64,000 nt of DNA from Candidatus Thorarchaeota archaeon (lineage in GTDB: Archaea > Asgardarchaeota > Thorarchaeia > Thorarchaeales > Thorarchaeaceae): assembly GCA_029855935.1 (NCBI GenBank), contig JAGSHN010000004.1:62001-126000 (forward strand), written 5' to 3'. The translations under genes were made by a program, and so were the position numbers. Within the stretch, counting starts at the first letter, position 1; every line of letters starts with the position of its first letter. The notes below the pieces were generated by a model, which was given only the letters and a program-made list of their open reading frames with translations, made no database searches and was not told where the DNA came from. Shown piece by piece: positions 1 to 64,000 of the stretch.

Positions 1-141
1 CGTCATCAGCCGGCGAATCGTGTTGTTGCCTCCGCCCCCACATCCAATCACGACAATCCTTGCCTGGCCCACGTCACGGGCGGGTGTCGATCCTCTCTCA
101 AGCCGACTGTGTTCCCTTGCCGATTCTATGAAGGACCTCAT
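1..141 (-). CDS. ftsZ: Cell division protein FtsZ, N-terminal fragment (runs off the left edge)
   Basis: Only the first 47 codons are in the window. After a polar, variable N-terminus of about 27 residues the frame reads RIVVIGCGGGGNNTIRRLM, the first beta strand and the glycine-rich nucleotide loop of archaeal FtsZ. FtsZ is the tubulin-like GTPase that assembles the division ring at mid-cell. The ATG overlaps the stop of the upstream ribbon-helix-helix gene as ATGA, so the two are probably co-transcribed and translationally coupled. The GTPase signature and C-terminus lie outside the window; a CetZ-type paralogue cannot be wholly excluded, but the loop looks like FtsZ proper. Confidence 0.85.
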   Translation of the reverse strand, partial: MRSFIESAREHSRLERGSTPARDVGQARIVVIGCGGGGNNTIRRLMT

Positions 142-323
142 TGTGCATTGCCCTCACTGTGGACTCTTAGTCCCGCATTGCCACGTTCCCAGAGCTCTCT
201 CTTGAGAAGATCCCGAATGGCAATTCGGATAGTCTCGGATCGGTTCGGATAACGACCGTTCTGTACAAGCCGCTCAATATCCTCGACTATCTTCTCAGGC
301 AGGTGTACGGCAATCAATCGCAT
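138..323 (-). CDS. Ribbon-helix-helix regulator, CdrS-like, upstream of ftsZ
   Basis: A 61-residue basic protein with a CopG/RHH fold: a beta strand (RLIAVHLPEKIV), then helix-turn-helix VEDIERLVQNGRYPNRSETI followed by an IRDLLKREL helix. RHH proteins dimerise and bind DNA through the N-terminal strand. Haloarchaea have a short RHH protein, CdrS, encoded next to ftsZ2, that controls division genes; the same arrangement here (4-nt overlap with ftsZ) supports an equivalent role, which is inference. A GAGG lies just upstream of the ATG and an AT-rich CATATCC element about 40 nt upstream may be its own promoter, separate from the ribosomal operon. Confidence 0.8.
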   Translation of the reverse strand: MRLIAVHLPEKIVEDIERLVQNGRYPNRSETIRIAIRDLLKRELWERGNAGLRVHSEGNAQ

Positions 324-397
324 GGACAGTCCTCAGAATCGACTGGGAGCATGTGACATTTGGATATGTGTAATACCCGTGAGGAGATGAGGTCGGG

Positions 398-444
398 AGA
401 AAAGAAAGATGGATTGTGTGGAGAACGAGATCAGCTCGTTCTCC
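398..444 (-). terminator. Hairpin terminator after uL2
   Basis: A perfect 10-bp inverted repeat (GGAGAACGAG, 5-nt loop, CTCGTTCTCC, 420-444) begins 3 nt past the uL2 stop. On the minus strand it is followed by the T-rich run TCTTTCTTTTC (398-408). This ends the ribosomal protein transcript and separates it from cdrS-ftsZ. Confidence 0.6.
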
Positions 445-447
445 AGA

Positions 448-1170
448 CTACCTCGTCTTGCGTCCTGTGCGTCGTGCCGCAATATTCCCGACCTTGCGGC
501 CAGGCGGTGCGTGACGGCTCACAGTTGTGGGGCGTCCAGGAGACTGATGAGAACCACCACCGTGCGGATGCGAACACGCATTCATTGCGGCTCCACGTAC
601 GATGGGCCACTTGCGGGCCTTTGGACGTGTATGGTGATACTTGGCGCCGGCCTTGAGAAATGGCTTCTCTGGACGGCCGCCGCCTGCAACAATGCCGATA
701 GTTGCTCTGCACCTCGGACTGAAGGCCTTCTGCCGACCGCTGGGCAGCTTCACAATGGCCTTTGACTTGTCAATCGAGACTATCGTTGCGGACAGACCGG
801 ACGCACGGACAAACTTCCCACCATCACCGGGTGAGCCCTCTATGTTGAAGATGGGCGTTCCCTCAGGAATATGCTCAAGCATGAGGGTGTTGCCGTTGGC
901 TATTGCAGCGTTCGGTCCACACTCGACCATCTGACCAACATAGACGCCCTCGGGAGCAACCATGTAGTGGAGCTTCTTCTCGCCCTCGTACTTGATCTCG
1001 GCGATAGGAGCACCACGACCCGGCTCATGGTAGAGGCCAACAACCTTGCCCACGTACGTCTTGTCAGGGGACCACTTGGGATGCCGGACAGGAGCAATTC
1101 GGAGGTGGCGGCGGTTGCGCCACTGGGTGGTGCCACGTCCCTTTCGCTGGACTAGAACTCTCTTACCCAT
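448..1170 (-). CDS. rpl2: Large ribosomal subunit protein uL2
   Basis: A 240-residue protein starting MGKRVLVQRKGRGTTQW, the archaeal/eukaryotic uL2 start. It contains the OB-fold core and the conserved C-terminal stretch MNACSHPHGGGSHQ near the peptidyl transferase centre, and ends in KTR. uL2 helps subunit joining and peptide bond formation. It is the last gene of the uL3-uL4-uL23-uL2 run, 12 nt after uL23. In most archaea uS19 follows directly; here a terminator follows. Confidence 0.97.
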   Translation of the reverse strand: MGKRVLVQRKGRGTTQWRNRRHLRIAPVRHPKWSPDKTYVGKVVGLYHEPGRGAPIAEIKYEGEKKLHYMVAPEGVYVGQMVECGPNAAIANGNTLMLEHIPEGTPIFNIEGSPGDGGKFVRASGLSATIVSIDKSKAIVKLPSGRQKAFSPRCRATIGIVAGGGRPEKPFLKAGAKYHHTRPKARKWPIVRGAAMNACSHPHGGGSHQSPGRPTTVSRHAPPGRKVGNIAARRTGRKTR

Positions 1171-1182
1171 TTCTGCACCTCC

Positions 1183-1449
1183 TTAGTATATGCCAAGCTT
1201 GGTCGCCAGGTCGACTGCACTGTACTCCGGTGCAAGCCGGACGAAGGCCTTCTTGCGACCATCGGGAAGAATCAGCGTATTGACCTTCTCAACGACCACG
1301 TCGTACAGTGTTTCAACAGCCCACCTTATCATGCTCTTGTTGGCCGTCCGGGCGACATAGAATATGAGCTTGTTCTCGTTGTCCACAGCGTTCAGGCCGG
1401 CCTCGGTGGTGACAGGACCAAGGATTATCTGGTTCGGATCTACCATCAC
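1183..1449 (-). CDS. rpl23: Large ribosomal subunit protein uL23
   Basis: 88 residues, the usual archaeal length. The protein has the beta-alpha-beta core with VTTEAGLNAVDNENKLIFYVARTANK and the C-terminal signature KKAFVRLAPEYSAVDLATKLGIY. uL23 sits by the exit tunnel and is the docking site for SRP. It lies 10 nt after uL4. A second Met directly follows the first, so the start may be either ATG. Confidence 0.96.
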   Translation of the reverse strand: MMVDPNQIILGPVTTEAGLNAVDNENKLIFYVARTANKSMIRWAVETLYDVVVEKVNTLILPDGRKKAFVRLAPEYSAVDLATKLGIY

Positions 1450-1459
1450 ATATCACCTC

Positions 1460-2245
1460 TCACAGGAACAGTTTCTCCTTTTCCAGACGCTCGATGGCCG
1501 ACTTGGTCCAGACCACGAGTCTGCCGGGATGAGTACCCGGTGCCAGTAGCTCTACATTCAGACCGTGAACCTCGACCACATCAACGCCGGGCAGATTGCG
1601 TGCACCAAGCCCGATTCCACGGTCCTCGCCGACCACAATGAGGAATGACTTTGGCGTCTTCATTCTGCGGCCACGCATCTTCCCCTTACCAGCACGTACC
1701 TTACGGCCTCTCACCGCACGGTCCAGGTCCTCATCGAGTCCAAGCGCCCGGACAAAGTCCATGACCGCCTTGGTCGATGAGAGGGTCTCCAGTTCATCAC
1801 TCACCACAAGGGGGATGCTAGGCACCCCAGAAACGCGATGGCCGCGCTCGGCCACGTGCTGCTTGTTGGCCGTCGCGGCTATGGCAGACCGTATGGCCAG
1901 CCGTCGCTCTTTCTTGTTGATACGTTCCACAAGCACCTTTCGGGCCTCGGGAGGATGAGCCACCCTGCCCCCAACGGTGCCGGGTGCGAATGCACCCTGA
2001 TTCGCAGCAGAGGTGCCACCGCCCTTCACGCGTGGGACACGGGACCGACCGTGACCGGTCTGCCAGCTCTCGGCCGTGGTCCGCTTGCCCGCCAGCTCAT
2101 CGACGCCGTGTGGCTGATATCGCTGGGACTGCAGGGCGAGGACAGCCCGCTTGATCAGGTCTGGCCGATAGGGTGTGTCGAAGTGTTCCGGTAGGTCGAT
2201 TGCGGTGCCAGCCTTTCCCTTCAGAGAATATGTCTTGACCTTCAT
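1460..2245 (-). CDS. rpl4: Large ribosomal subunit protein uL4
   Basis: Archaeal uL4 with the tunnel loop region GHGRSRVPRVKGGGTSAANQ-type sequence and VGGRVAHPP. The start is taken as the ATG giving MKVKTYSLKGK because it matches family N-termini and has GGAGG 11 nt upstream; a GTG three codons earlier would place the GGAGG too close. The protein is about 261 residues. uL4 binds 23S rRNA and lines the exit tunnel. It lies 19 nt downstream of the uL3 stop. Confidence 0.96.
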   Translation of the reverse strand: MKVKTYSLKGKAGTAIDLPEHFDTPYRPDLIKRAVLALQSQRYQPHGVDELAGKRTTAESWQTGHGRSRVPRVKGGGTSAANQGAFAPGTVGGRVAHPPEARKVLVERINKKERRLAIRSAIAATANKQHVAERGHRVSGVPSIPLVVSDELETLSSTKAVMDFVRALGLDEDLDRAVRGRKVRAGKGKMRGRRMKTPKSFLIVVGEDRGIGLGARNLPGVDVVEVHGLNVELLAPGTHPGRLVVWTKSAIERLEKEKLFL

Positions 2246-2264
2246 TGTTAACACATCCTCCCGT

Positions 2265-3272
2265 CTACTGCTTCGATGAGGTGCTGATGTAGCTCACCTG
2301 CAGAGGCTTGGCCACGTGACCCTTCTTGGGACGGATGGCAAACCGCAGACGGACCGGACGCTTGATGGTACCAGGTATCGATCCCTTCACCATCACATAG
2401 TCGCCACGGACCACGCCATAGTGGACAAACCCACCGGCAGGTGTGATCTCCTCGCCGCGCTCACCCATCTTCACGACCACGTGGTTATAGCTGACGCGGG
2501 AGTGGAACCCTGTCTGTCCCGGTCGTGGTACTGTGTAGCGTACGTTGGTGGGGCTCCACGGGCCAATACAACCTACACCACGTTTGGTCTTCCTAGACTT
2601 GTGCTGCAGGATTCTCACGCCCCATCTCCGTACGGGGCCCTGAAAGCCGTGACCCTTGGTCACTGCAGCGATGTCCACCAACATTCCCTCTTCCAAGATG
2701 TCTGCAACTCTGAGGTCCGTTCCGAGAATGCTCTTGGCATACTCAAAGGCCTCTGTCACACTTGGCGCGCCAACCTTGTACTCCGTGATGTCCGGCTTCT
2801 TCTTCGGCACTCCAGCAAGTCTTGGCTGAGTATGAACGAGCATTCGAATCTCGGTAAGTCTGTCGAGATGCTCCTCGAACTGCGACATCTTGGCATCAAA
2901 GTCGTATTCCTTTGGCAGCTGAATCTTTCTACGGAGATCGTCTGACAGAGTCTCTGCCAGGACCTCCGTGACAAGTCTCAGCCCATATGGAGTGGCCATA
3001 TAGCCCCTGATTGAGAAGGGGCGAATGGGCGGTGTGTCGATCACAGTTACGGGGATGACTGTTTCCTGACCCTTGAATGGGCTGTTCGGGTTGTCAATCG
3101 TAATGACGGCGTGTGTCATTCCCGCCTTGTAACCAATGAAGCCAAGTAGTTTTGCAGCCGAGCCATCATACTCAGGCCAGTTCTTGATACGGGGCACAAA
3201 CCTAGAGGCCCGACATCGCGGCAAGTAGGCTAGGCTGCCGCGCTTTGGAGCATGCTTCTTTCTGTGTGCCAT
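2265..3272 (-). CDS. rpl3: Large ribosomal subunit protein uL3
   Basis: 335 residues, typical of archaeal uL3. The N-terminus is MAHRKKHAPKRGSLAYLPR and the core has GFIGYKAGMTH and DIAAVTKGHGFQGPVRRWG; the glutamine in the last segment is the methylated Gln region of uL3 homologues. It binds near the peptidyl transferase centre. It is first in the ribosomal run and has its own promoter-like TATA sequence about 85 nt upstream. Confidence 0.97.
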   Translation of the reverse strand: MAHRKKHAPKRGSLAYLPRCRASRFVPRIKNWPEYDGSAAKLLGFIGYKAGMTHAVITIDNPNSPFKGQETVIPVTVIDTPPIRPFSIRGYMATPYGLRLVTEVLAETLSDDLRRKIQLPKEYDFDAKMSQFEEHLDRLTEIRMLVHTQPRLAGVPKKKPDITEYKVGAPSVTEAFEYAKSILGTDLRVADILEEGMLVDIAAVTKGHGFQGPVRRWGVRILQHKSRKTKRGVGCIGPWSPTNVRYTVPRPGQTGFHSRVSYNHVVVKMGERGEEITPAGGFVHYGVVRGDYVMVKGSIPGTIKRPVRLRFAIRPKKGHVAKPLQVSYISTSSKQ

Positions 3273-3344
3273 CTATAACACCACTTTCCCGTATCGAATG
3301 GCCTATGGACTGGGCTATTCGTACTACTGATGCCGACAACCAAT

Positions 3345-3364
3345 TGGTGTGCTTTTTAAGGTTG
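3345..3364 (-). promoter_or_regulatory. TATA-like promoter for the uL3 operon
   Basis: On the minus strand the intergenic region reads AACCTTAAAAAGCAC, a BRE-TATA-like element centred about 85 nt before the uL3 ATG. The expected start site would leave a leader of roughly 55-60 nt. Confidence 0.45.
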
Positions 3365-3384
3365 CTCTATTGCCAAGATGCCTC

Positions 3385-4251
3385 TCAGTCAATGCCATCA
3401 TAGTAGCCGGGCCTCGAGACGAGATGGCCAAGAGAGACGTTCATCAGTGCAAGACTCGCAATCATCGCCTCCTCAAGGCGCACTGTTTCTGTCCCCTGAT
3501 TCGGTATGGTGTTGACAACATAGTCCACGAGAGAGAGAAACTCCTCCGACCCCTTAACGAGTATGTCGGGAAGACCAAGCTTGGGCCCTCCGAAGAGCGC
3601 GATGAGATGCCGGGGCCCGGTCACCGACTCGACTATATCGTTGATAACCGACTTGAAGTCGGTACCCCGGCGCGAGAAGACCACACGTACGGCTCTATTC
3701 TGTTGTTTCAGCCACTCCACAAGATTCGGCACCACGGCGACCTCGAAGCCGAAGTATCGACTCACACTGTGGCGTTCCACTGGTCGCAGGGTAATGCGGG
3801 GGCTGGTTCGGGTCACCCTGAACAGGGTGGGTGTGCGATTGTCCACGTCAAAGTTGACCTTCACCAGAGAGGCCAGTCCGATGTCCACTGTGCGAGGACC
3901 GACCCCGATGCCCCATCTCACATCACCCACACGTACCTCGCTTGGCGAGGTCTCGAGGGGATGACTCCGTGTTCTGAGTGGAGGCAACAGGCCAGCATAC
4001 CTCAGTGTAGGGGTGCGAGCAAAGACCCGTTTCCGGAGATACTGTGGTGTGTCCATGTATCTGAGAAGACGGACTAGTGTGTCCACATCACGTTGCTGGC
4101 GTGAGGGCAGACGACCGGTGGTATAGACTATGATGCGGTCCACACAGAACACGGCCAGTGCACGGGCAATCCGGCCGGCCAGCACGGTCTTCTCACGAAG
4201 ACTGGTTGTATTGGAGAGAGTCGTATCGGGAACTGCAGCCTCCAGTGTCAA
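3385..4251 (-). CDS. SPOUT-family RNA methyltransferase (Methyltrn_RNA_3, COG2106)
   Basis: The C-terminal half has the family signature ALFGGPKLGLPDIL and NTIPNQGTETVRLEEAM, the trefoil-knot SAM-binding region of archaeal COG2106 proteins, whose members are putative rRNA methyltransferases. A TTG start giving MTLEAAVPDTTLSNTTSLREK is chosen: it matches the family N-terminus, has GAGG upstream and removes an overlap with archease. The open frame extends 17 codons further to an ATG that would overlap archease by 32 nt. Its place directly ahead of uL3 is conserved in many archaea. Confidence 0.85.
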   Translation of the reverse strand: MTLEAAVPDTTLSNTTSLREKTVLAGRIARALAVFCVDRIIVYTTGRLPSRQQRDVDTLVRLLRYMDTPQYLRKRVFARTPTLRYAGLLPPLRTRSHPLETSPSEVRVGDVRWGIGVGPRTVDIGLASLVKVNFDVDNRTPTLFRVTRTSPRITLRPVERHSVSRYFGFEVAVVPNLVEWLKQQNRAVRVVFSRRGTDFKSVINDIVESVTGPRHLIALFGGPKLGLPDILVKGSEEFLSLVDYVVNTIPNQGTETVRLEEAMIASLALMNVSLGHLVSRPGYYDGID

Positions 4252-4270
4252 CGAACCCGCCTCGATGATC

Positions 4271-4720
4271 TCACAGGTCGAGGGTGAACCACAACGTAAC
4301 ACGGTCCGGACGCTGCTCGATCTTCAGGTCCGCATAGGTCATCGCCTTGACCTCGGTCCGAATGGGATGGCGCTCGATGTCAATCTCCTCGCCCCATGCC
4401 TCACCTGAAAGATGCCACCTCTGCTCACCACTGTCGTCGCGAGTTATGTAGTGCACCTTGAATCTGGAGTAGAATCGGTTGTTGAGGTCAATCAGTGCAA
4501 TGAGCTGACCGACCCACTCAACGAGAAGCTCCTCTAGGTCTATTCCATCAACGTCGACCTTGGAGGAGTGAAGTGGCCGTACCTTTGACGTGTCGACCAT
4601 CACCTCAAAGGCTGCGAGCGCAGCAGTTTCGAAGGCCTCCTCAAGGGTGGGTGCCCAGCACTCTATTGTCACGTCAGCTGTGTGTTCGTGGTACCTGAAG
4701 CCTCGAGGACCTTCGCTCAC
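4271..4720 (-). CDS. Archease, RtcB tRNA-ligase activator
   Basis: The core FRYHEHTADVTIECWAPTLEEAFETAALA carries the His and Asp metal-binding residues of archease, and the protein ends with the usual VTLWFTLDL strand. Archease helps the RNA ligase RtcB become guanylylated so that it can join tRNA exons. The open frame runs upstream through the tRNA-Ser gene, so a GTG start at 4720 is preferred: GGAGG lies 8 nt before it and it gives a 149-residue protein of normal length. This genome has several intron-containing tRNAs, which fits a need for the ligase system. Confidence 0.9.
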   Translation of the reverse strand: MSEGPRGFRYHEHTADVTIECWAPTLEEAFETAALAAFEVMVDTSKVRPLHSSKVDVDGIDLEELLVEWVGQLIALIDLNNRFYSRFKVHYITRDDSGEQRWHLSGEAWGEEIDIERHPIRTEVKAMTYADLKIEQRPDRVTLWFTLDL

Positions 4721-4753
4721 AGCGTCGAACCTCCGGCCTGTAATCGCTCCAAG

Positions 4754-4766
4754 AAGCTTAAAAGCA
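4754..4766 (-). promoter_or_regulatory. TATA-like element upstream of archease
   Basis: The minus strand reads CTGCTTTTAAGCTT about 35-45 nt before the archease GTG, a plausible TATA box giving a short leader. The sequence is nearly palindromic and also lies 50-60 nt ahead of tRNA-Ser on the other strand. Confidence 0.4.
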
Positions 4767-4815
4767 GTTCTCAACGGAAGAACAATAGTCGCCTCCTCAC
4801 GAGGCCGACATCTAT

Positions 4816-4900
4816 GCCGAGGTAGCCAAGCCTGGACCACGGCGCTGGTCTTGAAAACCAGTGTGCTCTGCACGCAGGAGTTCAAATCTCCTCCTCGGCG
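4816..4900 (+). tRNA. tRNA-Ser (anticodon TGA)
   Basis: A class II tRNA: the acceptor strands GCCGAGG and CCTCGGC pair, the discriminator is G, and CCA is encoded at 4901-4903. The anticodon loop CTTGAAA sits on a CTGGT/ACCAG stem, giving anticodon TGA. A long variable arm follows, and the T arm GGAG-TTCAAAT-CTCC is intact. No intron. Confidence 0.95.
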
Positions 4901-4942
4901 CCATCACTCATTCGCTCACTCGTTCTCCGTCAGCCGGACCGC

Positions 4943-6550
4943 TCACAGACTCTTCGCCAGATACGGGCCATCATCAACGAATCCCAGGTTTCTGTAGTAC
5001 TCCTTTACTCCAGTCCCACTGAGAACCAAGATTCGGTCGACACCGAGGTCCTCCCGTGCAGTCCGCTCCGCCTCACCCACCAGACACTCACCAAGACCCA
5101 GATGCTGCCATCTCTCAGGATCGCGCTCGCCAATCCTCACCATAGGACCAAACACCCTGAGCTCCCGTATGATTGCGCATGGACTGCACCGAACCTCGGG
5201 CCGATGCGCCGCCTCGCTCGGATAGCGGAGACGCAGGAATGCGAAGATTATGTCTTCAACTGGATCCTCAAGGGAGATGAAGACTTCAGTGCCCCCGCCG
5301 GCCTCGTAGACACGCTGAATCAGCGTCATAGTGTCGGGGTTTGCACGCCGTCCTGTACGCATCTCGTAGTGACCGACCTCGCGATAGCGAATTGTGGGAT
5401 TCCGCAGGCCCAGACGACGCATCTCCGCGTGCACGAGCTCTCGCAGATTCCCGCGGGACAACCCAGCCTCAATCTGGTGTAGGGGGATGTCGCGTTGCAT
5501 CCGCTGGATACGAACATACTCCGGCATCTCGCTCACGGCCTGTGCTATCAACGAGACAGTCTCGTCGTCGGTGTAGGGAGAGTAGCGGCCCTCTCTCCAC
5601 CATTCGTAGAGTCGCGTGTTCTTCACCACAAGCGTTGGGTAGATTTTGAGCATATCAGGACGGAAGCGCGGATCCGAGAACATCTGATGGAACATATGCA
5701 GATCCATCTCAATGTTCGAGCCAGGAAGACCGGGCATGATGTGGTAACATACCTTGAGGCCACTATCGCGAAGAATCCTTGTCGCAACTGCAGAGGCCTC
5801 AACATCGTGACCTCGACCAACAAGCGTCAGAACCTCATCTGAGAGGGACTGTACTCCAATCTCCACACGGGTCGCGCCCATCTCAAGCATCTCGTCCACT
5901 GTGGCAGGAGATATCCAGTCAGGGCGGGTCTCGAAGGTTGTCCCAATGTTGCGCACTGCTGCTGTTTCGTTGACCCGTTTGGCCGCCTCCAAAGTAGGAC
6001 TCACAGAGCCGTTCATAGCATCGAGGCATCTCTTGACGAACCACTCGCGGTAGGCACGCTCCTTGGAGCACCAGTCCCCGCCCATGACTATCAACTCCAC
6101 CTTCTGAACGGGGTGACCAATCGTGCGCAGCTGACCGAGACGAGAACGGACCTGCCGATACGGATCAAACTTGTTCTGCAGTCCGCGCATAGTCGCGGGT
6201 TCATATCCAGTGTAGCTCTGTGGCACACCAAGATCAGGTCCTCCGGGACAGTATGCACATTTCCCGTGAGGACAGGCCTGCGGCTCTGTCATTACTGCAA
6301 CAACAGCCACTCCAGAGAGAGTGCGAACAGGTCGCTTCTGAAGAAAGGGGAGGAGAACCTCTCTCTCCTCAGGAACGGCGCACTCGAGCACATCGGCATT
6401 GGAGGGGATGCGGGCCCGGCGAAACCGGCCACATACCCTGTTCTTGATGCGGTTGATTGTCTGCCTTGTCAGAGGCTCAGGAGAACTGAGCAGAGCCTCT
6501 ATGATTGCCCGGTTCACTTCATAGTCGCTAATGGTATCAGTCTGGGCCAT
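4943..6550 (-). CDS. elp3: Elp3-family tRNA wobble-uridine carboxymethyl (cm5U) synthase
   Basis: The protein has the radical SAM cysteine motif CPHGKCAYC near residue 95-105, followed by a TIM-barrel core (VQKVELIVMGG, VEIGVQSLSDEVL), and a C-terminal GNAT domain with QHLGLGECLVGEAERTA and VKEYYRNLGF. Archaeal Elp3 alone adds the carboxymethyl precursor group to U34 of tRNA. The preferred start is the ATG at 6550; an in-frame ATG eight codons earlier lies close to the likely transcription start. The gene is divergent from eS30. Confidence 0.95.
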   Translation of the reverse strand: MAQTDTISDYEVNRAIIEALLSSPEPLTRQTINRIKNRVCGRFRRARIPSNADVLECAVPEEREVLLPFLQKRPVRTLSGVAVVAVMTEPQACPHGKCAYCPGGPDLGVPQSYTGYEPATMRGLQNKFDPYRQVRSRLGQLRTIGHPVQKVELIVMGGDWCSKERAYREWFVKRCLDAMNGSVSPTLEAAKRVNETAAVRNIGTTFETRPDWISPATVDEMLEMGATRVEIGVQSLSDEVLTLVGRGHDVEASAVATRILRDSGLKVCYHIMPGLPGSNIEMDLHMFHQMFSDPRFRPDMLKIYPTLVVKNTRLYEWWREGRYSPYTDDETVSLIAQAVSEMPEYVRIQRMQRDIPLHQIEAGLSRGNLRELVHAEMRRLGLRNPTIRYREVGHYEMRTGRRANPDTMTLIQRVYEAGGGTEVFISLEDPVEDIIFAFLRLRYPSEAAHRPEVRCSPCAIIRELRVFGPMVRIGERDPERWQHLGLGECLVGEAERTAREDLGVDRILVLSGTGVKEYYRNLGFVDDGPYLAKSL

Positions 6551-6587
6551 GATGCATCTATTCCTGTGGCTCACAACAATAGATGCC

Positions 6588-6608
6588 TTTTGGATATCTT
6601 TTTATGAA
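6588..6608. promoter_or_regulatory. Shared promoter region between elp3 and eS30
   Basis: The stretch GGATATCTTTTTATGAACA lies between the divergent genes. On the plus strand CTTTTTATG resembles the element before rpo7 and eS1; on the minus strand CATAAAAAGATATCC is TATA-like and lies about 40-50 nt before the elp3 ATG. Confidence 0.45.
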
Positions 6609-6647
6609 CATAGTTCTGGCCATGAGTGAAGGCTGAGGTAGAGAGAA

Positions 6648-6809
6648 ATGCCAGGCTCACACGGTTCACTGACAAAGGCCGGAAAAGTGCGTGAGTCCAC
6701 CCCAAAGGTTCAGGGAAGAGAGAGGCACACGCCAATCCCGCGTATCAGAAACAAGCGGAACTACATCAAGCGGTTTGTACGTGGCAGGACTGTAGGCGTG
6801 CGCGCCTAG
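6648..6809 (+). CDS. rps30e: Small ribosomal subunit protein eS30
   Basis: A 53-residue, very basic protein starting MPGSHGSLTKAGKVREST and containing RNKRNYIKRFVRGR, the eS30 signature. It binds the head of the 30S subunit. It is easily missed by gene callers because of its size. It is monocistronic, between divergent elp3 and convergent pyrK, with a TTTTTATG promoter element about 45 nt upstream. In eukaryotes the homologue is fused to a ubiquitin-like domain; no such fusion is present here. Confidence 0.93.
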   Translation: MPGSHGSLTKAGKVRESTPKVQGRERHTPIPRIRNKRNYIKRFVRGRTVGVRA

Positions 6810-6834
6810 ACCGTGATGGAGGTTCTGCATCTGG

Positions 6835-7671
6835 TCATCTAATCTCGTCAATCCGTGCACCAGTCGCATCTCGAGAGTATTTCCCGAACTCCACTATTGA
6901 CGCCAGCGTTGACCCTGTGAAGACAGGGCCATCAAGACACACCAGATGACCAGTGGGATCAAGGGCACAGGAACCGCAGAGGCCGCAACCGCACTTCATG
7001 TACCGTTCTAGCGATAACTGAATGGGAATCTCGTGACGCAAGGCGATCCTATAGACCTCGTACATCATCCGCTCGGGGCCGCACGCATAGATCACATCGG
7101 CGGTCTGCTGCTCAAGGAGAGCGGTCAGACAGTCTGTCGCCAGCCCGTGAAATCCTAGTGAGCCGTCGTCAGTCGCCACCTGTGTGCGCAGTCTTGAGTC
7201 TGACTCGGCAATCCTGAGCATCTCATCGTGAAATAGGAGTTCATCTCGCGTGCGGGCGGCTATCAGGACGGTGACTTGCTTCAGACTGGCCAGAAGGGCA
7301 TACACAAGAGGACGCAGCGGGGCCATTCCCACTCCACCGCCCACAACAATGGCAGCGTCTCCCGTAACGGAGAAGGAACGACCGAACGGTCCGCGAATGC
7401 CAATATAGTCTCCGGGTCGCATTCTGACCAGACGCTGTGTCGCCTCCCCCACAGGCCGGACGGTCAGGCCAATATGCTCATCGTCTGACCACGACGCGCT
7501 CAGCGGGATCTCGTCAACATCTGGCACCCATACCATGAAGAACTGTCCGGGAGCAGCAGTGGGACTGTCTGGTTGGCGTCGAAAGAAAAGAGTCACATCG
7601 CGGATATTCTCCCTGACAACACGACTGATTGCAACACTCCGAGGTCTACCGGTTGACAACTCAATATCCAT
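6835..7671 (-). CDS. pyrK: Dihydroorotate dehydrogenase electron-transfer subunit (PyrK-like)
   Basis: 278 residues with an FAD-binding barrel (GLTVRPVGEATQRL, GIRGPFGRSF), an NAD-binding Rossmann part (VVGGGVGMAPLRPL, residues 109-122; YACGPERMM) and a C-terminal cysteine cluster between residues 227 and 245 (CGCGLCGSC, then C) that binds the [2Fe-2S] cluster. It passes electrons from the catalytic subunit to NAD. It follows pyrD by 2 nt, so the two form a type 1B heteromer for pyrimidine synthesis. Confidence 0.93.
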   Translation of the reverse strand: MDIELSTGRPRSVAISRVVRENIRDVTLFFRRQPDSPTAAPGQFFMVWVPDVDEIPLSASWSDDEHIGLTVRPVGEATQRLVRMRPGDYIGIRGPFGRSFSVTGDAAIVVGGGVGMAPLRPLVYALLASLKQVTVLIAARTRDELLFHDEMLRIAESDSRLRTQVATDDGSLGFHGLATDCLTALLEQQTADVIYACGPERMMYEVYRIALRHEIPIQLSLERYMKCGCGLCGSCALDPTGHLVCLDGPVFTGSTLASIVEFGKYSRDATGARIDEIR

Positions 7672-7673
7672 TG

Positions 7674-8579
7674 CTATCGCCTCTGAGCCAGGCCAACTAT
7701 GTCTGCGATGTCCGAGAACCCCGTCTCTTGAACGTAGGTCATTACGCCCTCTCTGACTCTGCTGAATACATCAAGTCCAGACAGGACACCGGTCCCTATC
7801 TCGATGGCACTTGCGCCAGCGAGATGCATCTCTACAGCATCCTGCCACGTCGTCACACCTCCAACTCCTATGATTGGGACTGATAGTGACGCATAGAGGT
7901 CGTAGACAGCACGAACGGCAATTGGAAAGACAGGTGGTCCAGACAACCCGCCGACAAGATTGCCCAAGATCGGGCGACGCTGTACTATGTCAATACGCAT
8001 GGCCCGTACTGTGTTGATTGCCACAACAGCGTCAGCTCCTGCACGCTCCGCTGCACGACCAACGGATGTGATGTCCGATGCATTAGGCGTCAGTTTGGCA
8101 AACACCGGGCAGTCGACTGCGTCTTTGACGGCCCGCACGTACTGGAAGGTCAGATCCGGGTCGTGTGCAACCTGCCCAATCTCCGCATGAGGACACGACA
8201 GATTTAGCTCTATTGCCAGAGGCTTGGCCTCAACACCCCGAGATGCTACACTTGCTGCCTCCTGAGGGGAACGTCCAAAGACACTCAGAACAAAGGGGAC
8301 ACCCCACTCTCCTAGCCTATGCAGCTCATCCAGAAATGCGTCTATGCCGGGATTCGTGAGACCCACGGCATTGATCAGCCCGCCATGTGAAGAGGTGCAG
8401 ATGGGCCCCGGGTGGCCAACACGGGGAACGGGCCCGATTGACTTTGTCACAACGACATCGGCACCACTCTCGTGCACTCGTCTAAGGACGGAGGCTGTGA
8501 CTCCCAGAATGCCTGATGCCAACCAGTAACCCTTTATCTCCAAGGCCGCACCTACTGTTGACAGAACGAGACCGCGCAA
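7674..8579 (-). CDS. pyrD: Dihydroorotate dehydrogenase, catalytic subunit
   Basis: A TIM-barrel FMN enzyme that oxidises dihydroorotate to orotate. Visible family segments are LASGILGVTAS, ELNLSCPHAEIGQ, FAKLTPN, INTVRAMRID and IIGVGGVTTWQDAVE followed by IGTG, which bind FMN and phosphate. The start is uncertain. The frame stays open to a GTG at 8687, but that would overlap the divergent nop5 start. I prefer a TTG near 8579, which places VLSTVGAALEIKG where family N-termini begin; a TTG at 8543 is also possible. Paired with pyrK. Confidence 0.92.
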   Translation of the reverse strand: MRGLVLSTVGAALEIKGYWLASGILGVTASVLRRVHESGADVVVTKSIGPVPRVGHPGPICTSSHGGLINAVGLTNPGIDAFLDELHRLGEWGVPFVLSVFGRSPQEAASVASRGVEAKPLAIELNLSCPHAEIGQVAHDPDLTFQYVRAVKDAVDCPVFAKLTPNASDITSVGRAAERAGADAVVAINTVRAMRIDIVQRRPILGNLVGGLSGPPVFPIAVRAVYDLYASLSVPIIGVGGVTTWQDAVEMHLAGASAIEIGTGVLSGLDVFSRVREGVMTYVQETGFSDIADIVGLAQRR

Positions 8580-8664
8580 AAGCTTATCGTTCGAGGGATG
8601 TTCCTCAGGGGCCTCATATCCCCGTGTCCACAGCCAAGGCGAAAGCAACAGGGTCTGGTGCCAC

Positions 8665-9894
8665 ATGTCCACATACCTAGTTCCCACTCCCTTCGGGGTC
8701 TTCGTTCACAACGAAGACTGTAGAATACTGTATGAGGTCATTGTCTACCCAGATGAGGAACTAGCCACCAAGATGATGATGCAGATTGCAGACAAGACTC
8801 TGCCTGTCGAGATTCGAGATGCGATTGAGGCGGCACGGCAGGCTGGCGTCAATCGAATTGTTGTTGAGAGCAGTGGACTTGCAGCACTCATCAGGGACCT
8901 CAACGTCGAGGTGATGGTCGACAATGCCTCAAGGGCCATCAAGATGTTCAGGACGAGCATTGACAGTGTTCTCATAGAAAGAGGTGTGCTCGAGTCCGAG
9001 CAGCAGACGACCGACTTCAGGCGACGAGTTGCTCTGGGTATCTCAAGAGAGAAGATAATGCGACATCTCAGATCCCCTGATCTCACCATCAAGTATGCTG
9101 TGGAAACGATTGATAGCCTCGACAAGACAATCAATCTTCTTGGAATGCGGCTGAGGGAGTGGTATGCCATTAACGTGCCCGCTATAGTCAACCATGTTGA
9201 AGATATACAGACCCTTGTCGAAACCGTTCTCTCTGTGGGTACGGGAATGCCAACAGCGGAACACCTTGTCAGAGCAGGACTCCCCCCTGAGGCGGCAAAG
9301 AACATTGTCGAGGAAACCGCTCAAGAGGTGGGAACACCACTGAGCGAGGAGGGTCTCAAACCAGTTCTGGCAATTGCCCAGAGTATCAGAACGATGCTGG
9401 ATGCAAGACGAACGATAGAGGAATACATTGAGAAATCTATGTCGCGTGTCGCGCCCAACATGACAGCGCTCGTCGGTCCACTCGTGGGGGCTCGGCTCAT
9501 CAGTGCGGCGGGATCGCTGGAGGACCTGGCCAAGAAGCCCTCTAGCACGATACAGGTCTTGGGCGCAGAGAGAGCACTGTTTCGTAGTCTGCGGACGGGG
9601 GCGGCTCCACCCAAGCATGGGGTCATATTCCAGGTGCCGCTTGTTCATTCTTCACCCTTTTGGCAACGAGGTAAGATTGCAAGGGCACTGGCAGGCAAGC
9701 TTGCGATAGCTGCAAAGGTCGATGCCCACTCCGGTCAAGACCTCAGTGCCGCCCTGAGGCTGCAATTAGAGAGGAGAATTGAGGAGATTCGGAGGCAGAA
9801 TCCCCGGCCCAGTGCGAAAGGCCAGCCTGAGAAACAACAGCAGAGGCCCACCCGCAAGAGAGGGTCTAGAGGGAGGAGGTCGAGGTCACGTTGA
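8665..9894 (+). CDS. Nop5 (Nop56/58-like), box C/D RNP core protein
   Basis: 409 residues: N-terminal domain that binds fibrillarin, a coiled coil, and the NOP domain with SRVAPNMTALVGPLVGARLISAAGSLEDLAKKPSS-type sequence and the hallmark GAERALFRSLRTG followed by APPKHG. The tail is strongly basic (RKRGSRGRRSRSR). Nop5 bridges L7Ae-bound guide RNA and fibrillarin in 2'-O-methylation complexes. The stop overlaps the TTG start of the fibrillarin gene by 4 nt. Confidence 0.96.
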   Translation: MSTYLVPTPFGVFVHNEDCRILYEVIVYPDEELATKMMMQIADKTLPVEIRDAIEAARQAGVNRIVVESSGLAALIRDLNVEVMVDNASRAIKMFRTSIDSVLIERGVLESEQQTTDFRRRVALGISREKIMRHLRSPDLTIKYAVETIDSLDKTINLLGMRLREWYAINVPAIVNHVEDIQTLVETVLSVGTGMPTAEHLVRAGLPPEAAKNIVEETAQEVGTPLSEEGLKPVLAIAQSIRTMLDARRTIEEYIEKSMSRVAPNMTALVGPLVGARLISAAGSLEDLAKKPSSTIQVLGAERALFRSLRTGAAPPKHGVIFQVPLVHSSPFWQRGKIARALAGKLAIAAKVDAHSGQDLSAALRLQLERRIEEIRRQNPRPSAKGQPEKQQQRPTRKRGSRGRRSRSR

Positions 9895-10583
9895 GTGTCC
9901 ACGAGACCAATTTCCCAGGCGTATATCAAATCACAGATGGCCAGCACACGTCACTGGCCACAAGGAGCCTAGTTGAAGGCCAGAGCGTCTACGGCGAGAG
10001 AGTAATAACAGTTGGTGAGGAGAGCTATAGGCTCTGGTCTGGACGTCGCTCCAAGCTGGCTGCAGCCATCCGAAACGGACTGGGGGAACTTCCAATCAGG
10101 CCGGGGTCGCGTGTGCTGTATCTCGGAGCGGCGTCCGGAACGACTGTCAGCCATGTCTCGGATATTGTCGGTCCGCACGGCGTGGTAAGCGCAATAGAGT
10201 TCTCGCCAACTGTGGCAAGGGGTTTGGTCAGACTCGCAGAGAGCCGCCCGAATATCATCCCGATAGTGGAGGATGCGAGACATCCGGACCGTTACGCCAC
10301 GCTCGTCGCAGGACCTGTGGATGTGGTCTATCAAGACATTGCACAGCCGGATCAGGCACGAATACTGTATGAGAACATTCGGCACTTCTGTACAATCGGT
10401 ACCTATGCGATGATTGCAATAAAGGCGCGAAGCATAGATTCTACAGCATCGGTGAAACGGGTCTTCGACAGAGAGATACGGCAACTGATGGACAGGGGAC
10501 TGGAGGTTGTCGAACGGGTGAATCTAGCCCCCCTCGAGAGAGATCATCTGATGGTGTCGCTCAGAGTTGTGGAGGATGTGTAA
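9891..10583 (+). CDS. flpA: Fibrillarin-like rRNA/tRNA 2'-O-methyltransferase
   Basis: 230 residues with the N-terminal Nop5-binding part and a Rossmann methyltransferase: VLYLGAASGTTVSHVSDI (SAM loop), VSAIEFSPTVARGL, and VDVVYQDIAQPDQA. The Lys-Asp-Lys-type catalytic set seen in fibrillarins is consistent with this core. It is the catalytic subunit of box C/D RNPs. The TTG start overlaps nop5 (TTGA), and the stop overlaps the next gene by 1 nt, indicating a three-gene operon. Confidence 0.96.
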   Translation: MSVHETNFPGVYQITDGQHTSLATRSLVEGQSVYGERVITVGEESYRLWSGRRSKLAAAIRNGLGELPIRPGSRVLYLGAASGTTVSHVSDIVGPHGVVSAIEFSPTVARGLVRLAESRPNIIPIVEDARHPDRYATLVAGPVDVVYQDIAQPDQARILYENIRHFCTIGTYAMIAIKARSIDSTASVKRVFDREIRQLMDRGLEVVERVNLAPLERDHLMVSLRVVEDV

Positions 10584-11047
10584 TGGGTCCCTCATTTATT
10601 GAGAGAATCATTGAGAGAGAGATTGATCAGATCAACGACCACCTACCTCAGACCACTATTCTACTCTCCCAACTCGAGAGCGATAGACGCCTCACGTATG
10701 TCACTCGTGGGGGCGACAGCTCCGCATTCAGGGCCGACGAGATTGACTTTCTGCTTCGGGAGGTGCCCCCCCACTTTCGTGATAAGATATCGCTCCCCAT
10801 AGTCATTCTTCGTAGAATTGACCTAGGACCGGGGATGTACACTATATCGGGCGGAAGGCTGGTGTCATTCCTACTGCATCGAGTCCTAGGACAGGTAGAC
10901 CTAGCATGGGAAGATCTGATGGACTGGACAGAGAGAACGACACTTGCTCGGCCGGAGGTACAGGCCATCCGACGAAGACTACCCACAACTACCTGCCTGG
11001 GTTTTGCACATAGTGTACCACGAAGGGCCTTCTCCAAGACCGACTGA
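10583..11047 (+). CDS. UPF0216 (DUF61) family protein of unknown function
   Basis: 154 residues. The sequence IIEREIDQINDHLP, then SLPIVILRRIDLGPGMYTISGGRLVSFLL, matches the archaeal UPF0216 layout of a short acidic N-terminus and a beta-rich core with a GxGxYxI/SG motif. No biochemical role is known to me. It begins at the last base of the fibrillarin stop (TAATG), which makes a role linked to box C/D RNPs a reasonable inference. Confidence 0.75.
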   Translation: MGPSFIERIIEREIDQINDHLPQTTILLSQLESDRRLTYVTRGGDSSAFRADEIDFLLREVPPHFRDKISLPIVILRRIDLGPGMYTISGGRLVSFLLHRVLGQVDLAWEDLMDWTERTTLARPEVQAIRRRLPTTTCLGFAHSVPRRAFSKTD

Positions 11048-11133
11048 GGCGGCCGAGTGGCTACACAGAGACATCCTCCACTAACAGAATCCTCAAAAGC
11101 ATATTGTAGGAAGGGGCAGGCGAGTGATGCCAG

Positions 11134-12096
11134 ATGACAAGAGCCCGCAGCAGACTAATTGAGGAGGTATGTTCTCAGTTAGAGGCTGCTGGGTTTGATA
11201 TGTCATCACCCTGTGATGTCAGACCGACCTGCTTCGATCTTGTCGCCCGAAGAGATGACCAACTCGTTCTCATCAAGGTCCTGAACAATGTGGACGCCCT
11301 CACGAAGGAGGATGCTGACACTCTTCAGCAGGTCGCCCAATTCTTCAATGCCACACCGTTGGTGATTGGACGAAAGACACGGAGAGGCGAACTGGACGAG
11401 GATGCCGTCTACAAGCGGTACGGAATATCGACCATAACACCGGTCAGCCTCCGAAGAATCATCACAGAGGATGCCCTTCCAAGAGAGTACATCCAGCGGG
11501 GTGGCAGATTTGTGGCCATCGATGGCGCAAAGTTGAGGAGAGCCCGTCTCGAGCGACGCATGAGCAAGCATGACTTGGCCGAGTGCGTACAGGTCTCCAC
11601 ACGAGCCATTCTTGCGTACGAGAGAGAGGAGATGGATGTCAGTGCGGAGGTGGCACAGAAACTCGAGAAAGTTCTTGAAACAGACCTCATCATCCCGATC
11701 GACATACTTAGAGATCGTGGTGCCACTAGCCAAGTGACTCCACCGAGTGATGTGCGTGATATTCCTGACCTTGAGCGTCGTGTCAACGAGTTCTTCGAGA
11801 GGCTGGGAATGAAGGTCCTCTGGACAAATCGGGCGCCGTTCCACGTGGCGGCCAAGGAGCGAGGACCTCCACTTATGTCCGGTGTCGGTTCGCTTCGAAG
11901 TTGGTCGCTCAAGAAACGAGTTCAGATACTGAAGAGTGTTTCAGAGGTCACAGAGTCCGATGCTGTGCTCATCGTCGAGGAGGGGCAGGCTGAAACACGT
12001 GTCGCAGATGTGCCTGTGATCAGGCAGCTGGAACTCGACGAGATTGAGAAGGCTGGAGAGCTCAAGAAGATCATTGCTGAGCGGAGCGAACAATAA
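11134..12096 (+). CDS. Archaeal HTH (cro/C1-type) regulator with N-terminal nuclease-like domain
   Basis: 320 residues. The N-terminal third (EEVCSQLEAAGFD ... FDLVARRDDQLVLIKVLNNVDAL) resembles a restriction-endonuclease-like fold as in the archaeal family of putative cro/C1 regulators. A helix-turn-helix follows (LRRARLERRMSKHDLAECVQVSTRAILAYER-type sequence), then a C-terminal domain. This protein is widespread in archaea as one copy; its targets are unknown. It stands alone between the fibrillarin operon and convergent RNase HII. Confidence 0.8.
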   Translation: MTRARSRLIEEVCSQLEAAGFDMSSPCDVRPTCFDLVARRDDQLVLIKVLNNVDALTKEDADTLQQVAQFFNATPLVIGRKTRRGELDEDAVYKRYGISTITPVSLRRIITEDALPREYIQRGGRFVAIDGAKLRRARLERRMSKHDLAECVQVSTRAILAYEREEMDVSAEVAQKLEKVLETDLIIPIDILRDRGATSQVTPPSDVRDIPDLERRVNEFFERLGMKVLWTNRAPFHVAAKERGPPLMSGVGSLRSWSLKKRVQILKSVSEVTESDAVLIVEEGQAETRVADVPVIRQLELDEIEKAGELKKIIAERSEQ

Positions 12097-12124
12097 GAAG
12101 ACTAGCAACCTGCAATAATAATTG

Positions 12125-12805
12125 TCAGGGGAGCCTCTGTTGAGTGTGTTCAGAGGCGGACAATACTCGGATCACAGACTTCCAAGTTCTACGTATGATT
12201 GGTGGCAACGGCACCCCCGCTGTGACAAGGCCACGAACAAAGTCGACCGTCTTCGCATCGGAAGGGTATCCAGAGCCAAAGTCCCCATAGGTGCCGTGTA
12301 AGTCCCTGATGACGGCATCACGTCGCACTTTTGCAATGATTGATGCTGCGGCCACGACCACATTGTGCCGATCAGCGCGGTGCTCGGCCACGAACTGACA
12401 CTCGTCAGACTGCAGTCCGCTACTTGCTGCGACCCTGTCTCGAAACCGGTGGGGGTCGACATCTGCAGCGTCCATATAGACTCGGTCTGGACGAAGCTCG
12501 CGTACTATCTCTGCAAATGCGTCCACCTCAATCTGATTCAGACTGGTGCCTCTTCCCCGTAGGTCGTCGATGACCCTTGCAGGTATCGAGCGTAACGAGA
12601 TGCGATCCACCGTTTCAAGTATGAGGCCATACAGGACCTCGCGGCGATGCGGCGTCAGACACTTTGAGTCACGAACACCAATCTCTTCGAGCTCGGGAAT
12701 CCTGTCCTCGGTGACGAGTACCCCACAGACTATGAGGGGGCCAATCATTGGACCGCGACCAGCCTCATCAATACCCGCGACAGCAAGAGAACCATTTGAC
12801 GACAT
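12125..12805 (-). CDS. rnhB: Ribonuclease HII
   Basis: 226 residues. The N-terminus AGIDEAGRGPMIGPLIVCGV has the first two catalytic acids (DE), GVRDSKCLTPHRRE is typical, VYMDAADVDP carries the third Asp region, and ADRHNVVVAAASIIAKVRRD completes the family pattern. It cuts RNA in RNA-DNA hybrids and removes ribonucleotides from DNA. A GGTTATACC element lies about 25-30 nt before the ATG, so the transcript is probably leaderless. Confidence 0.95.
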   Translation of the reverse strand: MSSNGSLAVAGIDEAGRGPMIGPLIVCGVLVTEDRIPELEEIGVRDSKCLTPHRREVLYGLILETVDRISLRSIPARVIDDLRGRGTSLNQIEVDAFAEIVRELRPDRVYMDAADVDPHRFRDRVAASSGLQSDECQFVAEHRADRHNVVVAAASIIAKVRRDAVIRDLHGTYGDFGSGYPSDAKTVDFVRGLVTAGVPLPPIIRRTWKSVIRVLSASEHTQQRLP

Positions 12806-12950
12806 CGTTGCACTGACGTGTGAAGAATCTGGTATAACCCTTGTTCTTCACAGCAAAGAGGCCTCTGTGACTCGCAATGGGACAGAAAGCTTCATATCTG
12901 CATCAGGTGTTTCGAGCCCTTGGGCCTATGCCCAGACGAGTGCATTGAAT

Positions 12951-13057
12951 GGGGACGTGGCCTAGTCCGGCATGGCGACGGGCTCCAGATCTTATGAAAC
13001 AAGGGGTCATAAGAAGAGCAGACTCGTCGGTCCTGGGTTCAAATCCCAGCGTCCCCA
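12951..13057 (+). tRNA. tRNA-Trp (anticodon CCA) with a 33-nt intron
   Basis: The acceptor arms GGGGACG and CGTCCCC pair; CCA is encoded at 13058-13060. The anticodon loop is CTCCAG|A with the intron at the canonical 37/38 site (intron 12989-13021). The intron folds as TCTTATGA...TCATAAGA, and exon GCTC can pair with intron GAGC to form the central helix of a relaxed bulge-helix-bulge. Removing it gives ACGGG/CTCGT as the anticodon stem. The 3' exon has an intact T arm. Confidence 0.93.
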
Positions 13058-13179
13058 CCAATGCAATCACCTCCTTCTTCCTCTCATCTGCAACAGGGTC
13101 GACTGACGATCACACTGCGGGCCACCCAAGACGCTGTCCAATTGCCACCTTCATGTCTGTGAGGAACAGTCATCTAGCA

Positions 13180-13194
13180 CAATCTTTAAAACTC
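13180..13194 (+). promoter_or_regulatory. TATA-like promoter of 5S rRNA
   Basis: ATCTTTAAAACTCG lies with its centre about 31 nt before the 5' end of 5S rRNA, the normal distance for an archaeal TATA box. Confidence 0.6.
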
Positions 13195-13218
13195 GACCGC
13201 AGGACAGACGATACTCGA

Positions 13219-13334
13219 TGGCGGCCATAGGCGCCAGGGTCCACCGGAACCCGTTCCGATCTCCGAAGTTAAGGCTGGCGCCGTTGCCGGAGATGTGCGC
13301 TGCGCGAGCGCGTGACAGGCCGGCAAGCTGCCAC
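13219..13334 (+). rRNA. 5S rRNA
   Basis: The segment CCCGTTCCGATCTCCGAAGT followed by TAAG matches the highly conserved helix III/loop C region of 5S rRNA. The terminal helix pairs TGGCGGC (13219-13225) with GCTGCCA (13327-13333) with one G-U. A strong TATA-like box sits upstream and a T-rich ATTTTCCCTTCTTTT tract just downstream suggests termination. No 16S or 23S gene is nearby, so the gene is unlinked from the main rRNA genes within this window. The ends are accurate to a few bases. Confidence 0.88.
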
Positions 13335-13479
13335 ATTTTCCCTTCTTTTCATCCCGTCCTGACCTCATTGGGTGGTCACCTGCGTTTCGGAGGGGCCACA
13401 TTCAACCACAAAAAGACCTTCGTATTAGCATAGATAGAAATGATTAAAGCGGTACTACCCTTCCAGCGCGTCGATATAG

Positions 13480-14598
13480 ATGCAGTTCGGAAACGCCTCA
13501 GAGATCAGTTGGATCATCAATCTGGCATTCTTTGCATTCATTCTAATCTTCAGCCTCTATGGTGCCAAGATACAGATGTGGCAATGGTTGAAACAGATAG
13601 AGGCGGGGTTGATTGAGCTAAAGCGTATGGCAATCGAGTCTAGACAGAGGGCGATAGACACATTCAAGGAGTACGGTAGGAGCGAGGAGGAAGTTGCAAC
13701 CGAACTTGACAGATGGCTCGACTATTTTCTGATATACCCTGTAGACCTCGATCCTGCGGGTATACTCCAACGACTTGATCACCTGTTAGATGAGCGCAGA
13801 GATAGATATCGGGAGTTTGTGACCCAACTGGCACCTGAGGCCGGACCGGAGCTCGCACAAAACCTTGAGAATACACTCGAAGTCGCGCAGGTGCTCAGCC
13901 TAGTCTTCCGAATTGTGCGCCATTACTACCTCTTGGGCAAGAAGACGGGAAGCCAGATACTCATAATGCAGATACACATGCAGATGCCAGAGCTGCTGCG
14001 CATTGCACGTGCGTACTTCGAGGCCATTGATGCCTTTGCAGACGGAAAGCCGATTGGCGATGGAGTGGGGCCACTAGTTGTGACGAGATTTGCTAGGGAA
14101 TACGGAGCGACACCCGACCAATACGTCCACGATGTTAGCCGGGAGGTTGGCTACTACAGGGTGGAGTTCGAGGGGCGAACTGTCTTCGCCGTACGAGCCA
14201 CAGGACCTGGAGGAACCGTCGGAAAGCCTGGTGTTGCAGTGAAGCGACTTGTTGAGGAAAACAAAGGCGCCATCTCGAGAATCATAACCGTGGATGCGGC
14301 TCTGAAGCTCGAGGGAGAGGAGCTCGGACGCATATCGGAGGGAACAGGTGCGGCGATAGGAGACCCCGGACCAGAGAAACATGCAATCGAGCAGACCGCG
14401 ACCGATCACGACATCGCCATTGAGGCGATTGTGGTGAAAGAGGATGAGGCTGCAGCGGTCGGAGTAATGAGGAAGAGGATCTTGGACTCTGTTCCAGAGG
14501 TCATCAACAGGGTCAAGTCTGCAATAAGAGAGAGAACAAAGCCAGGTGACAAGGTGATTCTGGCCGGGATTGGGAACACCATAGGGATTGGACTGTGA
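13480..14598 (+). CDS. DUF1512 family membrane-anchored protein
   Basis: 372 residues. One N-terminal membrane segment (WIINLAFFAFILIFSLYG) is followed by a long soluble domain rich in charged helices, then RVEFEGRTVFAVRATGPGGTVGKPG and a C-terminal GDKVILAGIGNTIGIGL. This matches the archaeal DUF1512 family, whose function I do not know; the conserved glycine-rich segments suggest ligand binding. It is followed 15 nt later by another small membrane protein, with which it may be co-transcribed. Confidence 0.8.
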   Translation: MQFGNASEISWIINLAFFAFILIFSLYGAKIQMWQWLKQIEAGLIELKRMAIESRQRAIDTFKEYGRSEEEVATELDRWLDYFLIYPVDLDPAGILQRLDHLLDERRDRYREFVTQLAPEAGPELAQNLENTLEVAQVLSLVFRIVRHYYLLGKKTGSQILIMQIHMQMPELLRIARAYFEAIDAFADGKPIGDGVGPLVVTRFAREYGATPDQYVHDVSREVGYYRVEFEGRTVFAVRATGPGGTVGKPGVAVKRLVEENKGAISRIITVDAALKLEGEELGRISEGTGAAIGDPGPEKHAIEQTATDHDIAIEAIVVKEDEAAAVGVMRKRILDSVPEVINRVKSAIRERTKPGDKVILAGIGNTIGIGL

Positions 14599-14613
14599 GG
14601 CGGGTGAATGTAA

Positions 14614-14979
14614 TTGGGAGTCGTAACGAAGATAATCAGCCTGTCATTCATTGCACTAGGCACTCTGATAGTAATCACCTATGGAGGCGCTCAGGACCCC
14701 GTCATCTCATTCATTGGCATGTTCGCAGGGCTTATGCTATGGTCAATTGGACTCGCGCTGATGGGCGCGGGAAGGACTACTCAGGTCAAGCCGCCGCCAC
14801 CAACCATCACCGAAATTCGCTGTGATAACCCAGACTGCGATTTTAAGGAGATTAGAGACTTCGAGCCAGGAGACTACATTCTCCGCCCCATGGAGGCCCA
14901 CTGCCCGAAGTGTCAGGGCAGTCTGACAATATATGGTATCTATGTAGTGTTGGAACAGGAGGAGAAGAGCACAATATAG
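14614..14979 (+). CDS. Small membrane protein with C-terminal zinc ribbon
   Basis: 121 residues. Two hydrophobic helices (IISLSFIALGTLIVITYGG and VISFIGMFAGLMLWSIGLAL) are followed by a proline-rich linker and a CDNPDC ... CPKC zinc ribbon. A TTG start is used because an in-frame stop lies immediately upstream. I do not recognise the family. Its place behind DUF1512 suggests a shared membrane role, which is inference. Confidence 0.65.
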   Translation: MGVVTKIISLSFIALGTLIVITYGGAQDPVISFIGMFAGLMLWSIGLALMGAGRTTQVKPPPPTITEIRCDNPDCDFKEIRDFEPGDYILRPMEAHCPKCQGSLTIYGIYVVLEQEEKSTI

Positions 14980-14990
14980 GGCAGAGGAGC

Positions 14991-15881
14991 TCATTCTGTC
15001 AGAATAGTCGCACCATCTTCGGAAACAAAGACTGTATGTTCGGTCTGGCTCACCAGCCCTCCACGCTTCTCCACGAGGACGGGATAGCCTCGTATCGCCT
15101 TTGCGCGTAACAGCTTCTTCAGCTCCTCTGCGAGCTGAATGCCCTTCTGCGAGACTCCAATCCATCTTGAGGCAAAGGGGAGAGGACCGTAGCTCTTTCG
15201 GAGGTGCAGTCGGAGCTTCTCTGTCACTCCGGTCAGGGGCTTGTCTACAGGGTTGTTAGAGAATATGTACATCTGCTTGCTATCAACCACTCTCGACCCC
15301 GTTGTGGCAAACGGCTCTATGGCATAGTACTCTCCAGCCAAGATGGGCGTAGAGTCGCGTGTCTTGACATTCGGTATCTGTTTCCCGGCATGAAGGGCGT
15401 ACCTCTTCAGACTGTGACCAGTCAGCTCCCTGACGGGCCGCAGACCATAGTCCTTGATGACCCGCTCTATTACGGCGCCCACCTCACCGACGGTGACACC
15501 TGGGCGGATAAAGGATATTGCCTCGTGGAGTGCCTCTGCGGAGGCGTCGACGAGCGCATCGAGAGTACCATCGAGATCCACGGTCCGTGCAGTGTCAGCG
15601 ATATGACCATTAATATGAACGCCAACATCGACCTTGACAACTCCAAAATCCGGAATCACGGAGGGGTCGTTCTTCGGAGATGTGTAGTGCGCGGCAACCT
15701 CATTGACAGAAACGTTACACGGAAAGGCAGGTCGTCCACCAAGCTCGAGAATCCGCTTCTCGGCAAGAGCGCAGATACTGATTATCTTCGCGCCCGGACG
15801 AACTGCCTCGCATGTTTCTCCAAGTACTCGTGCTGCAATCCGTCCGGCCTTGACACTGTCGGGATGAGGTCTTCTTGCCAT
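14991..15881 (-). CDS. map: Methionine aminopeptidase type II (copy 1)
   Basis: About 296 residues from the preferred ATG (two other in-frame ATGs lie within 7 codons upstream). All five metal ligands of archaeal MetAP2 can be placed: Asp in VVKVDVGVH, Asp in HIADTAR, His in TGHSLKRY, Glu in YAIEPFAT and Glu in TEHTVFV. It removes initiator Met from new proteins. A CATTTATTTC TATA-like box lies about 30-40 nt upstream. It follows a second, diverged copy on the same strand. Confidence 0.93.
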   Translation of the reverse strand: MARRPHPDSVKAGRIAARVLGETCEAVRPGAKIISICALAEKRILELGGRPAFPCNVSVNEVAAHYTSPKNDPSVIPDFGVVKVDVGVHINGHIADTARTVDLDGTLDALVDASAEALHEAISFIRPGVTVGEVGAVIERVIKDYGLRPVRELTGHSLKRYALHAGKQIPNVKTRDSTPILAGEYYAIEPFATTGSRVVDSKQMYIFSNNPVDKPLTGVTEKLRLHLRKSYGPLPFASRWIGVSQKGIQLAEELKKLLRAKAIRGYPVLVEKRGGLVSQTEHTVFVSEDGATILTE

Positions 15882-15952
15882 TGTCATTCGCTTGAGTGGC
15901 ACTGGGCAACAATGAAATAAATGTTGGTTGGACGGTGGGGGACTCCCGCCTT

Positions 15953-16852
15953 TCAGACAGCGGTTGTGACGACTGGGCCGTCCTCTGTGACCAGAACCGT
16001 ATGCTCAAACTGGCTGACGATGCCTCCGCTTGCCTCGACAAGGACGGGATAGCCTCTGATGGCCCCTGCATTGATGAGCGTACGGAGGTTGGCCTCGACA
16101 TCCGGTAGCCCCATCTGCTGGACCCAGCGAAGAGCGAAGGGCAAAGTCCGAAACCGCTGGTGAAGTGTCTTCAGGAGATCTCTCGCAGCAGCGGGCAGGT
16201 CGGGCCTGCCAAACGTTGTACCAGAGAAGATCAGAGTGGGCCGACGCTCAGCGACCGCACCAGTGCCGTCCGTTGCAAATGGCTCGATGGCATATACGTG
16301 CCCCGCCTTTATCTCATATTGTTCCGCGGAACTGATGTTGGGAATGGAGAGCCCAGCGTGCAGAGTCCATCTACGCATCTCATGGCCCGCGAGCTGATAC
16401 ACGGGAGTCAGCCCAATCCGGCGGATTTCTCTTTCGATGACAGTGCCGATGTGACCGACAGTGACTCCGGGATGCATCTCCGCGATTGCAGCTTGTAGTG
16501 CGCTATGCGCTGCAGAGATGAAATTAGGATGCGACCCATCAAGGTCAATGGTGAGTGCAGAGTCTGCCAAGTAACCGTTCATATGTGCACCGATGTCAAC
16601 CTTGACAAGACCACTATCAGGAATCAACGTCGAATCGTGTTGGGGACTCGTATAGTGAGCGGCAACATCGTCAATTGAGATGTTGCAAGGAAATGCCAGC
16701 CCTGTGGCCCCGCGGTCAAGCAGTCTGTGTTCCGCCAATTCGCAGATGTCCACGACTCGTGCACCCGGACGAATCCGTTGGGACACCTCCCTCAACACGT
16801 GTCCCGTTATGCGGCCGGCAAGAATGATGTCATCAAGGGAGTCGGCGCTCAC
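15953..16852 (-). CDS. Methionine aminopeptidase type II paralogue (copy 2)
   Basis: A tandem paralogue of the downstream copy. It also keeps the five ligands: VKVDIGAH, YLADSAL, AGHEMRRW, YAIEPFAT and FEHTVLV. It differs in several loops and in the C-terminal insert (PDLPAAARDLLKTLHQRFRTL). The start is taken as a GTG at 16852 with GAGG seven bases upstream, giving about 299 residues; the frame stays open to 16945. It is probably active, but its substrate preference may differ. The divergent neighbour is a UPF0173 hydrolase. Confidence 0.88.
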   Translation of the reverse strand: MSADSLDDIILAGRITGHVLREVSQRIRPGARVVDICELAEHRLLDRGATGLAFPCNISIDDVAAHYTSPQHDSTLIPDSGLVKVDIGAHMNGYLADSALTIDLDGSHPNFISAAHSALQAAIAEMHPGVTVGHIGTVIEREIRRIGLTPVYQLAGHEMRRWTLHAGLSIPNISSAEQYEIKAGHVYAIEPFATDGTGAVAERRPTLIFSGTTFGRPDLPAAARDLLKTLHQRFRTLPFALRWVQQMGLPDVEANLRTLINAGAIRGYPVLVEASGGIVSQFEHTVLVTEDGPVVTTAV

Positions 16853-16977
16853 TCCAGATGCCTCAGAGTGGTGAGAACGACTGGTCTTATCAGTCCACTG
16901 AAGCTGGCACACCAGCAGGTCAGTCGAAAAAGAAAAGAGCAGCATACGGAGGAGAACTCCCGGAGTGTGATTGGTAG

Positions 16978-17649
16978 ATGAGGTTCACATACCTTGGTCA
17001 TGCGTCTTTCAAGGTCGAGTCGGACGGAAAGGTGATCTTTGTTGATCCGTGGCTCAATGGCCCTACGTCACCAGTGAAAGTCGACGATGTTACAGAGGCA
17101 GACATAGTACTTGTGACCCATGATCACGGGGATCACGGCTATGATGAGGCCATCGAGATCTGCAAGAAGACTGGGGCCTGGTTCGTTGCAATAAACGAGT
17201 TAAGTCTGAGAGCCAAAGAGGCAGGGGTTGAGAATGCACACACTCTGAACATTGGTGGCAGTGTACAGATTGATGGGGTCACCGTGACGCTTGTTCAGGC
17301 ATTTCATTCGTGTGGAGTGGGTGCACCAACAGGGTTCGTCGTCAGGTTCCCAAGTGGAACGTTCTATCATGCGGGAGACACTGGCCTGTTCGCAAGCATG
17401 TCACTGATTGGCGACCTGTACAAGCCCGATGTGGCACTGCTCCCCATCGGGAGCTACTACACGATGGATGTGCATCAGGCAGCGCTGGCCAGCACATTGC
17501 TCAAACCCAAGTGTGTCGTGCCGATGCATTATGATACATTCCCCGTGATCGGTGCAGACCCAGCAGAGTTTGCCAAGCTCGTCGCCCAGAGAGACGCCTC
17601 AATCAGAGTTGCCGTCATCAGGGTCGGCGAAACTATGGATTTGCCCTGA
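16978..17649 (+). CDS. UPF0173 metal-dependent hydrolase (metallo-beta-lactamase fold)
   Basis: 223 residues, typical for UPF0173. The metal-binding motif THDHGDHGYD lies at residues 47-56, a further His in VQAFHSCGVG, AGDTGLF follows, and a late His is in VPMHYDTFP. The family resembles UlaG/RNase Z-like hydrolases; its substrate is not established. It is divergent from the MetAP copies. Confidence 0.88.
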   Translation: MRFTYLGHASFKVESDGKVIFVDPWLNGPTSPVKVDDVTEADIVLVTHDHGDHGYDEAIEICKKTGAWFVAINELSLRAKEAGVENAHTLNIGGSVQIDGVTVTLVQAFHSCGVGAPTGFVVRFPSGTFYHAGDTGLFASMSLIGDLYKPDVALLPIGSYYTMDVHQAALASTLLKPKCVVPMHYDTFPVIGADPAEFAKLVAQRDASIRVAVIRVGETMDLP

Positions 17650-17689
17650 GCAGGTCAGACAACAAGAATGTGGAGCCGATGCCTGTCGC

Positions 17690-18045
17690 CCGACACACTA
17701 ACTCCCAACGTCACAGCATCGGAGTGTTCCGGCTCCGTTGAGTGGTCTCGTGGTGGGCCGTGACGGCATCGGTCCACCTGCCAATGTGTGAGCCGTGGGT
17801 GACACCAGTCTCATCTGCGGATGGCTGGACCATCCATCATCGACTAGGTCCGTCTTGGCTCGATGCTTGACAGGTGAGCAGGATGTCGCCCGCCCCTTGC
17901 GCTGCACTTCATCGATCAGAGATCTCCGTGTGCCCTCGTGAGCGGGACTTTCTCCTGACACACATCAGTCCGCGAGAGGATATTAGCCTTGTTGTGCGTC
18001 GCGTAGCATACTCGCCAGTCGAAAAATGGTTGGGAGTGCAGTCCC
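17690..18045 (-). ncRNA. Candidate structured non-coding RNA (RNase P RNA considered, not established)
   Basis: This is part of a 748-nt stretch with no plausible gene. On the minus strand it is G+C-rich and has many short inverted repeats: ACTCCCAAC (18037-18029) can pair with GTTGGGAGT (17709-17701), GATGTGTG-type sequence near 17965 with CACACAT near 17790, and GGATGG-TCCA-GCCATCC forms a hairpin. The element AGGAGAAAGTCCC (17945-17956) resembles the RNase P conserved region I, but I could not find a convincing partner for the P4 helix or the other conserved regions. Ends are guesses. Confidence 0.3.
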
Positions 18046-18397
18046 GTATGACAACGTTCAAATACAAGGCCCCTCCCGTAGGAGAAGTGACGTGATTGTA
18101 TCACGCTCACATCAACATAATCATAATTACCGTATCACAAGACGCCACGGGGTCTCGTGACTCGGAGAAGGAAGAGTCAGCGAGCGACCGCAAGAGATGA
18201 AATGAAACGCTTATGACTCTCATCACATCACAGGATCATCAAGTCACAGTCATTTCGAATCTCTAAGGGAGAGTTCACAGGGGAATAGTCCGGCTGTATA
18301 GAGGAATGAAAGGGGAACACCCTAGAGAAGTGGGGTCGCGGCGATAACTTCTCAGAGTCATTGTAAAGACACGTGGCGGGACACATGGGAGACGTGC
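18046..18397. other. Gene-free region before dnaG, no recognisable feature
   Basis: About 350 nt. I see no coding frame and no tRNA. It holds an AT-rich patch (AACATAATCATAATTACC near 18113) and a short palindrome GTGAT-TGT-ATCAC (18092-18104). It may include a long dnaG leader or part of the RNA candidate to the left. Confidence 0.4.
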
Positions 18398-19699
18398 ATG
18401 GAAATAGGAACCGACTTTGATCAGAGCACTGCCAAATACGTCATCAGAGCCCGAATAGATATTGACGGCGTTGTTGACAAGCCCGATGTCATTGGGGCCA
18501 TCTTCGGACAGACGGAGGGACTCCTCGGCGAGGACCTCGACCTACGCGAGTTACAACGAACTGGTAGAATAGGGAGGATACAGATTGCCATCAGGTCAGA
18601 GGGTGGTACCAGCAAAGGCGAGATTGTGATTCCCGTGTCACTGAACAAGACTGCCACTGCCATTCTTGCAGCCGCTCTCGAAACCGTTGACCGGGTGGGG
18701 CCGTGTACGGCGAAGGTCACTCTCGAGAAGGTTGAGGATATCCGGGGGGCCAAACGTAGGAGGGTCGTCAGTAGAGCGATAAGCATACTAAAGGGCTGGG
18801 AAGAAGATGTGGCTCCGGGGACGGAGGAGATAACCGGTGCCGTTGAGAGAGCCAGCCGAAAGACCATTGTGAAGTTTGGTCCCGAGAAGCTTCCGGCTGG
18901 TCCCGACCTAGAGAGCAGCGATGAGATAATCATTGTCGAGGGGCGGGCCGATGTTATCAATCTACTGAAGAACGGCATAACTAATACGGTGGCTGTTGAG
19001 GGCACTCATATCCCCAAGTCCATCGTGGAACTGACGAAGAAGAAGGGGAAGCGGGTCGTAGCGTTCCTTGACGGTGACAGAGGCGGCGACCTTATTCTTC
19101 GCGAGCTGATGCAGGTGGCCAAGGTTGACTATATAGCGAGAGCGCCGGAAGGGAAGGAAGTCGAGGAGCTGACCAAGAGAGAGATATCAAAGGCGCTCCA
19201 GACAAAGATTCCCGCGGACCAAGCTCTAGCACTCGTGGAGGAGCGCAAGGCACCATCACCACGGAAACGCAAGACGCCAAAGAGATCGACAACAAGGCCG
19301 AAGAGAGAGGAAATTGCCGCTCCCCCCCCGACACCAGCGTTGGAAGCCCCTCATACGTCGCGCAGAATAGGTAGATCCGTTGTCAGGCCGCCCATCGAGC
19401 TTGATGAGGAATATATTGCGAAGGTTGACGAGATAAGGGAGTCGTTCAGAGCAGTGCTGTTCGATGCAGAGAAGAACATCATTGCTGAATGCGGTGTTGC
19501 CGAACTGACGAGGCATCTGGAGGATGTGGAGTCGGTCCACACTATCGTGTTCGATGGAGTTGTCACCCAGAGACTTGTTGACCTAGCCGCAAAGAAGGGG
19601 GCCACACTCATAATTGGGGCTGCAGCTGCGGACATTGAAAACAAACCACCGGGTCTGAGGTATATCACGTTCGAGGACATAGACCGCAGAAGACAGTAG
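18398..19699 (+). CDS. dnaG: Archaeal DnaG-type primase / exosome subunit
   Basis: 433 residues. The N-terminus has GVVDKPDVIGAIFGQTEGLL and DLRELQRTGRIGRIQI, typical of archaeal DnaG; the TOPRIM core has DEIIIVEGRADVINLL (catalytic Glu) and VVAFLDGDRGGDLI (Asp-x-Asp). A basic, proline-rich linker of about 70 residues precedes a C-terminal part. In archaea DnaG is a stable RNA exosome subunit and has weak primase activity. It is followed by a LonB-like ATPase and Pelota. Confidence 0.95.
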   Translation: MEIGTDFDQSTAKYVIRARIDIDGVVDKPDVIGAIFGQTEGLLGEDLDLRELQRTGRIGRIQIAIRSEGGTSKGEIVIPVSLNKTATAILAAALETVDRVGPCTAKVTLEKVEDIRGAKRRRVVSRAISILKGWEEDVAPGTEEITGAVERASRKTIVKFGPEKLPAGPDLESSDEIIIVEGRADVINLLKNGITNTVAVEGTHIPKSIVELTKKKGKRVVAFLDGDRGGDLILRELMQVAKVDYIARAPEGKEVEELTKREISKALQTKIPADQALALVEERKAPSPRKRKTPKRSTTRPKREEIAAPPPTPALEAPHTSRRIGRSVVRPPIELDEEYIAKVDEIRESFRAVLFDAEKNIIAECGVAELTRHLEDVESVHTIVFDGVVTQRLVDLAAKKGATLIIGAAAADIENKPPGLRYITFEDIDRRRQ

Positions 19700-19787
19700 G
19701 GCGCAGGGACGGACGGGTATTACACACAGTTATGATGGCGTGTCTGACAAGTAGCTCCTAGAACCGCTTGCCCAAGGGGCTGACAAG

Positions 19788-21248
19788 GTGCTAGGCCTAT
19801 TGGACAGTATCGAGTCCACAGCCGATATCCCGATACCGGAAGACCCGTTTGAGAGGATAGTAGGACAGGACCGTGCCGTCGCACTTGTGAGAACCGCCGT
19901 CCTGCAGCGGCGCCATGTTCTTCTCTGTGGGGCGCCAGGCGTTGGAAAGTCCATGCTTGCAAAGGCAGCAACAACACTTCTACCTCCACCAAGAGAAGAG
20001 ATTCAGATACACAACAATCCTAGCCAGCCAAACCGGCCGACTGTGGTAGTTCGTCACTACGATGAGAGAACAGAGAACTCCCGGTCACACCAGACCGAGA
20101 GTGAGCTGTGGAGTGGAGCGGAAACCTACTATGTACGCCCCGAGGACCTGCCGTTCGATGTTGCTGTGAAGATGGGGTATAGATGCCCCAACTGTGGGGC
20201 GCTCTCAATCCCCGACCAGGGAGTATGTTTTGACTGTGGAGGGGCAAAGCGCTGCGACTGGAGGGGAACAGATGCGTACATTGGACTGTTCAGAGCACTG
20301 GACGTGATATATGAGAGAGCACTCCCTGAGGTTGTCACCGAGGAGCGGGTGGCAGGTCAACAGAGGACCGTGACCTACCGGAGAGAGGGGTCACTTGACA
20401 CAATCCTTGTCACTGTCACAGAACATCGGCAGGTCGTAGAGAACGACCCCGCACCAGTCCCAGATAGCGTCAATGTGATAGTGCCAATCAACTCGCCTCG
20501 CTTTGTGAGAGTTACAGGTGCCAGTGCTGTAGAGCTCCTTGGGGACATCAGGCACGACCCCTATGGAGGCAACAGTGAGATAGGTACACCGCCATATATG
20601 AGAGTCGTACCGGGAGCAATACACGAGGCGCACGAGGGCATTCTCTACATCGACGAGATTGCCACTCTGGGGCCACTCCAGAAGTACCTGCTCACTGCGA
20701 TGCAGGACAGACAATATCCAATAGCAGGTCACAACCCTCAAAGCTCAGGTGCTGCCGTCAGGGTTGATGGCGTCCCCTGTGACTTCATCCTCTTCGCATC
20801 GACAAACCCTGAAGATCTCCCGGGAATAATTCCACCTCTCAGGTCACGGATAAGGGGCTATGGGTATGAGATCGTCCTCGCATCGTGGATGAAGAGAGAT
20901 GCACAGGCCATAGATGGGCTGGCGCGCTTTGTGGCCCAGACTGTGACGGAGGATGGGAGGATCCCACACTTCACTGTTGATGCCGTGAGAGCTGTCATCG
21001 ATGTGGCGGAGAAGATGGCACTCTCCCTCGATGGGCAGACGGACGCACTCACACTGCGGCTACGGGAACTTGGAGGAATCGTCAGAGTGGCAGGAGATCT
21101 CGCAGTGCGGGACGGGGCAGAACTGGTGGAAAAGCGTCAGGTGAAGGAGGCAGTACGGCTCAGCAACGGAGCAGTGTTGGAGTTGACCCGCGGCGGACGC
21201 GGCTCCGCATCTAAACCATCGAGGGAGTACGGAAGCTATTTCTTCTGA
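19788..21248 (+). CDS. LonB-like AAA+ ATPase with inserted zinc ribbon and no protease domain
   Basis: 486 residues. Walker A GAPGVGKS (48-55), Walker B ILYIDEI (285-291), sensor 1 ASTN (337-340) and arginine finger LRSRI are intact, and MRVVPGAIHEAHEGILYIDE is characteristic of archaeal LonB. Archaeal LonB normally has membrane helices between Walker A and B and a C-terminal Ser-Lys protease; here the insert is soluble, with CPNC (133-136) and CFDC (147-150) forming a zinc ribbon, and the chain stops after the ATPase lid. GTG start. It may act as a remodelling ATPase rather than a protease. Lies between dnaG and pelota. Confidence 0.75.
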   Translation: MLGLLDSIESTADIPIPEDPFERIVGQDRAVALVRTAVLQRRHVLLCGAPGVGKSMLAKAATTLLPPPREEIQIHNNPSQPNRPTVVVRHYDERTENSRSHQTESELWSGAETYYVRPEDLPFDVAVKMGYRCPNCGALSIPDQGVCFDCGGAKRCDWRGTDAYIGLFRALDVIYERALPEVVTEERVAGQQRTVTYRREGSLDTILVTVTEHRQVVENDPAPVPDSVNVIVPINSPRFVRVTGASAVELLGDIRHDPYGGNSEIGTPPYMRVVPGAIHEAHEGILYIDEIATLGPLQKYLLTAMQDRQYPIAGHNPQSSGAAVRVDGVPCDFILFASTNPEDLPGIIPPLRSRIRGYGYEIVLASWMKRDAQAIDGLARFVAQTVTEDGRIPHFTVDAVRAVIDVAEKMALSLDGQTDALTLRLRELGGIVRVAGDLAVRDGAELVEKRQVKEAVRLSNGAVLELTRGGRGSASKPSREYGSYFF

Positions 21249-21279
21249 CAGTCCCGCAACAGCAGAGTGGTAGTGACGA

Positions 21280-22368
21280 GTGAAGATCCTCAAGCGCGAC
21301 CTGAGAGAGGGAAAGATCACACTGAAGATTGAAACCCTTGACGACCTCTGGCATCTGTACAATGTGATTCAGGTCGGAGACACTGTAATAGGACGCACAA
21401 CACGACGGGTGCGGATTGGTGACGAGGACTCAAGGAAACAGGAGAGCGTGAGAAAAACTATGACGCTCACGCTCAAGGTTGATGACGTGTCGTTTCACAG
21501 CTTTGCGAACAGGGTCAGAATCAAGGGGAGGATTCTGCAGGGCCCAGCCGACTTAGTCAGCATTGGCTCCTTTCATACTCTCAACATTGAGTTGGGGAAC
21601 ACCATTACGATAATCAAGGAACACTGGCCACAGTACATCCTGAAACGGTTGGAGGAAGCGCAAAGATCGCGGGCCAGCCCAATAGCGCTGATCGTCACAA
21701 TCGAGGATGGAGTTGCAGAGCTCTTCTTGGTGGCCGACTTTGGAATAAGGCAGATGAGCAGGATAAGAACGAGTATCTCGCGGAAACGTGGAGACCAGAA
21801 GGCCTACGATTCGTCGATGAGGGAGTTCTTCCAAGAAGTTGTCACTGCAGTACGTACTGCGCTGGAACAAAATGAGGTCGGCCTGGTCGTTATCTGTGGG
21901 CCGGGGTTTGTCAAAGACCACTTCAGAGAGTTCCTCCTGAGCTCGCAAATCAAGGGCCTACCACCGGTAATCGCAGAGGCGACGAACACCACTGGCCTCC
22001 CCGCTGCCAGGGAGATTCTCTACAGAGGTGTCGTGTCAAAGGTTCTGACTGAACTGAAGATTGAAACCGAAACACGGCTGATGGAAGAACTACTGACACA
22101 TATTGCGAAAGATGACGGCCTGGGCGCATATGGAGATGAGGATGTCGCAAGGGCTGTGCAGTTCGGAGCAGTTGAACATCTTCTCATAACAGACCGCAGA
22201 CTCAGGCAGGTCCCCAACAACGAGAGGAGAGAGATGGACACGCTCATACGCGAAACCGAACGGTCACGAGGGGCAGTTCATATCGTATCGACAGAACATC
22301 CTGCGGGTGATCAGCTCGATAGCCTCGGGGGAATTGCCGCCATCCTGAGATTCAGAATAGAACACTGA
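21280..22368 (+). CDS. pelA: Protein pelota (Dom34), ribosome rescue factor
   Basis: 362 residues. The N-terminal Sm-like domain (MKILKRDLREGKITLKIETLDDLWHL type start) is followed by an eRF1 domain 2-like part with TIEDGVAELFLV and a C-terminal eRF1 domain 3-like part (ARAVQFGAVEHLLITD). It has no GGQ motif, as expected for Pelota. It works with aEF1A or ABCE1 on stalled ribosomes. The start is a GTG 31 nt after the upstream ATPase, so the two are probably in one operon. Confidence 0.95.
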   Translation: MKILKRDLREGKITLKIETLDDLWHLYNVIQVGDTVIGRTTRRVRIGDEDSRKQESVRKTMTLTLKVDDVSFHSFANRVRIKGRILQGPADLVSIGSFHTLNIELGNTITIIKEHWPQYILKRLEEAQRSRASPIALIVTIEDGVAELFLVADFGIRQMSRIRTSISRKRGDQKAYDSSMREFFQEVVTAVRTALEQNEVGLVVICGPGFVKDHFREFLLSSQIKGLPPVIAEATNTTGLPAAREILYRGVVSKVLTELKIETETRLMEELLTHIAKDDGLGAYGDEDVARAVQFGAVEHLLITDRRLRQVPNNERREMDTLIRETERSRGAVHIVSTEHPAGDQLDSLGGIAAILRFRIEH

Positions 22369-22384
22369 GGAGACCTCCGCTCTC

Positions 22385-23500
22385 TCATACTGGCTCGAAC
22401 AGCGTCTGCAGTCGGTCCCAAGTCGGGTATTCATAGGCGATGCCAATCTCCAATGCACCCCCGTAGCTGAACTCCTTCCGAATGTCGTCGACTATGTCTA
22501 GCAATACCCATGGTGCAATCTCGATTCGGGACAGGCGCCTATCAATATTGACCAGATGATGTGGGACATCAAACTTGTCCGTCAGAAGTGTCAGCAGGCG
22601 CTCCATTGTCTTGTTGGAGAGTGTGCTCCCGTGCGGCGCCCGTATGACGCCCACAATCAGTAGCGGATCCTCATCGTCGAGCTCTTCAAAGGGCCGCTTT
22701 ATTCTCTCACGTCGTCGAAGGAGACGATTTCGCATCTGGACTGAGTCTTTAAACCTTGATGAACAGAAGTGCACAGTCAGAGTTTTGAGAGTGACAGATG
22801 CCCACTCAAGGATACGTTCTGCCGTTTCCAGGCTGCCAAGAATGCTGGCACCAGAGAGATCACGGAGCCTGTATCCCCGGGAGAGCAGCGCAGAGAAGTT
22901 GGTCTCACTCGCCTCGAGCTCGTTAAGATTCACGAATGAAACGCCCATCTCTTCGGCCCTCAGGAGGATATCACAGACGGCCTCGTCACTGTCAGGTAGT
23001 ACTGGAATCTCGATTCCAACATCCAGACCGATGTCCAGCGCCCTGCTCACACCAGTCCAATCGTCGTCTTGGGGATGGAATCGTATCTCATCAAGGCCTG
23101 CATCATAGAGGGGCCGAATCACGCTGCTCTCAGCATCGGCACGAGCGGTATAGAGGTGGATGTGAAACGCAGGGCCAAACTCGCGCTTGAGAAGACGAAT
23201 ATAGCGGATTGTCCTGTCAAGCTGGCACAAGGGATCGCCACCACTGATTCCTGCCCCCTCGGCACCTATCGACTCGGCCTCATAGACTACGTCGGCATCC
23301 GACGAAACAGGCGTCTCGTCCGCGAATACTACGTCTCTGTTCGCCTTATCGGCGGAGAGAGGACAATAGAAACACGCAGCATCACATAGACCGGTGGCAA
23401 ACAAGACCATCTTCGAGCCACGAGCGCACAGCTTACAGCCTTGTGGGAGTTCTCCCACGTAGAGTGAGCCACCATCACGAAACTTTACCTGACGACTCAT
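22385..23500 (-). CDS. Uncharacterised archaeal radical SAM protein (COG2108-like)
   Basis: 371 residues. An N-terminal cysteine pair (CKLCARG) precedes the radical SAM motif CDAACFYC, followed by AGISGGDPLCQLDRTIRYI and DEIRFHPQ, a barrel typical of proteins related to pyruvate-formate-lyase activases. The family is widespread in archaea without known substrate. Its ATG overlaps the stop of the upstream nucleotidyltransferase by 4 nt, and that gene overlaps ttuA in the same way. Confidence 0.8.
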   Translation of the reverse strand: MSRQVKFRDGGSLYVGELPQGCKLCARGSKMVLFATGLCDAACFYCPLSADKANRDVVFADETPVSSDADVVYEAESIGAEGAGISGGDPLCQLDRTIRYIRLLKREFGPAFHIHLYTARADAESSVIRPLYDAGLDEIRFHPQDDDWTGVSRALDIGLDVGIEIPVLPDSDEAVCDILLRAEEMGVSFVNLNELEASETNFSALLSRGYRLRDLSGASILGSLETAERILEWASVTLKTLTVHFCSSRFKDSVQMRNRLLRRRERIKRPFEELDDEDPLLIVGVIRAPHGSTLSNKTMERLLTLLTDKFDVPHHLVNIDRRLSRIEIAPWVLLDIVDDIRKEFSYGGALEIGIAYEYPTWDRLQTLFEPV

Positions 23501-24216
23501 AATCTAGTGCTTCCTCCTCTCCTGCGTATGGTGCGTCGTAGTGCGGGGTCGCTGTCGCACAGTATCTTTGCCATCTCCTCAAACGTTGTACCATCGGGGA
23601 CATGACGGACTATGTAGACTCCTGTCCGTCCAACCCTGCTGCGACGCAAAAGGACTCGCACGCGCTCCTTGGCAATGTCTATGCTGACACCCAGACGTTT
23701 GGCGACCTCACGCTCACGCCCAATCACCCCGGACTCGATGTGCCCCTCAGGTATGGGCTCGATGAGTAAGAGACGCTTGTTCACACCAAGGACTCGCTGG
23801 TCACCCTTGAGCTGGTCGGAGTCAACAACACCACCCCAGCGATAGAACTCCTCCTCACGCGGCATCATCTTGAGAAGAGGGAACGTCACCACTATGTTGT
23901 CCTTAACATGAATATGTGCCTTCAACACAGAGGAGGGAGTCGCCTGCACAATCTCCCGGCGTATCCACCTACCCAGAGCTAGTTCTACGCGAAAACTCGG
24001 AACGGAATACGGAACGACTATGTCAATATCGGACCTCGGTCTGACATCCCCACGGGCCACTGAACCATGCACCAGTGGCCTAAGCGACTCATGCTCCAGC
24101 CGAGTCATCACCTCAAGAGCCTGTTGTCGCAGACGCCTCAGATGTGCCCAACGTTCTGTGGTATAGGTGATCCGACGGGGCTCGTGAAGAATCTCAGGTT
24201 GACGGGACACTATCAC
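23497..24216 (-). CDS. Predicted nucleotidyltransferase (COG2413-like)
   Basis: 239 residues. The minimal nucleotidyltransferase motif is clear: VHGSVARGDVRPRSDIDIVV, with GS and the DxD pair. The C-terminal half contains KGDQRVLGVNKRLLLIEP and a helix-turn-helix-like segment GREREVAKRLGVSIDIAKERV. The natural substrate is unknown; tRNA or protein nucleotidylation is possible. It overlaps both ttuA (upstream) and the radical SAM gene (downstream) by 4 nt each. Confidence 0.75.
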   Translation of the reverse strand: MIVSRQPEILHEPRRITYTTERWAHLRRLRQQALEVMTRLEHESLRPLVHGSVARGDVRPRSDIDIVVPYSVPSFRVELALGRWIRREIVQATPSSVLKAHIHVKDNIVVTFPLLKMMPREEEFYRWGGVVDSDQLKGDQRVLGVNKRLLLIEPIPEGHIESGVIGREREVAKRLGVSIDIAKERVRVLLRRSRVGRTGVYIVRHVPDGTTFEEMAKILCDSDPALRRTIRRRGGSTRL

Positions 24217-25160
24217 TCACCATTGCGGTTGGCATCAATCTCCTCCAGAATCAGACAGGTCTTGCAGACGCGTCCGGTGGTGGGCGCACCACATCTCTCA
24301 CACGAGGTCGCTCGAGTCGTGTCGCTCAGAGTGCTCTCCAGCGCGGACGCCACTGTTTCACCAGACCGGAGTATTGCTAGCATCGTCCCAGGACGCTTGT
24401 GCTCCATCTGGCTTACGAAAGCACGGATATCGTTTCGCAGGGCCTCTCCAGCATAGGGGCATGGAACATCATGATAAGGTAGCTCTGCAAAATGGGCATA
24501 CGCGACTACGTCGCGTTCTGATAGCTCGATTATGGGCTTTACACGAGGGACAAACCCAGGGACCGCGTATTCCCTCAGTCTGTTCGTACGGGCAATACGT
24601 CTGACATCGCCCCGGAGAATGTTCATGATTATGGTCTGGGCCTCATCATCAAGGTTATGGCCCGTTGCTATCACGTCCGCACCCAACTCCCGAGCAGCAT
24701 CATTCAACGCCCTGCGACGCAGAACTCCGCAGTAGGAACAGGCCCCGACGGTCCTGTCCGCGCGACGACGTACTATCGAGTCCAGAGAACTACCGAACAG
24801 TTTCTCAAAGCTCCATACGTGCAACTCAAGATCAAGAGAATGCGCCAACTCCTGCGCGCACTTGAGAGCCTGATCTCGATAGCCACGAATTCCCTCATCA
24901 ATCGTGATTGGGAGTAATTCAGACTGGGGATACTTGGCCTCAATCTCTGTGAGAATGTGCAGCAGAACTGCACTGTCCTTGCCGCCAGAGATTGCGACCG
25001 CAATTCGGTCCGTTTCTCGTAGCATCTTGTACTTGTTTATCGAGCGCTGTACTCGCTGGACGGTCGTAGACAACAGACACCTAGCGCATAGGGCCTCGGA
25101 TGTGTGTCGTCTGAGATAGACTGGAGGGGCAGTTCCACATCTTGTACAGTTTGTCGCCAT
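24213..25160 (-). CDS. ttuA: tRNA 2-thiolation protein TtuA/Ncs6
   Basis: 315 residues of the TtcA/TtuA family. Two N-terminal zinc pairs (CTRC, CARC), the PP-loop SGGKDS (58-63), CSYCGVLRRR and GHNLDDEAQT in the catalytic domain, and C-terminal CERC and CKTC zinc pairs are all present. It transfers sulfur to uridine 34 or 54 of tRNA using an iron-sulfur cluster and a ubiquitin-like sulfur carrier. It leads a three-gene overlapping operon. Confidence 0.93.
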   Translation of the reverse strand: MATNCTRCGTAPPVYLRRHTSEALCARCLLSTTVQRVQRSINKYKMLRETDRIAVAISGGKDSAVLLHILTEIEAKYPQSELLPITIDEGIRGYRDQALKCAQELAHSLDLELHVWSFEKLFGSSLDSIVRRRADRTVGACSYCGVLRRRALNDAARELGADVIATGHNLDDEAQTIIMNILRGDVRRIARTNRLREYAVPGFVPRVKPIIELSERDVVAYAHFAELPYHDVPCPYAGEALRNDIRAFVSQMEHKRPGTMLAILRSGETVASALESTLSDTTRATSCERCGAPTTGRVCKTCLILEEIDANRNGE

Positions 25161-25215
25161 GTTTGCTCATCCGGCTCTGTTTCCGTACTCGGTTGATTAC
25201 AGTTCACGGCACGTT

Positions 25216-26388
25216 TCAAAATAGCCCTTTGCCAAGTGCCAGACTCAGCCCGATGTTCAGAAGAACAATCATCAGAGAGAGTATCCTGAGGGGGTACATT
25301 ATCGCCTTGATCTTCCGTTCATCACGAATGATGAGGCTCAGGCCGTTTGACAATAGTTTGTCACCATCCAGTAGTGGAATGGGCAGGAGGTTGAATAGCG
25401 CGACGGAGAATAGAATGACAAAAGACCATGTCAGAGTCTGCTGGATATGGAAGGCATACATAGGTCCGCCGGGAATCCACTCCCAGCCTGGTCGTGGCTG
25501 CCAGTAGTCTGCACCATAGATGCCGATATAACCTCTACTCGCATTCAACTCGTGCGGAGCGAGAGTTATTGTGATATTGCCCCGATTGAGGGTGACGATT
25601 GTCAGCTGGCTTCCTGCAGGGGCATTGACCATGAAATGTGATACATCGTTCCAGTTGCGAATGGCTGTGTCATTGAGGCCCACAATCACATCACCGACCT
25701 GCAGAGCACTGGCAGCAGGGCTACCGGGAACGACATCATAGATGTACGCTCCACTCGGAGGATAAAAGGCGACAGACATGATGGCTCCAAAGTTCGATAT
25801 CAAGAGCAGCACAACAAAGGCCGAGATTATGTTGGCGTAGGATCCTGCGGCAAGAAGACGCATTCTCGCCTTGGGAGATGCCTTCTTCTCAAAGACCTCC
25901 TCGTCAGGCTCGACAAAACCGCCGAAGAGAAGCAGGAAGAAGAGCAGTCCCGAACTCTTGATGGGGATATCGTCTCGGGCGGAGGCAAGACCGTGTGCGA
26001 ATTCGTGTGTGAGCAGGGTGATCGCAAGGGCGATGGTGAGATAGATGAGAGGAATGCCTGTGACTGTGACCCCAGGAACTATGGGCACAACGCCCCCGGC
26101 AGAGGCGGGCACAACAAAGAACTTGATGAGATTGTCGAGAAGCATCCAGAACCCGAATACCATACCGCCAAATGCCACAATGATACCGACATTGAAGAAC
26201 ACACGAGGAATCCGTCTTCCAGTGCGCGTTAGAAAGTCATTGAGCCGCTGAGTCTTGAGAATAATCAGGAGTGGTGTTGATGCCTCAATGCCTCGTGCAC
26301 TCAGGTTCTCTGGACCTATGGCCTTTGCAACGAGGTAGATAACGAGGTAGAGCAGCGCCAGTGTTGCGAGGAGCGTCATGGAATCCAT
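25216..26388 (-). CDS. Site-2-type membrane metalloprotease with PDZ domain
   Basis: Multi-pass membrane protein of about 390 residues. The zinc motif HEFAHG lies in one membrane helix (about residue 128) and NLLPIPLLDGDK in another provides the third ligand. A PDZ domain (DVVPGSPAASALQVGDVIVGLND) sits between. Such proteases cleave proteins within the membrane, often to release regulators. The frame stays open to 26499, but the ATG at 26388 is preferred because a TATTATATCC-type element lies about 55-70 nt upstream of it. Confidence 0.9.
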   Translation of the reverse strand: MDSMTLLATLALLYLVIYLVAKAIGPENLSARGIEASTPLLIILKTQRLNDFLTRTGRRIPRVFFNVGIIVAFGGMVFGFWMLLDNLIKFFVVPASAGGVVPIVPGVTVTGIPLIYLTIALAITLLTHEFAHGLASARDDIPIKSSGLLFFLLLFGGFVEPDEEVFEKKASPKARMRLLAAGSYANIISAFVVLLLISNFGAIMSVAFYPPSGAYIYDVVPGSPAASALQVGDVIVGLNDTAIRNWNDVSHFMVNAPAGSQLTIVTLNRGNITITLAPHELNASRGYIGIYGADYWQPRPGWEWIPGGPMYAFHIQQTLTWSFVILFSVALFNLLPIPLLDGDKLLSNGLSLIIRDERKIKAIMYPLRILSLMIVLLNIGLSLALGKGLF

Positions 26389-26579
26389 AGCTGTCACAGT
26401 CTTGATGGTGATGCGTTGTTCTGGTCCACGAGCCAAGGTCGTGGATATAATGCTTGCGAACTGGGAGAGAACGGCAGTTTGAAGACGCAGGGACCACAAC
26501 CCTCATAAAGTGAACGCAAATCGCTTGACCGTTGTCCGAAGGGACGTCAGCTCAACGAGTGAAAAGCAGGCGACGGACC

Positions 26580-26963
26580 GTGCCGTTCAAACTAGTGATT
26601 TCAGACCCTGAAACTGGGAGAGCCATTCAGTATGAGTTGGATGAGGCAAAGACCAACGCACTCATAGGGAAGAGGGTCGGTGATGTGATTGAGGGAGATA
26701 TCATCGGGCTGCCCGGGTACAAGCTGAAGATCACGGGCGGAAGTGATTCCTCCGGTTTTCCAATTCGTCCTGACGTTCACGGAAGCGGCAAGAAGAAGAT
26801 ACTCATCCGGGGACCTCCGGGATTCAGACCCAAGCGGAAGGGCATTGCGCGGCGCAAGACCGTACGAGGAAGAGAACTAGGCCCAGACATAGTCCAGGTC
26901 AATATGAGGATAGAGGAGAAGGGCAGCACACCACTCGAGGAATTCATTATGAAGACCGCATAG
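26580..26963 (+). CDS. rps6e: Small ribosomal subunit protein eS6
   Basis: The core VISDPETGRAIQYELDE, IIGLPGYKLKITGGSDSSGF and RKGIARRKTVRGRELGPDIVQVN matches archaeal eS6. The GTG at 26580, giving MPFKLVISD, fits the family best; a TTG at 26532 or GTG at 26559 would add a basic N-terminal extension. A CTCATAAAG TATA-like element ends about 20 nt before 26532, so the longest form would leave almost no leader. First gene of a typical archaeal informational cluster with eIF2-gamma. Confidence 0.93.
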   Translation: MPFKLVISDPETGRAIQYELDEAKTNALIGKRVGDVIEGDIIGLPGYKLKITGGSDSSGFPIRPDVHGSGKKKILIRGPPGFRPKRKGIARRKTVRGRELGPDIVQVNMRIEEKGSTPLEEFIMKTA

Positions 26964-27018
26964 TTCCTTGCGGCCAAGAACCAACGACCGAGGGCGTGCA
27001 AGACCATAGACTTCTTAT

Positions 27019-28326
27019 GTGGACTCGCCGAGCTCCGCATCTGAAGAAGTCCACGGAAGTGAAACGCGGGTGAGCGGAAAATACGAAGGACAGTCTGAGG
27101 TGAACATAGGGGCGCTTGGGCACGTCGACCACGGAAAGACCACTCTTGTAGAGTATCTCACTGGAGAGTGGACAGACCGTCACTCCGATGAGATCAGAAG
27201 AGGCATATCGATCAGGCTCGGGTATGCTGCAACGACGATTCTCAAATGTCCGAGATGCCCAGAGCCCCAAGCGTATACGACCTCTCATCTGGCCAAGGAT
27301 GGAAAGTGCCCACACTGCGGCGCCCAGCTGGTGAAGCTAAGAGAAGTGTCCTTCGTAGATAGCCCAGGGCACGAGTCGCTTATGGCCACCTGTCTCAGTG
27401 GCGCCAGCCTAATGGACGGAGCAATCCTAGTGATAGCAGCAAATGAGCCCTGCCCCATGCCCCAGACAGCAGAGCATCTCCACGCACTGGAGATTGTCGG
27501 CGTCACGAACATAATAATCGTACAGAACAAGATTGAGCTGGTCAGCGAGGAAGAGGCGAAGGAACACTACAGGCAAATCAAGGAGTTCATCAAGGGAACG
27601 TCAATCGAGGATGCGCCCATCATTCCGGTTTCTGCAGTGTTCGGCGCAAACATCGACCTATTGATTCAGAAGATAGAGGAAGTGATTCCAACACCGGAAC
27701 GGAATGCCGATGCTCTACCGAAGATGTTTGTGGCCAGGTCGTTCGACATCAATAAACCCGGGACCTTGCCTCAGGATCTGAAGGGCGGAGTGGTAGGCGG
27801 GTCGATAGTTCAGGGCCGCCTCAGGGTTGGTGATGAAATAGAGATTGCACCGGGAATGAAGACAGACAAGGGCTTCAAGTCGATACGGACAAGAATTGTC
27901 AGTCTAGTTTCAGGCAGCGGCAACCACCTTGAGGAGGCCTATCCGGGAGGACTGATAGGGGTCGGCACGACTCTTGATCCCGCAATGACACGTGCGGACC
28001 GTCTTGTGGGCAATGTCGTGGGGAAAGTTGGAAAGATGCCCAAGACCGTGTATAAGCTGACGATAAGACCGCAACTCATGCAACGTGTGGTCGGCATGGA
28101 CTCCGAGCGTGAAGTCGAGAGCCTCAAGCACAATGAGGCGTTGATGCTTGTCGCAGGCACAGCCGCGACCGTGGGCGTCATAACGCGGCTGCACGAGAAC
28201 GAGATTGAAGTGACACTGAAGCGACCAGTCTGTGTCGAGAACGGGCAGAGAGTGGCTCTCGGAAGACGGGTTGACAACAAGTGGCGTCTCATAGGCCACG
28301 CCGTGATAGGAGCGAAGAAGGCGTAG
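27019..28326 (+). CDS. eif2g: Translation initiation factor 2 subunit gamma
   Basis: 435 residues. The GTPase signature [15 protein letters not shown] and QNKIEL are present, with a zinc knuckle between switches (CPRCPEP ... CPHCG), then two beta-barrel domains. eIF2-gamma binds GTP and initiator Met-tRNA. The GTG start gives a short Ser-rich extension; a GTG at 27070 ([14 protein letters not shown]) is an alternative. It is followed 6 nt later by a PIN-domain gene, as in many archaea. Confidence 0.96.
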
Positions 28327-28332
28327 TGTAGA

Positions 28333-28749
28333 GTGAGTCCCGTGCCCATCAGAGTTGTTGTGGACACGAACTTCCTCACAGTCCCGTCCCAGTTTGGGCT
28401 GGATGTCTTTGTTGAAACAGAACGCCTCCTCGAGAGATCTGTCGAGTTCCTTGTGCTGGAATCGGTCAAGAGGGAGGTTGACCATAAGATTGCACGTAGC
28501 GGTCCGGGAGAGGCACGCCACTTTAGAGTGGCAAAGCACCTAATGAGAGAGAGATGCACAATTGTGCCCGTGCCAGCTGACCTCGTGCGGTGGCCTGTTG
28601 ATGACCAGCTGATAGAGTTCGCACATCGAAACGGTGCTGTGCTAGCAACGAACGATAGACATCTGAGGAAACGCGCTAGGGAGATAGGAGTCCCCGTGCT
28701 CTTGCTCAGGGGGAGAAGACGGCTCTGGTTAGAGGGGGATATGCCATAG
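28333..28749 (+). CDS. PIN-domain ribonuclease-like protein (Fcf1/VapC9-like, COG1412)
   Basis: 138 residues. The first acid lies in VVVDTNFLTVP, middle acids in LESVKREVDH and VDDQLIEFA, and ATNDRHLRKRA gives the last acids; this is the four-acid PIN nuclease set. Single-copy archaeal members of this type sit next to eIF2-gamma and resemble eukaryotic Fcf1/Utp23, which act in rRNA maturation. No antitoxin gene adjoins it, so a toxin role is unlikely. Confidence 0.85.
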   Translation: MSPVPIRVVVDTNFLTVPSQFGLDVFVETERLLERSVEFLVLESVKREVDHKIARSGPGEARHFRVAKHLMRERCTIVPVPADLVRWPVDDQLIEFAHRNGAVLATNDRHLRKRAREIGVPVLLLRGRRRLWLEGDMP

Positions 28750-28784
28750 CTTGACGAGGAGAAAATGGTGACACAGAAGTGGCA

Positions 28785-28803
28785 ATGTCACAACGTTTTT
28801 ATG
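28785..28803 (+). promoter_or_regulatory. Promoter element before rpo7, identical to that before eS1
   Basis: ATGTCACAACGTTTTTAT occurs here and again, base for base, at 42853-42870. It includes a TTTTTAT TATA-like core about 140 nt before the rpo7 start, giving a predicted leader of roughly 110 nt that contains an inverted repeat TTGTTC-TAA-GAACAA. Confidence 0.55.
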
Positions 28804-28939
28804 GTGACTCACTCGTTGCTGCGCTGAGCCGCCGGGTCAGTACCATGGTAGTATGATGCCTAGGGTCTGATTGTTCTAAGAACAAATCTGGTAGAGAAGA
28901 GAGCAACAGACGTGGATATCGCACAAGGAGGTTCCACCG

Positions 28940-29539
28940 ATTTACTCAGTCGTCACGGTAAAGGACATCGTTAGAATTCCCCCATCTCAGTTTGGCCAGC
29001 CCCTGGAGGAGGCAGCCATAGTACATCTGAGGAAGAATCACGAGAACGTCTTGGATCGTGACATCGGCCTGATGATAGCAGTGATTGGAATAGATGAGAT
29101 TGGGCAAGGGAAACTCGTCCCCGGAGATGGAGCCACATATCACTCGGTAACGTACAGGGTGCTGGCATTCAAGCCTATCCGAGGCGAGGTTGTGGAGGGC
29201 AATGTTGTCGAGATAATGGACTTCGGGGCGTTCATACGCATAGGTCCTCTTGATGGCCTATGTCACGTCAGCCAAATCTGCGACGACTTTATCACCCAAG
29301 ATCCAAAGGGTAACTCTCTGATGGGTAAGGAAACCGGGCGTGTATTACAGGAGGGAGACCAGGTCCGTGCGAGAATCACCACAATACGCTTTGACACGGG
29401 CGGTAGATCTGGAAAGCTCGGGCTGACTATGAGGCAGCCTTTCTTGGGCAAGATTGGCCCAGATGTGTCTTGGATTGAGGAAGATGTCAAGAAGGCCCGC
29501 GGCGAGTCAGCGAAGAAATCTGAGAAGAAGGAGGGGTAG
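28940..29539 (+). CDS. rpo7: RNA polymerase subunit Rpo7 (RpoE1), probable AUU start
   Basis: 199 residues if started at ATT 28940. The N-terminal RNP-like domain reads YSVVTVKDIVRIPPSQFG and GKLVPGDGATYHSV; the C-terminal S1 domain has EIMDFGAFIRIGPLDGLCHVSQI and GKETGRVLQEGDQVRARI. Between an in-frame TAG at 28892 and the conserved N-terminus there is no ATG, GTG or TTG. ATT at 28940 is preceded by AAGGAGGT with 7-nt spacing. The first conventional start codon (TTG 29051) would remove 37 conserved residues. Rpo7 pairs with Rpo4 to form the polymerase stalk. Followed by spt4. Confidence 0.93.
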   Translation: MYSVVTVKDIVRIPPSQFGQPLEEAAIVHLRKNHENVLDRDIGLMIAVIGIDEIGQGKLVPGDGATYHSVTYRVLAFKPIRGEVVEGNVVEIMDFGAFIRIGPLDGLCHVSQICDDFITQDPKGNSLMGKETGRVLQEGDQVRARITTIRFDTGGRSGKLGLTMRQPFLGKIGPDVSWIEEDVKKARGESAKKSEKKEG

Positions 29540-29545
29540 TAACAT

Positions 29546-29758
29546 ATGCCACGGCTACGTGCATGTAGACAATGTCACTATCTCACCACAGAGAACATCT
29601 GTCCAAACTGTGGGAGTACAAACCTCTCGTCATCATTCACGGGTATCGTGGTGATTCTCCCTGGACGCGACCCTCACGAGGATCCGCGAAAGACCTCGTA
29701 CATTGCGGAACGACTGAACATAGACAAGCCCGGCAAGTACGCTCTCAAGGTGCGGTAG
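29546..29758 (+). CDS. spt4: Transcription elongation factor Spt4 (RpoE2)
   Basis: 70 residues. An N-terminal zinc ribbon (CRQCHYL and CPNCGS) is followed by a strand-helix part ending ERLNIDKPGKYALKVR. It pairs with Spt5 to increase polymerase processivity. It lies 6 nt after rpo7, the usual archaeal arrangement. Confidence 0.95.
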   Translation: MPRLRACRQCHYLTTENICPNCGSTNLSSSFTGIVVILPGRDPHEDPRKTSYIAERLNIDKPGKYALKVR

Positions 29759-29831
29759 GACCTCATCATCCTGCGCGACTCTTGTCCAAAGTCACTTACC
29801 CCACCTTCTACCCTGCAGCATCGTTTCACTG

Positions 29832-29846
29832 AAAGCTTTATTAGAC
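29832..29846 (+). promoter_or_regulatory. TATA-like promoter for eS24-eS31
   Basis: GAAAGCTTTATTAGAC in the 147-nt gap after spt4 resembles a BRE-TATA element about 65 nt before the eS24 ATG, suggesting a separate transcript for eS24 and eS31. Confidence 0.4.
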
Positions 29847-29905
29847 AACCGCGGGTCGGGGGGCTGACTCGCCCTGAATGTCCGATAGAATCAGAGTGAT
29901 TGACG

Positions 29906-30202
29906 ATGAAGATTGAGATCCTTCGTGAGAGAGCTAATAAGCCGCTTCGAAGAAAGGAGGTTGAGTTCAGGATAGATCACATTGGCGGAACAACTCCTAG
30001 CCGCCCTGACGTGAGAAACAAGATTGCGGCCAAGTTCGATGCCGACCCCGAAACCGTCGTCGTCAAGATTCTCAAGACTGTATACGGAGCAGGGATAACG
30101 CATGGACGGGCTCACATATACGAGAACAAGTCCGATGTGCGAACGATAGAACACGAGTATCTACTCAAGAGACACGAGAAGAAGGAAGAGGCGGGGGCCT
30201 GA
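29906..30202 (+). CDS. rps24e: Small ribosomal subunit protein eS24
   Basis: About 98 residues. KIEILRERANKPLRRKEVEFRIDH and PETVVVKILKTVYGAGITHGRAHIYE match archaeal eS24, and the tail is basic and acidic mixed. The ATG at 29906 is preferred; a TTG two codons earlier is possible. The stop is 4 nt before the eS31 start. Confidence 0.95.
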   Translation: MKIEILRERANKPLRRKEVEFRIDHIGGTTPSRPDVRNKIAAKFDADPETVVVKILKTVYGAGITHGRAHIYENKSDVRTIEHEYLLKRHEKKEEAGA

Positions 30203-30206
30203 GTGA

Positions 30207-30365
30207 ATGGCAAGCACGTACAAACTCTATAAGGTCGACAAGAGCGGAAAGGTCACACCTCTACGCAAGCAGTGTCCTAGGTGCGAGAAGGGGACGTATA
30301 TGGCGGAACACTTCAACCGGTTCTCGTGCGGGCGATGTGGCTACACGGAGTTCAAACGCAAGTAG
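30207..30365 (+). CDS. rps27ae: Small ribosomal subunit protein eS31 (S27ae)
   Basis: 52 residues, [20 protein letters not shown] followed by a C4 zinc ribbon: CPRC (residues 23-26) and CGRC (41-44), with [18 protein letters not shown] typical of archaeal eS31. It is too short for many gene callers. It starts 4 nt after eS24, as in most archaea. The eukaryotic homologue is fused to ubiquitin; this one is not. Confidence 0.95.
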
Positions 30366-30372
30366 AGTGAGA

Positions 30373-30672
30373 TCATTCGACAAGCACAGCGGCCATCCAG
30401 CGGACGAGCAGAAGCATACTGACTACGAGCCACACAGAGATACAGATCAGAGTGGCTCCGGGTAACCACCCCTCGACGGCCATTGCTAGGACTATGGCCA
30501 ATGGCAGAGTGATGATATGAGGGAGAAATGCGACTGTGAGAGAAACTATCTCACAGGACGACATCGCGGCAATTGTGGATATCATCCAGATACAGAGTAT
30601 GCCCACCAACAGAGTTGCTTCAATCATATGGAGTTTCACCGAGCCATCCTGCATGTCATAATCGTATTTCAC
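30373..30672 (-). CDS. Small membrane protein of unknown function
   Basis: Up to 99 residues with three hydrophobic segments (IEATLLVGILCIWMISTIAAM, IVSLTVAFLPHIITLPLAIVLAMAV, LICISVWLVVSMLLLVRWMAAV). I do not recognise it. It is convergent with eS31, whose stop is 7 nt away. The start may be the later ATG giving MIEATLL. The hydrophobic pattern supports a real gene, but no family match backs it. Confidence 0.5.
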   Translation of the reverse strand: MKYDYDMQDGSVKLHMIEATLLVGILCIWMISTIAAMSSCEIVSLTVAFLPHIITLPLAIVLAMAVEGWLPGATLICISVWLVVSMLLLVRWMAAVLVE

Positions 30673-30963
30673 CAGTGGTGTGAAGTAGCCGAGATCAATA
30701 TCCCGCGACGCTGATTCCGGCGGAGGGCGGAGAGTGTCGCGGTCGCCTACTACCCAGTCCTACTCGTTCTGTAGGACAATCTATAGTTTCCGTCCAGGCC
30801 ATATATTTTCCACACGCTGGCGCTGTGCTCGCGCTGGGGGAGAAGCAGCAATGGCTCTGGTGACAAGGGCGTGCAGACCGGGATGCTATGATGAACCGTT
30901 GGTCGGGCAGAAACGCTCTGTAATATGAAAAGCCTTAAAACCCCTCTGGCGAGAATTTCATAC
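30673..30963. other. Intergenic region with orphan TATA-like sequences
   Basis: No coding frame. A CATATATTTTC element (about 30800) has no gene in the right place downstream; a second one, AAGCCTTAAAACC (30928-30940), is correctly placed about 28 nt before the initiator tRNA and is probably its promoter. Confidence 0.4.
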
Positions 30964-31070
30964 AGCGGGTTGGGGAAGCCAGGGATTGGCGGACCTGCTC
31001 CGCAATCGACTAAGTCTATCCCGCGGGGCTCATAACCCCGAGATCGGTTGTTCAAATCAACCACCCGCTA
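30964..31070 (+). tRNA. Initiator tRNA-Met (CAT) with a D-loop intron
   Basis: Acceptor arms AGCGGGT and ACCCGCT pair; A is the discriminator and CCA is encoded at 31071-31073. The A1-U72 pair and GGGGC-TCATAA-CCCC anticodon arm are initiator features. About 31 nt too many sit in the D loop: removing about 30983-31013 leaves GGGGAAGCCAGGTCTATCCC and a 76-nt tRNA that matches archaeal initiator tRNAs. The insert folds as GATT(G)GCGGA/TCCGCAATC. The splice sites are proposed from this fold, not proved. Confidence 0.88.
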
Positions 31071-31091
31071 CCATTCTCTCTCTTTATTGTC

Positions 31092-31418
31092 CTACTTTTT
31101 CAAGGAGGGCTCTGTGTCCTCTTGACCGTGACCAATGACAAGCGGACGGCCCTCAATGAGCGACTGAACGACCTTCCGTCTGGCGGTCATCAAGAGACGC
31201 CATATCGTTCCGCGAGATAGACCCATTGCCATTCCTGCCTGCTCCTGATACAGCCCCTCAAGATCAATAAGACGAAGGGCCTCTACCTCCGCCAAGTCGA
31301 GATGGATGGGGCGTGAGTCAATCTGAGGATCGGGTATCAGGCGCCTGACACGAGGGTGACACTCTATGTGAGGCTGAATCGGAAAACGTCCGCGGGACCC
31401 TCGTCGTCTTCTGTGCAA
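31092..31418 (-). CDS. DUF134 family DNA-binding protein
   Basis: 108 residues. ALRLIDLEGLYQEQAGMAMGLSRGTIWRLLMTARRKV is the sigma-4-like helix-turn-helix of DUF134 (COG1342). The arginine-rich start and RPIHLDLAEVEALRL are also typical. DUF134 proteins accompany ferredoxin-MinD ATPases and NifX-like proteins in many anaerobes, as here. It is divergent from the DUF5320-like gene across a palindrome that may be its operator. Confidence 0.88.
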   Translation of the reverse strand: MHRRRRGSRGRFPIQPHIECHPRVRRLIPDPQIDSRPIHLDLAEVEALRLIDLEGLYQEQAGMAMGLSRGTIWRLLMTARRKVVQSLIEGRPLVIGHGQEDTEPSLKK

Positions 31419-31489
31419 GGTATGCCACCACCAATAACACGACGTTCGCCGAGGCTTAAGACGTTACCGAAGCCACGTGCCAGATTGCA

Positions 31490-31514
31490 ATCATTTATAA
31501 TGTGCGTATGCACA
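31490..31514 (+). promoter_or_regulatory. TATA box with overlapping palindromic operator
   Basis: ATTTATAA (31493-31500) is directly followed by the perfect palindrome TGTGC-GTAT-GCACA (31501-31514), lying between the TATA box and the expected start site of the DUF5320-like gene. A repressor bound there would block polymerase loading. The DUF134 gene next to it encodes a helix-turn-helix protein. Confidence 0.5.
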
Positions 31515-31524
31515 GAATTATCTG

Positions 31525-31860
31525 GTGATTGATGTGAGCTGGAGATGGTATGGATACGGAAGAGGTAACAGAGGTGCAGGCAGTGGCCTGTGGCCAGGAA
31601 ACGGCCCGTTCCGGAATCTGCCACCTTGGCAGAGACCAGGATGGCTCTATGGTCCGGGATCATGCTGGGCCCTAGGTCTGTTGCCAACGGGCACCGGACC
31701 GACCCCTCCGGCGTGGCCTGTGGGGGCAGCAACTGAGGCGGAGATACTCAGCAGGCAGAAAGACCTGCTGGAGCAGCAGCTCTCAGTCATGAGAAACACC
31801 ATAGACCAAATATCCAAGCGCCTTGAGGAACTTGAGCGTGAGTCTGCGGAGCGTCAATGA
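31525..31860 (+). CDS. DUF5320-like glycine-rich protein with C-terminal coiled coil
   Basis: 111 residues. The N-terminal half is rich in Gly, Trp and Pro (WYGYGRGNRGAGSGLWPGNG), and the C-terminal half is a coiled coil (EAEILSRQKDLLEQQLSVMR then ISKRLEELERE). This composition and its place between DUF134 and MinD-like genes match the DUF5320 group. The role is unknown. GTG start; a second GTG is three codons on. It is convergent with the MinD-like gene, and the ends overlap by 7 nt. Confidence 0.65.
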   Translation: MIDVSWRWYGYGRGNRGAGSGLWPGNGPFRNLPPWQRPGWLYGPGSCWALGLLPTGTGPTPPAWPVGAATEAEILSRQKDLLEQQLSVMRNTIDQISKRLEELERESAERQ

Positions 31861-32744
31861 CGACCGCGGGCTCTTTCTATTTCTGTCAACAGTTCTACGA
31901 CTCGATTCCACATAGAACGCAGTGTCTGAGTAATCCCGCTCCCGGGAGCGTATTCCGGCAACGTCCTCGCTTGGACCATCGATTCGGTCATTATCGGGTT
32001 GAAGGGGATTCGCCCCAGTATCTCAATTCCCTGCTCACGACAGTACTCTTCAATCTCTTCGCTCTTGCTTGGGTTCAAATCGTATTTGTTGAGTATCACA
32101 AGAGGGGTAACACGGAATCTCGCCATCAGGTCAAGTACCCGTTCCATATCATGAATCCCCGACACAGTAGGTTCTGTCACAACAATACCCAGACGAGCAC
32201 CCGTGAGAGTCGCAATCACTGGACACCCAACACCCGGAGAACCATCTATCAGAACCTTTTCCAGTCCCGACGTCTGCGCGAGGCGGAGAGCGCGCTTGCG
32301 TACCTCTGTCACAAGCTTCCCGGAGTTCCCCTCGCCGGGATGTAGGCGGGCGTGTGACATGGGGCCAAATCGCGTCTGAGATTCGTAGGTCATACCAGAC
32401 ACCTTGTCCTCTAGCCGGATTGCACCAGTGGGGCAGACATACTCACACACTCCGCACCCTTCGCATGCGATGGTGTCAATATGCGGAGGATAGGCCGCAC
32501 CATACCGGCAATGCGTTACACATAGACCACAATCTGTACACAGGTCGGGATCAATCACTGCCACCTTTGAAGCGATGAAGTCCTCTTTCTTGTTGATGGT
32601 AGGATGTAGCAGGATATGCAGGTCGGAGGCGTCCACATCACAGTCCGCCAAGACAAGTGGCGCACCAATTGCTGCAAAGGATGCTGCTATGGTGGTCTTA
32701 CCAGTTCCACCTTTGCCACTCACAACCGCAATCTCGTGAATCAA
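31854..32744 (-). CDS. MinD/Mrp-type ATPase with inserted two-cluster ferredoxin domain (copy 1)
   Basis: About 296 residues. The deviant Walker A VSGKGGTGKTT lies at the start, then DCDVDASDL; the insert has two [4Fe-4S] motifs (CTDCGLCVTHC and CEGCGVCEYVCP), then LIDGSPGVGCPVIATLTGA, typical of the archaeal nucleotide-binding proteins thought to carry or insert metal clusters. The TTG start overlaps the stop of copy 2 (TTGA), pointing to translational coupling. Confidence 0.88.
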   Translation of the reverse strand: MIHEIAVVSGKGGTGKTTIAASFAAIGAPLVLADCDVDASDLHILLHPTINKKEDFIASKVAVIDPDLCTDCGLCVTHCRYGAAYPPHIDTIACEGCGVCEYVCPTGAIRLEDKVSGMTYESQTRFGPMSHARLHPGEGNSGKLVTEVRKRALRLAQTSGLEKVLIDGSPGVGCPVIATLTGARLGIVVTEPTVSGIHDMERVLDLMARFRVTPLVILNKYDLNPSKSEEIEEYCREQGIEILGRIPFNPIMTESMVQARTLPEYAPGSGITQTLRSMWNRVVELLTEIERARGRH

Positions 32745-33580
32745 TGCGAAGACACCTCTTGACGAATGCGTTCGAAGAGATCCACGAATCTCTTCCGCCA
32801 CTCGGGGAGCACCTCTACGAATGGCGTACCACGCGAGTACAGCTCTGCAATTGTACGTTCGAAGGGTATCTCAAGCAAGACAGGAATCCCACGTTCATTG
32901 CAGTACTCTCTGACCGAGTCGTCTCCAATGCCGGCCTTGTTGATGATGACACCAAACGGGGTCTCGAGGCCTCTCATTACCTCTACGGCCAACGATAGGT
33001 CGTAAAGCCCGAATGGGGTAGGCTCTGTTACAAGGACTATATAGTCGGAGCCGCGTACGGACTCAATCACCGGACAAGCGGTCCCCGGTGGGGCATCTAT
33101 GATGGCAATCTCCGAGGGATGTATCGCCGCCTTCACGGCCTTGATGACCGATGTGGCAATTGGCTCACCGATGTTCAGGGTTCCGTATACAATCTGATGC
33201 CCCTTTGAGTTGCCCCTGTATAGTCGACCGATAGGCCGAGGCATTTCTGTGATTGCCTTGACTGGGCATACGAGAGCACATCCACCACATGAGTGGCATA
33301 TCTCAGGATAGATCACTACGCCACTTCTCCCCACGAATATGGCATTGAACTGGCAGAAGTCTGCGCATTGCCCGCACCGTGTGCAGACGTCTTGGTCGAC
33401 CACTGGCACTGGGAGCGTGATATCTTCGAAGTCGGTGATATCGGGCCTCAGCATGAGATGAACATTCGGTTCCTCAACATCACAGTCGTAGATGCTCGAT
33501 CCCTCGATGGAGAGGGCCAGATTCACCGCGACCGTTGTCTTGCCGGTCCCACCCTTGCCCGAGGCAACAGAGATTATCAT
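32741..33580 (-). CDS. MinD/Mrp-type ATPase with inserted two-cluster ferredoxin domain (copy 2)
   Basis: About 279 residues from the ATG at 33580, giving MIISVASGKGGTGKTTVAVN. The ferredoxin insert has CTRCGQCADFC and CHSCGGCALVCP; switch 2-like IIDAPPGTACPVIESVRG follows. Together with copy 1 it probably forms a heterodimer. The frame remains open 19 codons further upstream, but this would overlap the NifX-like gene. Members of this pair are common beside NifX-like proteins and DUF134. Confidence 0.88.
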   Translation of the reverse strand: MIISVASGKGGTGKTTVAVNLALSIEGSSIYDCDVEEPNVHLMLRPDITDFEDITLPVPVVDQDVCTRCGQCADFCQFNAIFVGRSGVVIYPEICHSCGGCALVCPVKAITEMPRPIGRLYRGNSKGHQIVYGTLNIGEPIATSVIKAVKAAIHPSEIAIIDAPPGTACPVIESVRGSDYIVLVTEPTPFGLYDLSLAVEVMRGLETPFGVIINKAGIGDDSVREYCNERGIPVLLEIPFERTIAELYSRGTPFVEVLPEWRKRFVDLFERIRQEVSSH

Positions 33581-33614
33581 TGCTCGGGTCACACTCTCCG
33601 AAATGGAATGTTTC

Positions 33615-33980
33615 TCAATGCCCGTGTGGCTCAGCACAGGCCTCTGTCAGTGGTGCGAGTTCGCCATGGACATACGCTGTGACGGCTTGGTCGGTTTCCG
33701 TGAGGATGGTACGATATACAGCGACTCCGGCCTGCTCAAGTGCACTCAGGCCCCGTGGGCCCATTGAATAGACTATCAACGCATCTGGGCGTAGAGCCAT
33801 TATGTTATCGTGGGTATGACCACGACCACCCAAGTGCTCACTGCGATTGACCGCCACCTGACGATCGACGGTCTCGTCACCATCTACGTCAAAGATAGCA
33901 AGATATGGAGCGCGACCAAAATGCATTGCGACCTGCTTGCCTGATGCATCTTCTGCTGGAATCACCACTCTCCGGACCAC
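33615..33980 (-). CDS. NifX/NifB-C-like iron-molybdenum cofactor-binding family protein (1)
   Basis: 121 residues. VVIPAEDASGKQVAMHFGRAPYLAIFDVDG is the family start (small RNase-H-like fold that binds metal-sulfur cofactors), and ALIVYSMGPRGLSALEQAGVAVYRT is also typical. A His-rich segment GGRGHTHDNI and a His-ending tail may bind metal. No nitrogenase gene is seen, so it probably serves another metallocluster. It lies 3 nt after the second NifX-like gene. Confidence 0.85.
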   Translation of the reverse strand: MVRRVVIPAEDASGKQVAMHFGRAPYLAIFDVDGDETVDRQVAVNRSEHLGGRGHTHDNIMALRPDALIVYSMGPRGLSALEQAGVAVYRTILTETDQAVTAYVHGELAPLTEACAEPHGH

Positions 33981-33983
33981 TGA

Positions 33984-34430
33984 TCACCAGCCTCCACCGT
34001 GTCGTCCCCGGCCACGGCCGTGACCCATGCCTCCCCCCATTCCACGAATTCCACGACTGGCCCCACGACCGGCGCCAGCGTATGCCGGACCGGGTGCGAC
34101 TGTTTCTCTCAGGGATCCCGCGAGGAACTGTTCCACTGCGTCTTTCACTGTACCGTTGATGAATATCATCACACGAATTCCCTGGCTCTGGAGTGCAGGA
34201 TAAGCATTGGGTCCCACACTGCCCGTGATCAGGACCTCAACCCCTCTATCAGAAATCATCTGGGCTGCCCGAATCCCAGCACCACCCGATGCCATCGCGG
34301 CAGCATTGGGCACAGCGTCAAATGCCATAGTATCGGTGTCCACAAAGACAAAGTACGCACAGCGCCCGAATCGCGGATCGACGAATGACTCAAGTGTCGG
34401 TCCCGTTGATGTCACACAGACACGTGTCAA
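33984..34430 (-). CDS. NifX/NifB-C-like protein with glycine-rich tail (2)
   Basis: About 148 residues from a TTG start giving MTRVCVTSTGPTLESFVDPRFGRC, the common family start; GGTGA precedes it. VEVLITGSVGPNAYPALQSQGI closes the fold. The tail (GRGASRGIRGMGGGMGHGRG) is Gly/His/Arg-rich, as in archaeal relatives. It is the first gene of the minus-strand metallocluster operon, divergent from ychF. Confidence 0.85.
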   Translation of the reverse strand: MTRVCVTSTGPTLESFVDPRFGRCAYFVFVDTDTMAFDAVPNAAAMASGGAGIRAAQMISDRGVEVLITGSVGPNAYPALQSQGIRVMIFINGTVKDAVEQFLAGSLRETVAPGPAYAGAGRGASRGIRGMGGGMGHGRGRGRHGGGW

Positions 34431-34542
34431 TAGAATCACCACTCTACTTTGAATCATTATCTGCATTATTATTCATAAAAATCCTGCGATGGGGCCCTGA
34501 CACCACGTTTATCTCTTTGCTCTACAAGGATGTTCACAGTGG

Positions 34543-35772
34543 ATGTGGAACCCCATGGGATTCAGCATAGGGATTGTTGGAAAGCCGTCATGTGGGAAGA
34601 CCTCCTTCACAAATGCCGCATGTATGACAGAGTTCAAGGAGGGAAGCTATCCCTTCACCACCATTGAGGCGAACGTTGGAGTGGCACACGTCAGGACACA
34701 GTGTGTGTGCACCGAGTTTGGTGTGAAGGACAACCCGAAGAACTCAATCTGCATCGATGGCATAAGGCTGATACCGGTCAAGCTCATCGATGTGGCAGGA
34801 CTGGTCCCTGGCGCTCACGAGGGGAGAGGAATGGGCAACCAGTTCTTGGACGATCTCAGGCAGGCCGACGTACTGATTCACATAGTGGATGCAAGCGGCT
34901 CTCTCGATGTGGAGGGTCAGGAGGTGGCGGCAGGGAGCCACGACCCCATCGAGGATGTCAAGTTCCTCGAGGATGAGATTGCGGAGTGGATTCTGGGAAT
35001 TCTCCTCAAAGACTGGAGACGCATATCCGGCAGAGTGCGTGCAGAAGGGGCGAAAGTAGACGAACTCTTGGTAGACAAACTGTCTGGACTAAAGATAACG
35101 CGAGCCCAGATCTTGAGGGCCATCAGGGATGCCAATCTGTCCCAGGACAGCGCAGACAAGTGGTCGGAGGAGGAGTTACGAGTACTTGCTCACAGCATCC
35201 AACGTGTAGCCAAACCTATCATCATTGCAGCAAACAAGATTGATCGTCCAAATGCCCACGAGAACTATGAGCGTCTGAAGAAGGCCTTCCCTGACTTGCT
35301 AGTGGTCCCAGTCAGCGCACTGGCAGAGAAGGTCCTTAGAGACCTCGACAAGCGGGGGATCATCAGATATGTCCCAGGAAGCGACGACTTTGAGATTCTC
35401 AGGAGGGACCAGCTCAAAGAGAGCGAGATTGCGCAGCTGGAGAAGCTGAGAGAGAATATATTGAAGAGGTATGGTGGGACGGGGGTTCAGCAGGCCCTGA
35501 ACGGTGCAGTCTTCGACTTCCTCAAGATGATCACGGTCTATCCAGTGCACGATGTCAACACTCTCAGTGACAGCGAGGGAAATGTACTTCCGGACGTCTA
35601 CCTCGTTCCGGAGGGGACTACAGCCAAAGAGTTCGCAGGCTACATCCATACCGACCTGATGGAAACCTTCATTCATGCTATAGATGCGAGGACAAAGATG
35701 AGAATCTCCGACAAGCACGTATTGAAGGATCGGGATGTCATCAAGATAGTCAGTGCAAAGGGCGCGAAATGA
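34543..35772 (+). CDS. ychF: YchF/OLA1-type (Obg family) GTPase with TGS domain
   Basis: 409 residues. G1 is GKPSCGKT (13-20), G3 is DVAGLVPGAHEGRG, and ANKIDRPN is the NKxD motif. The C-terminal TGS domain contains MITVYPV, VYLVPEGTTAKEFAGYIHTDLM and VLKDRDVIKIV. Archaeal members bind ribosomes and GTP. The second ATG (34555, MGFSIGIVGKP) is as good a start as the first. A CACGTTTATCTC TATA-like stretch lies about 35 nt upstream. Confidence 0.95.
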   Translation: MWNPMGFSIGIVGKPSCGKTSFTNAACMTEFKEGSYPFTTIEANVGVAHVRTQCVCTEFGVKDNPKNSICIDGIRLIPVKLIDVAGLVPGAHEGRGMGNQFLDDLRQADVLIHIVDASGSLDVEGQEVAAGSHDPIEDVKFLEDEIAEWILGILLKDWRRISGRVRAEGAKVDELLVDKLSGLKITRAQILRAIRDANLSQDSADKWSEEELRVLAHSIQRVAKPIIIAANKIDRPNAHENYERLKKAFPDLLVVPVSALAEKVLRDLDKRGIIRYVPGSDDFEILRRDQLKESEIAQLEKLRENILKRYGGTGVQQALNGAVFDFLKMITVYPVHDVNTLSDSEGNVLPDVYLVPEGTTAKEFAGYIHTDLMETFIHAIDARTKMRISDKHVLKDRDVIKIVSAKGAK

Positions 35773-35792
35773 TAGGACTCAGGCACGGGCAT

Positions 35793-36341
35793 CTATCGGA
35801 GAGGCTTGCCGAGGCCCCAGTACTCCCCTGTGAGAGGGATATACGTGAAAAGGTGTAGATGAGTCAGGTCAGGATTGCCGTTCGAGTCTAGTAACGCCTC
35901 ATCAATATGTACAGCAAGAACCTCCGCAATCACAAGATTGTGGGCGCCGAGATTCACTGTTTCCTTCACCCTGCACTCTATATTGATGGGACACTCTGCG
36001 ATGAGTGGACTGTTGATCTGCGACGACGCGAGAGGCGTGAGATTGCACTCCTCGAACTTGTCATGGTCGCGACCAGACTTTGTACCACAAAACACTGTAG
36101 CCTCAAGCTGCTCAGCAGTCGGTACGTTGAGAACGAATTCACCAGCTGCGCTGATTAGTTCGTGACTGTGCCGCTCTGGACGTATCCCGACTGCCACGGT
36201 GGGAGGGCGGCTGCACACATTTGCCACCCAAGAAACTGTGATTATGTTGGGACGCTCTTGACCCGCCACACTCAAGAGTATCACAGGGCATGGAATGACG
36301 GCCGTTGTGGGACTTAGGATACGCTTCATATCGAACTGCAA
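35793..36341 (-). CDS. Flavin reductase-like FMN-binding protein
   Basis: 182 residues. PCPVILLSVAGQERPNIITVSW, then RPPTVAVGIRPERHSHELI and EFVLNVPTAEQLEA are the FMN-binding split-barrel signature of the DIM6/NTAB flavoprotein family. It may reduce flavins or act as an electron carrier. Alone on the minus strand; ATG at 36329 (MKRILSPTTAV) is an alternative start. Confidence 0.88.
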   Translation of the reverse strand: MQFDMKRILSPTTAVIPCPVILLSVAGQERPNIITVSWVANVCSRPPTVAVGIRPERHSHELISAAGEFVLNVPTAEQLEATVFCGTKSGRDHDKFEECNLTPLASSQINSPLIAECPINIECRVKETVNLGAHNLVIAEVLAVHIDEALLDSNGNPDLTHLHLFTYIPLTGEYWGLGKPLR

Positions 36342-36484
36342 GGTGGGCGCCCCTTATCAGTATTGACACGAAGCGCGACAGTTAGTCAGTACGATCAAGC
36401 TCGTAATCTGACGACAGGTTTGTGAGCGCCAACTTTAAGAAAAGATGACGAGGGCAACTTCATCGAAGTCAGAGGTGTTACGAG

Positions 36485-37393
36485 TTGGCACGCATACTGA
36501 TTGCGGATCCGATAGCCGAGCCAGCGATACAGAAGATGAGGAACGCTGGGCTTGAGATTGAGATGTGGAACAAAGAAACACCGCTCACAGAGCAAATCAA
36601 GGGTTTTGACTGCGTAGTCGTTCGTAGTGCTACCAAGGTCACTCGTGAGGTCGTTGAGGCAGCAGACAGACTCCGGCTCATCGTGAGAGCTGGTGTTGGC
36701 CTGGACAACGTCGACCAAGAGGCGGCGCGAGAGAGAAACATCAAGGTACTGAACACACCTGAGGCGCCCTCGGTGTCTGTTGCCGAGATGGTCTTCGCCC
36801 ATATGTTCGCTCTTGCACGCAGAATATCCGAGGCTGACGCGTCCATGAAGGCCGAGCGGTGGGAAAAGAAGAAGCTGAAAGGGATTGAGCTATGGAGAAA
36901 GACAATCGGCATCATTGGCTTCGGTAGGATAGGCGTCGAGGTGGCAAAACGGGCCAAGGCCCTCGGAATGAGTGTGCTTGCCTATGACGTCGTTGACATA
37001 GATGCTCGTTGCAAAGAGGTTGGAGCCGAGCGCGCCACATTCGATAAGATGATCGAAGAGTCGGACTTCATCACTGTTCACGTGCCACTACTGCCTCAGA
37101 CCCGGGGTCTGATTGGGAGAGCAGAGTTCGCCAAGATGAAGAACACAGCATTCATAATCAACACCGCCCGGGGCGGCGTGGTGGATGAAGCAGCCCTGTT
37201 GGAGGCACTGAATGAGGGAGAGATTGCAGGTGCAGGTCTTGATGTCTTTGAAACAGAGCCTCCCACGGACTGGACTTTGGTGAAGCATCCACGGGTGGTG
37301 GCCACACCTCACATTGCCTCGTCCACCAGTGAGGCACAGGCGCGTGTTGGGGAGCTGACTGCAGAGAAGATAATCAAGGAACTCACGCGATGA
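36485..37393 (+). CDS. serA: D-3-phosphoglycerate dehydrogenase-like 2-hydroxyacid dehydrogenase
   Basis: 302 residues. VRSATKVTREVVEAA, RAGVGLDNVDQEAA, the NAD loop IGIIGFGRIGVEVAKRA, NTARGGVVDEAALLEAL and the catalytic His in ATPHIASST identify the family; the Glu of the catalytic triad lies in GLDVFETEP. It lacks the C-terminal ACT domain of larger SerA proteins. It probably makes 3-phosphohydroxypyruvate for serine, but other hydroxyacids are possible. TTG start. Confidence 0.88.
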   Translation: MARILIADPIAEPAIQKMRNAGLEIEMWNKETPLTEQIKGFDCVVVRSATKVTREVVEAADRLRLIVRAGVGLDNVDQEAARERNIKVLNTPEAPSVSVAEMVFAHMFALARRISEADASMKAERWEKKKLKGIELWRKTIGIIGFGRIGVEVAKRAKALGMSVLAYDVVDIDARCKEVGAERATFDKMIEESDFITVHVPLLPQTRGLIGRAEFAKMKNTAFIINTARGGVVDEAALLEALNEGEIAGAGLDVFETEPPTDWTLVKHPRVVATPHIASSTSEAQARVGELTAEKIIKELTR

Positions 37394-37566
37394 CAACCTT
37401 CGCATATCGCTATATCTTTAAGCAGAGACGATGGGACCTGGAGTAGGCCCTCTCTCAAGAGGGTGAGCCATTCCTTTGTGTTGGCGGATGCGTCCGCACG
37501 GGATGTGGCCCATAGGGGCTGAACCAAAAACACGAAGATTGACAAGCTGCAAAGGATGGAGTTGCG

Positions 37567-38145
37567 TTGGCATACAAATACATGAACGATGCCTGGATTG
37601 AGGAACAGAGAGAGCGTTCCGAGCTGGTGAGGAGCAGACTAATTGTCTGGAGAAAACAGGCCAGTATAGTCCGTCTTGAACGGCCAACACGTCTAGGGAG
37701 AGCACGATCTCTCGGATACAAGGCTAAGCAGGGCTATGTAGTGGTCCGTGTCAAGACTGGAAGGGGGCCACGAGAGAAGCCTCGTCCGAGAATGGGCAGA
37801 AAGCCTAGGAGCCTCGGTGTGAGAAAGTACACTCCGCAGAAGTCCAGACAGTGGATTGCAGAAGAGCGCGCTGCCCGCAAGTATCCAAACCTTCGAGTCC
37901 TCAACTCCTACTGGGTCGGCTCTGACCACAAGTGGGTGTTCTATGAGGTCATCCTCGTTGATCCCAATCATCCGTCAATCTACAATGACCCCGACATCAA
38001 CTGGATCTGCGATCCGGTGCATAAAGGGAGAGTCCATCGGGGCCTCACATCAGCAGGTAAGAAGAGCAGGGGGCTCCGAAGGAGAGGGCGTGGCGCTGAG
38101 AAAATCAGACCATCTCTGGCTGCTCACGGCAATCGTGGAAAGTAG
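37567..38145 (+). CDS. rpl15e: Large ribosomal subunit protein eL15
   Basis: 192 residues. [37 protein letters not shown] and [20 protein letters not shown] are characteristic. The TTG start is preceded by an archaeal promoter-like CTATATCTTTAAGC about 150 nt upstream. It heads an operon with COG1325, Rpp1 and Pop5, as in many archaea. Confidence 0.96.
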
Positions 38146-38148
38146 GGT

Positions 38149-38673
38149 ATGAGAAGGGGGCCAATGATGCCATCGGCAATCAGGGTGGAGGCCCGTGCCC
38201 ACTCACGAGCGACAGAAATACTTGAGAGAGTCGTCACGGCAGTTCTGAACATCTTTCCGGACTCTCTCAGAGAGAAAGTCGTGGTTTCAACGACAGACAC
38301 AGAGGGATATGGCGGGCTACCCATAGTGGTAGTCACCGCAGTGGTTGAAGGAGAGAAGGCTGCAAGCACCACCCTTAGCCATATACTGAAATCACTGACG
38401 GAGAGCGACCGAGAATGGCTGGCCAACACATTGGAGAGGCGGGTGGATGAGAAATGCACGCTATTTCTTAGGGCCGACAAGCAAGATGCATTTCGGGGGC
38501 GTGTCAGTCTGGCAACCGGCCCGGACATCATAAGTATCCAAGTTCAGTTCCAGGATCACCCCCGGTGTCAGAGAGGAAGAGCGGTCGAATTCATTAGAGA
38601 GGCCATCATACAGGGGGCCTGGGATGACGGCAGACCTCAATGTCAGAGCGAAGACACTGCAGCAGGTCAGTGA
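38149..38673 (+). CDS. COG1325-like RNA-binding protein (predicted exosome-associated)
   Basis: 174 residues. IRVEARAHSRATEILERVVTAVLNIFPD and TLFLRADKQDAFRGRVSL match the archaeal COG1325 family, predicted to bind RNA and to accompany exosome and RNase P genes. It follows eL15 by 3 nt and overlaps the next gene (Rpp1) by 50 nt. The function is inferred only from context. Confidence 0.8.
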   Translation: MRRGPMMPSAIRVEARAHSRATEILERVVTAVLNIFPDSLREKVVVSTTDTEGYGGLPIVVVTAVVEGEKAASTTLSHILKSLTESDREWLANTLERRVDEKCTLFLRADKQDAFRGRVSLATGPDIISIQVQFQDHPRCQRGRAVEFIREAIIQGAWDDGRPQCQSEDTAAGQ

Positions 38674-39334
38674 GTTCAAGGCCCTCGCAGAGGCACTTGG
38701 CATAGAGATCATAGTCACATGCTGTGATGAACTAGCACATCCATCGCAGGATCAGGGCTCCGATAAGGCCACTGTGAGGGTCTTCACGCGGAGAGATCTC
38801 CACGGTCGGACTGTCAACGCTCTGAAGACTCAGACAAATCAGTTCAGGAGAAGAAACGCAATACTCGCTGTTCCGCTTGGAGCGACCAGTGCGACTAACT
38901 GGGCCGCTGAGGACCCACGAGTCGACCTTCTGACAGTCACCAACCTCGACCGCAAGGCCCAGCTCAAGCGTAGTACCGCGAGATTTGCAGCATCATCGGA
39001 CACAGCCCTTGAGATTCCAATACGCCCGCTGATACGGACTGTGGGGCTTGACAGATCACGTTACCTTAAAGCGTACAGGGAAACCATCGAAACCGCACTC
39101 ACCGCCGAGATGCAGGTGGTACTGAGCAGTAGTGCCGCCGACGCATACGAACTCAGGTCGCCAGCCGGATTGTGTTACATTGGAACGGTACTCGGGCTTG
39201 ATAGGAAATATGTGAAGGACAGTCTCGAGTGGGCAAAGAGACGTGTTCTGAGAAACGTGGATAGGTTCAGACCGGAGTTCATAGCACCCGGAGTCGAGAT
39301 AGTCCGGGGGAGGCCTAGTGATGAAGACGTATAG
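38624..39334 (+). CDS. rnp3: RNase P protein component 3 (Rpp30/Rpp1)
   Basis: 236 residues with the PHP-like TIM barrel of Rpp30: NAILAVPLGATSATNWAAEDPRVDLLTV, IRPLIRTVGLDRSRYLKAYRETIETAL and VVLSSSAADAYELRSP. It pairs with Pop5 to activate the RNase P catalytic RNA. It overlaps COG1325 by 50 nt and Pop5 by 14 nt. Confidence 0.9.
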   Translation: MTADLNVRAKTLQQVSEFKALAEALGIEIIVTCCDELAHPSQDQGSDKATVRVFTRRDLHGRTVNALKTQTNQFRRRNAILAVPLGATSATNWAAEDPRVDLLTVTNLDRKAQLKRSTARFAASSDTALEIPIRPLIRTVGLDRSRYLKAYRETIETALTAEMQVVLSSSAADAYELRSPAGLCYIGTVLGLDRKYVKDSLEWAKRRVLRNVDRFRPEFIAPGVEIVRGRPSDEDV

Positions 39335-39656
39335 AAGACGCTATGTCCTGTTTCGACTCCTATCTGAAGACAATGGGGCGATTGACGATAAGCAGATAGC
39401 AGATGCCATTCGTCACAGCCTACTGTCACTGTTCGGAGAGATTATCGTCGCTGAGTCAAGGCTCTATGTTCAGGCCTTCGACAACAATACTGGATTTGGG
39501 GTTCTACAGGTGAGTCAGCAGGCACTTGAGAAGACTCTGGCCGCTGCAGCACTCATCAGGTCAATTGGAGATGTTGGCGTCATATTTCATCCAATCAGGA
39601 CCTCTGGAACCCTCAGAGCACTTTTGAGAAAGGTTTCTATAGAACTTCAAGTCTGA
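39321..39656 (+). CDS. rnp2: RNase P protein component 2 (Pop5)
   Basis: About 111 residues. KTYRRRYVLFRLL, ALIRSIGDVGVIFHPIRTSGTLRALLRK match Pop5, an RRM-like protein that binds RNase P RNA with Rpp30. The ATG at 39321 is used; GTG at 39318 is possible. Its end overlaps the convergent JAMM gene by 20 nt. Confidence 0.9.
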   Translation: MKTYRRRYVLFRLLSEDNGAIDDKQIADAIRHSLLSLFGEIIVAESRLYVQAFDNNTGFGVLQVSQQALEKTLAAAALIRSIGDVGVIFHPIRTSGTLRALLRKVSIELQV

Positions 39657-40062
39657 CCTCAGTCATCTGATCTGTCGTACCCTGGGCGAGAGCAAAACAT
39701 CGTAGACTCCACTCACCTTTCGACCTTCCCGAGATCAGCCATGGTACAGGATTGAAACGCATATTCCGAACGTCGAGGGATGAGGGGGTAGGATCTGATG
39801 GATGCGAGTGGAAGATTCCTACAACTTCAAGCCCACGTTCCTCTGCATCCAAGAGTAGTCTGTAGTGCGTATGTGGATCAACTTCGAATAGACTAGGTGC
39901 GTCTGCAACGTTCTCCACAGGGTGTGTCTGTAACACTGTTGCGACAGTGTTTCGTACAATACCAAGGAGAAATGCCACGGCCTCGTGGGGCCAGCATTGG
40001 GATGCGTGCTCGAGCAACTGTTGAAGATGCAATTCCTGTATTCTGAGGACCTCAATCCTCAT
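39637..40062 (-). CDS. JAMM/MPN+ metalloprotease-like protein
   Basis: 141 residues. Glu in PHEAVAFLLG and HSHPSDPTPSSLD provide the catalytic Glu, His-x-His, Ser and Asp of the JAMM motif. From the second His to the Asp there are nine intervening residues, one fewer than the usual ten. JAMM proteins remove ubiquitin-like modifiers or cut C-terminal tails of sulfur carriers; TtuA elsewhere in the window needs such a carrier. Followed by an Lrp-type regulator gene upstream. Confidence 0.82.
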   Translation of the reverse strand: MRIEVLRIQELHLQQLLEHASQCWPHEAVAFLLGIVRNTVATVLQTHPVENVADAPSLFEVDPHTHYRLLLDAEERGLEVVGIFHSHPSDPTPSSLDVRNMRFNPVPWLISGRSKGEWSLRCFALAQGTTDQMTEVRLEVL

Positions 40063-40072
40063 CAGATGTACC

Positions 40073-40510
40073 TCAATATGGGGACTTGATGGTTTCGAGG
40101 ACTATACAGGTTTCCACTTCTCCAACGCCAGGCACCTTGCCAAGACGCCGTTCGAGAAAATCGCGGAGCTCACTGAGATCGTTCACCGTGACCTTGAGCA
40201 TCAGTCCACACGCGCCGTCCAAGAAATAGGCCTCATCAACCTCGCTATAGTCGCGCACCTTCTCGGCTATCAGCGAGGCCTGCTTCATCATGGCCTTGAC
40301 GCGAATCATCGCGCAGATCCGACGACCCATCTTGAGCGGGTCCAACACGACCGTGAACCGCTTTATAACGCCCTCGCGCAACAGACGACGCACACGTCTC
40401 CTTACCGTCACCTCTGTCTTTCCCACAATCTCAGCGATGTCGGAGTAAGACATACGCCCATCTTTCTGCAATAGAGAGATTATGGTTAAATCGGTGTTGT
40501 CGAGATTCAC
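40073..40510 (-). CDS. Lrp/AsnC family transcription regulator
   Basis: About 145 residues from a GTG start with GAGGT 7 nt upstream. N-terminal winged helix: NLDNTDLTIISLLQKDGRMSY followed by SDIAEIVGKTEVTVRRRVRRL; C-terminal RAM domain: AMIRVKAMMKQASLIAEKV and DLSELRDFLERRLGKVPGV. The frame stays open upstream to 40654, but that part is not family-like. Such regulators respond to amino acids. It lies 10 nt upstream of the JAMM gene on the same strand. Confidence 0.88.
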   Translation of the reverse strand: MNLDNTDLTIISLLQKDGRMSYSDIAEIVGKTEVTVRRRVRRLLREGVIKRFTVVLDPLKMGRRICAMIRVKAMMKQASLIAEKVRDYSEVDEAYFLDGACGLMLKVTVNDLSELRDFLERRLGKVPGVGEVETCIVLETIKSPY

Positions 40511-40672
40511 TGATCTGACCTCGTGGTCAGGCCCTCTATACGGGGCGCTCTTCCTCGGACTGTGCCAATTCGTACATATACCTTCCGAAATGTGTACGAA
40601 GTCGGTAATGTGGGCGTACCGAATGACCGAGACCGCATCTATTCCTGACATCACTATGGCATGAAAAGTGGA

Positions 40673-41491
40673 CTACAGAACGCGAATCTCCGACTCCAAG
40701 ATGCGTTCCTCTTGAGAGGACATCACCGCGTACAACTCTATGTGATCCAAGAGCTGGGGGGCGCTTCGAATCTTCTTCTCTAGCAGCTCTTGAATCTGGA
40801 ATATGCCGGATGCATTGTTCATCTCAACGACTATACGCACCGGCTTCTCCGTGCCCCGTACGATACGAACCCGACGGATTGCCATGGCTGATGCCGAATG
40901 GATGTTCACCTTGCCGGCCTCAAAGGGGATTCTAGCCCTGCCTGAAGTCATGTCCAGTGCATCGGCAACACCGACAACCCCAGCCTCGACTGTTGTCGGA
41001 CGGATTAGCTTGTCATGAGCATAGATTGCGTGTAGTGCATGGCCTCTAATATGAACCTGCTTGTGCCGATCATCAGGGCAGACCTTTGTGAGAATTCTGT
41101 CGATGATTGGGATTGCCAAAGTGACCGAGAACTCGTTGTGGCGCTCGCGATGTACGCTCATGCCAATGTCATGAAGATAACACGCTAGAAGAACAACTAG
41201 CTGTGAGTCCTCGAAGACACCTGTTCCCTCTTCGACTATTGTCGGCTGGACCCTCGCGGCAAGGGCCTTCAGAAGTTCCATGCCGTTCTTTGTGACGATT
41301 AGTGAGTGTATGTGTCCGTGATCAGAGTAACCGAGACGGTCTATGGCCATCCGGTTGGTGTCTTCAAGCATTGTCTGGATCTCGATGTCTGCCTCGAGCT
41401 CATCAAATGCCGCCAGACAGATTGGCGAGTCCCGAAAGAGCGACCGAACGCGCGCGCGCAAGGTACGTCTGCTGTGCTTCTGTTTCGACAA
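40673..41491 (-). CDS. HD-domain phosphohydrolase
   Basis: 272 residues. The HD metal motif is built from HIHSLIVTKNG, LACYLHDIGMSVHRERHN, VHIRGHALHAIYAHD and VGVADALDM; the His and His-Asp pair and later His and Asp residues are all there. The C-terminal half is an extra domain ending in EERILESEIRVL. The substrate is unknown. It is the neighbour of an FTR1 permease on the same strand (35 nt gap). Confidence 0.82.
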   Translation of the reverse strand: MSKQKHSRRTLRARVRSLFRDSPICLAAFDELEADIEIQTMLEDTNRMAIDRLGYSDHGHIHSLIVTKNGMELLKALAARVQPTIVEEGTGVFEDSQLVVLLACYLHDIGMSVHRERHNEFSVTLAIPIIDRILTKVCPDDRHKQVHIRGHALHAIYAHDKLIRPTTVEAGVVGVADALDMTSGRARIPFEAGKVNIHSASAMAIRRVRIVRGTEKPVRIVVEMNNASGIFQIQELLEKKIRSAPQLLDHIELYAVMSSQEERILESEIRVL

Positions 41492-41526
41492 TTCATCTCG
41501 CCTCTACAGGTCATCTACACAATGAA

Positions 41527-42369
41527 TCAAGCGGCTGATAGTGTTCTAGAGCTGCGGTTCCTTATGAAGAGCACAATCGTAAACAGCAAATAGAGGGAAT
41601 AGGCCACTACCTCTAGAGCTGACGGATTACCATTGTACCCGAATAGTCCCTTGAGAATCCCGCCAACAAGCCCGTTCTCGTGAAGGAGCGGGAATGTTCC
41701 GTCATCCATCAGGGGAGGGTTGAGATTCCAGACCTCAAGTGGACCGATAAGGAGAAGGCCTGCCTCCTGTAGTTCGTGGATTCCGTAGCTGAACATCCCA
41801 GCTGCTATGAAGATGAGCATGATAGAGCTCCACTTAAGCATGGAGGACGGGCTCAACCGGATTGATCCACGGACCACCGCAAACCCAATCAGCGCTGCAA
41901 GGAGTATCCCGGCCGTGACTGCAATGACAGATGAGGACAGACCCTCAGTAGAGAATGCCATCGTGAATAGGGCCATCTCCACCCCCTCTCGCAAGATTAG
42001 TACGAATCCCAACGAGAAGATGCCGATACGACTGCCCGTCATAGTCTGTTGCTCGACTGAGGTTTCAATCTCCTGACGCATCTGTGACCCCCTGCGGGCC
42101 ATCCACACCAGCATCGTCGTCAGCAGGATGGCTGCAAATATCATCAGAAGACCTTCGAATACTGGAAGAACCTCAGGGTCGATACTCGCCCAAGAGAGTG
42201 CCAGAAGAGCGCCGAAACCAATGCTCACAAGTGCCGCTGTCACAACACTCGAAACTACAGCGGGTAGCAGGCTGTACCTCCCCGTCCTCACCAGATAGGA
42301 AACGATTGTCGCGACTATAAGGGCGGCCTCTAACCCTTCACGGAATATTATGAGCATGAGTGCAATCAT
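41527..42369 (-). CDS. FTR1 family iron permease-like protein
   Basis: About 280 residues, seven membrane helices expected. Both REGxE iron-binding motifs are present: FREGLEAAL near the start and LREGVEMAL near residue 130. The frame is open to a GTG at 42420, but a TATA-like CTTAAGATATTAACC lies inside this extension, so the ATG at 42369 (MIALMLIIFREGLE) is preferred. It probably imports ferric iron or exchanges other cations. No partner oxidase or cytochrome gene is adjacent. Confidence 0.9.
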   Translation of the reverse strand: MIALMLIIFREGLEAALIVATIVSYLVRTGRYSLLPAVVSSVVTAALVSIGFGALLALSWASIDPEVLPVFEGLLMIFAAILLTTMLVWMARRGSQMRQEIETSVEQQTMTGSRIGIFSLGFVLILREGVEMALFTMAFSTEGLSSSVIAVTAGILLAALIGFAVVRGSIRLSPSSMLKWSSIMLIFIAAGMFSYGIHELQEAGLLLIGPLEVWNLNPPLMDDGTFPLLHENGLVGGILKGLFGYNGNPSALEVVAYSLYLLFTIVLFIRNRSSRTLSAA

Positions 42370-42450
42370 TATCAACAGACCGTTAACAATGGTTAATATC
42401 TTAAGTGATTTGGTGCGCACGTAAAATGGAGGCCAATAGGACGGAGATGG

Positions 42451-42535
42451 TGCGGAGGGCGAGATTTGAACTCGCGAACTTCTACAAGACCAGATCCTAA
42501 GTCTGGCGCCTTTGACCTGGCTTGGCTACCTCCGC
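42451..42535 (-). tRNA. tRNA-Leu (anticodon TAG)
   Basis: A class II tRNA: acceptor GCGGAGG/CCTCCGC, discriminator A, and CCA encoded at 42450-42448. The anticodon loop CTTAGGA on stem CCAGA/TCTGG gives TAG. The variable arm is long. No intron. A GGTTATAATTCC TATA-like element lies about 50-60 nt upstream on the minus strand. Confidence 0.95.
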
Positions 42536-42611
42536 ATAGACAGGGGTGGCAACCGGGGAACGACGTATCAACTCCGCAGACAGGGAATTATAACCATTTG
42601 GGCGGGGTCAA

Positions 42612-42746
42612 TCACGCCTCAACAGTCCATACCTTTTTGCAGCGGGGACAGCGATAGTTCTTTCTATACCGACCATTCCCGACAAGTTCCCGCTTCACAA
42701 GTGCTACATCCCGATTGCCACATCTTGGACAAACAACTTCAGTCAT
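42612..42746 (-). CDS. Short zinc-ribbon protein of unknown function
   Basis: 44 residues from ATG 42746: TEVVCPRCGNRDVALVKREL, then NYRCPRCKKVWTVEA; two CxxC pairs form a zinc ribbon like those in transcription factor or ribosomal proteins. The frame continues upstream to 42854 but that region overlaps the eS1 promoter element and is not family-like. It is divergent from eS1, and followed by tRNA-Leu. Confidence 0.65.
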   Translation of the reverse strand: MTEVVCPRCGNRDVALVKRELVGNGRYRKNYRCPRCKKVWTVEA

Positions 42747-42852
42747 GAGGCTAGGCACCCTGCACTCGCCTACACAGATGTGAATATCTAGTTTGTTGCG
42801 ATGGCATGTGCCTGGCAGTCGGAAGACTATCGGACCACGAGAGCAGTGAGTC

Positions 42853-42870
42853 ATGTCACAACGTTTTTAT
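42853..42870 (+). promoter_or_regulatory. Promoter element before eS1, identical to that before rpo7
   Basis: The same 18 bases as at 28785-28802, ATGTCACAACGTTTTTAT. It lies about 115 nt before the eS1 ATG, so the expected leader is about 90 nt, again long. Confidence 0.55.
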
Positions 42871-42984
42871 TGGCCTCGTAGAAAGTCGCGCAGACCCCTG
42901 CCTAAAGAAGAAGAGTGGGGCCTTGCCATTCCCTGGACCGCCCTAATTGTTGGTCCGATGGTCCAGTGAGAGAGTGATGTCGAC

Positions 42985-43635
42985 ATGTCCTCAAGAAGTA
43001 GACAGGCATCTGCACGGACACGTGACAAGTGGAGAGAGAAAGAGTGGTACACGATACTGGCACCAGACTACTTCGATAACAAGGAGATAGGTCTCACTCC
43101 AGCCAGTGACCCAGGCCTGCTCATCGGCCGGACTGTCCAACCCACCCTCTACGAACTCACCGGGGACTATATCAAGAATCACGATCGCGTCAAGATCAAG
43201 TTCAAGATCGTAGAGGTCGTGGGTAAACAGGCCAAGACCGTCTTCCACGGCCACGACTGGAGCTCTGATTATCTGCGAGGACTAATCAGACGAGGAACAT
43301 CACGAATAGACTGGATTGGCCCAATCCTCACCAAGGACGACTACCTGATGAGGATATCGGTCATCGTCTTTACGACAAAGAGAGCAAAGACCAGCCAAGA
43401 ACACGCCGTACGAAAGGCCATCGAGAAGGTGATCAGAGCTCACGCCAAGAAGCACTCGTTTGACGAGCTGGTCCAGAAGGTTGTGCTGGGCGATTTGGCG
43501 GCGGAGGTGCGCCAAGAGGTAGAGCCCATCATTCCAATAAGAGAGTGCGAGATTCGCAAGAGCAAGGTGCTCAAGGGGCCGGAGGAGGTCAAGGCCCGGC
43601 GCGCTAGACTCCGCAGAGGGGCGTCGGCAGGCTGA
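42985..43635 (+). CDS. rps1e: Small ribosomal subunit protein eS1 (S3Ae)
   Basis: 216 residues. RTRDKWREKEWYTILAPDYF, IGRTVQPTLYELTGDYIK and GHDWSSDYLRGLIRRGTSRIDW are archaeal eS1. It binds the 30S platform near the mRNA exit. Transcribed alone, from the long-leader promoter. The tail is basic. Confidence 0.96.
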   Translation: MSSRSRQASARTRDKWREKEWYTILAPDYFDNKEIGLTPASDPGLLIGRTVQPTLYELTGDYIKNHDRVKIKFKIVEVVGKQAKTVFHGHDWSSDYLRGLIRRGTSRIDWIGPILTKDDYLMRISVIVFTTKRAKTSQEHAVRKAIEKVIRAHAKKHSFDELVQKVVLGDLAAEVRQEVEPIIPIRECEIRKSKVLKGPEEVKARRARLRRGASAG

Positions 43636-43827
43636 AACTCACAGTCGAGCTCTGAGGAGCATACTACCAGTCAGAGACATATGAGTCCGCGACGACATTC
43701 ATAGATTGTGTACCACAAACGAACCGAGTTTCAGTCTGAGGGCCGCCTCAAGTTCCGAGGGGGCATCTGAAAGAATATATGGTGCGCCGGGGTCTGCACA
43801 CTGGACTCATCGAGTTGGTGTCCCAGA

Positions 43828-44238
43828 ATGCCTCCAAAGGACATGAACATCATAGTCTTTGGCTGTATGCAATGCATGTATGCCGCCGCCGACCTAGCCG
43901 GAACGATGAAGCTCCAATATGATGCCAGCGCCAGAATAATCAGGATGCCGTGTACTGCGCGGCTGGACATCAATTTCATTCTCAAAGCATTGCAGGAGGG
44001 CGCCGATGGGGTCCTTGTTGTCGGATGCCATCCGGGCGACTGCGCATACAAGACTGGCAACTTGGGGGCAGAGAGACGAGTCCGTTTTGCGAGAAAGCTG
44101 ATTGGACAACTTGGTCTGAATGAGGACCGTGTCAAGATGGTCTTCGTCAGTGCAGCAGAGGGGGACAAGTTCGCTGCAGAGGTCAATAAGTTTGCAGATC
44201 AGATTCGCAAGATAGGTCCAAATCCAATCCGTCTATGA
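43828..44238 (+). CDS. MvhD/FlpD-like electron-transfer protein (hydrogenase delta subunit family)
   Basis: 136 residues. IIVFGCMQCMYAAADLAGTMKLQYD, RIIRMPCTARLDINFILKALQEGADGVLVVGCHPGDCAYKTGN match MvhD, whose cysteines bind a [2Fe-2S] cluster and pass electrons to HdrA. No hdrA or hydrogenase genes are adjacent. A GAATATATGG TATA-like element lies about 50 nt upstream, so it appears to be monocistronic. Confidence 0.88.
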   Translation: MPPKDMNIIVFGCMQCMYAAADLAGTMKLQYDASARIIRMPCTARLDINFILKALQEGADGVLVVGCHPGDCAYKTGNLGAERRVRFARKLIGQLGLNEDRVKMVFVSAAEGDKFAAEVNKFADQIRKIGPNPIRL

Positions 44239-44334
44239 TAGATTCCACACCCGACTAGGACACCGCAATGAAGCTGTGTAGTTGGAGGGTGTACCAAGAT
44301 CAAGGACCGAGTCATTCATAGAAGAGAGATATGG

Positions 44335-44416
44335 CGCCGAGGACGAGATTCGAACTCGCGAGCCACAAGGGCAACGGTTTTCGAGACCGTCTCCGTAACC
44401 ACTTGGATACCTCGGC
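44335..44416 (-). tRNA. tRNA-Ser (anticodon CGA)
   Basis: A class II tRNA: acceptor GCCGAGG/CCTCGGC, G discriminator, CCA encoded at 44334-44332. The anticodon loop CTCGAAA on an ACGGT/ACCGT stem gives CGA. The acceptor stem is the same as that of the TGA tRNA-Ser at 4816. No intron. Confidence 0.95.
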
Positions 44417-44507
44417 GCAGTTGGAAGGCCTAGGGGGTGGGTTCCCAAGTATAAGAGATTCGTAAATAGGATTTAATGTTAATGCTAGTGCACGTGTCAA
44501 TGGATTG

Positions 44508-45965
44508 TTAATGAGTGCGCTGTGCGGAATCGATGGCTCTGTGCATGACCGATCGTGCGATTGAAACAACTCGGTTGAGTGCATGTTCCGTTCTTGCTCC
44601 AGCATATAGACGTGCCTTGGGCTCTGTTCCAGAAACCCTGACAAGTACGTAGGAGCCATCACTGCACTCGACGCGTACCCCATCTATGTCGAGGACACGA
44701 TCAACGTGCGGGATCTCCTCAGGTAGAGTCTTCAGAACGAAATCCATGAAGGGACGTTTGACGTCATCGGGACAGTCGATATGCTCACGCAGCATCGGAT
44801 ACTTGGGAATAGACGCCATCAGACGCTTGCAGCTACCGTACCCAATCTCTTTGACGAGCTGGGCGAAACGTACAGCACCGACAGTTCCATCCATCCATAG
44901 GCCTAGGTCTACGAATATGGGTTTCCACGGTTCAGAGGCAAAGACAATCTCATCTGCACGTACACCAACGAACTGCTCCTGAAGTGATCCCAAGGGGACG
45001 CGCACCACTTCTCCCCCAGCACGTGAAACAATCTCGTCAATCACACTTGAGGTGTCAATCGATACAACAATCACGCCTGACCCTCTGCGTTCCAACTCGT
45101 CACGTGCAAAGACCGCGATGACGCGGTTCTGGTCGATGAACGAGCCATCTTCATCTAGCACGGCGACCCGATCCCCATCACCGTCATGACAAAGCGCCAC
45201 CGAAACGTTCAATTCTGCGGTCATCTGCATGGTATCTTCAAGGTTCTTCGGGGATGGTTCGGCGGGGCGGCCGGGAAAATGACCATCCTGATGGGAGTTG
45301 ACGGCTACCACCGAGAAACCAAAGCTTCCGAGTAGCCTAGGCGTATAGGATGATGCGGCCCCATTGGCGAGATCAACCAACACCCTCGTTCCCTCGCCAC
45401 TGCCTCCACGAGAGGCGAGGAACTCCCGGACGTGACGCATGTAAGGGACAGACGGCTCTTGGCGGAGAACCCTACCAATGCGGTGCCATGGGGCCGAGCG
45501 GAAGTCGTGACTAAAGATGCGGTTCTCTATGTGACTTTCTTCTGCGTGAGTGAATTCACGACCAGCCTTGAAGAACTTGAAGCCATTGTCGGATGGAGGA
45601 TTGTGACTGGCCGTGATGATGACAGATGCGTCAATACCATTGACTGAACTGAAGAATGCCACATTAGGCATCGATGCGACACCCAGATTGACGACATTCA
45701 CTCCCGTGGACAAAGCACCGCTGACGAAAGCGTTCAGAAGCATTGTACGCGAGGTTCGTGCGTCCGTTGCAACGGCAATGGTGGCATTGCCGTTCAACTC
45801 GCTTCCTAGAGCACGACCAAGGCCAAGTGCCAAGTCGATGTCTACGCGATCGAGGCCGCCTCGAATTCCTGAGGTTCCAAAGAGGCGTCGTCGTCTTCGA
45901 GCCATTGTACGAAAAGCCTCGTCAGCGGACTGTAGCATGCACAAGATGAGTCTTCCGAAACGCAT
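44508..45965 (-). CDS. Phosphomannomutase/phosphoglucosamine mutase family enzyme
   Basis: 485 residues. RRRRLFGTSGIRG, the phosphoserine loop ITASHNPPSDNGFKFF (Ser near 120), the metal loop HDGDGDRVAVLDEDG, and VSGTEPKARLY (phosphate-binding) give a complete enzyme. The exact sugar (glucosamine, mannose or glucose phosphate) cannot be told from sequence. The ATG overlaps the PhoU-like stop as TAATG, indicating coupling; an ATG at codon 10 or 21 would give a more family-like N-terminus. Confidence 0.92.
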   Translation of the reverse strand: MRFGRLILCMLQSADEAFRTMARRRRRLFGTSGIRGGLDRVDIDLALGLGRALGSELNGNATIAVATDARTSRTMLLNAFVSGALSTGVNVVNLGVASMPNVAFFSSVNGIDASVIITASHNPPSDNGFKFFKAGREFTHAEESHIENRIFSHDFRSAPWHRIGRVLRQEPSVPYMRHVREFLASRGGSGEGTRVLVDLANGAASSYTPRLLGSFGFSVVAVNSHQDGHFPGRPAEPSPKNLEDTMQMTAELNVSVALCHDGDGDRVAVLDEDGSFIDQNRVIAVFARDELERRGSGVIVVSIDTSSVIDEIVSRAGGEVVRVPLGSLQEQFVGVRADEIVFASEPWKPIFVDLGLWMDGTVGAVRFAQLVKEIGYGSCKRLMASIPKYPMLREHIDCPDDVKRPFMDFVLKTLPEEIPHVDRVLDIDGVRVECSDGSYVLVRVSGTEPKARLYAGARTEHALNRVVSIARSVMHRAIDSAQRTH

Positions 45966-46939
45966 TAGTCGCGAGGTAACGCCAAATCCACTATGTCCTT
46001 TGCGGCCTCACCAATCTTCTGTAGACTGTCAATCACCAGCAGGAGGGGTTGCAGGAACTCGCTCGAAGAGCCGATTAAATCCTGTCTGAGGGAAGCAGTC
46101 GACTTCGTGAGATTCTTCTCCGCATTCATGACCCACGCCACCTTCTCAGCATCGAATCTGAAGAGATTGGTCACTGACCGTGAGAGCATCTCCTGAGCCA
46201 GATCAGCAATCTCACGAACACGATCCACCAGCGCAGATGAGATAGGTCGCTCCGTCTGAGAGGCGATGTCAACAGCCAAGTCAGCGACTCTCTCGATATA
46301 CTGCACTGCGAGACGAAAGTCCAGCGCCTCGACAGGTGCAATGCTCATCTTCTCGGATACGCTGGGGTATTGAATAGCCGATCTAAGCTCACGGACTATC
46401 AGGAAGAACAGTCGGTCAACCTCCTCATCACGCATCTGTACTGCCGATGCAAGAGATCTGTCCCCTGAGAGGAACGCCGTAAGAGCATCGCGTAACATTC
46501 TCGTTGCCAACAGGTTCATCCGCTTCATGGCCTTGTTGACAGGGATTGTGGAGGGGTCGACCAGACATTGTACAACCAGCTGTCGCTCATCCTCATCGGT
46601 AATCTCGAGCGCCACAAACCGCTTGATTATTGTTTCGAGTTCTTCGCGTTGTTCATCGGTTATTGGAGAGTCACTGATGACTCTGATTTCATCAAATCCC
46701 AGCAGGTACTTACTTGTGATACTCCAGCGAAGGTTGGAACTGATGCTGACAGTAGTTGTGCGCGGCTCTCCTGCCTTGGGCAATCGTGGGTCCACAATCA
46801 GACAGCCGTCCTCGCGTTCTGACACAACAACAGGGTCACCCTTCTTTAGATTCTGTCTGACGACCCATTCCTTGGGCAGGATTATGAGGAATGAGCTGCC
46901 ATTCTTTCCGCCAGTCTGTTGCAATCTTCTAATGTCCAT
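45965..46939 (-). CDS. PhoU-like protein with N-terminal AbrB-type domain
   Basis: 324 residues. The N-terminal swapped-hairpin DNA-binding domain reads IRRLQQTGGKNGSSFLIILP and KEWVVRQNLKKGDPVVVS; PhoU helical repeats follow (ALTAFLSGDRSLASAVQMRDEEVDRL, ERVADLAVDIASQ). Archaeal proteins of this layout are thought to regulate phosphate uptake. No pst genes are adjacent here; its partner is a sugar-phosphate mutase, so phosphate or sugar-phosphate control is inference. Confidence 0.88.
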   Translation of the reverse strand: MDIRRLQQTGGKNGSSFLIILPKEWVVRQNLKKGDPVVVSEREDGCLIVDPRLPKAGEPRTTTVSISSNLRWSITSKYLLGFDEIRVISDSPITDEQREELETIIKRFVALEITDEDERQLVVQCLVDPSTIPVNKAMKRMNLLATRMLRDALTAFLSGDRSLASAVQMRDEEVDRLFFLIVRELRSAIQYPSVSEKMSIAPVEALDFRLAVQYIERVADLAVDIASQTERPISSALVDRVREIADLAQEMLSRSVTNLFRFDAEKVAWVMNAEKNLTKSTASLRQDLIGSSSEFLQPLLLVIDSLQKIGEAAKDIVDLALPRD

Positions 46940-47097
46940 ATTCTAACCGCCTGTCACTCCGTATCCAGACAACGCTCCAATGGTTTACACCGATACTCCT
47001 GAGTCAAGTACCTTGTTGTCAGCACATAGCGTCTGACTCGGGACATCTGCGCCTGAACCTTTAAGACGAATTGACAAATCACAGTTGCGATGGATAA

Positions 47098-48852
47098 TTG
47101 AATCCCAAGGTACGAAAGACAATTCTGAAGAGATTTGTGACTTCGGGCTTTCAGATTGCTCCTGACGCGCTTGACCTCATCACCAACTCCGATGGACCAG
47201 CAGAAACTGCGGAACGCGTGCTGAGGGCAATCACAGGACACAGCACAGGCGTCGTCATCTCACGGTCAGTTGTTGAGAGAATCCTCAGTGGGACCTGGGG
47301 AGAAGAAGAGAAGGAAGAGAGCCAAGCGGAGAACACAGGCCGTGTGACCGTAGCAATGATGGATAATACCGAGACCTGTACAGAGAAGAGCGGTACCGCT
47401 TGTGTAGATGGTGCGATTGTAGCAAGCGAAGAAACGGAAAACGAGGCTCACGAACAAGATAAGGAAGAGCCACAGCAGACGGACAGGACACCAATAAGGA
47501 AGATTAAGAACCCAACACTTGATTCCCTCACTGCCGAGGGGACAATTGAGGATTTTCACGCTCTGTTCCTAGATCGATTTGAGAGGATAAAATCGCTGTA
47601 CTCACGGCGTGTTGACACACAGGGCGCCCTCTCACTGTCTGCGGCAAAGTCGCTGAGATATGAGGCATACAGGCGTAAGGCACTGAGAAAGGGAGGCGGC
47701 CCTCCAGAGAGGTCACTCTCAATCAAGGTTATTGGAATGGTGAGAAACAAGAGGGTCTCTCGGTCGAGGAACACAATCATTGAACTGGAGGACTTGGAGG
47801 ACACTCTCACTTGCATCATACCCAACAACCGACCAGGCAAGGAGGGGCAGATGCTTGCAGAGAGTGGGAATCTTCTACTTCTTGACGAGGTGATATGCAT
47901 CTCTGGTACGATTGATCAGGATGGCCGCCTAATAGCAGATGGTGTGATCTTTCCAGATATTCCAGTTTCACGCTTAGGAGGACGCGCCCAGAGAGACACC
48001 TATGCTGCATTCATTTCGGATATCCACTATGGCTCAAAGGAGTTCCTAGAGGACGAGTTTGACCGGTTCATCGATTGGTTGAGAGGCGTGGATGTAGATA
48101 CCCAAGACAGATCTATGGTGTCGAGAGTCGAATATCTGTTCATAGCTGGCGACTTGTGCGATGGGGTTGGTGTCTATCCAACGCAACAGGAGGATCTCCT
48201 CATCACAAGTGTCCGTGAGCAGTATGAAGAGCTCGCCCGCAAGCTCAGACGGCTACCAGAGCGAATCAAGATAATCTGTATCCCCGGAAACCACGATGCG
48301 AGCCGACAGGCTCTCCCGAGACCGCCAATACCGGAGGAGTTTGCAGAGGGACTGTACAGACTCGGGGATCGGGTGGTAATGCTCGGAGATCCCAGTCAGA
48401 TTGTTGTTGAGGGGGTCAATGTGCTTCTTGTGCATGGTGATTCACTTGATGACCTTGTGACTCAGATTCCGGGAGCATCATACAGGAGGCCTGCCCTTGC
48501 AATGAAAGAACTCCTGCGCAAGAGGCATCTCGCTCCACTCTATGGGGGCAAGACAGAGCTGGCACCAGGCCATCGTGACTGGCTTGTGATAGAGGACGTT
48601 CCGGACATAGTGCATTTCGGTCACGCACATCACAACGCAGTGGACAACTATCGTGGAGTACAGATCATCAATTCTGGAACATTTCAGTCTCAGACAGACT
48701 TTATGAGAAAGCAGGGAATAGAACCAACACCGGGAATAGTGACACTTGTCAATCTCCATACCGGCGCTCCCACTGTACGGGTGTTCTACGACTTTGCCAC
48801 ATCAGGAGATGTGGCTGTGAGAGCAAGTGGTCGGACAGTGTCATCCTCCTAG
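47098..48852 (+). CDS. polB: DNA polymerase D small (exonuclease) subunit DP1
   Basis: 584 residues. The N-terminal helical part is followed by a charged linker rich in Glu, then an OB fold (IIELEDLEDTLTCIIPNN) and a calcineurin-like phosphoesterase domain with ISDIHYGS, AGDLCDG, IPGNHDASRQ, LVHGDSLDD and HFGHAHHN. All metal ligands seem present, so the 3'-5' exonuclease should be active. It pairs with DP2, which is not in the window. TTG start. It is 9 nt from the convergent CPBP gene. Confidence 0.93.
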   Translation: MNPKVRKTILKRFVTSGFQIAPDALDLITNSDGPAETAERVLRAITGHSTGVVISRSVVERILSGTWGEEEKEESQAENTGRVTVAMMDNTETCTEKSGTACVDGAIVASEETENEAHEQDKEEPQQTDRTPIRKIKNPTLDSLTAEGTIEDFHALFLDRFERIKSLYSRRVDTQGALSLSAAKSLRYEAYRRKALRKGGGPPERSLSIKVIGMVRNKRVSRSRNTIIELEDLEDTLTCIIPNNRPGKEGQMLAESGNLLLLDEVICISGTIDQDGRLIADGVIFPDIPVSRLGGRAQRDTYAAFISDIHYGSKEFLEDEFDRFIDWLRGVDVDTQDRSMVSRVEYLFIAGDLCDGVGVYPTQQEDLLITSVREQYEELARKLRRLPERIKIICIPGNHDASRQALPRPPIPEEFAEGLYRLGDRVVMLGDPSQIVVEGVNVLLVHGDSLDDLVTQIPGASYRRPALAMKELLRKRHLAPLYGGKTELAPGHRDWLVIEDVPDIVHFGHAHHNAVDNYRGVQIINSGTFQSQTDFMRKQGIEPTPGIVTLVNLHTGAPTVRVFYDFATSGDVAVRASGRTVSSS

Positions 48853-48861
48853 GCTCAGGCA

Positions 48862-50574
48862 CTATGGGGCATGTTGATGTCTAAACGTGTGCCCAGGTGA
48901 TGAGTCAACAGTCGATACTCTCCTAGAATCGGATGAAGACACGGTCGGCAGGGGAGCTGTGACTGCAACCGAACTCGACTCCTGGGGCTGTGCAACATGC
49001 AAACTGGCCCGCCATATCAAGATGGACATGATTGCCAGCGAGCCGACAAAGATTATGGCTGTGAGAGTGATGAGAAGGGGATTAGACGGGGGAGTGTCCG
49101 GACCCTGCATGGTCGACGGGAAACCTACTTTGAGGAATTCGTTCAGGAAGTTGATGAGAGTGTGTGCTGTGATTGTGCCGACTAGCGATTGTTTCGCGCT
49201 AAAGTATACATAGTAGATAGCAAAGAATACGCCCAGAAGAGCTGAGAATACCACCGATATGCCCATTTCAACCAGCAGCCTCGTACCTTGAAAACCATTT
49301 GCAATGGGCCACACAATGTGCCAGAAACCGAACAAGACTGATGACAGTACAATGGCACGTCCGGCATTCATTCGGAGATTGAGTGTGTTGAACAGCAGGC
49401 CGCGGAAATAGGTTTCCTCCATGATTGCATTTGTGAGAAAGAAGACGAATCCGTACCAGAGAAGGTCCGCATTGACTATCCCAATTCCTAGAGGCTCGGA
49501 TGTAAAGAGTGAGAAGAGTGCCTGAGGAACCACCACCCCTGCGGAGTATAGAACGATTCCAACCGCGGTACCAACTACAAGATGTGTCCTGAGAGAGGCC
49601 GAACTCAAGCCGAGGATTGATGAAACCTCATTGCGTCGAAAGAACCAGAATGTGGCGAGAAGGATGAGAAGCGGGAATAGCTTCGATGGAAGTATGTTGA
49701 TGGGCGTGGACCCCAGATCAAACACGAAGATATCAGCAAGACGCCACAGTGTTGCTACAGAGAAGAGTGCGAGTGTGAGTCGGAGGAGTCCACTACGAGA
49801 CAACAAGACTGTTTCATCCAGGGTTTCGACTGTACCAAGCGAGCTGTCGTGGAGTAGACCGCCGATATCATTCGAGGTAGTCATCAAGTTGCCCTCAGAG
49901 GGGAATTCGCTGACAAGAGGGCTCGTCACCTCACCGGGAACGGGCGTGCGGGAGGACGACCGATGCCAGGGATTCGTTAGGGCGATGGCGGCAGTAACCG
50001 TTCCCAGCCCGTTGCAAAGGCCATTGACAATGGGGTTTGTAGCCGTAATCTGCCCGATAGAGATTAGCGCCAATGCAATGACCATAAGGCCACTGCGCAC
50101 CTCCCTGAGGCGCCTCGTCTTCCATGTGATGAGGAAGGTCAGAGCCAGAAGAAGCGTCACAGTCAATACAATGGGTATGCATAGTAACAGGATTGTCAAC
50201 TGGCTTGCAGAGAAGAACACTGCGCCAACCCAATAGATTGTCATCAGTCCAATCAGACGGGGGTGGTGGCGTCGGTACTGAGGAGTCCAGATCTCCAGCA
50301 GGGCCACCATGAGGGGTAGGACAGTTCCAAGAATGACGAGGGACCTGATCTTGAAGACCCATAACGAGTCCGGAAGCACATTGTCCATCACAAGAGCCCG
50401 AAGCAGGTTGTTCAGGCCGTGCGACAGGAAAGTGATGCCGAAAACAAGAGGAAGGTCCGAATACAGACGGACCTCTTGGCGACTCCACGATTGAAGTAGA
50501 TAGAGTCCAACGAGAAAGGACACAAGAGTGGTTGCTATCGTGAGGGGGAGATAGGTAAGGGTCACAGACTGCAA
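48862..50574 (-). CDS. CPBP-family intramembrane metalloprotease with extra membrane domain
   Basis: 570 residues, more than a dozen hydrophobic helices. The CPBP protease domain is in the C-terminal half: EETYFRG (Glu 386/387), FGFWH (415-419) and HTLINF (His 471). The first 200 residues form another multi-pass domain, joined by a polar loop of about 60 residues. CPBP proteins process prenylated or other membrane proteins; here the substrate is unknown. The tail of about 50 residues is polar, Ser/Val-rich. Confidence 0.8.
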   Translation of the reverse strand: MQSVTLTYLPLTIATTLVSFLVGLYLLQSWSRQEVRLYSDLPLVFGITFLSHGLNNLLRALVMDNVLPDSLWVFKIRSLVILGTVLPLMVALLEIWTPQYRRHHPRLIGLMTIYWVGAVFFSASQLTILLLCIPIVLTVTLLLALTFLITWKTRRLREVRSGLMVIALALISIGQITATNPIVNGLCNGLGTVTAAIALTNPWHRSSSRTPVPGEVTSPLVSEFPSEGNLMTTSNDIGGLLHDSSLGTVETLDETVLLSRSGLLRLTLALFSVATLWRLADIFVFDLGSTPINILPSKLFPLLILLATFWFFRRNEVSSILGLSSASLRTHLVVGTAVGIVLYSAGVVVPQALFSLFTSEPLGIGIVNADLLWYGFVFFLTNAIMEETYFRGLLFNTLNLRMNAGRAIVLSSVLFGFWHIVWPIANGFQGTRLLVEMGISVVFSALLGVFFAIYYVYFSAKQSLVGTITAHTLINFLNEFLKVGFPSTMQGPDTPPSNPLLITLTAIIFVGSLAIMSILIWRASLHVAQPQESSSVAVTAPLPTVSSSDSRRVSTVDSSPGHTFRHQHAP

Positions 50575-50819
50575 GGATACTCACCCGTGCCGCAATAGTA
50601 GTTCCGATATCACGTGCTGACCGCACTACTTAAGGTCCTACAGGGAATAGAGCAACAGTCCGCAGGCTCGCAGACTGTCAAGTTGATAGAAGACTTCTGC
50701 TCGGTGACTCCGTTCAGCAACTTTAAGTGACTTGCAGCGAAGAGCCCGATGAATAGTGCTGGGATGATAGTTCACGACTGTTCCGGCCATCTCTAACTGA
50801 GATGGAGAGATGATGACGG
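50575..50819. other. Divergent promoter region between CPBP gene and mcm
   Basis: 245 nt without a gene. GCAACTTTAAGTGACT (50719-50733) may be the mcm TATA box, about 95 nt before its ATG; GCACTACTTAAGGTCC (50622-50638) may serve either strand. Confidence 0.35.
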
Positions 50820-52886
50820 ATGTACGTGCTGGAAGACCTACAGGAGCGGATTGAGGAGTTTCTTCGCGGATTCAAGGATGAAGAGGGGAACCTAGTTTAT
50901 CTTCCCCGAATTCAGGCAATGTCGCTCGATCGCATGACCTCGCTCACGGTGGACTTTCAGGACTTGGTGACTTTTGACAACGTGTTTCTGGACGTTGCAA
51001 ACAAGGATCCCAGCACGTTTCTGAGGGCCGGGACCAATGCCCTTCTAGCAATCCTAGAGTTGGAGGATCCAGACTATGTCGACGATATGGACCGAAGGAC
51101 ATTCAGGTTCCGAATCGTGAACTATCCGGATCACGTGCCGCTGCGGGCAATACGTTCGAAGCATATCGGACGGCTCATCCATATCAGTGGAATTATGATG
51201 CGGGCAAGCGAGGTAAAGCCATTGCTCGTCGAGGCAGTCTTCATGTGTAGAGTCTGCGGAAGCGAGATTCATCAGATACAGGAGGAGGGGAGGTACACTG
51301 AGCCGCTCCAATGTGACACCTGTCAGAAGAAGACACCCATGAAGTTGATTCCCGAGAAGTCTAGGTTCATAGACTGGCAGAAGGTCAGGATTCAGGAGTC
51401 GCCGGAGGAACTTCCACCGGGTCAGATGCCACGCTCAGTTGACGTAATCCTCGACGGCGATATCGTCGATCTCTCAAGACCAGGGGACCTCGTCAAGGTG
51501 ACTGGAATTCTTCGGACATCTCCCGACTTCTCAAGACGAGGTGGACGACTTGCGACATTCAATGTCTACATTGAGGCCAATGGAATAGAAATCTCGGAGA
51601 AGGAGTTCGAGGAACTCAATATCTCTGAGGAGGATGAGAGAAGAATCAGGGAACTTGCAGACGATCCGTATGTCCACGAGAGAATATACGCTTCAATAGC
51701 GCCCTCCATCCACGGCCACGAACTCATAAAAGAGTCGATAGCCCTGTTGTTGTTTGGCGGGGTAGGGAAAGTCTTGCCCGATGGGACCCGCCTCAGAGGA
51801 CGCTCGAACATCCTCATAATAGGCGACCCCGGGACGGGGAAGAGCCAGATGCTGAAGTTTGTTGCGAGTCTTGCACAGCGGGGGCTATACACCTCTGGCA
51901 AGGGAACAACTGCTGCAGGCCTCACAGCCGCAGTAGTCAGGGACACCGAAACAGGCGCGATGACGCTGGAGGCGGGCGCTCTTGTCTTGGCCGACCAAGG
52001 GATAGCATGTATTGATGAGTTCGACAAGATGGATCCAAACGACCGTACGGCAATACACGAGGCAATGGAACAGCACACGGTCAGCATCGCGAAGGCGGGG
52101 ATTGTTGCGACACTGAATGCTCGAACGTCGATTCTTGCGGCTGCAAATCCGGCCCTAGGACGATACGAGCCCTCGCTCTCCGTTCAAGACAATATCAAGC
52201 TTCCATTCACAATACTCTCTAGGTTTGACCTCATCTGGATACTCGTTGACACGGTTGAGGTCGAGAGGGACAGGGACCTTGCACGGTTCATATTGGGGAT
52301 GCATCAGAGGCAGAGAACGCCAATCCAAGAAAAAGTCGAAACAGTACACCCCGACTTTCTGAGAAAGTATATCGCCTATGCAAGTAGAGAGAATCCCGTT
52401 CTCACCTCGGAGGCCGCAGAAGTGATTGAGAATTTCTACGTCGACCTCCGCAAGACCGCGGAGGGTGGCAATGCGCCGGTTCCAATCACCGCAAGACAGC
52501 TGGAGTCGCTTGTCCGCTTGGCCGAGGCGCGAGCAAGAATGGCTCTGCGCCCGAAAGTGACAAGAGAGGATGCAGAGGCTGCAGTGCGGCTTATGGAGGA
52601 GTCATTGAGGATGGTGGCCTTTGATAGGGTGACAGGAAAGATTGACATCGACCGTCTGGTATCCACTATGAGCGCATCCCAACGTAATGTTTCAGATTTG
52701 ATAATCAAGGTCATGAAGGACTTTGAGAAAGAGGGCATATCCACGGTTGACGAGGAAACGCTGATCAAGCGGGTGACGGACATGGGAGTGGCCAGAGAAC
52801 GTGTAGAGGAAACGCTGAGAAAGCTCTTGGCCGAGGGGATTTTGTTCAACCCACGTGGGGGGAAAATAAAGCGGGCCCAGACTTGA
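50820..52886 (+). CDS. mcm: Replicative DNA helicase MCM
   Basis: 688 residues. N-terminal domain with a zinc finger (C143, C146, C165, C168), Walker A GDPGTGKS (335-342), Walker B CIDEFDKM (397-404), sensor 1 AAANPALGRYEP, arginine finger LSRFDLI, and a C-terminal winged helix. It forms the hexameric replication helicase. No intein is present at Walker A or elsewhere. The next gene, hel308, starts 12 nt later. Confidence 0.97.
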   Translation: MYVLEDLQERIEEFLRGFKDEEGNLVYLPRIQAMSLDRMTSLTVDFQDLVTFDNVFLDVANKDPSTFLRAGTNALLAILELEDPDYVDDMDRRTFRFRIVNYPDHVPLRAIRSKHIGRLIHISGIMMRASEVKPLLVEAVFMCRVCGSEIHQIQEEGRYTEPLQCDTCQKKTPMKLIPEKSRFIDWQKVRIQESPEELPPGQMPRSVDVILDGDIVDLSRPGDLVKVTGILRTSPDFSRRGGRLATFNVYIEANGIEISEKEFEELNISEEDERRIRELADDPYVHERIYASIAPSIHGHELIKESIALLLFGGVGKVLPDGTRLRGRSNILIIGDPGTGKSQMLKFVASLAQRGLYTSGKGTTAAGLTAAVVRDTETGAMTLEAGALVLADQGIACIDEFDKMDPNDRTAIHEAMEQHTVSIAKAGIVATLNARTSILAAANPALGRYEPSLSVQDNIKLPFTILSRFDLIWILVDTVEVERDRDLARFILGMHQRQRTPIQEKVETVHPDFLRKYIAYASRENPVLTSEAAEVIENFYVDLRKTAEGGNAPVPITARQLESLVRLAEARARMALRPKVTREDAEAAVRLMEESLRMVAFDRVTGKIDIDRLVSTMSASQRNVSDLIIKVMKDFEKEGISTVDEETLIKRVTDMGVARERVEETLRKLLAEGILFNPRGGKIKRAQT

Positions 52887-52898
52887 ACGGTGTTATAG

Positions 52899-55115
52899 AT
52901 GAGAGTAGAGGAACTGCCCCTTCATCACTCACTCTTGGCTGCTGTCAGAAACAGTGGAATCTCGACACTATTCCCACCACAGGAAGAGGCGTTTAGGAGC
53001 GGCGTCCTGGAAGGGGATAATCTTGTTTTGGCAGTTCCAACCAGCGCTGGGAAGACTTTGGTGGCAGAGGTTGCAATTCTGAAGTCCATATCTGAAGGTA
53101 GAGGACGCGCGCTGTATCTGGTTCCGCTAAGATCTCTCGCTAGGGAGAAGTATCTAGACTTCAACAAGTACGAGGAAATAGGGATTCGTGTTGCAATCTC
53201 AATAGGGGACTACGACTCTGCAGTTTCAGACCTACGCCAAGCGGACATAGTCGTGATGACGACGGAGCGGGCTGATGCCCTACTGCGTCACTATCCGGAC
53301 TATATGACGGGTGTTGGCATAGTGATTGTTGATGAGGTACATCTCATCAACGACACTCACCGCGGGCCAACGCTTGAAGTTCTTGTAGCAAAGATGCGTA
53401 GGCTGGCACCTCAGATTCAGATTGTGGCCCTGAGCGCGACCATATCCAATGCCGACGAGATAGCCAAATGGCTTGATGCTCGGCTTGTTCGAAGTGACTG
53501 GCGCCCTGTTCCTCTGGAGGAGGGCGTCGTCCTAGAAGGGGATATCTATTTTGCAAATGGAAGAGTCGAGTCCTTTCGGCGGAGAAGGTATGACGACGTA
53601 CTCGACCTGGTCATGGACACGCTGGACGGGGCAGGACAGATACTCATTTTCGTGTCGAGCCGACGGAATACGATGGCCCTTGCAAGAAGGGTTGCTCCTG
53701 TCGTCCGAACCTATCTTCAGGAAAGTGATGCGAGAACATTGGAGAAGATAGCACAACGGTTGGTCGCTCGCCCGTCGGTTTCCGAGACAACAGTAGCTTT
53801 GGCCAATGTCGTGAGAGGCGGCGCGGCATTCCATCATGCGGGGTTGACGAATAGCGAGCGTGCTGTAATAGAGGAGCTGTTCAAGGCCAATGCACTCAAG
53901 GCAATCGTCGCCACCCCTACGCTGGCTGCAGGTGTCAATCTTCCTGCGAGACGTGTCGTGATAAGGGACTATCGCCGCTATGAGGCTGACAGGGGAAACA
54001 GGCCCATCCCCGTGCTGGAGTACAAGCAGATGGCGGGGCGCGCTGGACGCCCAAGTTATGATGAGAGAGGGGAGGCACTGCTCATTGCCAAGACGCCAGA
54101 GGAATGCGATGGGCTGCTGGAGAGATACGTCCTCGCCGAAACCGAGAGGATTCGCTCTCGCCTAGCCGACCAAGATGTGTTGCAGTTTCATCTGCTTGCA
54201 ACAATAGCAAGCGGACTGACGCAGAAGCGCAGAGAGATAGACGATCTTGTGGCACAGACTTTCTACGGACACCAGTACAAGATTCATCAGATTGAGTACG
54301 AGATAGACTCGGCCATCGAGTTTCTCATAGCGGGGGAGCTCGTCAAACTTGATGGTCAGCAGTACCTTGCAACGCCGCTCGGAGAACGCGTGTCTCAGCT
54401 CTATATCGCACCAAGCACAGCACTCCTGTTCAGGGATTTGCTTGGCAAAAGGCGGGACATCACCGAGATTGGTGCGCTGCATATGCTATGTCACTCGCAA
54501 GACCAGCCCTTGGCATACGTCACACGGTCGGAGATTGATGAGTTAGAACTGTTTCTTGAAACCCACCTTGACGAGCTGTTACTCAGTCCACCGGATAGTT
54601 GGGATGAGGAGGAATATGGTCGATTCCTTGGTGAACTAAAGACTGCGCGCATTCTGATGAGCTGGATCTCAGAGGAAACAGAGAGATCGATCACAGAGCA
54701 ATTCAGTGTTGGCATGGGCGATGTGCACAGATTTGCACAGTCAGCGGAGTGGCTGGCATACTCGGCAAGCGAGATATCTCACTTGATTGGAGCATTTGAC
54801 CTAGTGAGGCCATTCCGGGAGCTCCAGTCGCGCCTGAAGTATGGAGTGCGCGCAGAACTCCTCCCTCTTGTCAGGCTGAGAGGTATAGGGCGGGTTCGTG
54901 GTCGAATGTTGTACCAACATGGCTTCAAGAGCGTGAGCAATCTTGTGGAGGCGTCTGTCGAGGCCATTGCGCGTGTGCCTGCAATAGGGACACGTGTAGC
55001 GGAGGCATTGAAGGCGCAGATCACAGAGTATGATTCAGCGGGTGGGAATGCTGCAGTGGAGATAGAGGATGGAGAGTTGTCGGACCTTCAGCTTTCTCTT
55101 GAGGACTTCCTGTGA
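52899..55115 (+). CDS. hel308: Hel308-type DNA helicase (Ski2-like)
   Basis: 738 residues. Motif I AVPTSAGKTLVAEVA (45-59), motif II VDEVHLI (144-150), motif III ALSATISN, motif IV onwards with HHAGLTNSERAVIEELF, ATPTLAAGVNLPARRVVIRDYRRY and QMAGRAGRPSYDERGEA. The C-terminal ratchet and helix-hairpin-helix (LRGIGRVRGRMLYQHGFKSV) are typical of Hel308, which unwinds lagging-strand forks. It is 12 nt downstream of mcm and probably in its transcript. Confidence 0.93.
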   Translation: MRVEELPLHHSLLAAVRNSGISTLFPPQEEAFRSGVLEGDNLVLAVPTSAGKTLVAEVAILKSISEGRGRALYLVPLRSLAREKYLDFNKYEEIGIRVAISIGDYDSAVSDLRQADIVVMTTERADALLRHYPDYMTGVGIVIVDEVHLINDTHRGPTLEVLVAKMRRLAPQIQIVALSATISNADEIAKWLDARLVRSDWRPVPLEEGVVLEGDIYFANGRVESFRRRRYDDVLDLVMDTLDGAGQILIFVSSRRNTMALARRVAPVVRTYLQESDARTLEKIAQRLVARPSVSETTVALANVVRGGAAFHHAGLTNSERAVIEELFKANALKAIVATPTLAAGVNLPARRVVIRDYRRYEADRGNRPIPVLEYKQMAGRAGRPSYDERGEALLIAKTPEECDGLLERYVLAETERIRSRLADQDVLQFHLLATIASGLTQKRREIDDLVAQTFYGHQYKIHQIEYEIDSAIEFLIAGELVKLDGQQYLATPLGERVSQLYIAPSTALLFRDLLGKRRDITEIGALHMLCHSQDQPLAYVTRSEIDELELFLETHLDELLLSPPDSWDEEEYGRFLGELKTARILMSWISEETERSITEQFSVGMGDVHRFAQSAEWLAYSASEISHLIGAFDLVRPFRELQSRLKYGVRAELLPLVRLRGIGRVRGRMLYQHGFKSVSNLVEASVEAIARVPAIGTRVAEALKAQITEYDSAGGNAAVEIEDGELSDLQLSLEDFL

Positions 55116-55118
55116 CTC

Positions 55119-56174
55119 TCAGAGCAGGATACCTTCCTGTCGGTCCTTTACACTCTCGATTGTTGCAAGTACGTAATCGATACATGTCTTGCTCTCACGA
55201 TACTCCTCTCTATGGCTCTGCGGCCTAGTACCTGCAAAACGCTCCACAAGGTCACGAGAGGCCTGGCCAACAACATCGAGGTTGTACCCGCCTTCAAGAA
55301 ATGCCACAAGATGGCCATCGGCGTAGTTGGAGGCGATTTCGCACAGATAGTTATTCATCATAGAGATATCATCGAGTGTGAGACCGAGATTCGTTAGCGG
55401 ATCTTCAAAGTGGCAGTCGAAGCCGACCGAGGCCAACACGAACTGAGGCCTGAACGAGGCCACGAGAGGGAGTATCACGTCCTCGAATGCATGCCTGTAG
55501 GAGGTGTGGCCTGCACCAGGATACATTGGTATGTTGACAGTGTAGCCATATCCTTTGCCACGCCCCATCTCATCAACAAACCCGCTCCCAGGGAATAGGG
55601 TGCGCCCATCCTGATGAAGTCCAATGTAGAGCACCTCATCGGAAGAGTAGAAGGCGTTCTGTGTGCCATTCCCGTGGTGGGCATCGTAGTCGATTATCAC
55701 CACGCGCTTCAACTGCCTACGTCGAACGAGGTGATTTGCAGCCACAGCGACGTTGTTAATGAAGCAGAAACCAAAAGCTCGATCATACTCCGCGTGATGA
55801 CCAGGAGGCCGGCATAGGACAAATGCATTCTCAGAAATCCCATCCAAAACACGATCCACGGCAACAAGACCGCCTCCTGCAGCGAATAGTGCCGCCTTGT
55901 ACGTGAACCTGTTGACCGATGTGTCGAGCGTGAAGAACCCACCGCCCCTCTCGGACATGCTCTTGAGTGACAGTAGGTACTCGTTACTGTGAAGTGAGAT
56001 GACCTCGTCCAGTGGAGCCTCCCTCGCCTCGATCAGTCGTATTGTTTCCCCATCGAAGACAGGAGATTGCCGAATCTCTGATAGTGCGGTCTGCAGTCGT
56101 TCGGGGCGTTCTGGATGTCCGACAGACATCTTGTGTTTGATAAAGTAGTCATGATAAATGATGTCCGTTGTCAT
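55119..56174 (-). CDS. Histone deacetylase-like amidohydrolase (acetoin utilisation family)
   Basis: 351 residues. The catalytic His pair PPGHHAEYD (126/127), the zinc set DYDAHHGNGTQ (164 and 166) and VGFDCHFEDPLTN (Asp) are complete; FLEGGYNLDV has the late Tyr. In archaea such enzymes deacetylate proteins or small amines. It is convergent with hel308 (3 nt between stops). Confidence 0.92.
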   Translation of the reverse strand: MTTDIIYHDYFIKHKMSVGHPERPERLQTALSEIRQSPVFDGETIRLIEAREAPLDEVISLHSNEYLLSLKSMSERGGGFFTLDTSVNRFTYKAALFAAGGGLVAVDRVLDGISENAFVLCRPPGHHAEYDRAFGFCFINNVAVAANHLVRRRQLKRVVIIDYDAHHGNGTQNAFYSSDEVLYIGLHQDGRTLFPGSGFVDEMGRGKGYGYTVNIPMYPGAGHTSYRHAFEDVILPLVASFRPQFVLASVGFDCHFEDPLTNLGLTLDDISMMNNYLCEIASNYADGHLVAFLEGGYNLDVVGQASRDLVERFAGTRPQSHREEYRESKTCIDYVLATIESVKDRQEGILL

Positions 56175-56299
56175 TTGACCGACTCCTCGGGATTAGAGTA
56201 CTAGAACAAAACCATCTCTTCTTCGTTCATAGATAAGTCATTCACATCCCGAAAGCAATCTTTATCTTGGAACCAGCCGCGAAAGTATTACTGTAGAAT

Positions 56300-56402
56300 G
56301 GGTCGGTAGTCTAGCTTGGTATGATTCTTGCTTGGGGTGGCTCAAGTCATCGCTTGAGTCACAGATTGCAAGAGGTCGGGCGTTCAAGTCGCCCCCGGCC
56401 CA
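56300..56402 (+). tRNA. tRNA-Pro (anticodon GGG) with a 29-nt intron
   Basis: Acceptor GGGTCGG/CCGGCCC pairs; CCA is encoded at 56403-56405. The anticodon loop TTGGGG|T has the intron at the canonical 37/38 position, proposed as 56338-56366. It folds as GGCTCAAG/CTTGAGTC. Removing it gives stem CTTGC/GCAAG. The exact splice bonds are inferred from the tRNA fold, because the central helix is weak. A CAATCTTTATCTTG TATA-like sequence is about 36 nt upstream. Confidence 0.92.
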
Positions 56403-56493
56403 CCATCATCAATTTTCTTCCTCTGTTGCCAGTCGACTGTTCCAAGGTCTTGTGTTTCCAATAAGCGAACAGGCGTACCTAGGGTAGGAGTCA

Positions 56494-57054
56494 CTAGAGG
56501 GGAATCTCCCATAACGTTTCGTAGATTGGACCTGCGGGCGTTAGTGTGCTCTTTTTCATCCTTATGCAGGTGACAGACATAGTTCCAACAACCTCGTTCC
56601 TCAATGACTCTATGTTGCGAAGGAACCGGTCCCGGTCACGAACACTACGCACACGAGCAATGGTCAGATGAGTCTTGAACCTCTTGTCTGGAGGATAACC
56701 CAGATTTCCCAAGAGATCGTCTATCTGTGACTTTAGCGAAACCATCTTGTCGTGACCATCACTCACACCGACCCAGATCACTCGTGCACGGGTTAGCGTC
56801 GGGAATGCACCAACGCCCTCCATCCGTACTGCGAACGGCCTGGCTTGGAGCGACTGTAGACTATCACGGATTATGTCCGTCTTGGATAAGGGAGTATCCC
56901 CGAAGAATCGCAGGGTGAAATGCACATTCTGTATTTCGACCAACTTGAGCTTGGCGGCATGCTGATCAAGGCGGCTCTGAAGGTGATGAATCCTATCGCG
57001 TAGTGATGGTTCTTCAACATCGATGCTTAGAAAGGCTCGGACGGTGGAACTCAT
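56494..57054 (-). CDS. thpR: RNA 2',3'-cyclic phosphodiesterase ThpR (LigT)
   Basis: About 186 residues from the ATG giving MSSTVRAFLSIDVE. The two HxTx motifs of the 2H superfamily are HFTLRF and HLTIAR. It opens 2',3'-cyclic phosphate ends made by splicing endonuclease. The frame runs 14 codons further upstream. Presence is consistent with tRNA introns elsewhere in the window. Confidence 0.93.
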   Translation of the reverse strand: MSSTVRAFLSIDVEEPSLRDRIHHLQSRLDQHAAKLKLVEIQNVHFTLRFFGDTPLSKTDIIRDSLQSLQARPFAVRMEGVGAFPTLTRARVIWVGVSDGHDKMVSLKSQIDDLLGNLGYPPDKRFKTHLTIARVRSVRDRDRFLRNIESLRNEVVGTMSVTCIRMKKSTLTPAGPIYETLWEIPL

Positions 57055-57195
57055 CGCAATCACATGGACTCCATTTGGGGTGGCATTCAACTTCAATGTG
57101 CCGACCCACAGATGATGTAGTACGTATGTGAAACGTTACAGTTCGCTAGTCTTAAAGGCACACACCTGAGGAATTGACAGTCGAAGGGTTTCAAG

Positions 57196-58323
57196 TTGAC
57201 AAGAAAGGAGTCAGGTGTCGATCTACCGGCCTCCACAAGGGGCACCGTGAAGAAGTCATCTCGGAGAGGGAGGGCGGAAACGTACGGTGCAAGGAGAGTA
57301 GTGTTGCGGCCGATTGGGTATCCGTTTAGACTGAGGGGGGACCCTCAGCCATCAGGGATAGAAATAGATGACGATGGACTCTTTCAGGACTATGCACGCG
57401 AGCAGTGGATTGGAAGCGTCGTGAGAAAGGGGATGTACCTCTTTGACCGTTACGTTATGCCAGACTTCGCCTTTCACGTTCTTGATGTTGTTCCCGAGGG
57501 GTCTGTGATAACGAGGGACACGGAGATAGTGCTGCAGAATGGGCGAAGTGGTAAGCCAAATGCCTCCTTGAAACCAGTGCCGTTTGAAGATATCATCGGA
57601 CACGACGATGTGAAGTCCAAATGTCAAATCATTCTTCGATACCTGAACGACCCGACATTATATGAGGAGTGGGCTCCGCGTGCCGTCCTTTTCTATGGTC
57701 CACCTGGCACAGGAAAGACTATGACAGCTGTTGCCCTCGCCAGTAAGGCCAAGGCTAATGTTATCATCGTAAAAGCACCGGACCTCATAGGCGCCCATGT
57801 GGGCGACGGAGCAAGACGCATAGCAGCTGTCTTCGATGAGGCAAGAGGAGCGGCACCAAGCATCGTGTTCATAGACGAGATTGATGCTATTGCACTCCAT
57901 AGATCATTTCAGTCAGTCCGTGGAGACGTATCGGAGATAGTCACGACACTGCTGGGAGAGATCGACCGGACTGTAGATGATGTGCCAGTGGTGGTCATTG
58001 CTGCAACTAATGCAATTGAACTGTTGGATCCCGCAGTGAGAAGTAGATTTGACGCCGCCTTTGAGTTCCGGCTACCAACAGATGAAGAGAGATACCAGAT
58101 TCTTGAGATGTATGCCTCTCGCCTGCCCCTGCCTGTGAGGGCGGACCTCAAGCTCATAGCAAGGAGATCACATGGACTATCGGGACGCGACCTTCGCAAC
58201 CGCCTTCTAAAGGAGGCGTTCCATCTTGCCGTTGTTGAGGGACTGGATCACGTTCCAGCACGAATCTTGATGTCAGTACTTCAAAAGATAATGTCGAGGA
58301 AACGACCAGACTATGTCTTGTAA
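57196..58323 (+). CDS. Single-domain AAA ATPase (COG1223-like)
   Basis: 375 residues. An N-terminal beta-rich domain of about 125 residues (PEGSVITRDTEIVLQNG) is followed by an AAA module: Walker A GPPGTGKT (168-175), Walker B IVFIDEID (223-230), second region DPAVRSRFD with arginine fingers near 282 and 284, then a helical lid. It is related to proteasome-activating nucleotidases but has a different N-domain. The target is not known. Followed by UPF0200 after 24 nt. Confidence 0.82.
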   Translation: MTRKESGVDLPASTRGTVKKSSRRGRAETYGARRVVLRPIGYPFRLRGDPQPSGIEIDDDGLFQDYAREQWIGSVVRKGMYLFDRYVMPDFAFHVLDVVPEGSVITRDTEIVLQNGRSGKPNASLKPVPFEDIIGHDDVKSKCQIILRYLNDPTLYEEWAPRAVLFYGPPGTGKTMTAVALASKAKANVIIVKAPDLIGAHVGDGARRIAAVFDEARGAAPSIVFIDEIDAIALHRSFQSVRGDVSEIVTTLLGEIDRTVDDVPVVVIAATNAIELLDPAVRSRFDAAFEFRLPTDEERYQILEMYASRLPLPVRADLKLIARRSHGLSGRDLRNRLLKEAFHLAVVEGLDHVPARILMSVLQKIMSRKRPDYVL

Positions 58324-58347
58324 AGGAGGCACAGGAGAACGCACAGA

Positions 58348-58908
58348 ATGAGAGTGATAATAGTGACTGGCATGCCCGGCTCTGGAAAGAGTGAGGCCGC
58401 GCGTCTGCTAAACGAGGAATACGGCATCCCCATCGTTGTGATGGGCGATGTTGTCCGCGACGTCATTCGTGAGAGGGGGCTGGAGCCGACACCTGAGCTC
58501 ACGAGGGAAACTATGCTGCGTCTGCGGGAGGAGGATGGCCCGGGCGCCATTGCAATGAGATGTCTGGACAAACTCCGTGACTGTGGTTCCGATGTGGTTG
58601 TCATCGAGGGCTGCAGAAGCTTGGCCGAGGTGGAGGTATTTGAGAGAGAGGCGCGGACGATCACAATCGTATGTATTCATTCATCACCCACGACCAGATT
58701 CACGCGACTGAAACTCAGAGGCAGATCCGATGCTCCGCTGGACTACCAATCGTTCCGTAGACGGGATCTGACGGAGTTGTCAGTGGGCATCGGGGGGGTG
58801 ATAGCGCTCGCAGACTTCATGATAGTCAATGAGGGCACACTCGAAGAATTCTGTGCACGAGTACGACAGATTGCGGAGAGGATACTTGGAAATGAGGGTT
58901 GTTGTTGA
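58348..58908 (+). CDS. UPF0200 family nucleotide kinase-like protein (dephospho-CoA kinase-like)
   Basis: 186 residues. P-loop GMPGSGKSEAARLL (8-21), VVMGDVVRDVIRERGLEPT, IEGCRSLAEVEVF and a lid region TRLKLRGRSDAP match UPF0200. The substrate is unproven. It overlaps UPF0201 by 17 nt, a conserved pairing in archaea. Confidence 0.88.
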   Translation: MRVIIVTGMPGSGKSEAARLLNEEYGIPIVVMGDVVRDVIRERGLEPTPELTRETMLRLREEDGPGAIAMRCLDKLRDCGSDVVVIEGCRSLAEVEVFEREARTITIVCIHSSPTTRFTRLKLRGRSDAPLDYQSFRRRDLTELSVGIGGVIALADFMIVNEGTLEEFCARVRQIAERILGNEGCC

Positions 58909-59302
58909 TTGTCCCACGTATCCAACCGAGGATCCAGAAAAGGTCCTCTTGGCGGTCACAAGCCTCTTTCCAGACTTAGAGTTCAGACCCACCGAGAACG
59001 GCGTACGAGCCGAGACAAGCGGGAGAAGCGGTCTCGAGTGGCTCCGGTCGAGAATCTTCGAACGACGTATAATCGACGCCACTCGCGCTCGTCTCTACTC
59101 AAACGCTGACGATGATCACACCAGACTTCACCTTGACAAACAGGCCGGACTGCACGGCCGCGTACGCATAGTTGATGAGTTCGAGGAGGAACCCCCGCTC
59201 GGAACCATTGTGGTAGACTTCTTCTTTGAGTCCACGAGAGAGATGGAGGAGTTCATCAAGTGGATTGCTCCACCCACAGAAGATGGACGCGCGTTAATCT
59301 AG
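58892..59302 (+). CDS. UPF0201 family protein
   Basis: 136 residues from the ATG giving MRVVVDCPTYPTEDPEKV. The family pattern YPTEDPEKV...LFPDLEF and a His/Asp-containing beta region (LDKQAGLHGRVRIVD) are clear. No known function; its genes pair with UPF0200. The frame runs further upstream inside UPF0200 but the N-terminus of the family fits 58892. Confidence 0.88.
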   Translation: MRVVVDCPTYPTEDPEKVLLAVTSLFPDLEFRPTENGVRAETSGRSGLEWLRSRIFERRIIDATRARLYSNADDDHTRLHLDKQAGLHGRVRIVDEFEEEPPLGTIVVDFFFESTREMEEFIKWIAPPTEDGRALI

Positions 59303-60309
59303 TGATGTTGAACCACAAAGATCTCTCTTGTCAGTGCAGCATGGACACGGACCTCCACCTGAACCTCAATGGATAGAGCATGTCTGCGAATCATCTCTTC
59401 CGCCCGCATCCTGCTATCAGTACAGAGGCACATTCGCCCCCCAGCACGTAGGAGCGATGACAGTTGGCTCAACAGGGAGTCCACTAGCAGTCGTGCGTGC
59501 TCGCCCCTTGTCGAGCTTACTCGGCCATAGGGAGGGTCGGTGACTATCGAGTCACATTGAGCCAAGGGAATCTGTCGCGCGTCCCCCTGAATCAGAGAGA
59601 AGTCCACTCCACCCGTGTCTGACAAGTTGGCACGTGCACCTTGAAGCAGTTTCCAATTGATTTCAAGACCGATCACGCGTGCCCCAAGGTCAGCCGCCTC
59701 ACAGAGGATTCCTCCAGCCCCACAGAATGGGTCAAGAACCACATTGCCAGGGAGAAGACGCGCAAGATTGCACATTGCACGAGCAAGTGGGGCATTCATG
59801 ATTGATGGGTGAAAAAAGGGGCGCTTGCGCGACTTTCGCAGCATTACTTCTCTACGGGTCACGGAGCGCTGGAGGTCCCCCAAGAGGAGTGTGCCATTGC
59901 AGTCGATTGCCAACAGGGGCAGGTCGGGACTGTCTAGATTAACTCGTAGGCCAGTATTGCGCTTCACAACGGCTCCAACCTCTACGGCCAGCTCGCGACC
60001 AGAGGACCGTGGTTGACTGACGATGAAGCCTCTCAGTGCAAACGACCTTGCATTACCCAGAAACTCTGACAACGTGACAAGTCGAAGGTCCTCCGGTCTG
60101 TCGGCCTCTTCAAAGATTCTACCAGTGACCTGAAGAAATGCAGCTCGATGCAGAAGCGGTACTGTGACATCAATCTTGCTGTTAATCAGACACAGTCGCC
60201 CGCACCAGCTTGTATCGGCGGAAGGGTCGTAAGTATGTACGATTGACTCAACTTCGGCTCTTGCAAGGTCAGGTAGTTCCCCACTCACAATGGCGTACTG
60301 TCTTCTCAA
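59299..60309 (-). CDS. tRNA guanosine-N2 methyltransferase (Trm-G10-like, THUMP)
   Basis: About 336 residues from a TTG start giving MRRQYAIVSGELPDLARAEV. N-terminal THUMP-related domain; C-terminal Rossmann methyltransferase with VVLDPFCGAGGILCEAA and motif IV TDPPYGR, the DPPY catalytic set for N2-methylguanosine. It methylates G10 of tRNA in archaea. The frame stays open to 60381, but that would overlap the GPN gene by 62 nt. Its stop overlaps the convergent UPF0201 by 4 nt. Confidence 0.9.
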   Translation of the reverse strand: MRRQYAIVSGELPDLARAEVESIVHTYDPSADTSWCGRLCLINSKIDVTVPLLHRAAFLQVTGRIFEEADRPEDLRLVTLSEFLGNARSFALRGFIVSQPRSSGRELAVEVGAVVKRNTGLRVNLDSPDLPLLAIDCNGTLLLGDLQRSVTRREVMLRKSRKRPFFHPSIMNAPLARAMCNLARLLPGNVVLDPFCGAGGILCEAADLGARVIGLEINWKLLQGARANLSDTGGVDFSLIQGDARQIPLAQCDSIVTDPPYGRVSSTRGEHARLLVDSLLSQLSSLLRAGGRMCLCTDSRMRAEEMIRRHALSIEVQVEVRVHAALTREIFVVQHH

Positions 60310-60319
60310 TGCAATCAGC

Positions 60320-61084
60320 TCATCGGACGAGATTGTCGCCAGCAAGAAAGATACGCTGCATAGCACCGTAGAGATGGCCAATGCCAGTCATCTGCTTTGC
60401 AGATACTGGAAGAAGGACGGGGCCGCCTCCTAGGTCCTGTAGCATCCTCAGAATTGCTGTGGCATACTCCCTGTTAAGCCCTCTCGAAGACTCCAGCAAT
60501 GCCTCCTCCAGGACATACGGATCCTCAGACCAAGACACTATCTCTTCGACTTTGTCATCTGACAGGATGTCAGACTTGCTTAACAGGTTGAGCTGGGGCA
60601 ACCCAAAACGGAGATTGATAGACAGGCCCAGCAGCATCGATGATAGATATCCCTCGGGAGTGCGGGCAATATTGGCATCAAGAAGATGCAGTGTGAGAGA
60701 TGGCTCACGCTCGGCAATGGACGACACCATCAGAGGGCCAGAGTTGCGATAGGCGAACAGCTCCATCTGGCCCGGACAGTCAACAATCGCGTAGTCCACA
60801 CCCGTTTCAAAGACCTCATCACGTAGGTCCTGCACATGGTTCACAGCCATATCCAATGCGGCCACCAGACCACCATTAGGACCAAGACCGAAAGTGCGGA
60901 CTATCTCGTCATAGTCAACATACTCGCGTATATCCACATCACTGGTATAGGGGGGGCTGTCCACCCCGGGATCCAAGTTCACAATTGCAACGCTCAGCTC
61001 CATTCCGAGGAGCCACTTTTCCAGGGACGCGGTAAGTAGCGACTTTCCCGAACCAGCTGTACCAACCACAAATGTGAAGAACAT
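60320..61084 (-). CDS. GPN-loop GTPase
   Basis: 254 residues. P-loop GTAGSGKS (8-15), the GPN insertion LGPNGGL (67-73), DCPGQMELF and a SKSD-type specificity motif (NLLSKSD) are seen. GPN GTPases form homodimers; eukaryotic relatives assemble RNA polymerase II. It is upstream of the tRNA methyltransferase on the same strand with an intervening 10 nt. Confidence 0.95.
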   Translation of the reverse strand: MFFTFVVGTAGSGKSLLTASLEKWLLGMELSVAIVNLDPGVDSPPYTSDVDIREYVDYDEIVRTFGLGPNGGLVAALDMAVNHVQDLRDEVFETGVDYAIVDCPGQMELFAYRNSGPLMVSSIAEREPSLTLHLLDANIARTPEGYLSSMLLGLSINLRFGLPQLNLLSKSDILSDDKVEEIVSWSEDPYVLEEALLESSRGLNREYATAILRMLQDLGGGPVLLPVSAKQMTGIGHLYGAMQRIFLAGDNLVR

Positions 61085-61192
61085 GGCACTCTGATGGTTT
61101 CAGACCAACAATTCGCTCTTAGATGCTTCGGACCAGACGGCGCTGGCAGTTGGAGAGAAAGGCATAACAGACAGTCGGACTGTGTGACTGCT

Positions 61193-61942
61193 ATGGTGAG
61201 AGGCGAAACGCTCAGGCGCCTTGCCGAGATAATGGCAGGAGACATCTGCTTGGCAGACGAGGATCCAGGAACCGTGATGAAACGATGGCGAGAGCGTTTT
61301 CATGTATCTCAGAAGGACCTTGCAAGGCAACTTGGTGTTTCCCCCTCCGTGATTAGTGACTATGAGAGCGGGCGAAGAAAGTCCCCACGTGTCGAAACCA
61401 TAAAGAGATTTGTCGAGGGTCTCCTTGAGATAGATGCCGCAAACGGTGGGCGTGTCGCAGCGGCAATGGAGAAGCTAGTGACGCCGGCAATCGCATCCGA
61501 CGCGATCCTAGATAGCCGAGAGTTCCGGGTGCCCGTGTTGGCACGGCTCTTTGTCGATTGGCTCAGATGCCGGGTGTTGACACATGCCCCCCTGCTAGAA
61601 AGAGAGATTTATGGCTATACGGCCCTCGACAGCATTAAGGCAATAGTTTCACTTAGCCCTAAGCAACTCCTGAGATTGTATGGAGGCACAACACGTAGAG
61701 CGGCCGTACTCACGAACGTGTCAACGGGCCGGTCTCCGATGGTGGCCATAAAGGCGAGCCAGATAGGAACATCGACAGCTGTGAAACCCGCAGTGGTCAT
61801 ACTACAGGGGGTGAAAGAGCTCGATCCACTGGCTGTCAAGATCGCAGATGGAATTCACGTTCCGCTCTGCGTTTCGGACATTCCAACACAAGAGGAGCTG
61901 GTTCGGCGATTGCGAGGATTTGACCCTATTGAGCGGAGGTAG
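61193..61942 (+). CDS. XRE-family transcription regulator (COG1709-like)
   Basis: About 249 residues from ATG 61193. HTH region: RERFHVSQKDLARQLGVSPS followed by VISDYESGRRKSPR, then a larger C-terminal domain (SRLFVDWLRC-type, YTALDSIKAIVSLSPKQL) typical of archaeal COG1709 regulators. A GGCATAACAG element lies about 25-30 nt upstream, so translation may start close to the transcript end. Open frame continues upstream to 61094. Followed by an HD gene after 5 nt. Confidence 0.82.
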   Translation: MVRGETLRRLAEIMAGDICLADEDPGTVMKRWRERFHVSQKDLARQLGVSPSVISDYESGRRKSPRVETIKRFVEGLLEIDAANGGRVAAAMEKLVTPAIASDAILDSREFRVPVLARLFVDWLRCRVLTHAPLLEREIYGYTALDSIKAIVSLSPKQLLRLYGGTTRRAAVLTNVSTGRSPMVAIKASQIGTSTAVKPAVVILQGVKELDPLAVKIADGIHVPLCVSDIPTQEELVRRLRGFDPIERR

Positions 61943-61947
61943 AAGAA

Positions 61948-63246
61948 TTGTTGGAACAGGCGATTGAAATAAACGACCCTATTCTTGGATTCATAGGAGT
62001 TACCGAGCTCGAAAAGAGAGTTATCGACTCGGAGCCATATCAACGGCTTCGTAGAATCAAGCAACTCTCTGGGGGGCATTTTGTATATCCTACTGCCGAA
62101 CATACGAGATTTGGCCACTGCCTCGGAGCTATGCATCTTGCATCTCGCCTGGGCGAGAAACTGTTGCCACACCTAGGTCTTGGAGATGACGATCTGCAGG
62201 AAGTTCGCGTGGCAAGCCTCCTCCACGACATTGGTCACGGGCCGTTCAGCCACGTCTTTGAGGAAGTTCTACTAGAGCATAGAGGAATGAATCATGAGGA
62301 TATGACCGAGTGGATAATCGAGGAGAGTGTAGTCGGGGATTTATTGAGTGATTTTGGGATAGTGCCCTCTCGAGTTGCTGATTTGGTTCGAGGAAGAAGG
62401 AAGAAGAAAGTGGATGCAGTCTTGGCGGGCATTGTAGCTGGGCAAATCGATGCGGACAAGATGGACTATCTCGTTCGAGATTCCTTCTACTGCGGGGTTA
62501 ATTACGGGCTCATTGACCAAGACAGGCTCTTGGACAATGTTGAGATAGGAGAGGACTATGCTATGGAGTTCTCCCTTGCCACTAGGGGCACCCTAGAGGC
62601 ATTTCTCGTGGCACGCTATGAGATGTTCATGAATGTCTACTACCACAAGACTGTGCGGAGTGTTGAGGTGATGCTCGTCAAGCTGATGACGGCGGCAAAC
62701 GATGTCTTGCAGTTGGTCGACTTTGGGAGCCCTGAGGAGTTTCTGAAACTGGACGACATCTCTGTAGTGTCGAGAATCAGAAAAGTCGATCCATCTGAGT
62801 CCGCCGAGGCGGCGGAAGCCTTGGAGATGGTCAGGCGGTTAGACTCACGCGTCCTCTACAAGCCAGCATTTGAGAAGATCCTTTACACTGGGGACAAGTT
62901 TGTTTCCAAACTGCTCACGAAACGAAAAGTGAGAGAAACCATCGAGGAAGAGATAGCGGAAGAGGCGCATGTCCCACGGGAGGAGGTGATAGTTGATGTT
63001 CCAACACTGCCGTCCGTTCCGCACAACCCCCACCAAGAGGACCCAATGGAGATCTATATTTTCGAGATTGTGGAGGGTGAGAAGAAGCGGAGAAATCTCT
63101 CAGAGTTGTCCAACATAGCAGAGATGATGAAGGGATACCTTGATGTGATACGTGTCTATACACATGCCAAATATAGAAGAAGGGTTGAGCGGGCTGCACG
63201 GGCGGTCTTCAAGGGAGTGCCCGCGAGCGCAGAGATTCATATGTGA
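61948..63246 (+). CDS. HD-domain phosphohydrolase, SAMHD1/dGTPase-like (COG1078)
   Basis: 432 residues. TARFGHC-type HTRFGHCLGAMHL (His 57), LLHDIGHGPFSH (His 93, Asp 94) and QIDADKMDYLVRDSFYCGVNYG are the COG1078 pattern shared with SAMHD1. It probably removes triphosphate from dNTPs. TTG start 5 nt after the XRE regulator. The C-terminal half is acidic and binds probably a regulatory nucleotide, by analogy. Confidence 0.9.
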   Translation: MLEQAIEINDPILGFIGVTELEKRVIDSEPYQRLRRIKQLSGGHFVYPTAEHTRFGHCLGAMHLASRLGEKLLPHLGLGDDDLQEVRVASLLHDIGHGPFSHVFEEVLLEHRGMNHEDMTEWIIEESVVGDLLSDFGIVPSRVADLVRGRRKKKVDAVLAGIVAGQIDADKMDYLVRDSFYCGVNYGLIDQDRLLDNVEIGEDYAMEFSLATRGTLEAFLVARYEMFMNVYYHKTVRSVEVMLVKLMTAANDVLQLVDFGSPEEFLKLDDISVVSRIRKVDPSESAEAAEALEMVRRLDSRVLYKPAFEKILYTGDKFVSKLLTKRKVRETIEEEIAEEAHVPREEVIVDVPTLPSVPHNPHQEDPMEIYIFEIVEGEKKRRNLSELSNIAEMMKGYLDVIRVYTHAKYRRRVERAARAVFKGVPASAEIHM

Positions 63247-63263
63247 TGAGGCGAGCGAGTTTT

Positions 63264-63848
63264 TCAGTCCACGGATGCCTGGGGAAGAATACTGGCACGT
63301 ATCGCATTCTGGAACAGCATCTGAAAGGCCTCCAGAATGTTGGTGCCGTTACGGGCTACGCTCGGGAAAATTGGAACAGCAAGAGGAATCTTCACCGAGG
63401 AACGGAACTCTTGCTCACCAATCGGATTCGGCATATCATACTTGTTCAGTAGTATGACCACTGGGACTATCCTCTCGGCTGAGTCTATCATATCTACAAG
63501 CTCATTCCAGCTAGCGATGTTGTCATCCAGAAGATGCCTCTGTGAGTCGGCCACAAATACCACCCCATCGGTTCCGGTCATAACAACATCGCGAGTCGCA
63601 CGATAGAAGTCTTGACCTGTTGCAGTCCATACATGGGCACTGATACTCCACCCAGAAGATATGGGGATGGAGAGTGTGCCGTAGTCGCAGAACATCGTTC
63701 TGCCAAGAGTGTTCTCGATGGAGCTGAGTCTGTCTGGACAACCCAGCGCCTTGAACAGCCAGCGTACCGATGTCGTCTTTCCACTCATTGCTGGACCAAA
63801 GAAGACAATCTTCAGGCCAATGTTCCGATTTCCATAGTCAACAATCAT
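63264..63848 (-). CDS. MglA-like Ras-superfamily small GTPase
   Basis: 194 residues. G1 GPAMSGKT (18-25), a G3 variant WTATGQ (74-79, Thr in place of Asp as in MglA), VVFVADSQ (96-103), and G4 NKYD (135-138). No C-terminal prenylation Cys. MglA GTPases set polarity in bacteria with MglB/roadblock partners; archaea and Asgards carry similar genes. AGGAGG lies about 10 nt before the ATG. It follows an unknown gene by 14 nt. Confidence 0.88.
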   Translation of the reverse strand: MIVDYGNRNIGLKIVFFGPAMSGKTTSVRWLFKALGCPDRLSSIENTLGRTMFCDYGTLSIPISSGWSISAHVWTATGQDFYRATRDVVMTGTDGVVFVADSQRHLLDDNIASWNELVDMIDSAERIVPVVILLNKYDMPNPIGEQEFRSSVKIPLAVPIFPSVARNGTNILEAFQMLFQNAIRASILPQASVD

Positions 63849-63862
63849 GTCATCTTATCCTC

Positions 63863-64000
63863 CTAAGCGCCCCACATACTATCCACCCACGACCCCAACC
63901 CCAGGAGAGTATCGTCTGTGACGCAATCAGAGAAATCCTCGTGCCACTCAGCACCAATGAAGCGGACAAAACTGGAGAGACCACCAATGTTCCATCCAGC
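63863..64000 (-). CDS. C-terminal end of an unknown protein upstream of the MglA-like gene
   Basis: The frame reads 45 residues then TAG, beginning NIGGLSSFVRFIGAEWHEDF after three residues and ending LLGLGSWVDSMWGA. It runs in from beyond the right edge. The stop lies inside the AGGAGG ribosome-binding site of the MglA-like gene, so the two are probably co-transcribed. I do not recognise the family; a roadblock-type partner would be expected for an MglA but cannot be tested here. Confidence 0.5.
   Translation of the reverse strand, partial: AGWNIGGLSSFVRFIGAEWHEDFSDCVTDDTLLGLGSWVDSMWGA

Follow-up and report, generated by a model that had tools for sequence, protein, structure and literature searches.

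A conserved AUU start codon in the rpo7 gene of a Thorarchaeote and its probable place among near-cognate starts sensitive to aIF1

Introduction

Comparison with orthologous genes indicates that rpo7 of a Thorarchaeote, encoding the stalk subunit of the RNA polymerase, begins at AUU, and that this start is genuine and conserved. In this respect rpo7 is not unique, as radA, dnaG and spt4 also have near-cognate starts; aIF1, the factor that guards start-codon fidelity, is itself encoded by a gene that opens at CUG. The rpo7 AUU is probably a member of a class of near-cognate starts that are sensitive to aIF1 and whose regulation we infer. Asgard archaea are the prokaryotes closest to eukaryotes, and start codons other than NTG have rarely been demonstrated. 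No report of conserved AUU or near-cognate starts in archaea, Asgard or Thorarchaeota was found in the open-access literature searched, which omits most subscription journals.

The AUU start of rpo7

The window is the whole stretch of 64,000 nt that was analysed, from a genome of the Thorarchaeota (Asgard), here G000. Its relevant features are:

28940..29539, + strand: rpo7 CDS (RNA polymerase stalk subunit Rpo7), 199 codons plus stop, ATT first
28940..28942, + strand: ATT (AUU) start codon of rpo7, placed by HMM position 1 and orthologue comparison
28925..28932, + strand: Shine-Dalgarno (SD) of rpo7, AAGGAGGT, with a 7-nt spacer to the ATT
28892..28894, + strand: in-frame TAG 5' of the rpo7 start
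29051..29053, + strand: TTG, first canonical in-frame codon past the ATT; false start for ORF callers limited to NTG
28796..28803, + strand: TATA-like TTTTTATG, inferred rpo7 promoter, motif kept in the family
28823..28879, + strand: rpo7 leader element GCTGAGCCGYCGGGTCAG...GGTCTGATTGTTCT, from the alignment, with possible hairpin(s)
29546..29758, + strand: spt4, ATG in the window (NF041664, 1.3e-20)
18398..19699, + strand: dnaG-like gene, ATG in the window; the name is inferred from the sequence, with no HMM search behind it

The original prediction, which had placed the start of rpo7 at this ATT, was accurate in its landmarks: the ATT, directly followed by YSVVTVKDIVRIPP, the TAG and the SD with its 7-nt spacer all lie at the coordinates given above, and between TAG 28892 and ATT 28940 there is no in-frame ATG, GTG or TTG. 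As read from the sequence, the first codon of a conserved coding region is thus not an NTG, and no NTG lies between it and the upstream stop. The protein scores 223.9 bits (1.2e-66) with NF006333 and 204.0 bits (1.4e-60) with TIGR00448, the equivalog models of Rpo7/RpoE with cut-offs of 143 and 124.2, respectively, and has both Pfam domains, SHS2_Rpb7-N (1.3e-15) and S1 (1.5e-14); its closest named match is from Ca. Thorarchaeota B65_G9 (94% identity). In the fragment translated from 28895 the ATT is residue 16 and aligns with profile position 1 of both NF006333 and TIGR00448, so that the conserved N-terminus does reach back to it, as had been proposed.

The neighbours of rpo7 are the genes for S6e (26532), aIF2-gamma, a PIN-domain protein, Spt4, S24e and S27ae. 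The ORF of aIF2-gamma probably starts at GTG 27070 (VSGKYEGQ) rather than at GTG 27019 (window 27019-27072), its relatives having VTRKYEGQ or VSPKYEGQ.

The alignment of orthologues that had been suggested as a check shows ATT at the rpo7 start in five of 42 family members, distributed over three genera (G000, G001 and G002, of one genus, G008 and G014), with saturated silent sites: fourfold-degenerate sites among these genomes are only 24-39% identical. The other members carry TTG (17), ATG (11), GTG (7) or ATA (2) at this position; ATA is ambiguous as a start, a GTG being present three codons upstream in both genomes (G016 and G022). Each of the five ATT genes has AGGAGGT 7 nt upstream and a stop 4 to 16 codons before the start, with no canonical codon between stop and ATT, whereas the genes starting at TTG, GTG or ATG mostly have just GGAG or GAGG as SD. 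Across codons 2-38, the differences between G000 and the other ATT genomes fall mainly in third positions (17/21 against G001, 20/26 against G002, 19/22 against G008 and 15/23 against G014), and in the same comparison codon periodicity is absent from the 36 nt 5' of the start.

These data bear on two other readings of the locus. An ORF list limited to ATG, GTG and TTG gives TTG 29051 as the start, so that gene callers of this kind would lose 37 Rpo7 residues, as had been foreseen; the idea that translation really begins there and that these residues are not made is, however, excluded by the evolution of codons 2-38 as coding sequence. They are conserved as protein with mostly third-position changes, the SHS2_Rpb7-N domain begins within them, and orthologues have ATG, GTG or TTG exactly at the position of the ATT; we give this reading practically no credence. 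Scarcely more probable is an error of sequencing or assembly, or a spliced or edited start further upstream. The genomes compared are metagenome-assembled, but the ATT is identical in five independently assembled genomes whose flanks differ, the upstream stops are close, and the SD spacing is ideal. Sequencing error in particular, named beforehand as what could overturn the ATT, is excluded by its retention in five genomes with saturated silent sites together with the third-position bias of codons 2-38.

Beyond the family, rpo7 starts at ATG in all six other Asgard genomes and all 28 Halobacteriota read. In several Bathyarchaeia ACG stands at the start position (L067:3998, L070, L185, L186 and L187, the last with no upstream canonical codon), so that a non-NTG start of rpo7 arose more than once.

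Near-cognate starts in other genes

The sample for start-codon usage comprised 464 kb of G000 together with roughly 0.8 Mb from its relatives. The screen considered homologous, non-overlapping ORFs whose conserved part opens before any NTG, since antisense shadows swamped the unfiltered version, and covered about 600 homologous ORFs. It returned rpo7, radA, dnaG, spt4 and an ArsR-like gene, plus weaker or false candidates. Near-cognate starts are rare in this sample and concern mainly core information genes and aIF1.

The start of radA keeps a constant distance of 7 nt from an upstream GGAGGT, and in 39 genomes it is ATT (18), ATG (9), TTG (6), GTG (3), ATA (2) or ATC (1), so that AUU, AUA or AUC is found in 21 of them, G000 having ATA; in nine AUH genomes there is no canonical codon upstream. 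ATT is also present at the radA start in the other Asgard families f5, f6 and f12 (G050, G051, G059 and G066). The radA loci of the family, in which about half of the members have ATT, ATA or ATC, are L284-L313 and L344-L353, and those of the other Asgard families L364, L365, L366 and L368.

At the homologous start of dnaG some genera have ATG or TTG and most others ATA or ATC, preceded two codons earlier by another AUH (loci L314-L343 and L354-L363). Many dnaG genes of relatives have no canonical codon at all, while G000 has ATG; the two neighbouring AUH codons compete, and neither has the ideal SD spacing. In spt4, the position of the Met codon is taken by ATA, behind a GGAGG-like SD, in 10 of the 31 genomes, and these all belong to genus g5 (L035-L052).

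Two further observations came from the same material. An ArsR-like regulator has a CTG start behind GAGGTG, with no upstream canonical codon, in two genomes of genus g10 (L253:9669, - strand; L279:10951, + strand). A long ORF of G000 (L168:7733, - strand) opens IVVYKDDVRAGG, with ATT 7 nt after AGGAGGT, a stop five codons upstream and an ATG 14 codons in.

The pattern AGGAGGT-N(5-8)-ATT occurs 30 times in G000 against 5 in the control, and 21 times against 21 in G002, so that on its own it is no proof of a start; most matches are not starts. Putative ACG starts in the sampled DNA of G000 were discarded, a canonical codon being adjacent in most cases. A search of G000 for the exact pattern TGGATCACCTCC, meant to locate the anti-SD, gave no match.

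The start codon of aIF1

aIF1 (SUI1; PDB 4mo0, 1e-29) is encoded by a single copy in each of the 29 genomes checked. It destabilises complexes on non-AUG mRNA and discriminates against non-AUG starts (PMC6237735). In G000 its gene has CTG behind AGGAG where relatives carry GTG, and from the upstream stop as far as the SUI1 domain there is no ATG, GTG or TTG. Of the 18 family members compared, nine open aIF1 with CTG (G000, G001, G002, G003, G008, G010, G011, G013 and G014) and nine with GTG; none has ATG. There is no canonical codon upstream of the CTG in G000, G001, G002, G003, G008, G010 and G014, and in the last five of these [G002, G003, G008, G010 and G014] a stop precedes it by one or two codons; the CTG of G013 is less certain, canonical codons without SD lying upstream. 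Outside the family, aIF1 has ATA behind AGGAGG in G051 (L394) and CTG in G055 (L398). The gene of G000 is at G000:C1:10563-10775 (L404/L422), and further CTG loci are L401, L402, L405, L406, L409 and L413.

A CTG start of aIF1 accompanies the AUU start of rpo7 in all five genomes that have the latter, against 3 of 12 others (P 0.009, ignoring phylogeny). The pairing is not strict, since G010, G011 and G013 combine CUG in aIF1 with NTG in rpo7, and shared ancestry confounds it. The original prediction had seen in the AUU of rpo7 a possible link between translation initiation and transcription similar to that of infC. Its direction was right, and it gains unforeseen support from the fidelity-factor gene itself, which is CUG-started in G000 and in all five AUU-rpo7 genomes; the regulatory step is still conjectural. 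The proximity of rpo7 to the genes of aIF2-gamma and eS24, offered in its favour, is not borne out as evidence, because most family members start rpo7 at TTG, ATG or GTG.

Proposed mechanism and neutral tolerance

According to the mechanism that we propose, a near-perfect SD at fixed spacing would bring the rpo7 AUU into the P site, to be read by Met-tRNAi as a near-cognate codon, by G-U pairing or a mismatch at the third base. The combination of weak codon and strong SD would give moderate initiation, below that of AUG and falling as aIF1 rises. CUG-started aIF1 would limit its own synthesis by an infC-like feedback, so that in AUU-rpo7 genomes the level of aIF1 would set both its own synthesis and the output of the near-cognate genes, namely rpo7, radA and dnaG, joined by spt4 in some genera. 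These genes may be passengers or clients of aIF1 self-control, and the supply of Rpo7 would be capped and responsive to initiation factors. An AUU-started rpo7 with aIF1-sensitive initiation, together with the aIF1 self-feedback loop, has in our judgement a slightly better than even chance of being correct. The broader proposal of an Asgard regulon, in which aIF1 (CUG) would limit itself and set the supply of Rpo7 (AUU), RadA (AUU/AUA), DnaG (AUH) and Spt4 (AUA), is put forward only tentatively.

The main rival to aIF1-sensitive regulation is neutral tolerance, by which the AUU of rpo7 is the true start but plays no part in regulation, any near-cognate codon being adequate behind a strong SD and start codons drifting among ATG, GTG, TTG, ATT, ATA, ATC and CTG; this reading has an appreciable chance of being right, if short of even. 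AUU is not required, as 35 of the 42 family members have AUG, GUG or TTG in rpo7. Several codons share one start position across the family in rpo7, radA and dnaG, and the AUU rpo7 genes all have the strongest SD, as compensation predicts.

The pattern of change was followed on a tree from Rpo7, RadA and DnaG whose deep nodes have weak support. Parsimony assigns 9 steps to the rpo7 start codon and 5 to its third base, compared with 12-22 (mean 15.3) for 37 fourfold columns and 8-13 for all-Ile columns of this gene and about 22 for random labels; for the radA start codon it counts 8 steps, and for changes there between AUH and NTG only 2. In both genes start-codon identity tracks phylogeny and is slower to change than silent sites, and drift with inertia would give a similar picture. 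Start codons have fewer allowed states than silent sites, so this result speaks for constraint, not for regulation. Against neutral tolerance stand the retention of AUU and AUH where silent sites are saturated, the rarity of near-cognate starts and their concentration in core information genes and aIF1, and aIF1 itself, the one gene with a known logic for a weak start, which is never AUG in the family.

The rpo7 leader

TTTTTAT or CTTTTAT is found 93-137 nt 5' of the rpo7 start in all 42 family members, and most of these genomes share a conserved leader block of about 55 nt (28823-28879 in the window), flanked by GCTGAGCCG and GATTGTTCT and placed roughly where transcription should begin. Within the sampled DNA the block occurs only 5' of rpo7; G024 and G040 each contain a single exact match, in both cases at rpo7. 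This conserved, rpo7-specific leader suggests, separately from the start codon, that rpo7 expression is controlled.

Rpo7 is an S1-domain RNA-binding protein, and the leader could be the actual regulatory element, bound for example by Rpo7 or by a DNA-level repressor, with AUU merely lowering the ceiling. Its conservation across 42 genomes and its confinement to rpo7 in the sampled DNA would fit such a role. Its inverted repeats would allow one or two hairpins, but the folding energy is unconvincing (mean z about -1) and covariation is not above that of shuffles; RNAalifold returned no structure, a hairpin named by hand failed the covariation control, and the leader has no match in Rfam, and thus does not qualify as a structured RNA leader. 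The block is also present where rpo7 starts at ATG, GTG or TTG, and we regard this explanation as unlikely.

Significance

A set of near-cognate starts is now visible in Asgard core genes, the fidelity factor aIF1 included. Owing to these starts, automatic annotation truncates or misplaces the essential proteins Rpo7, RadA, DnaG and aIF1 in many Asgard genomes. If the aIF1 regulon is real, it would couple the stringency of translation initiation to transcription and DNA maintenance and, together with infC and eIF1, it would make self-weakening of the start site of a fidelity factor a solution at which each of the three domains of life has arrived. Whether such self-weakening is universal becomes a testable question.

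Comparison with known systems

In a review of archaeal initiation the start codons named are AUG, GUG and UUG, and the term AUU does not occur (PMC7531240). Ordinary GUG and UUG starts resemble the rpo7 AUU in being non-AUG, SD-led and initiated with Met, and differ from it in the codon. A further parallel to rpo7 is sigR of Streptomyces, also a gene of the transcription machinery with a near-cognate start and mis-annotated by gene callers, whose GTC start is repressed by IF3 (PMC5472188); sigR encodes a sigma factor, whereas rpo7 encodes an RNA polymerase stalk subunit, starts at AUU and would respond to aIF1.

In bacterial infC, the AUU start (AUC in Streptomyces) autoregulates IF3 (PMC5472188). 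aIF1 is the archaeal functional counterpart of IF3, with a near-cognate start in its own gene, and would work like infC rather than being a member of that class: aIF1 is a SUI1 protein and no homologue of IF3, its codon is CUG instead of AUU, and its feedback is only predicted. Unlike the infC case, rpo7, radA and dnaG are here near-cognate-started too. Eukaryotic eIF1 belongs to the same SUI1 family as aIF1 and likewise has a weak start site of its own, through which its feedback acts (PMC5756025); in eIF1 the weakness lies in the poor context around an AUG reached by scanning, and in aIF1 in a non-AUG codon placed behind an SD.
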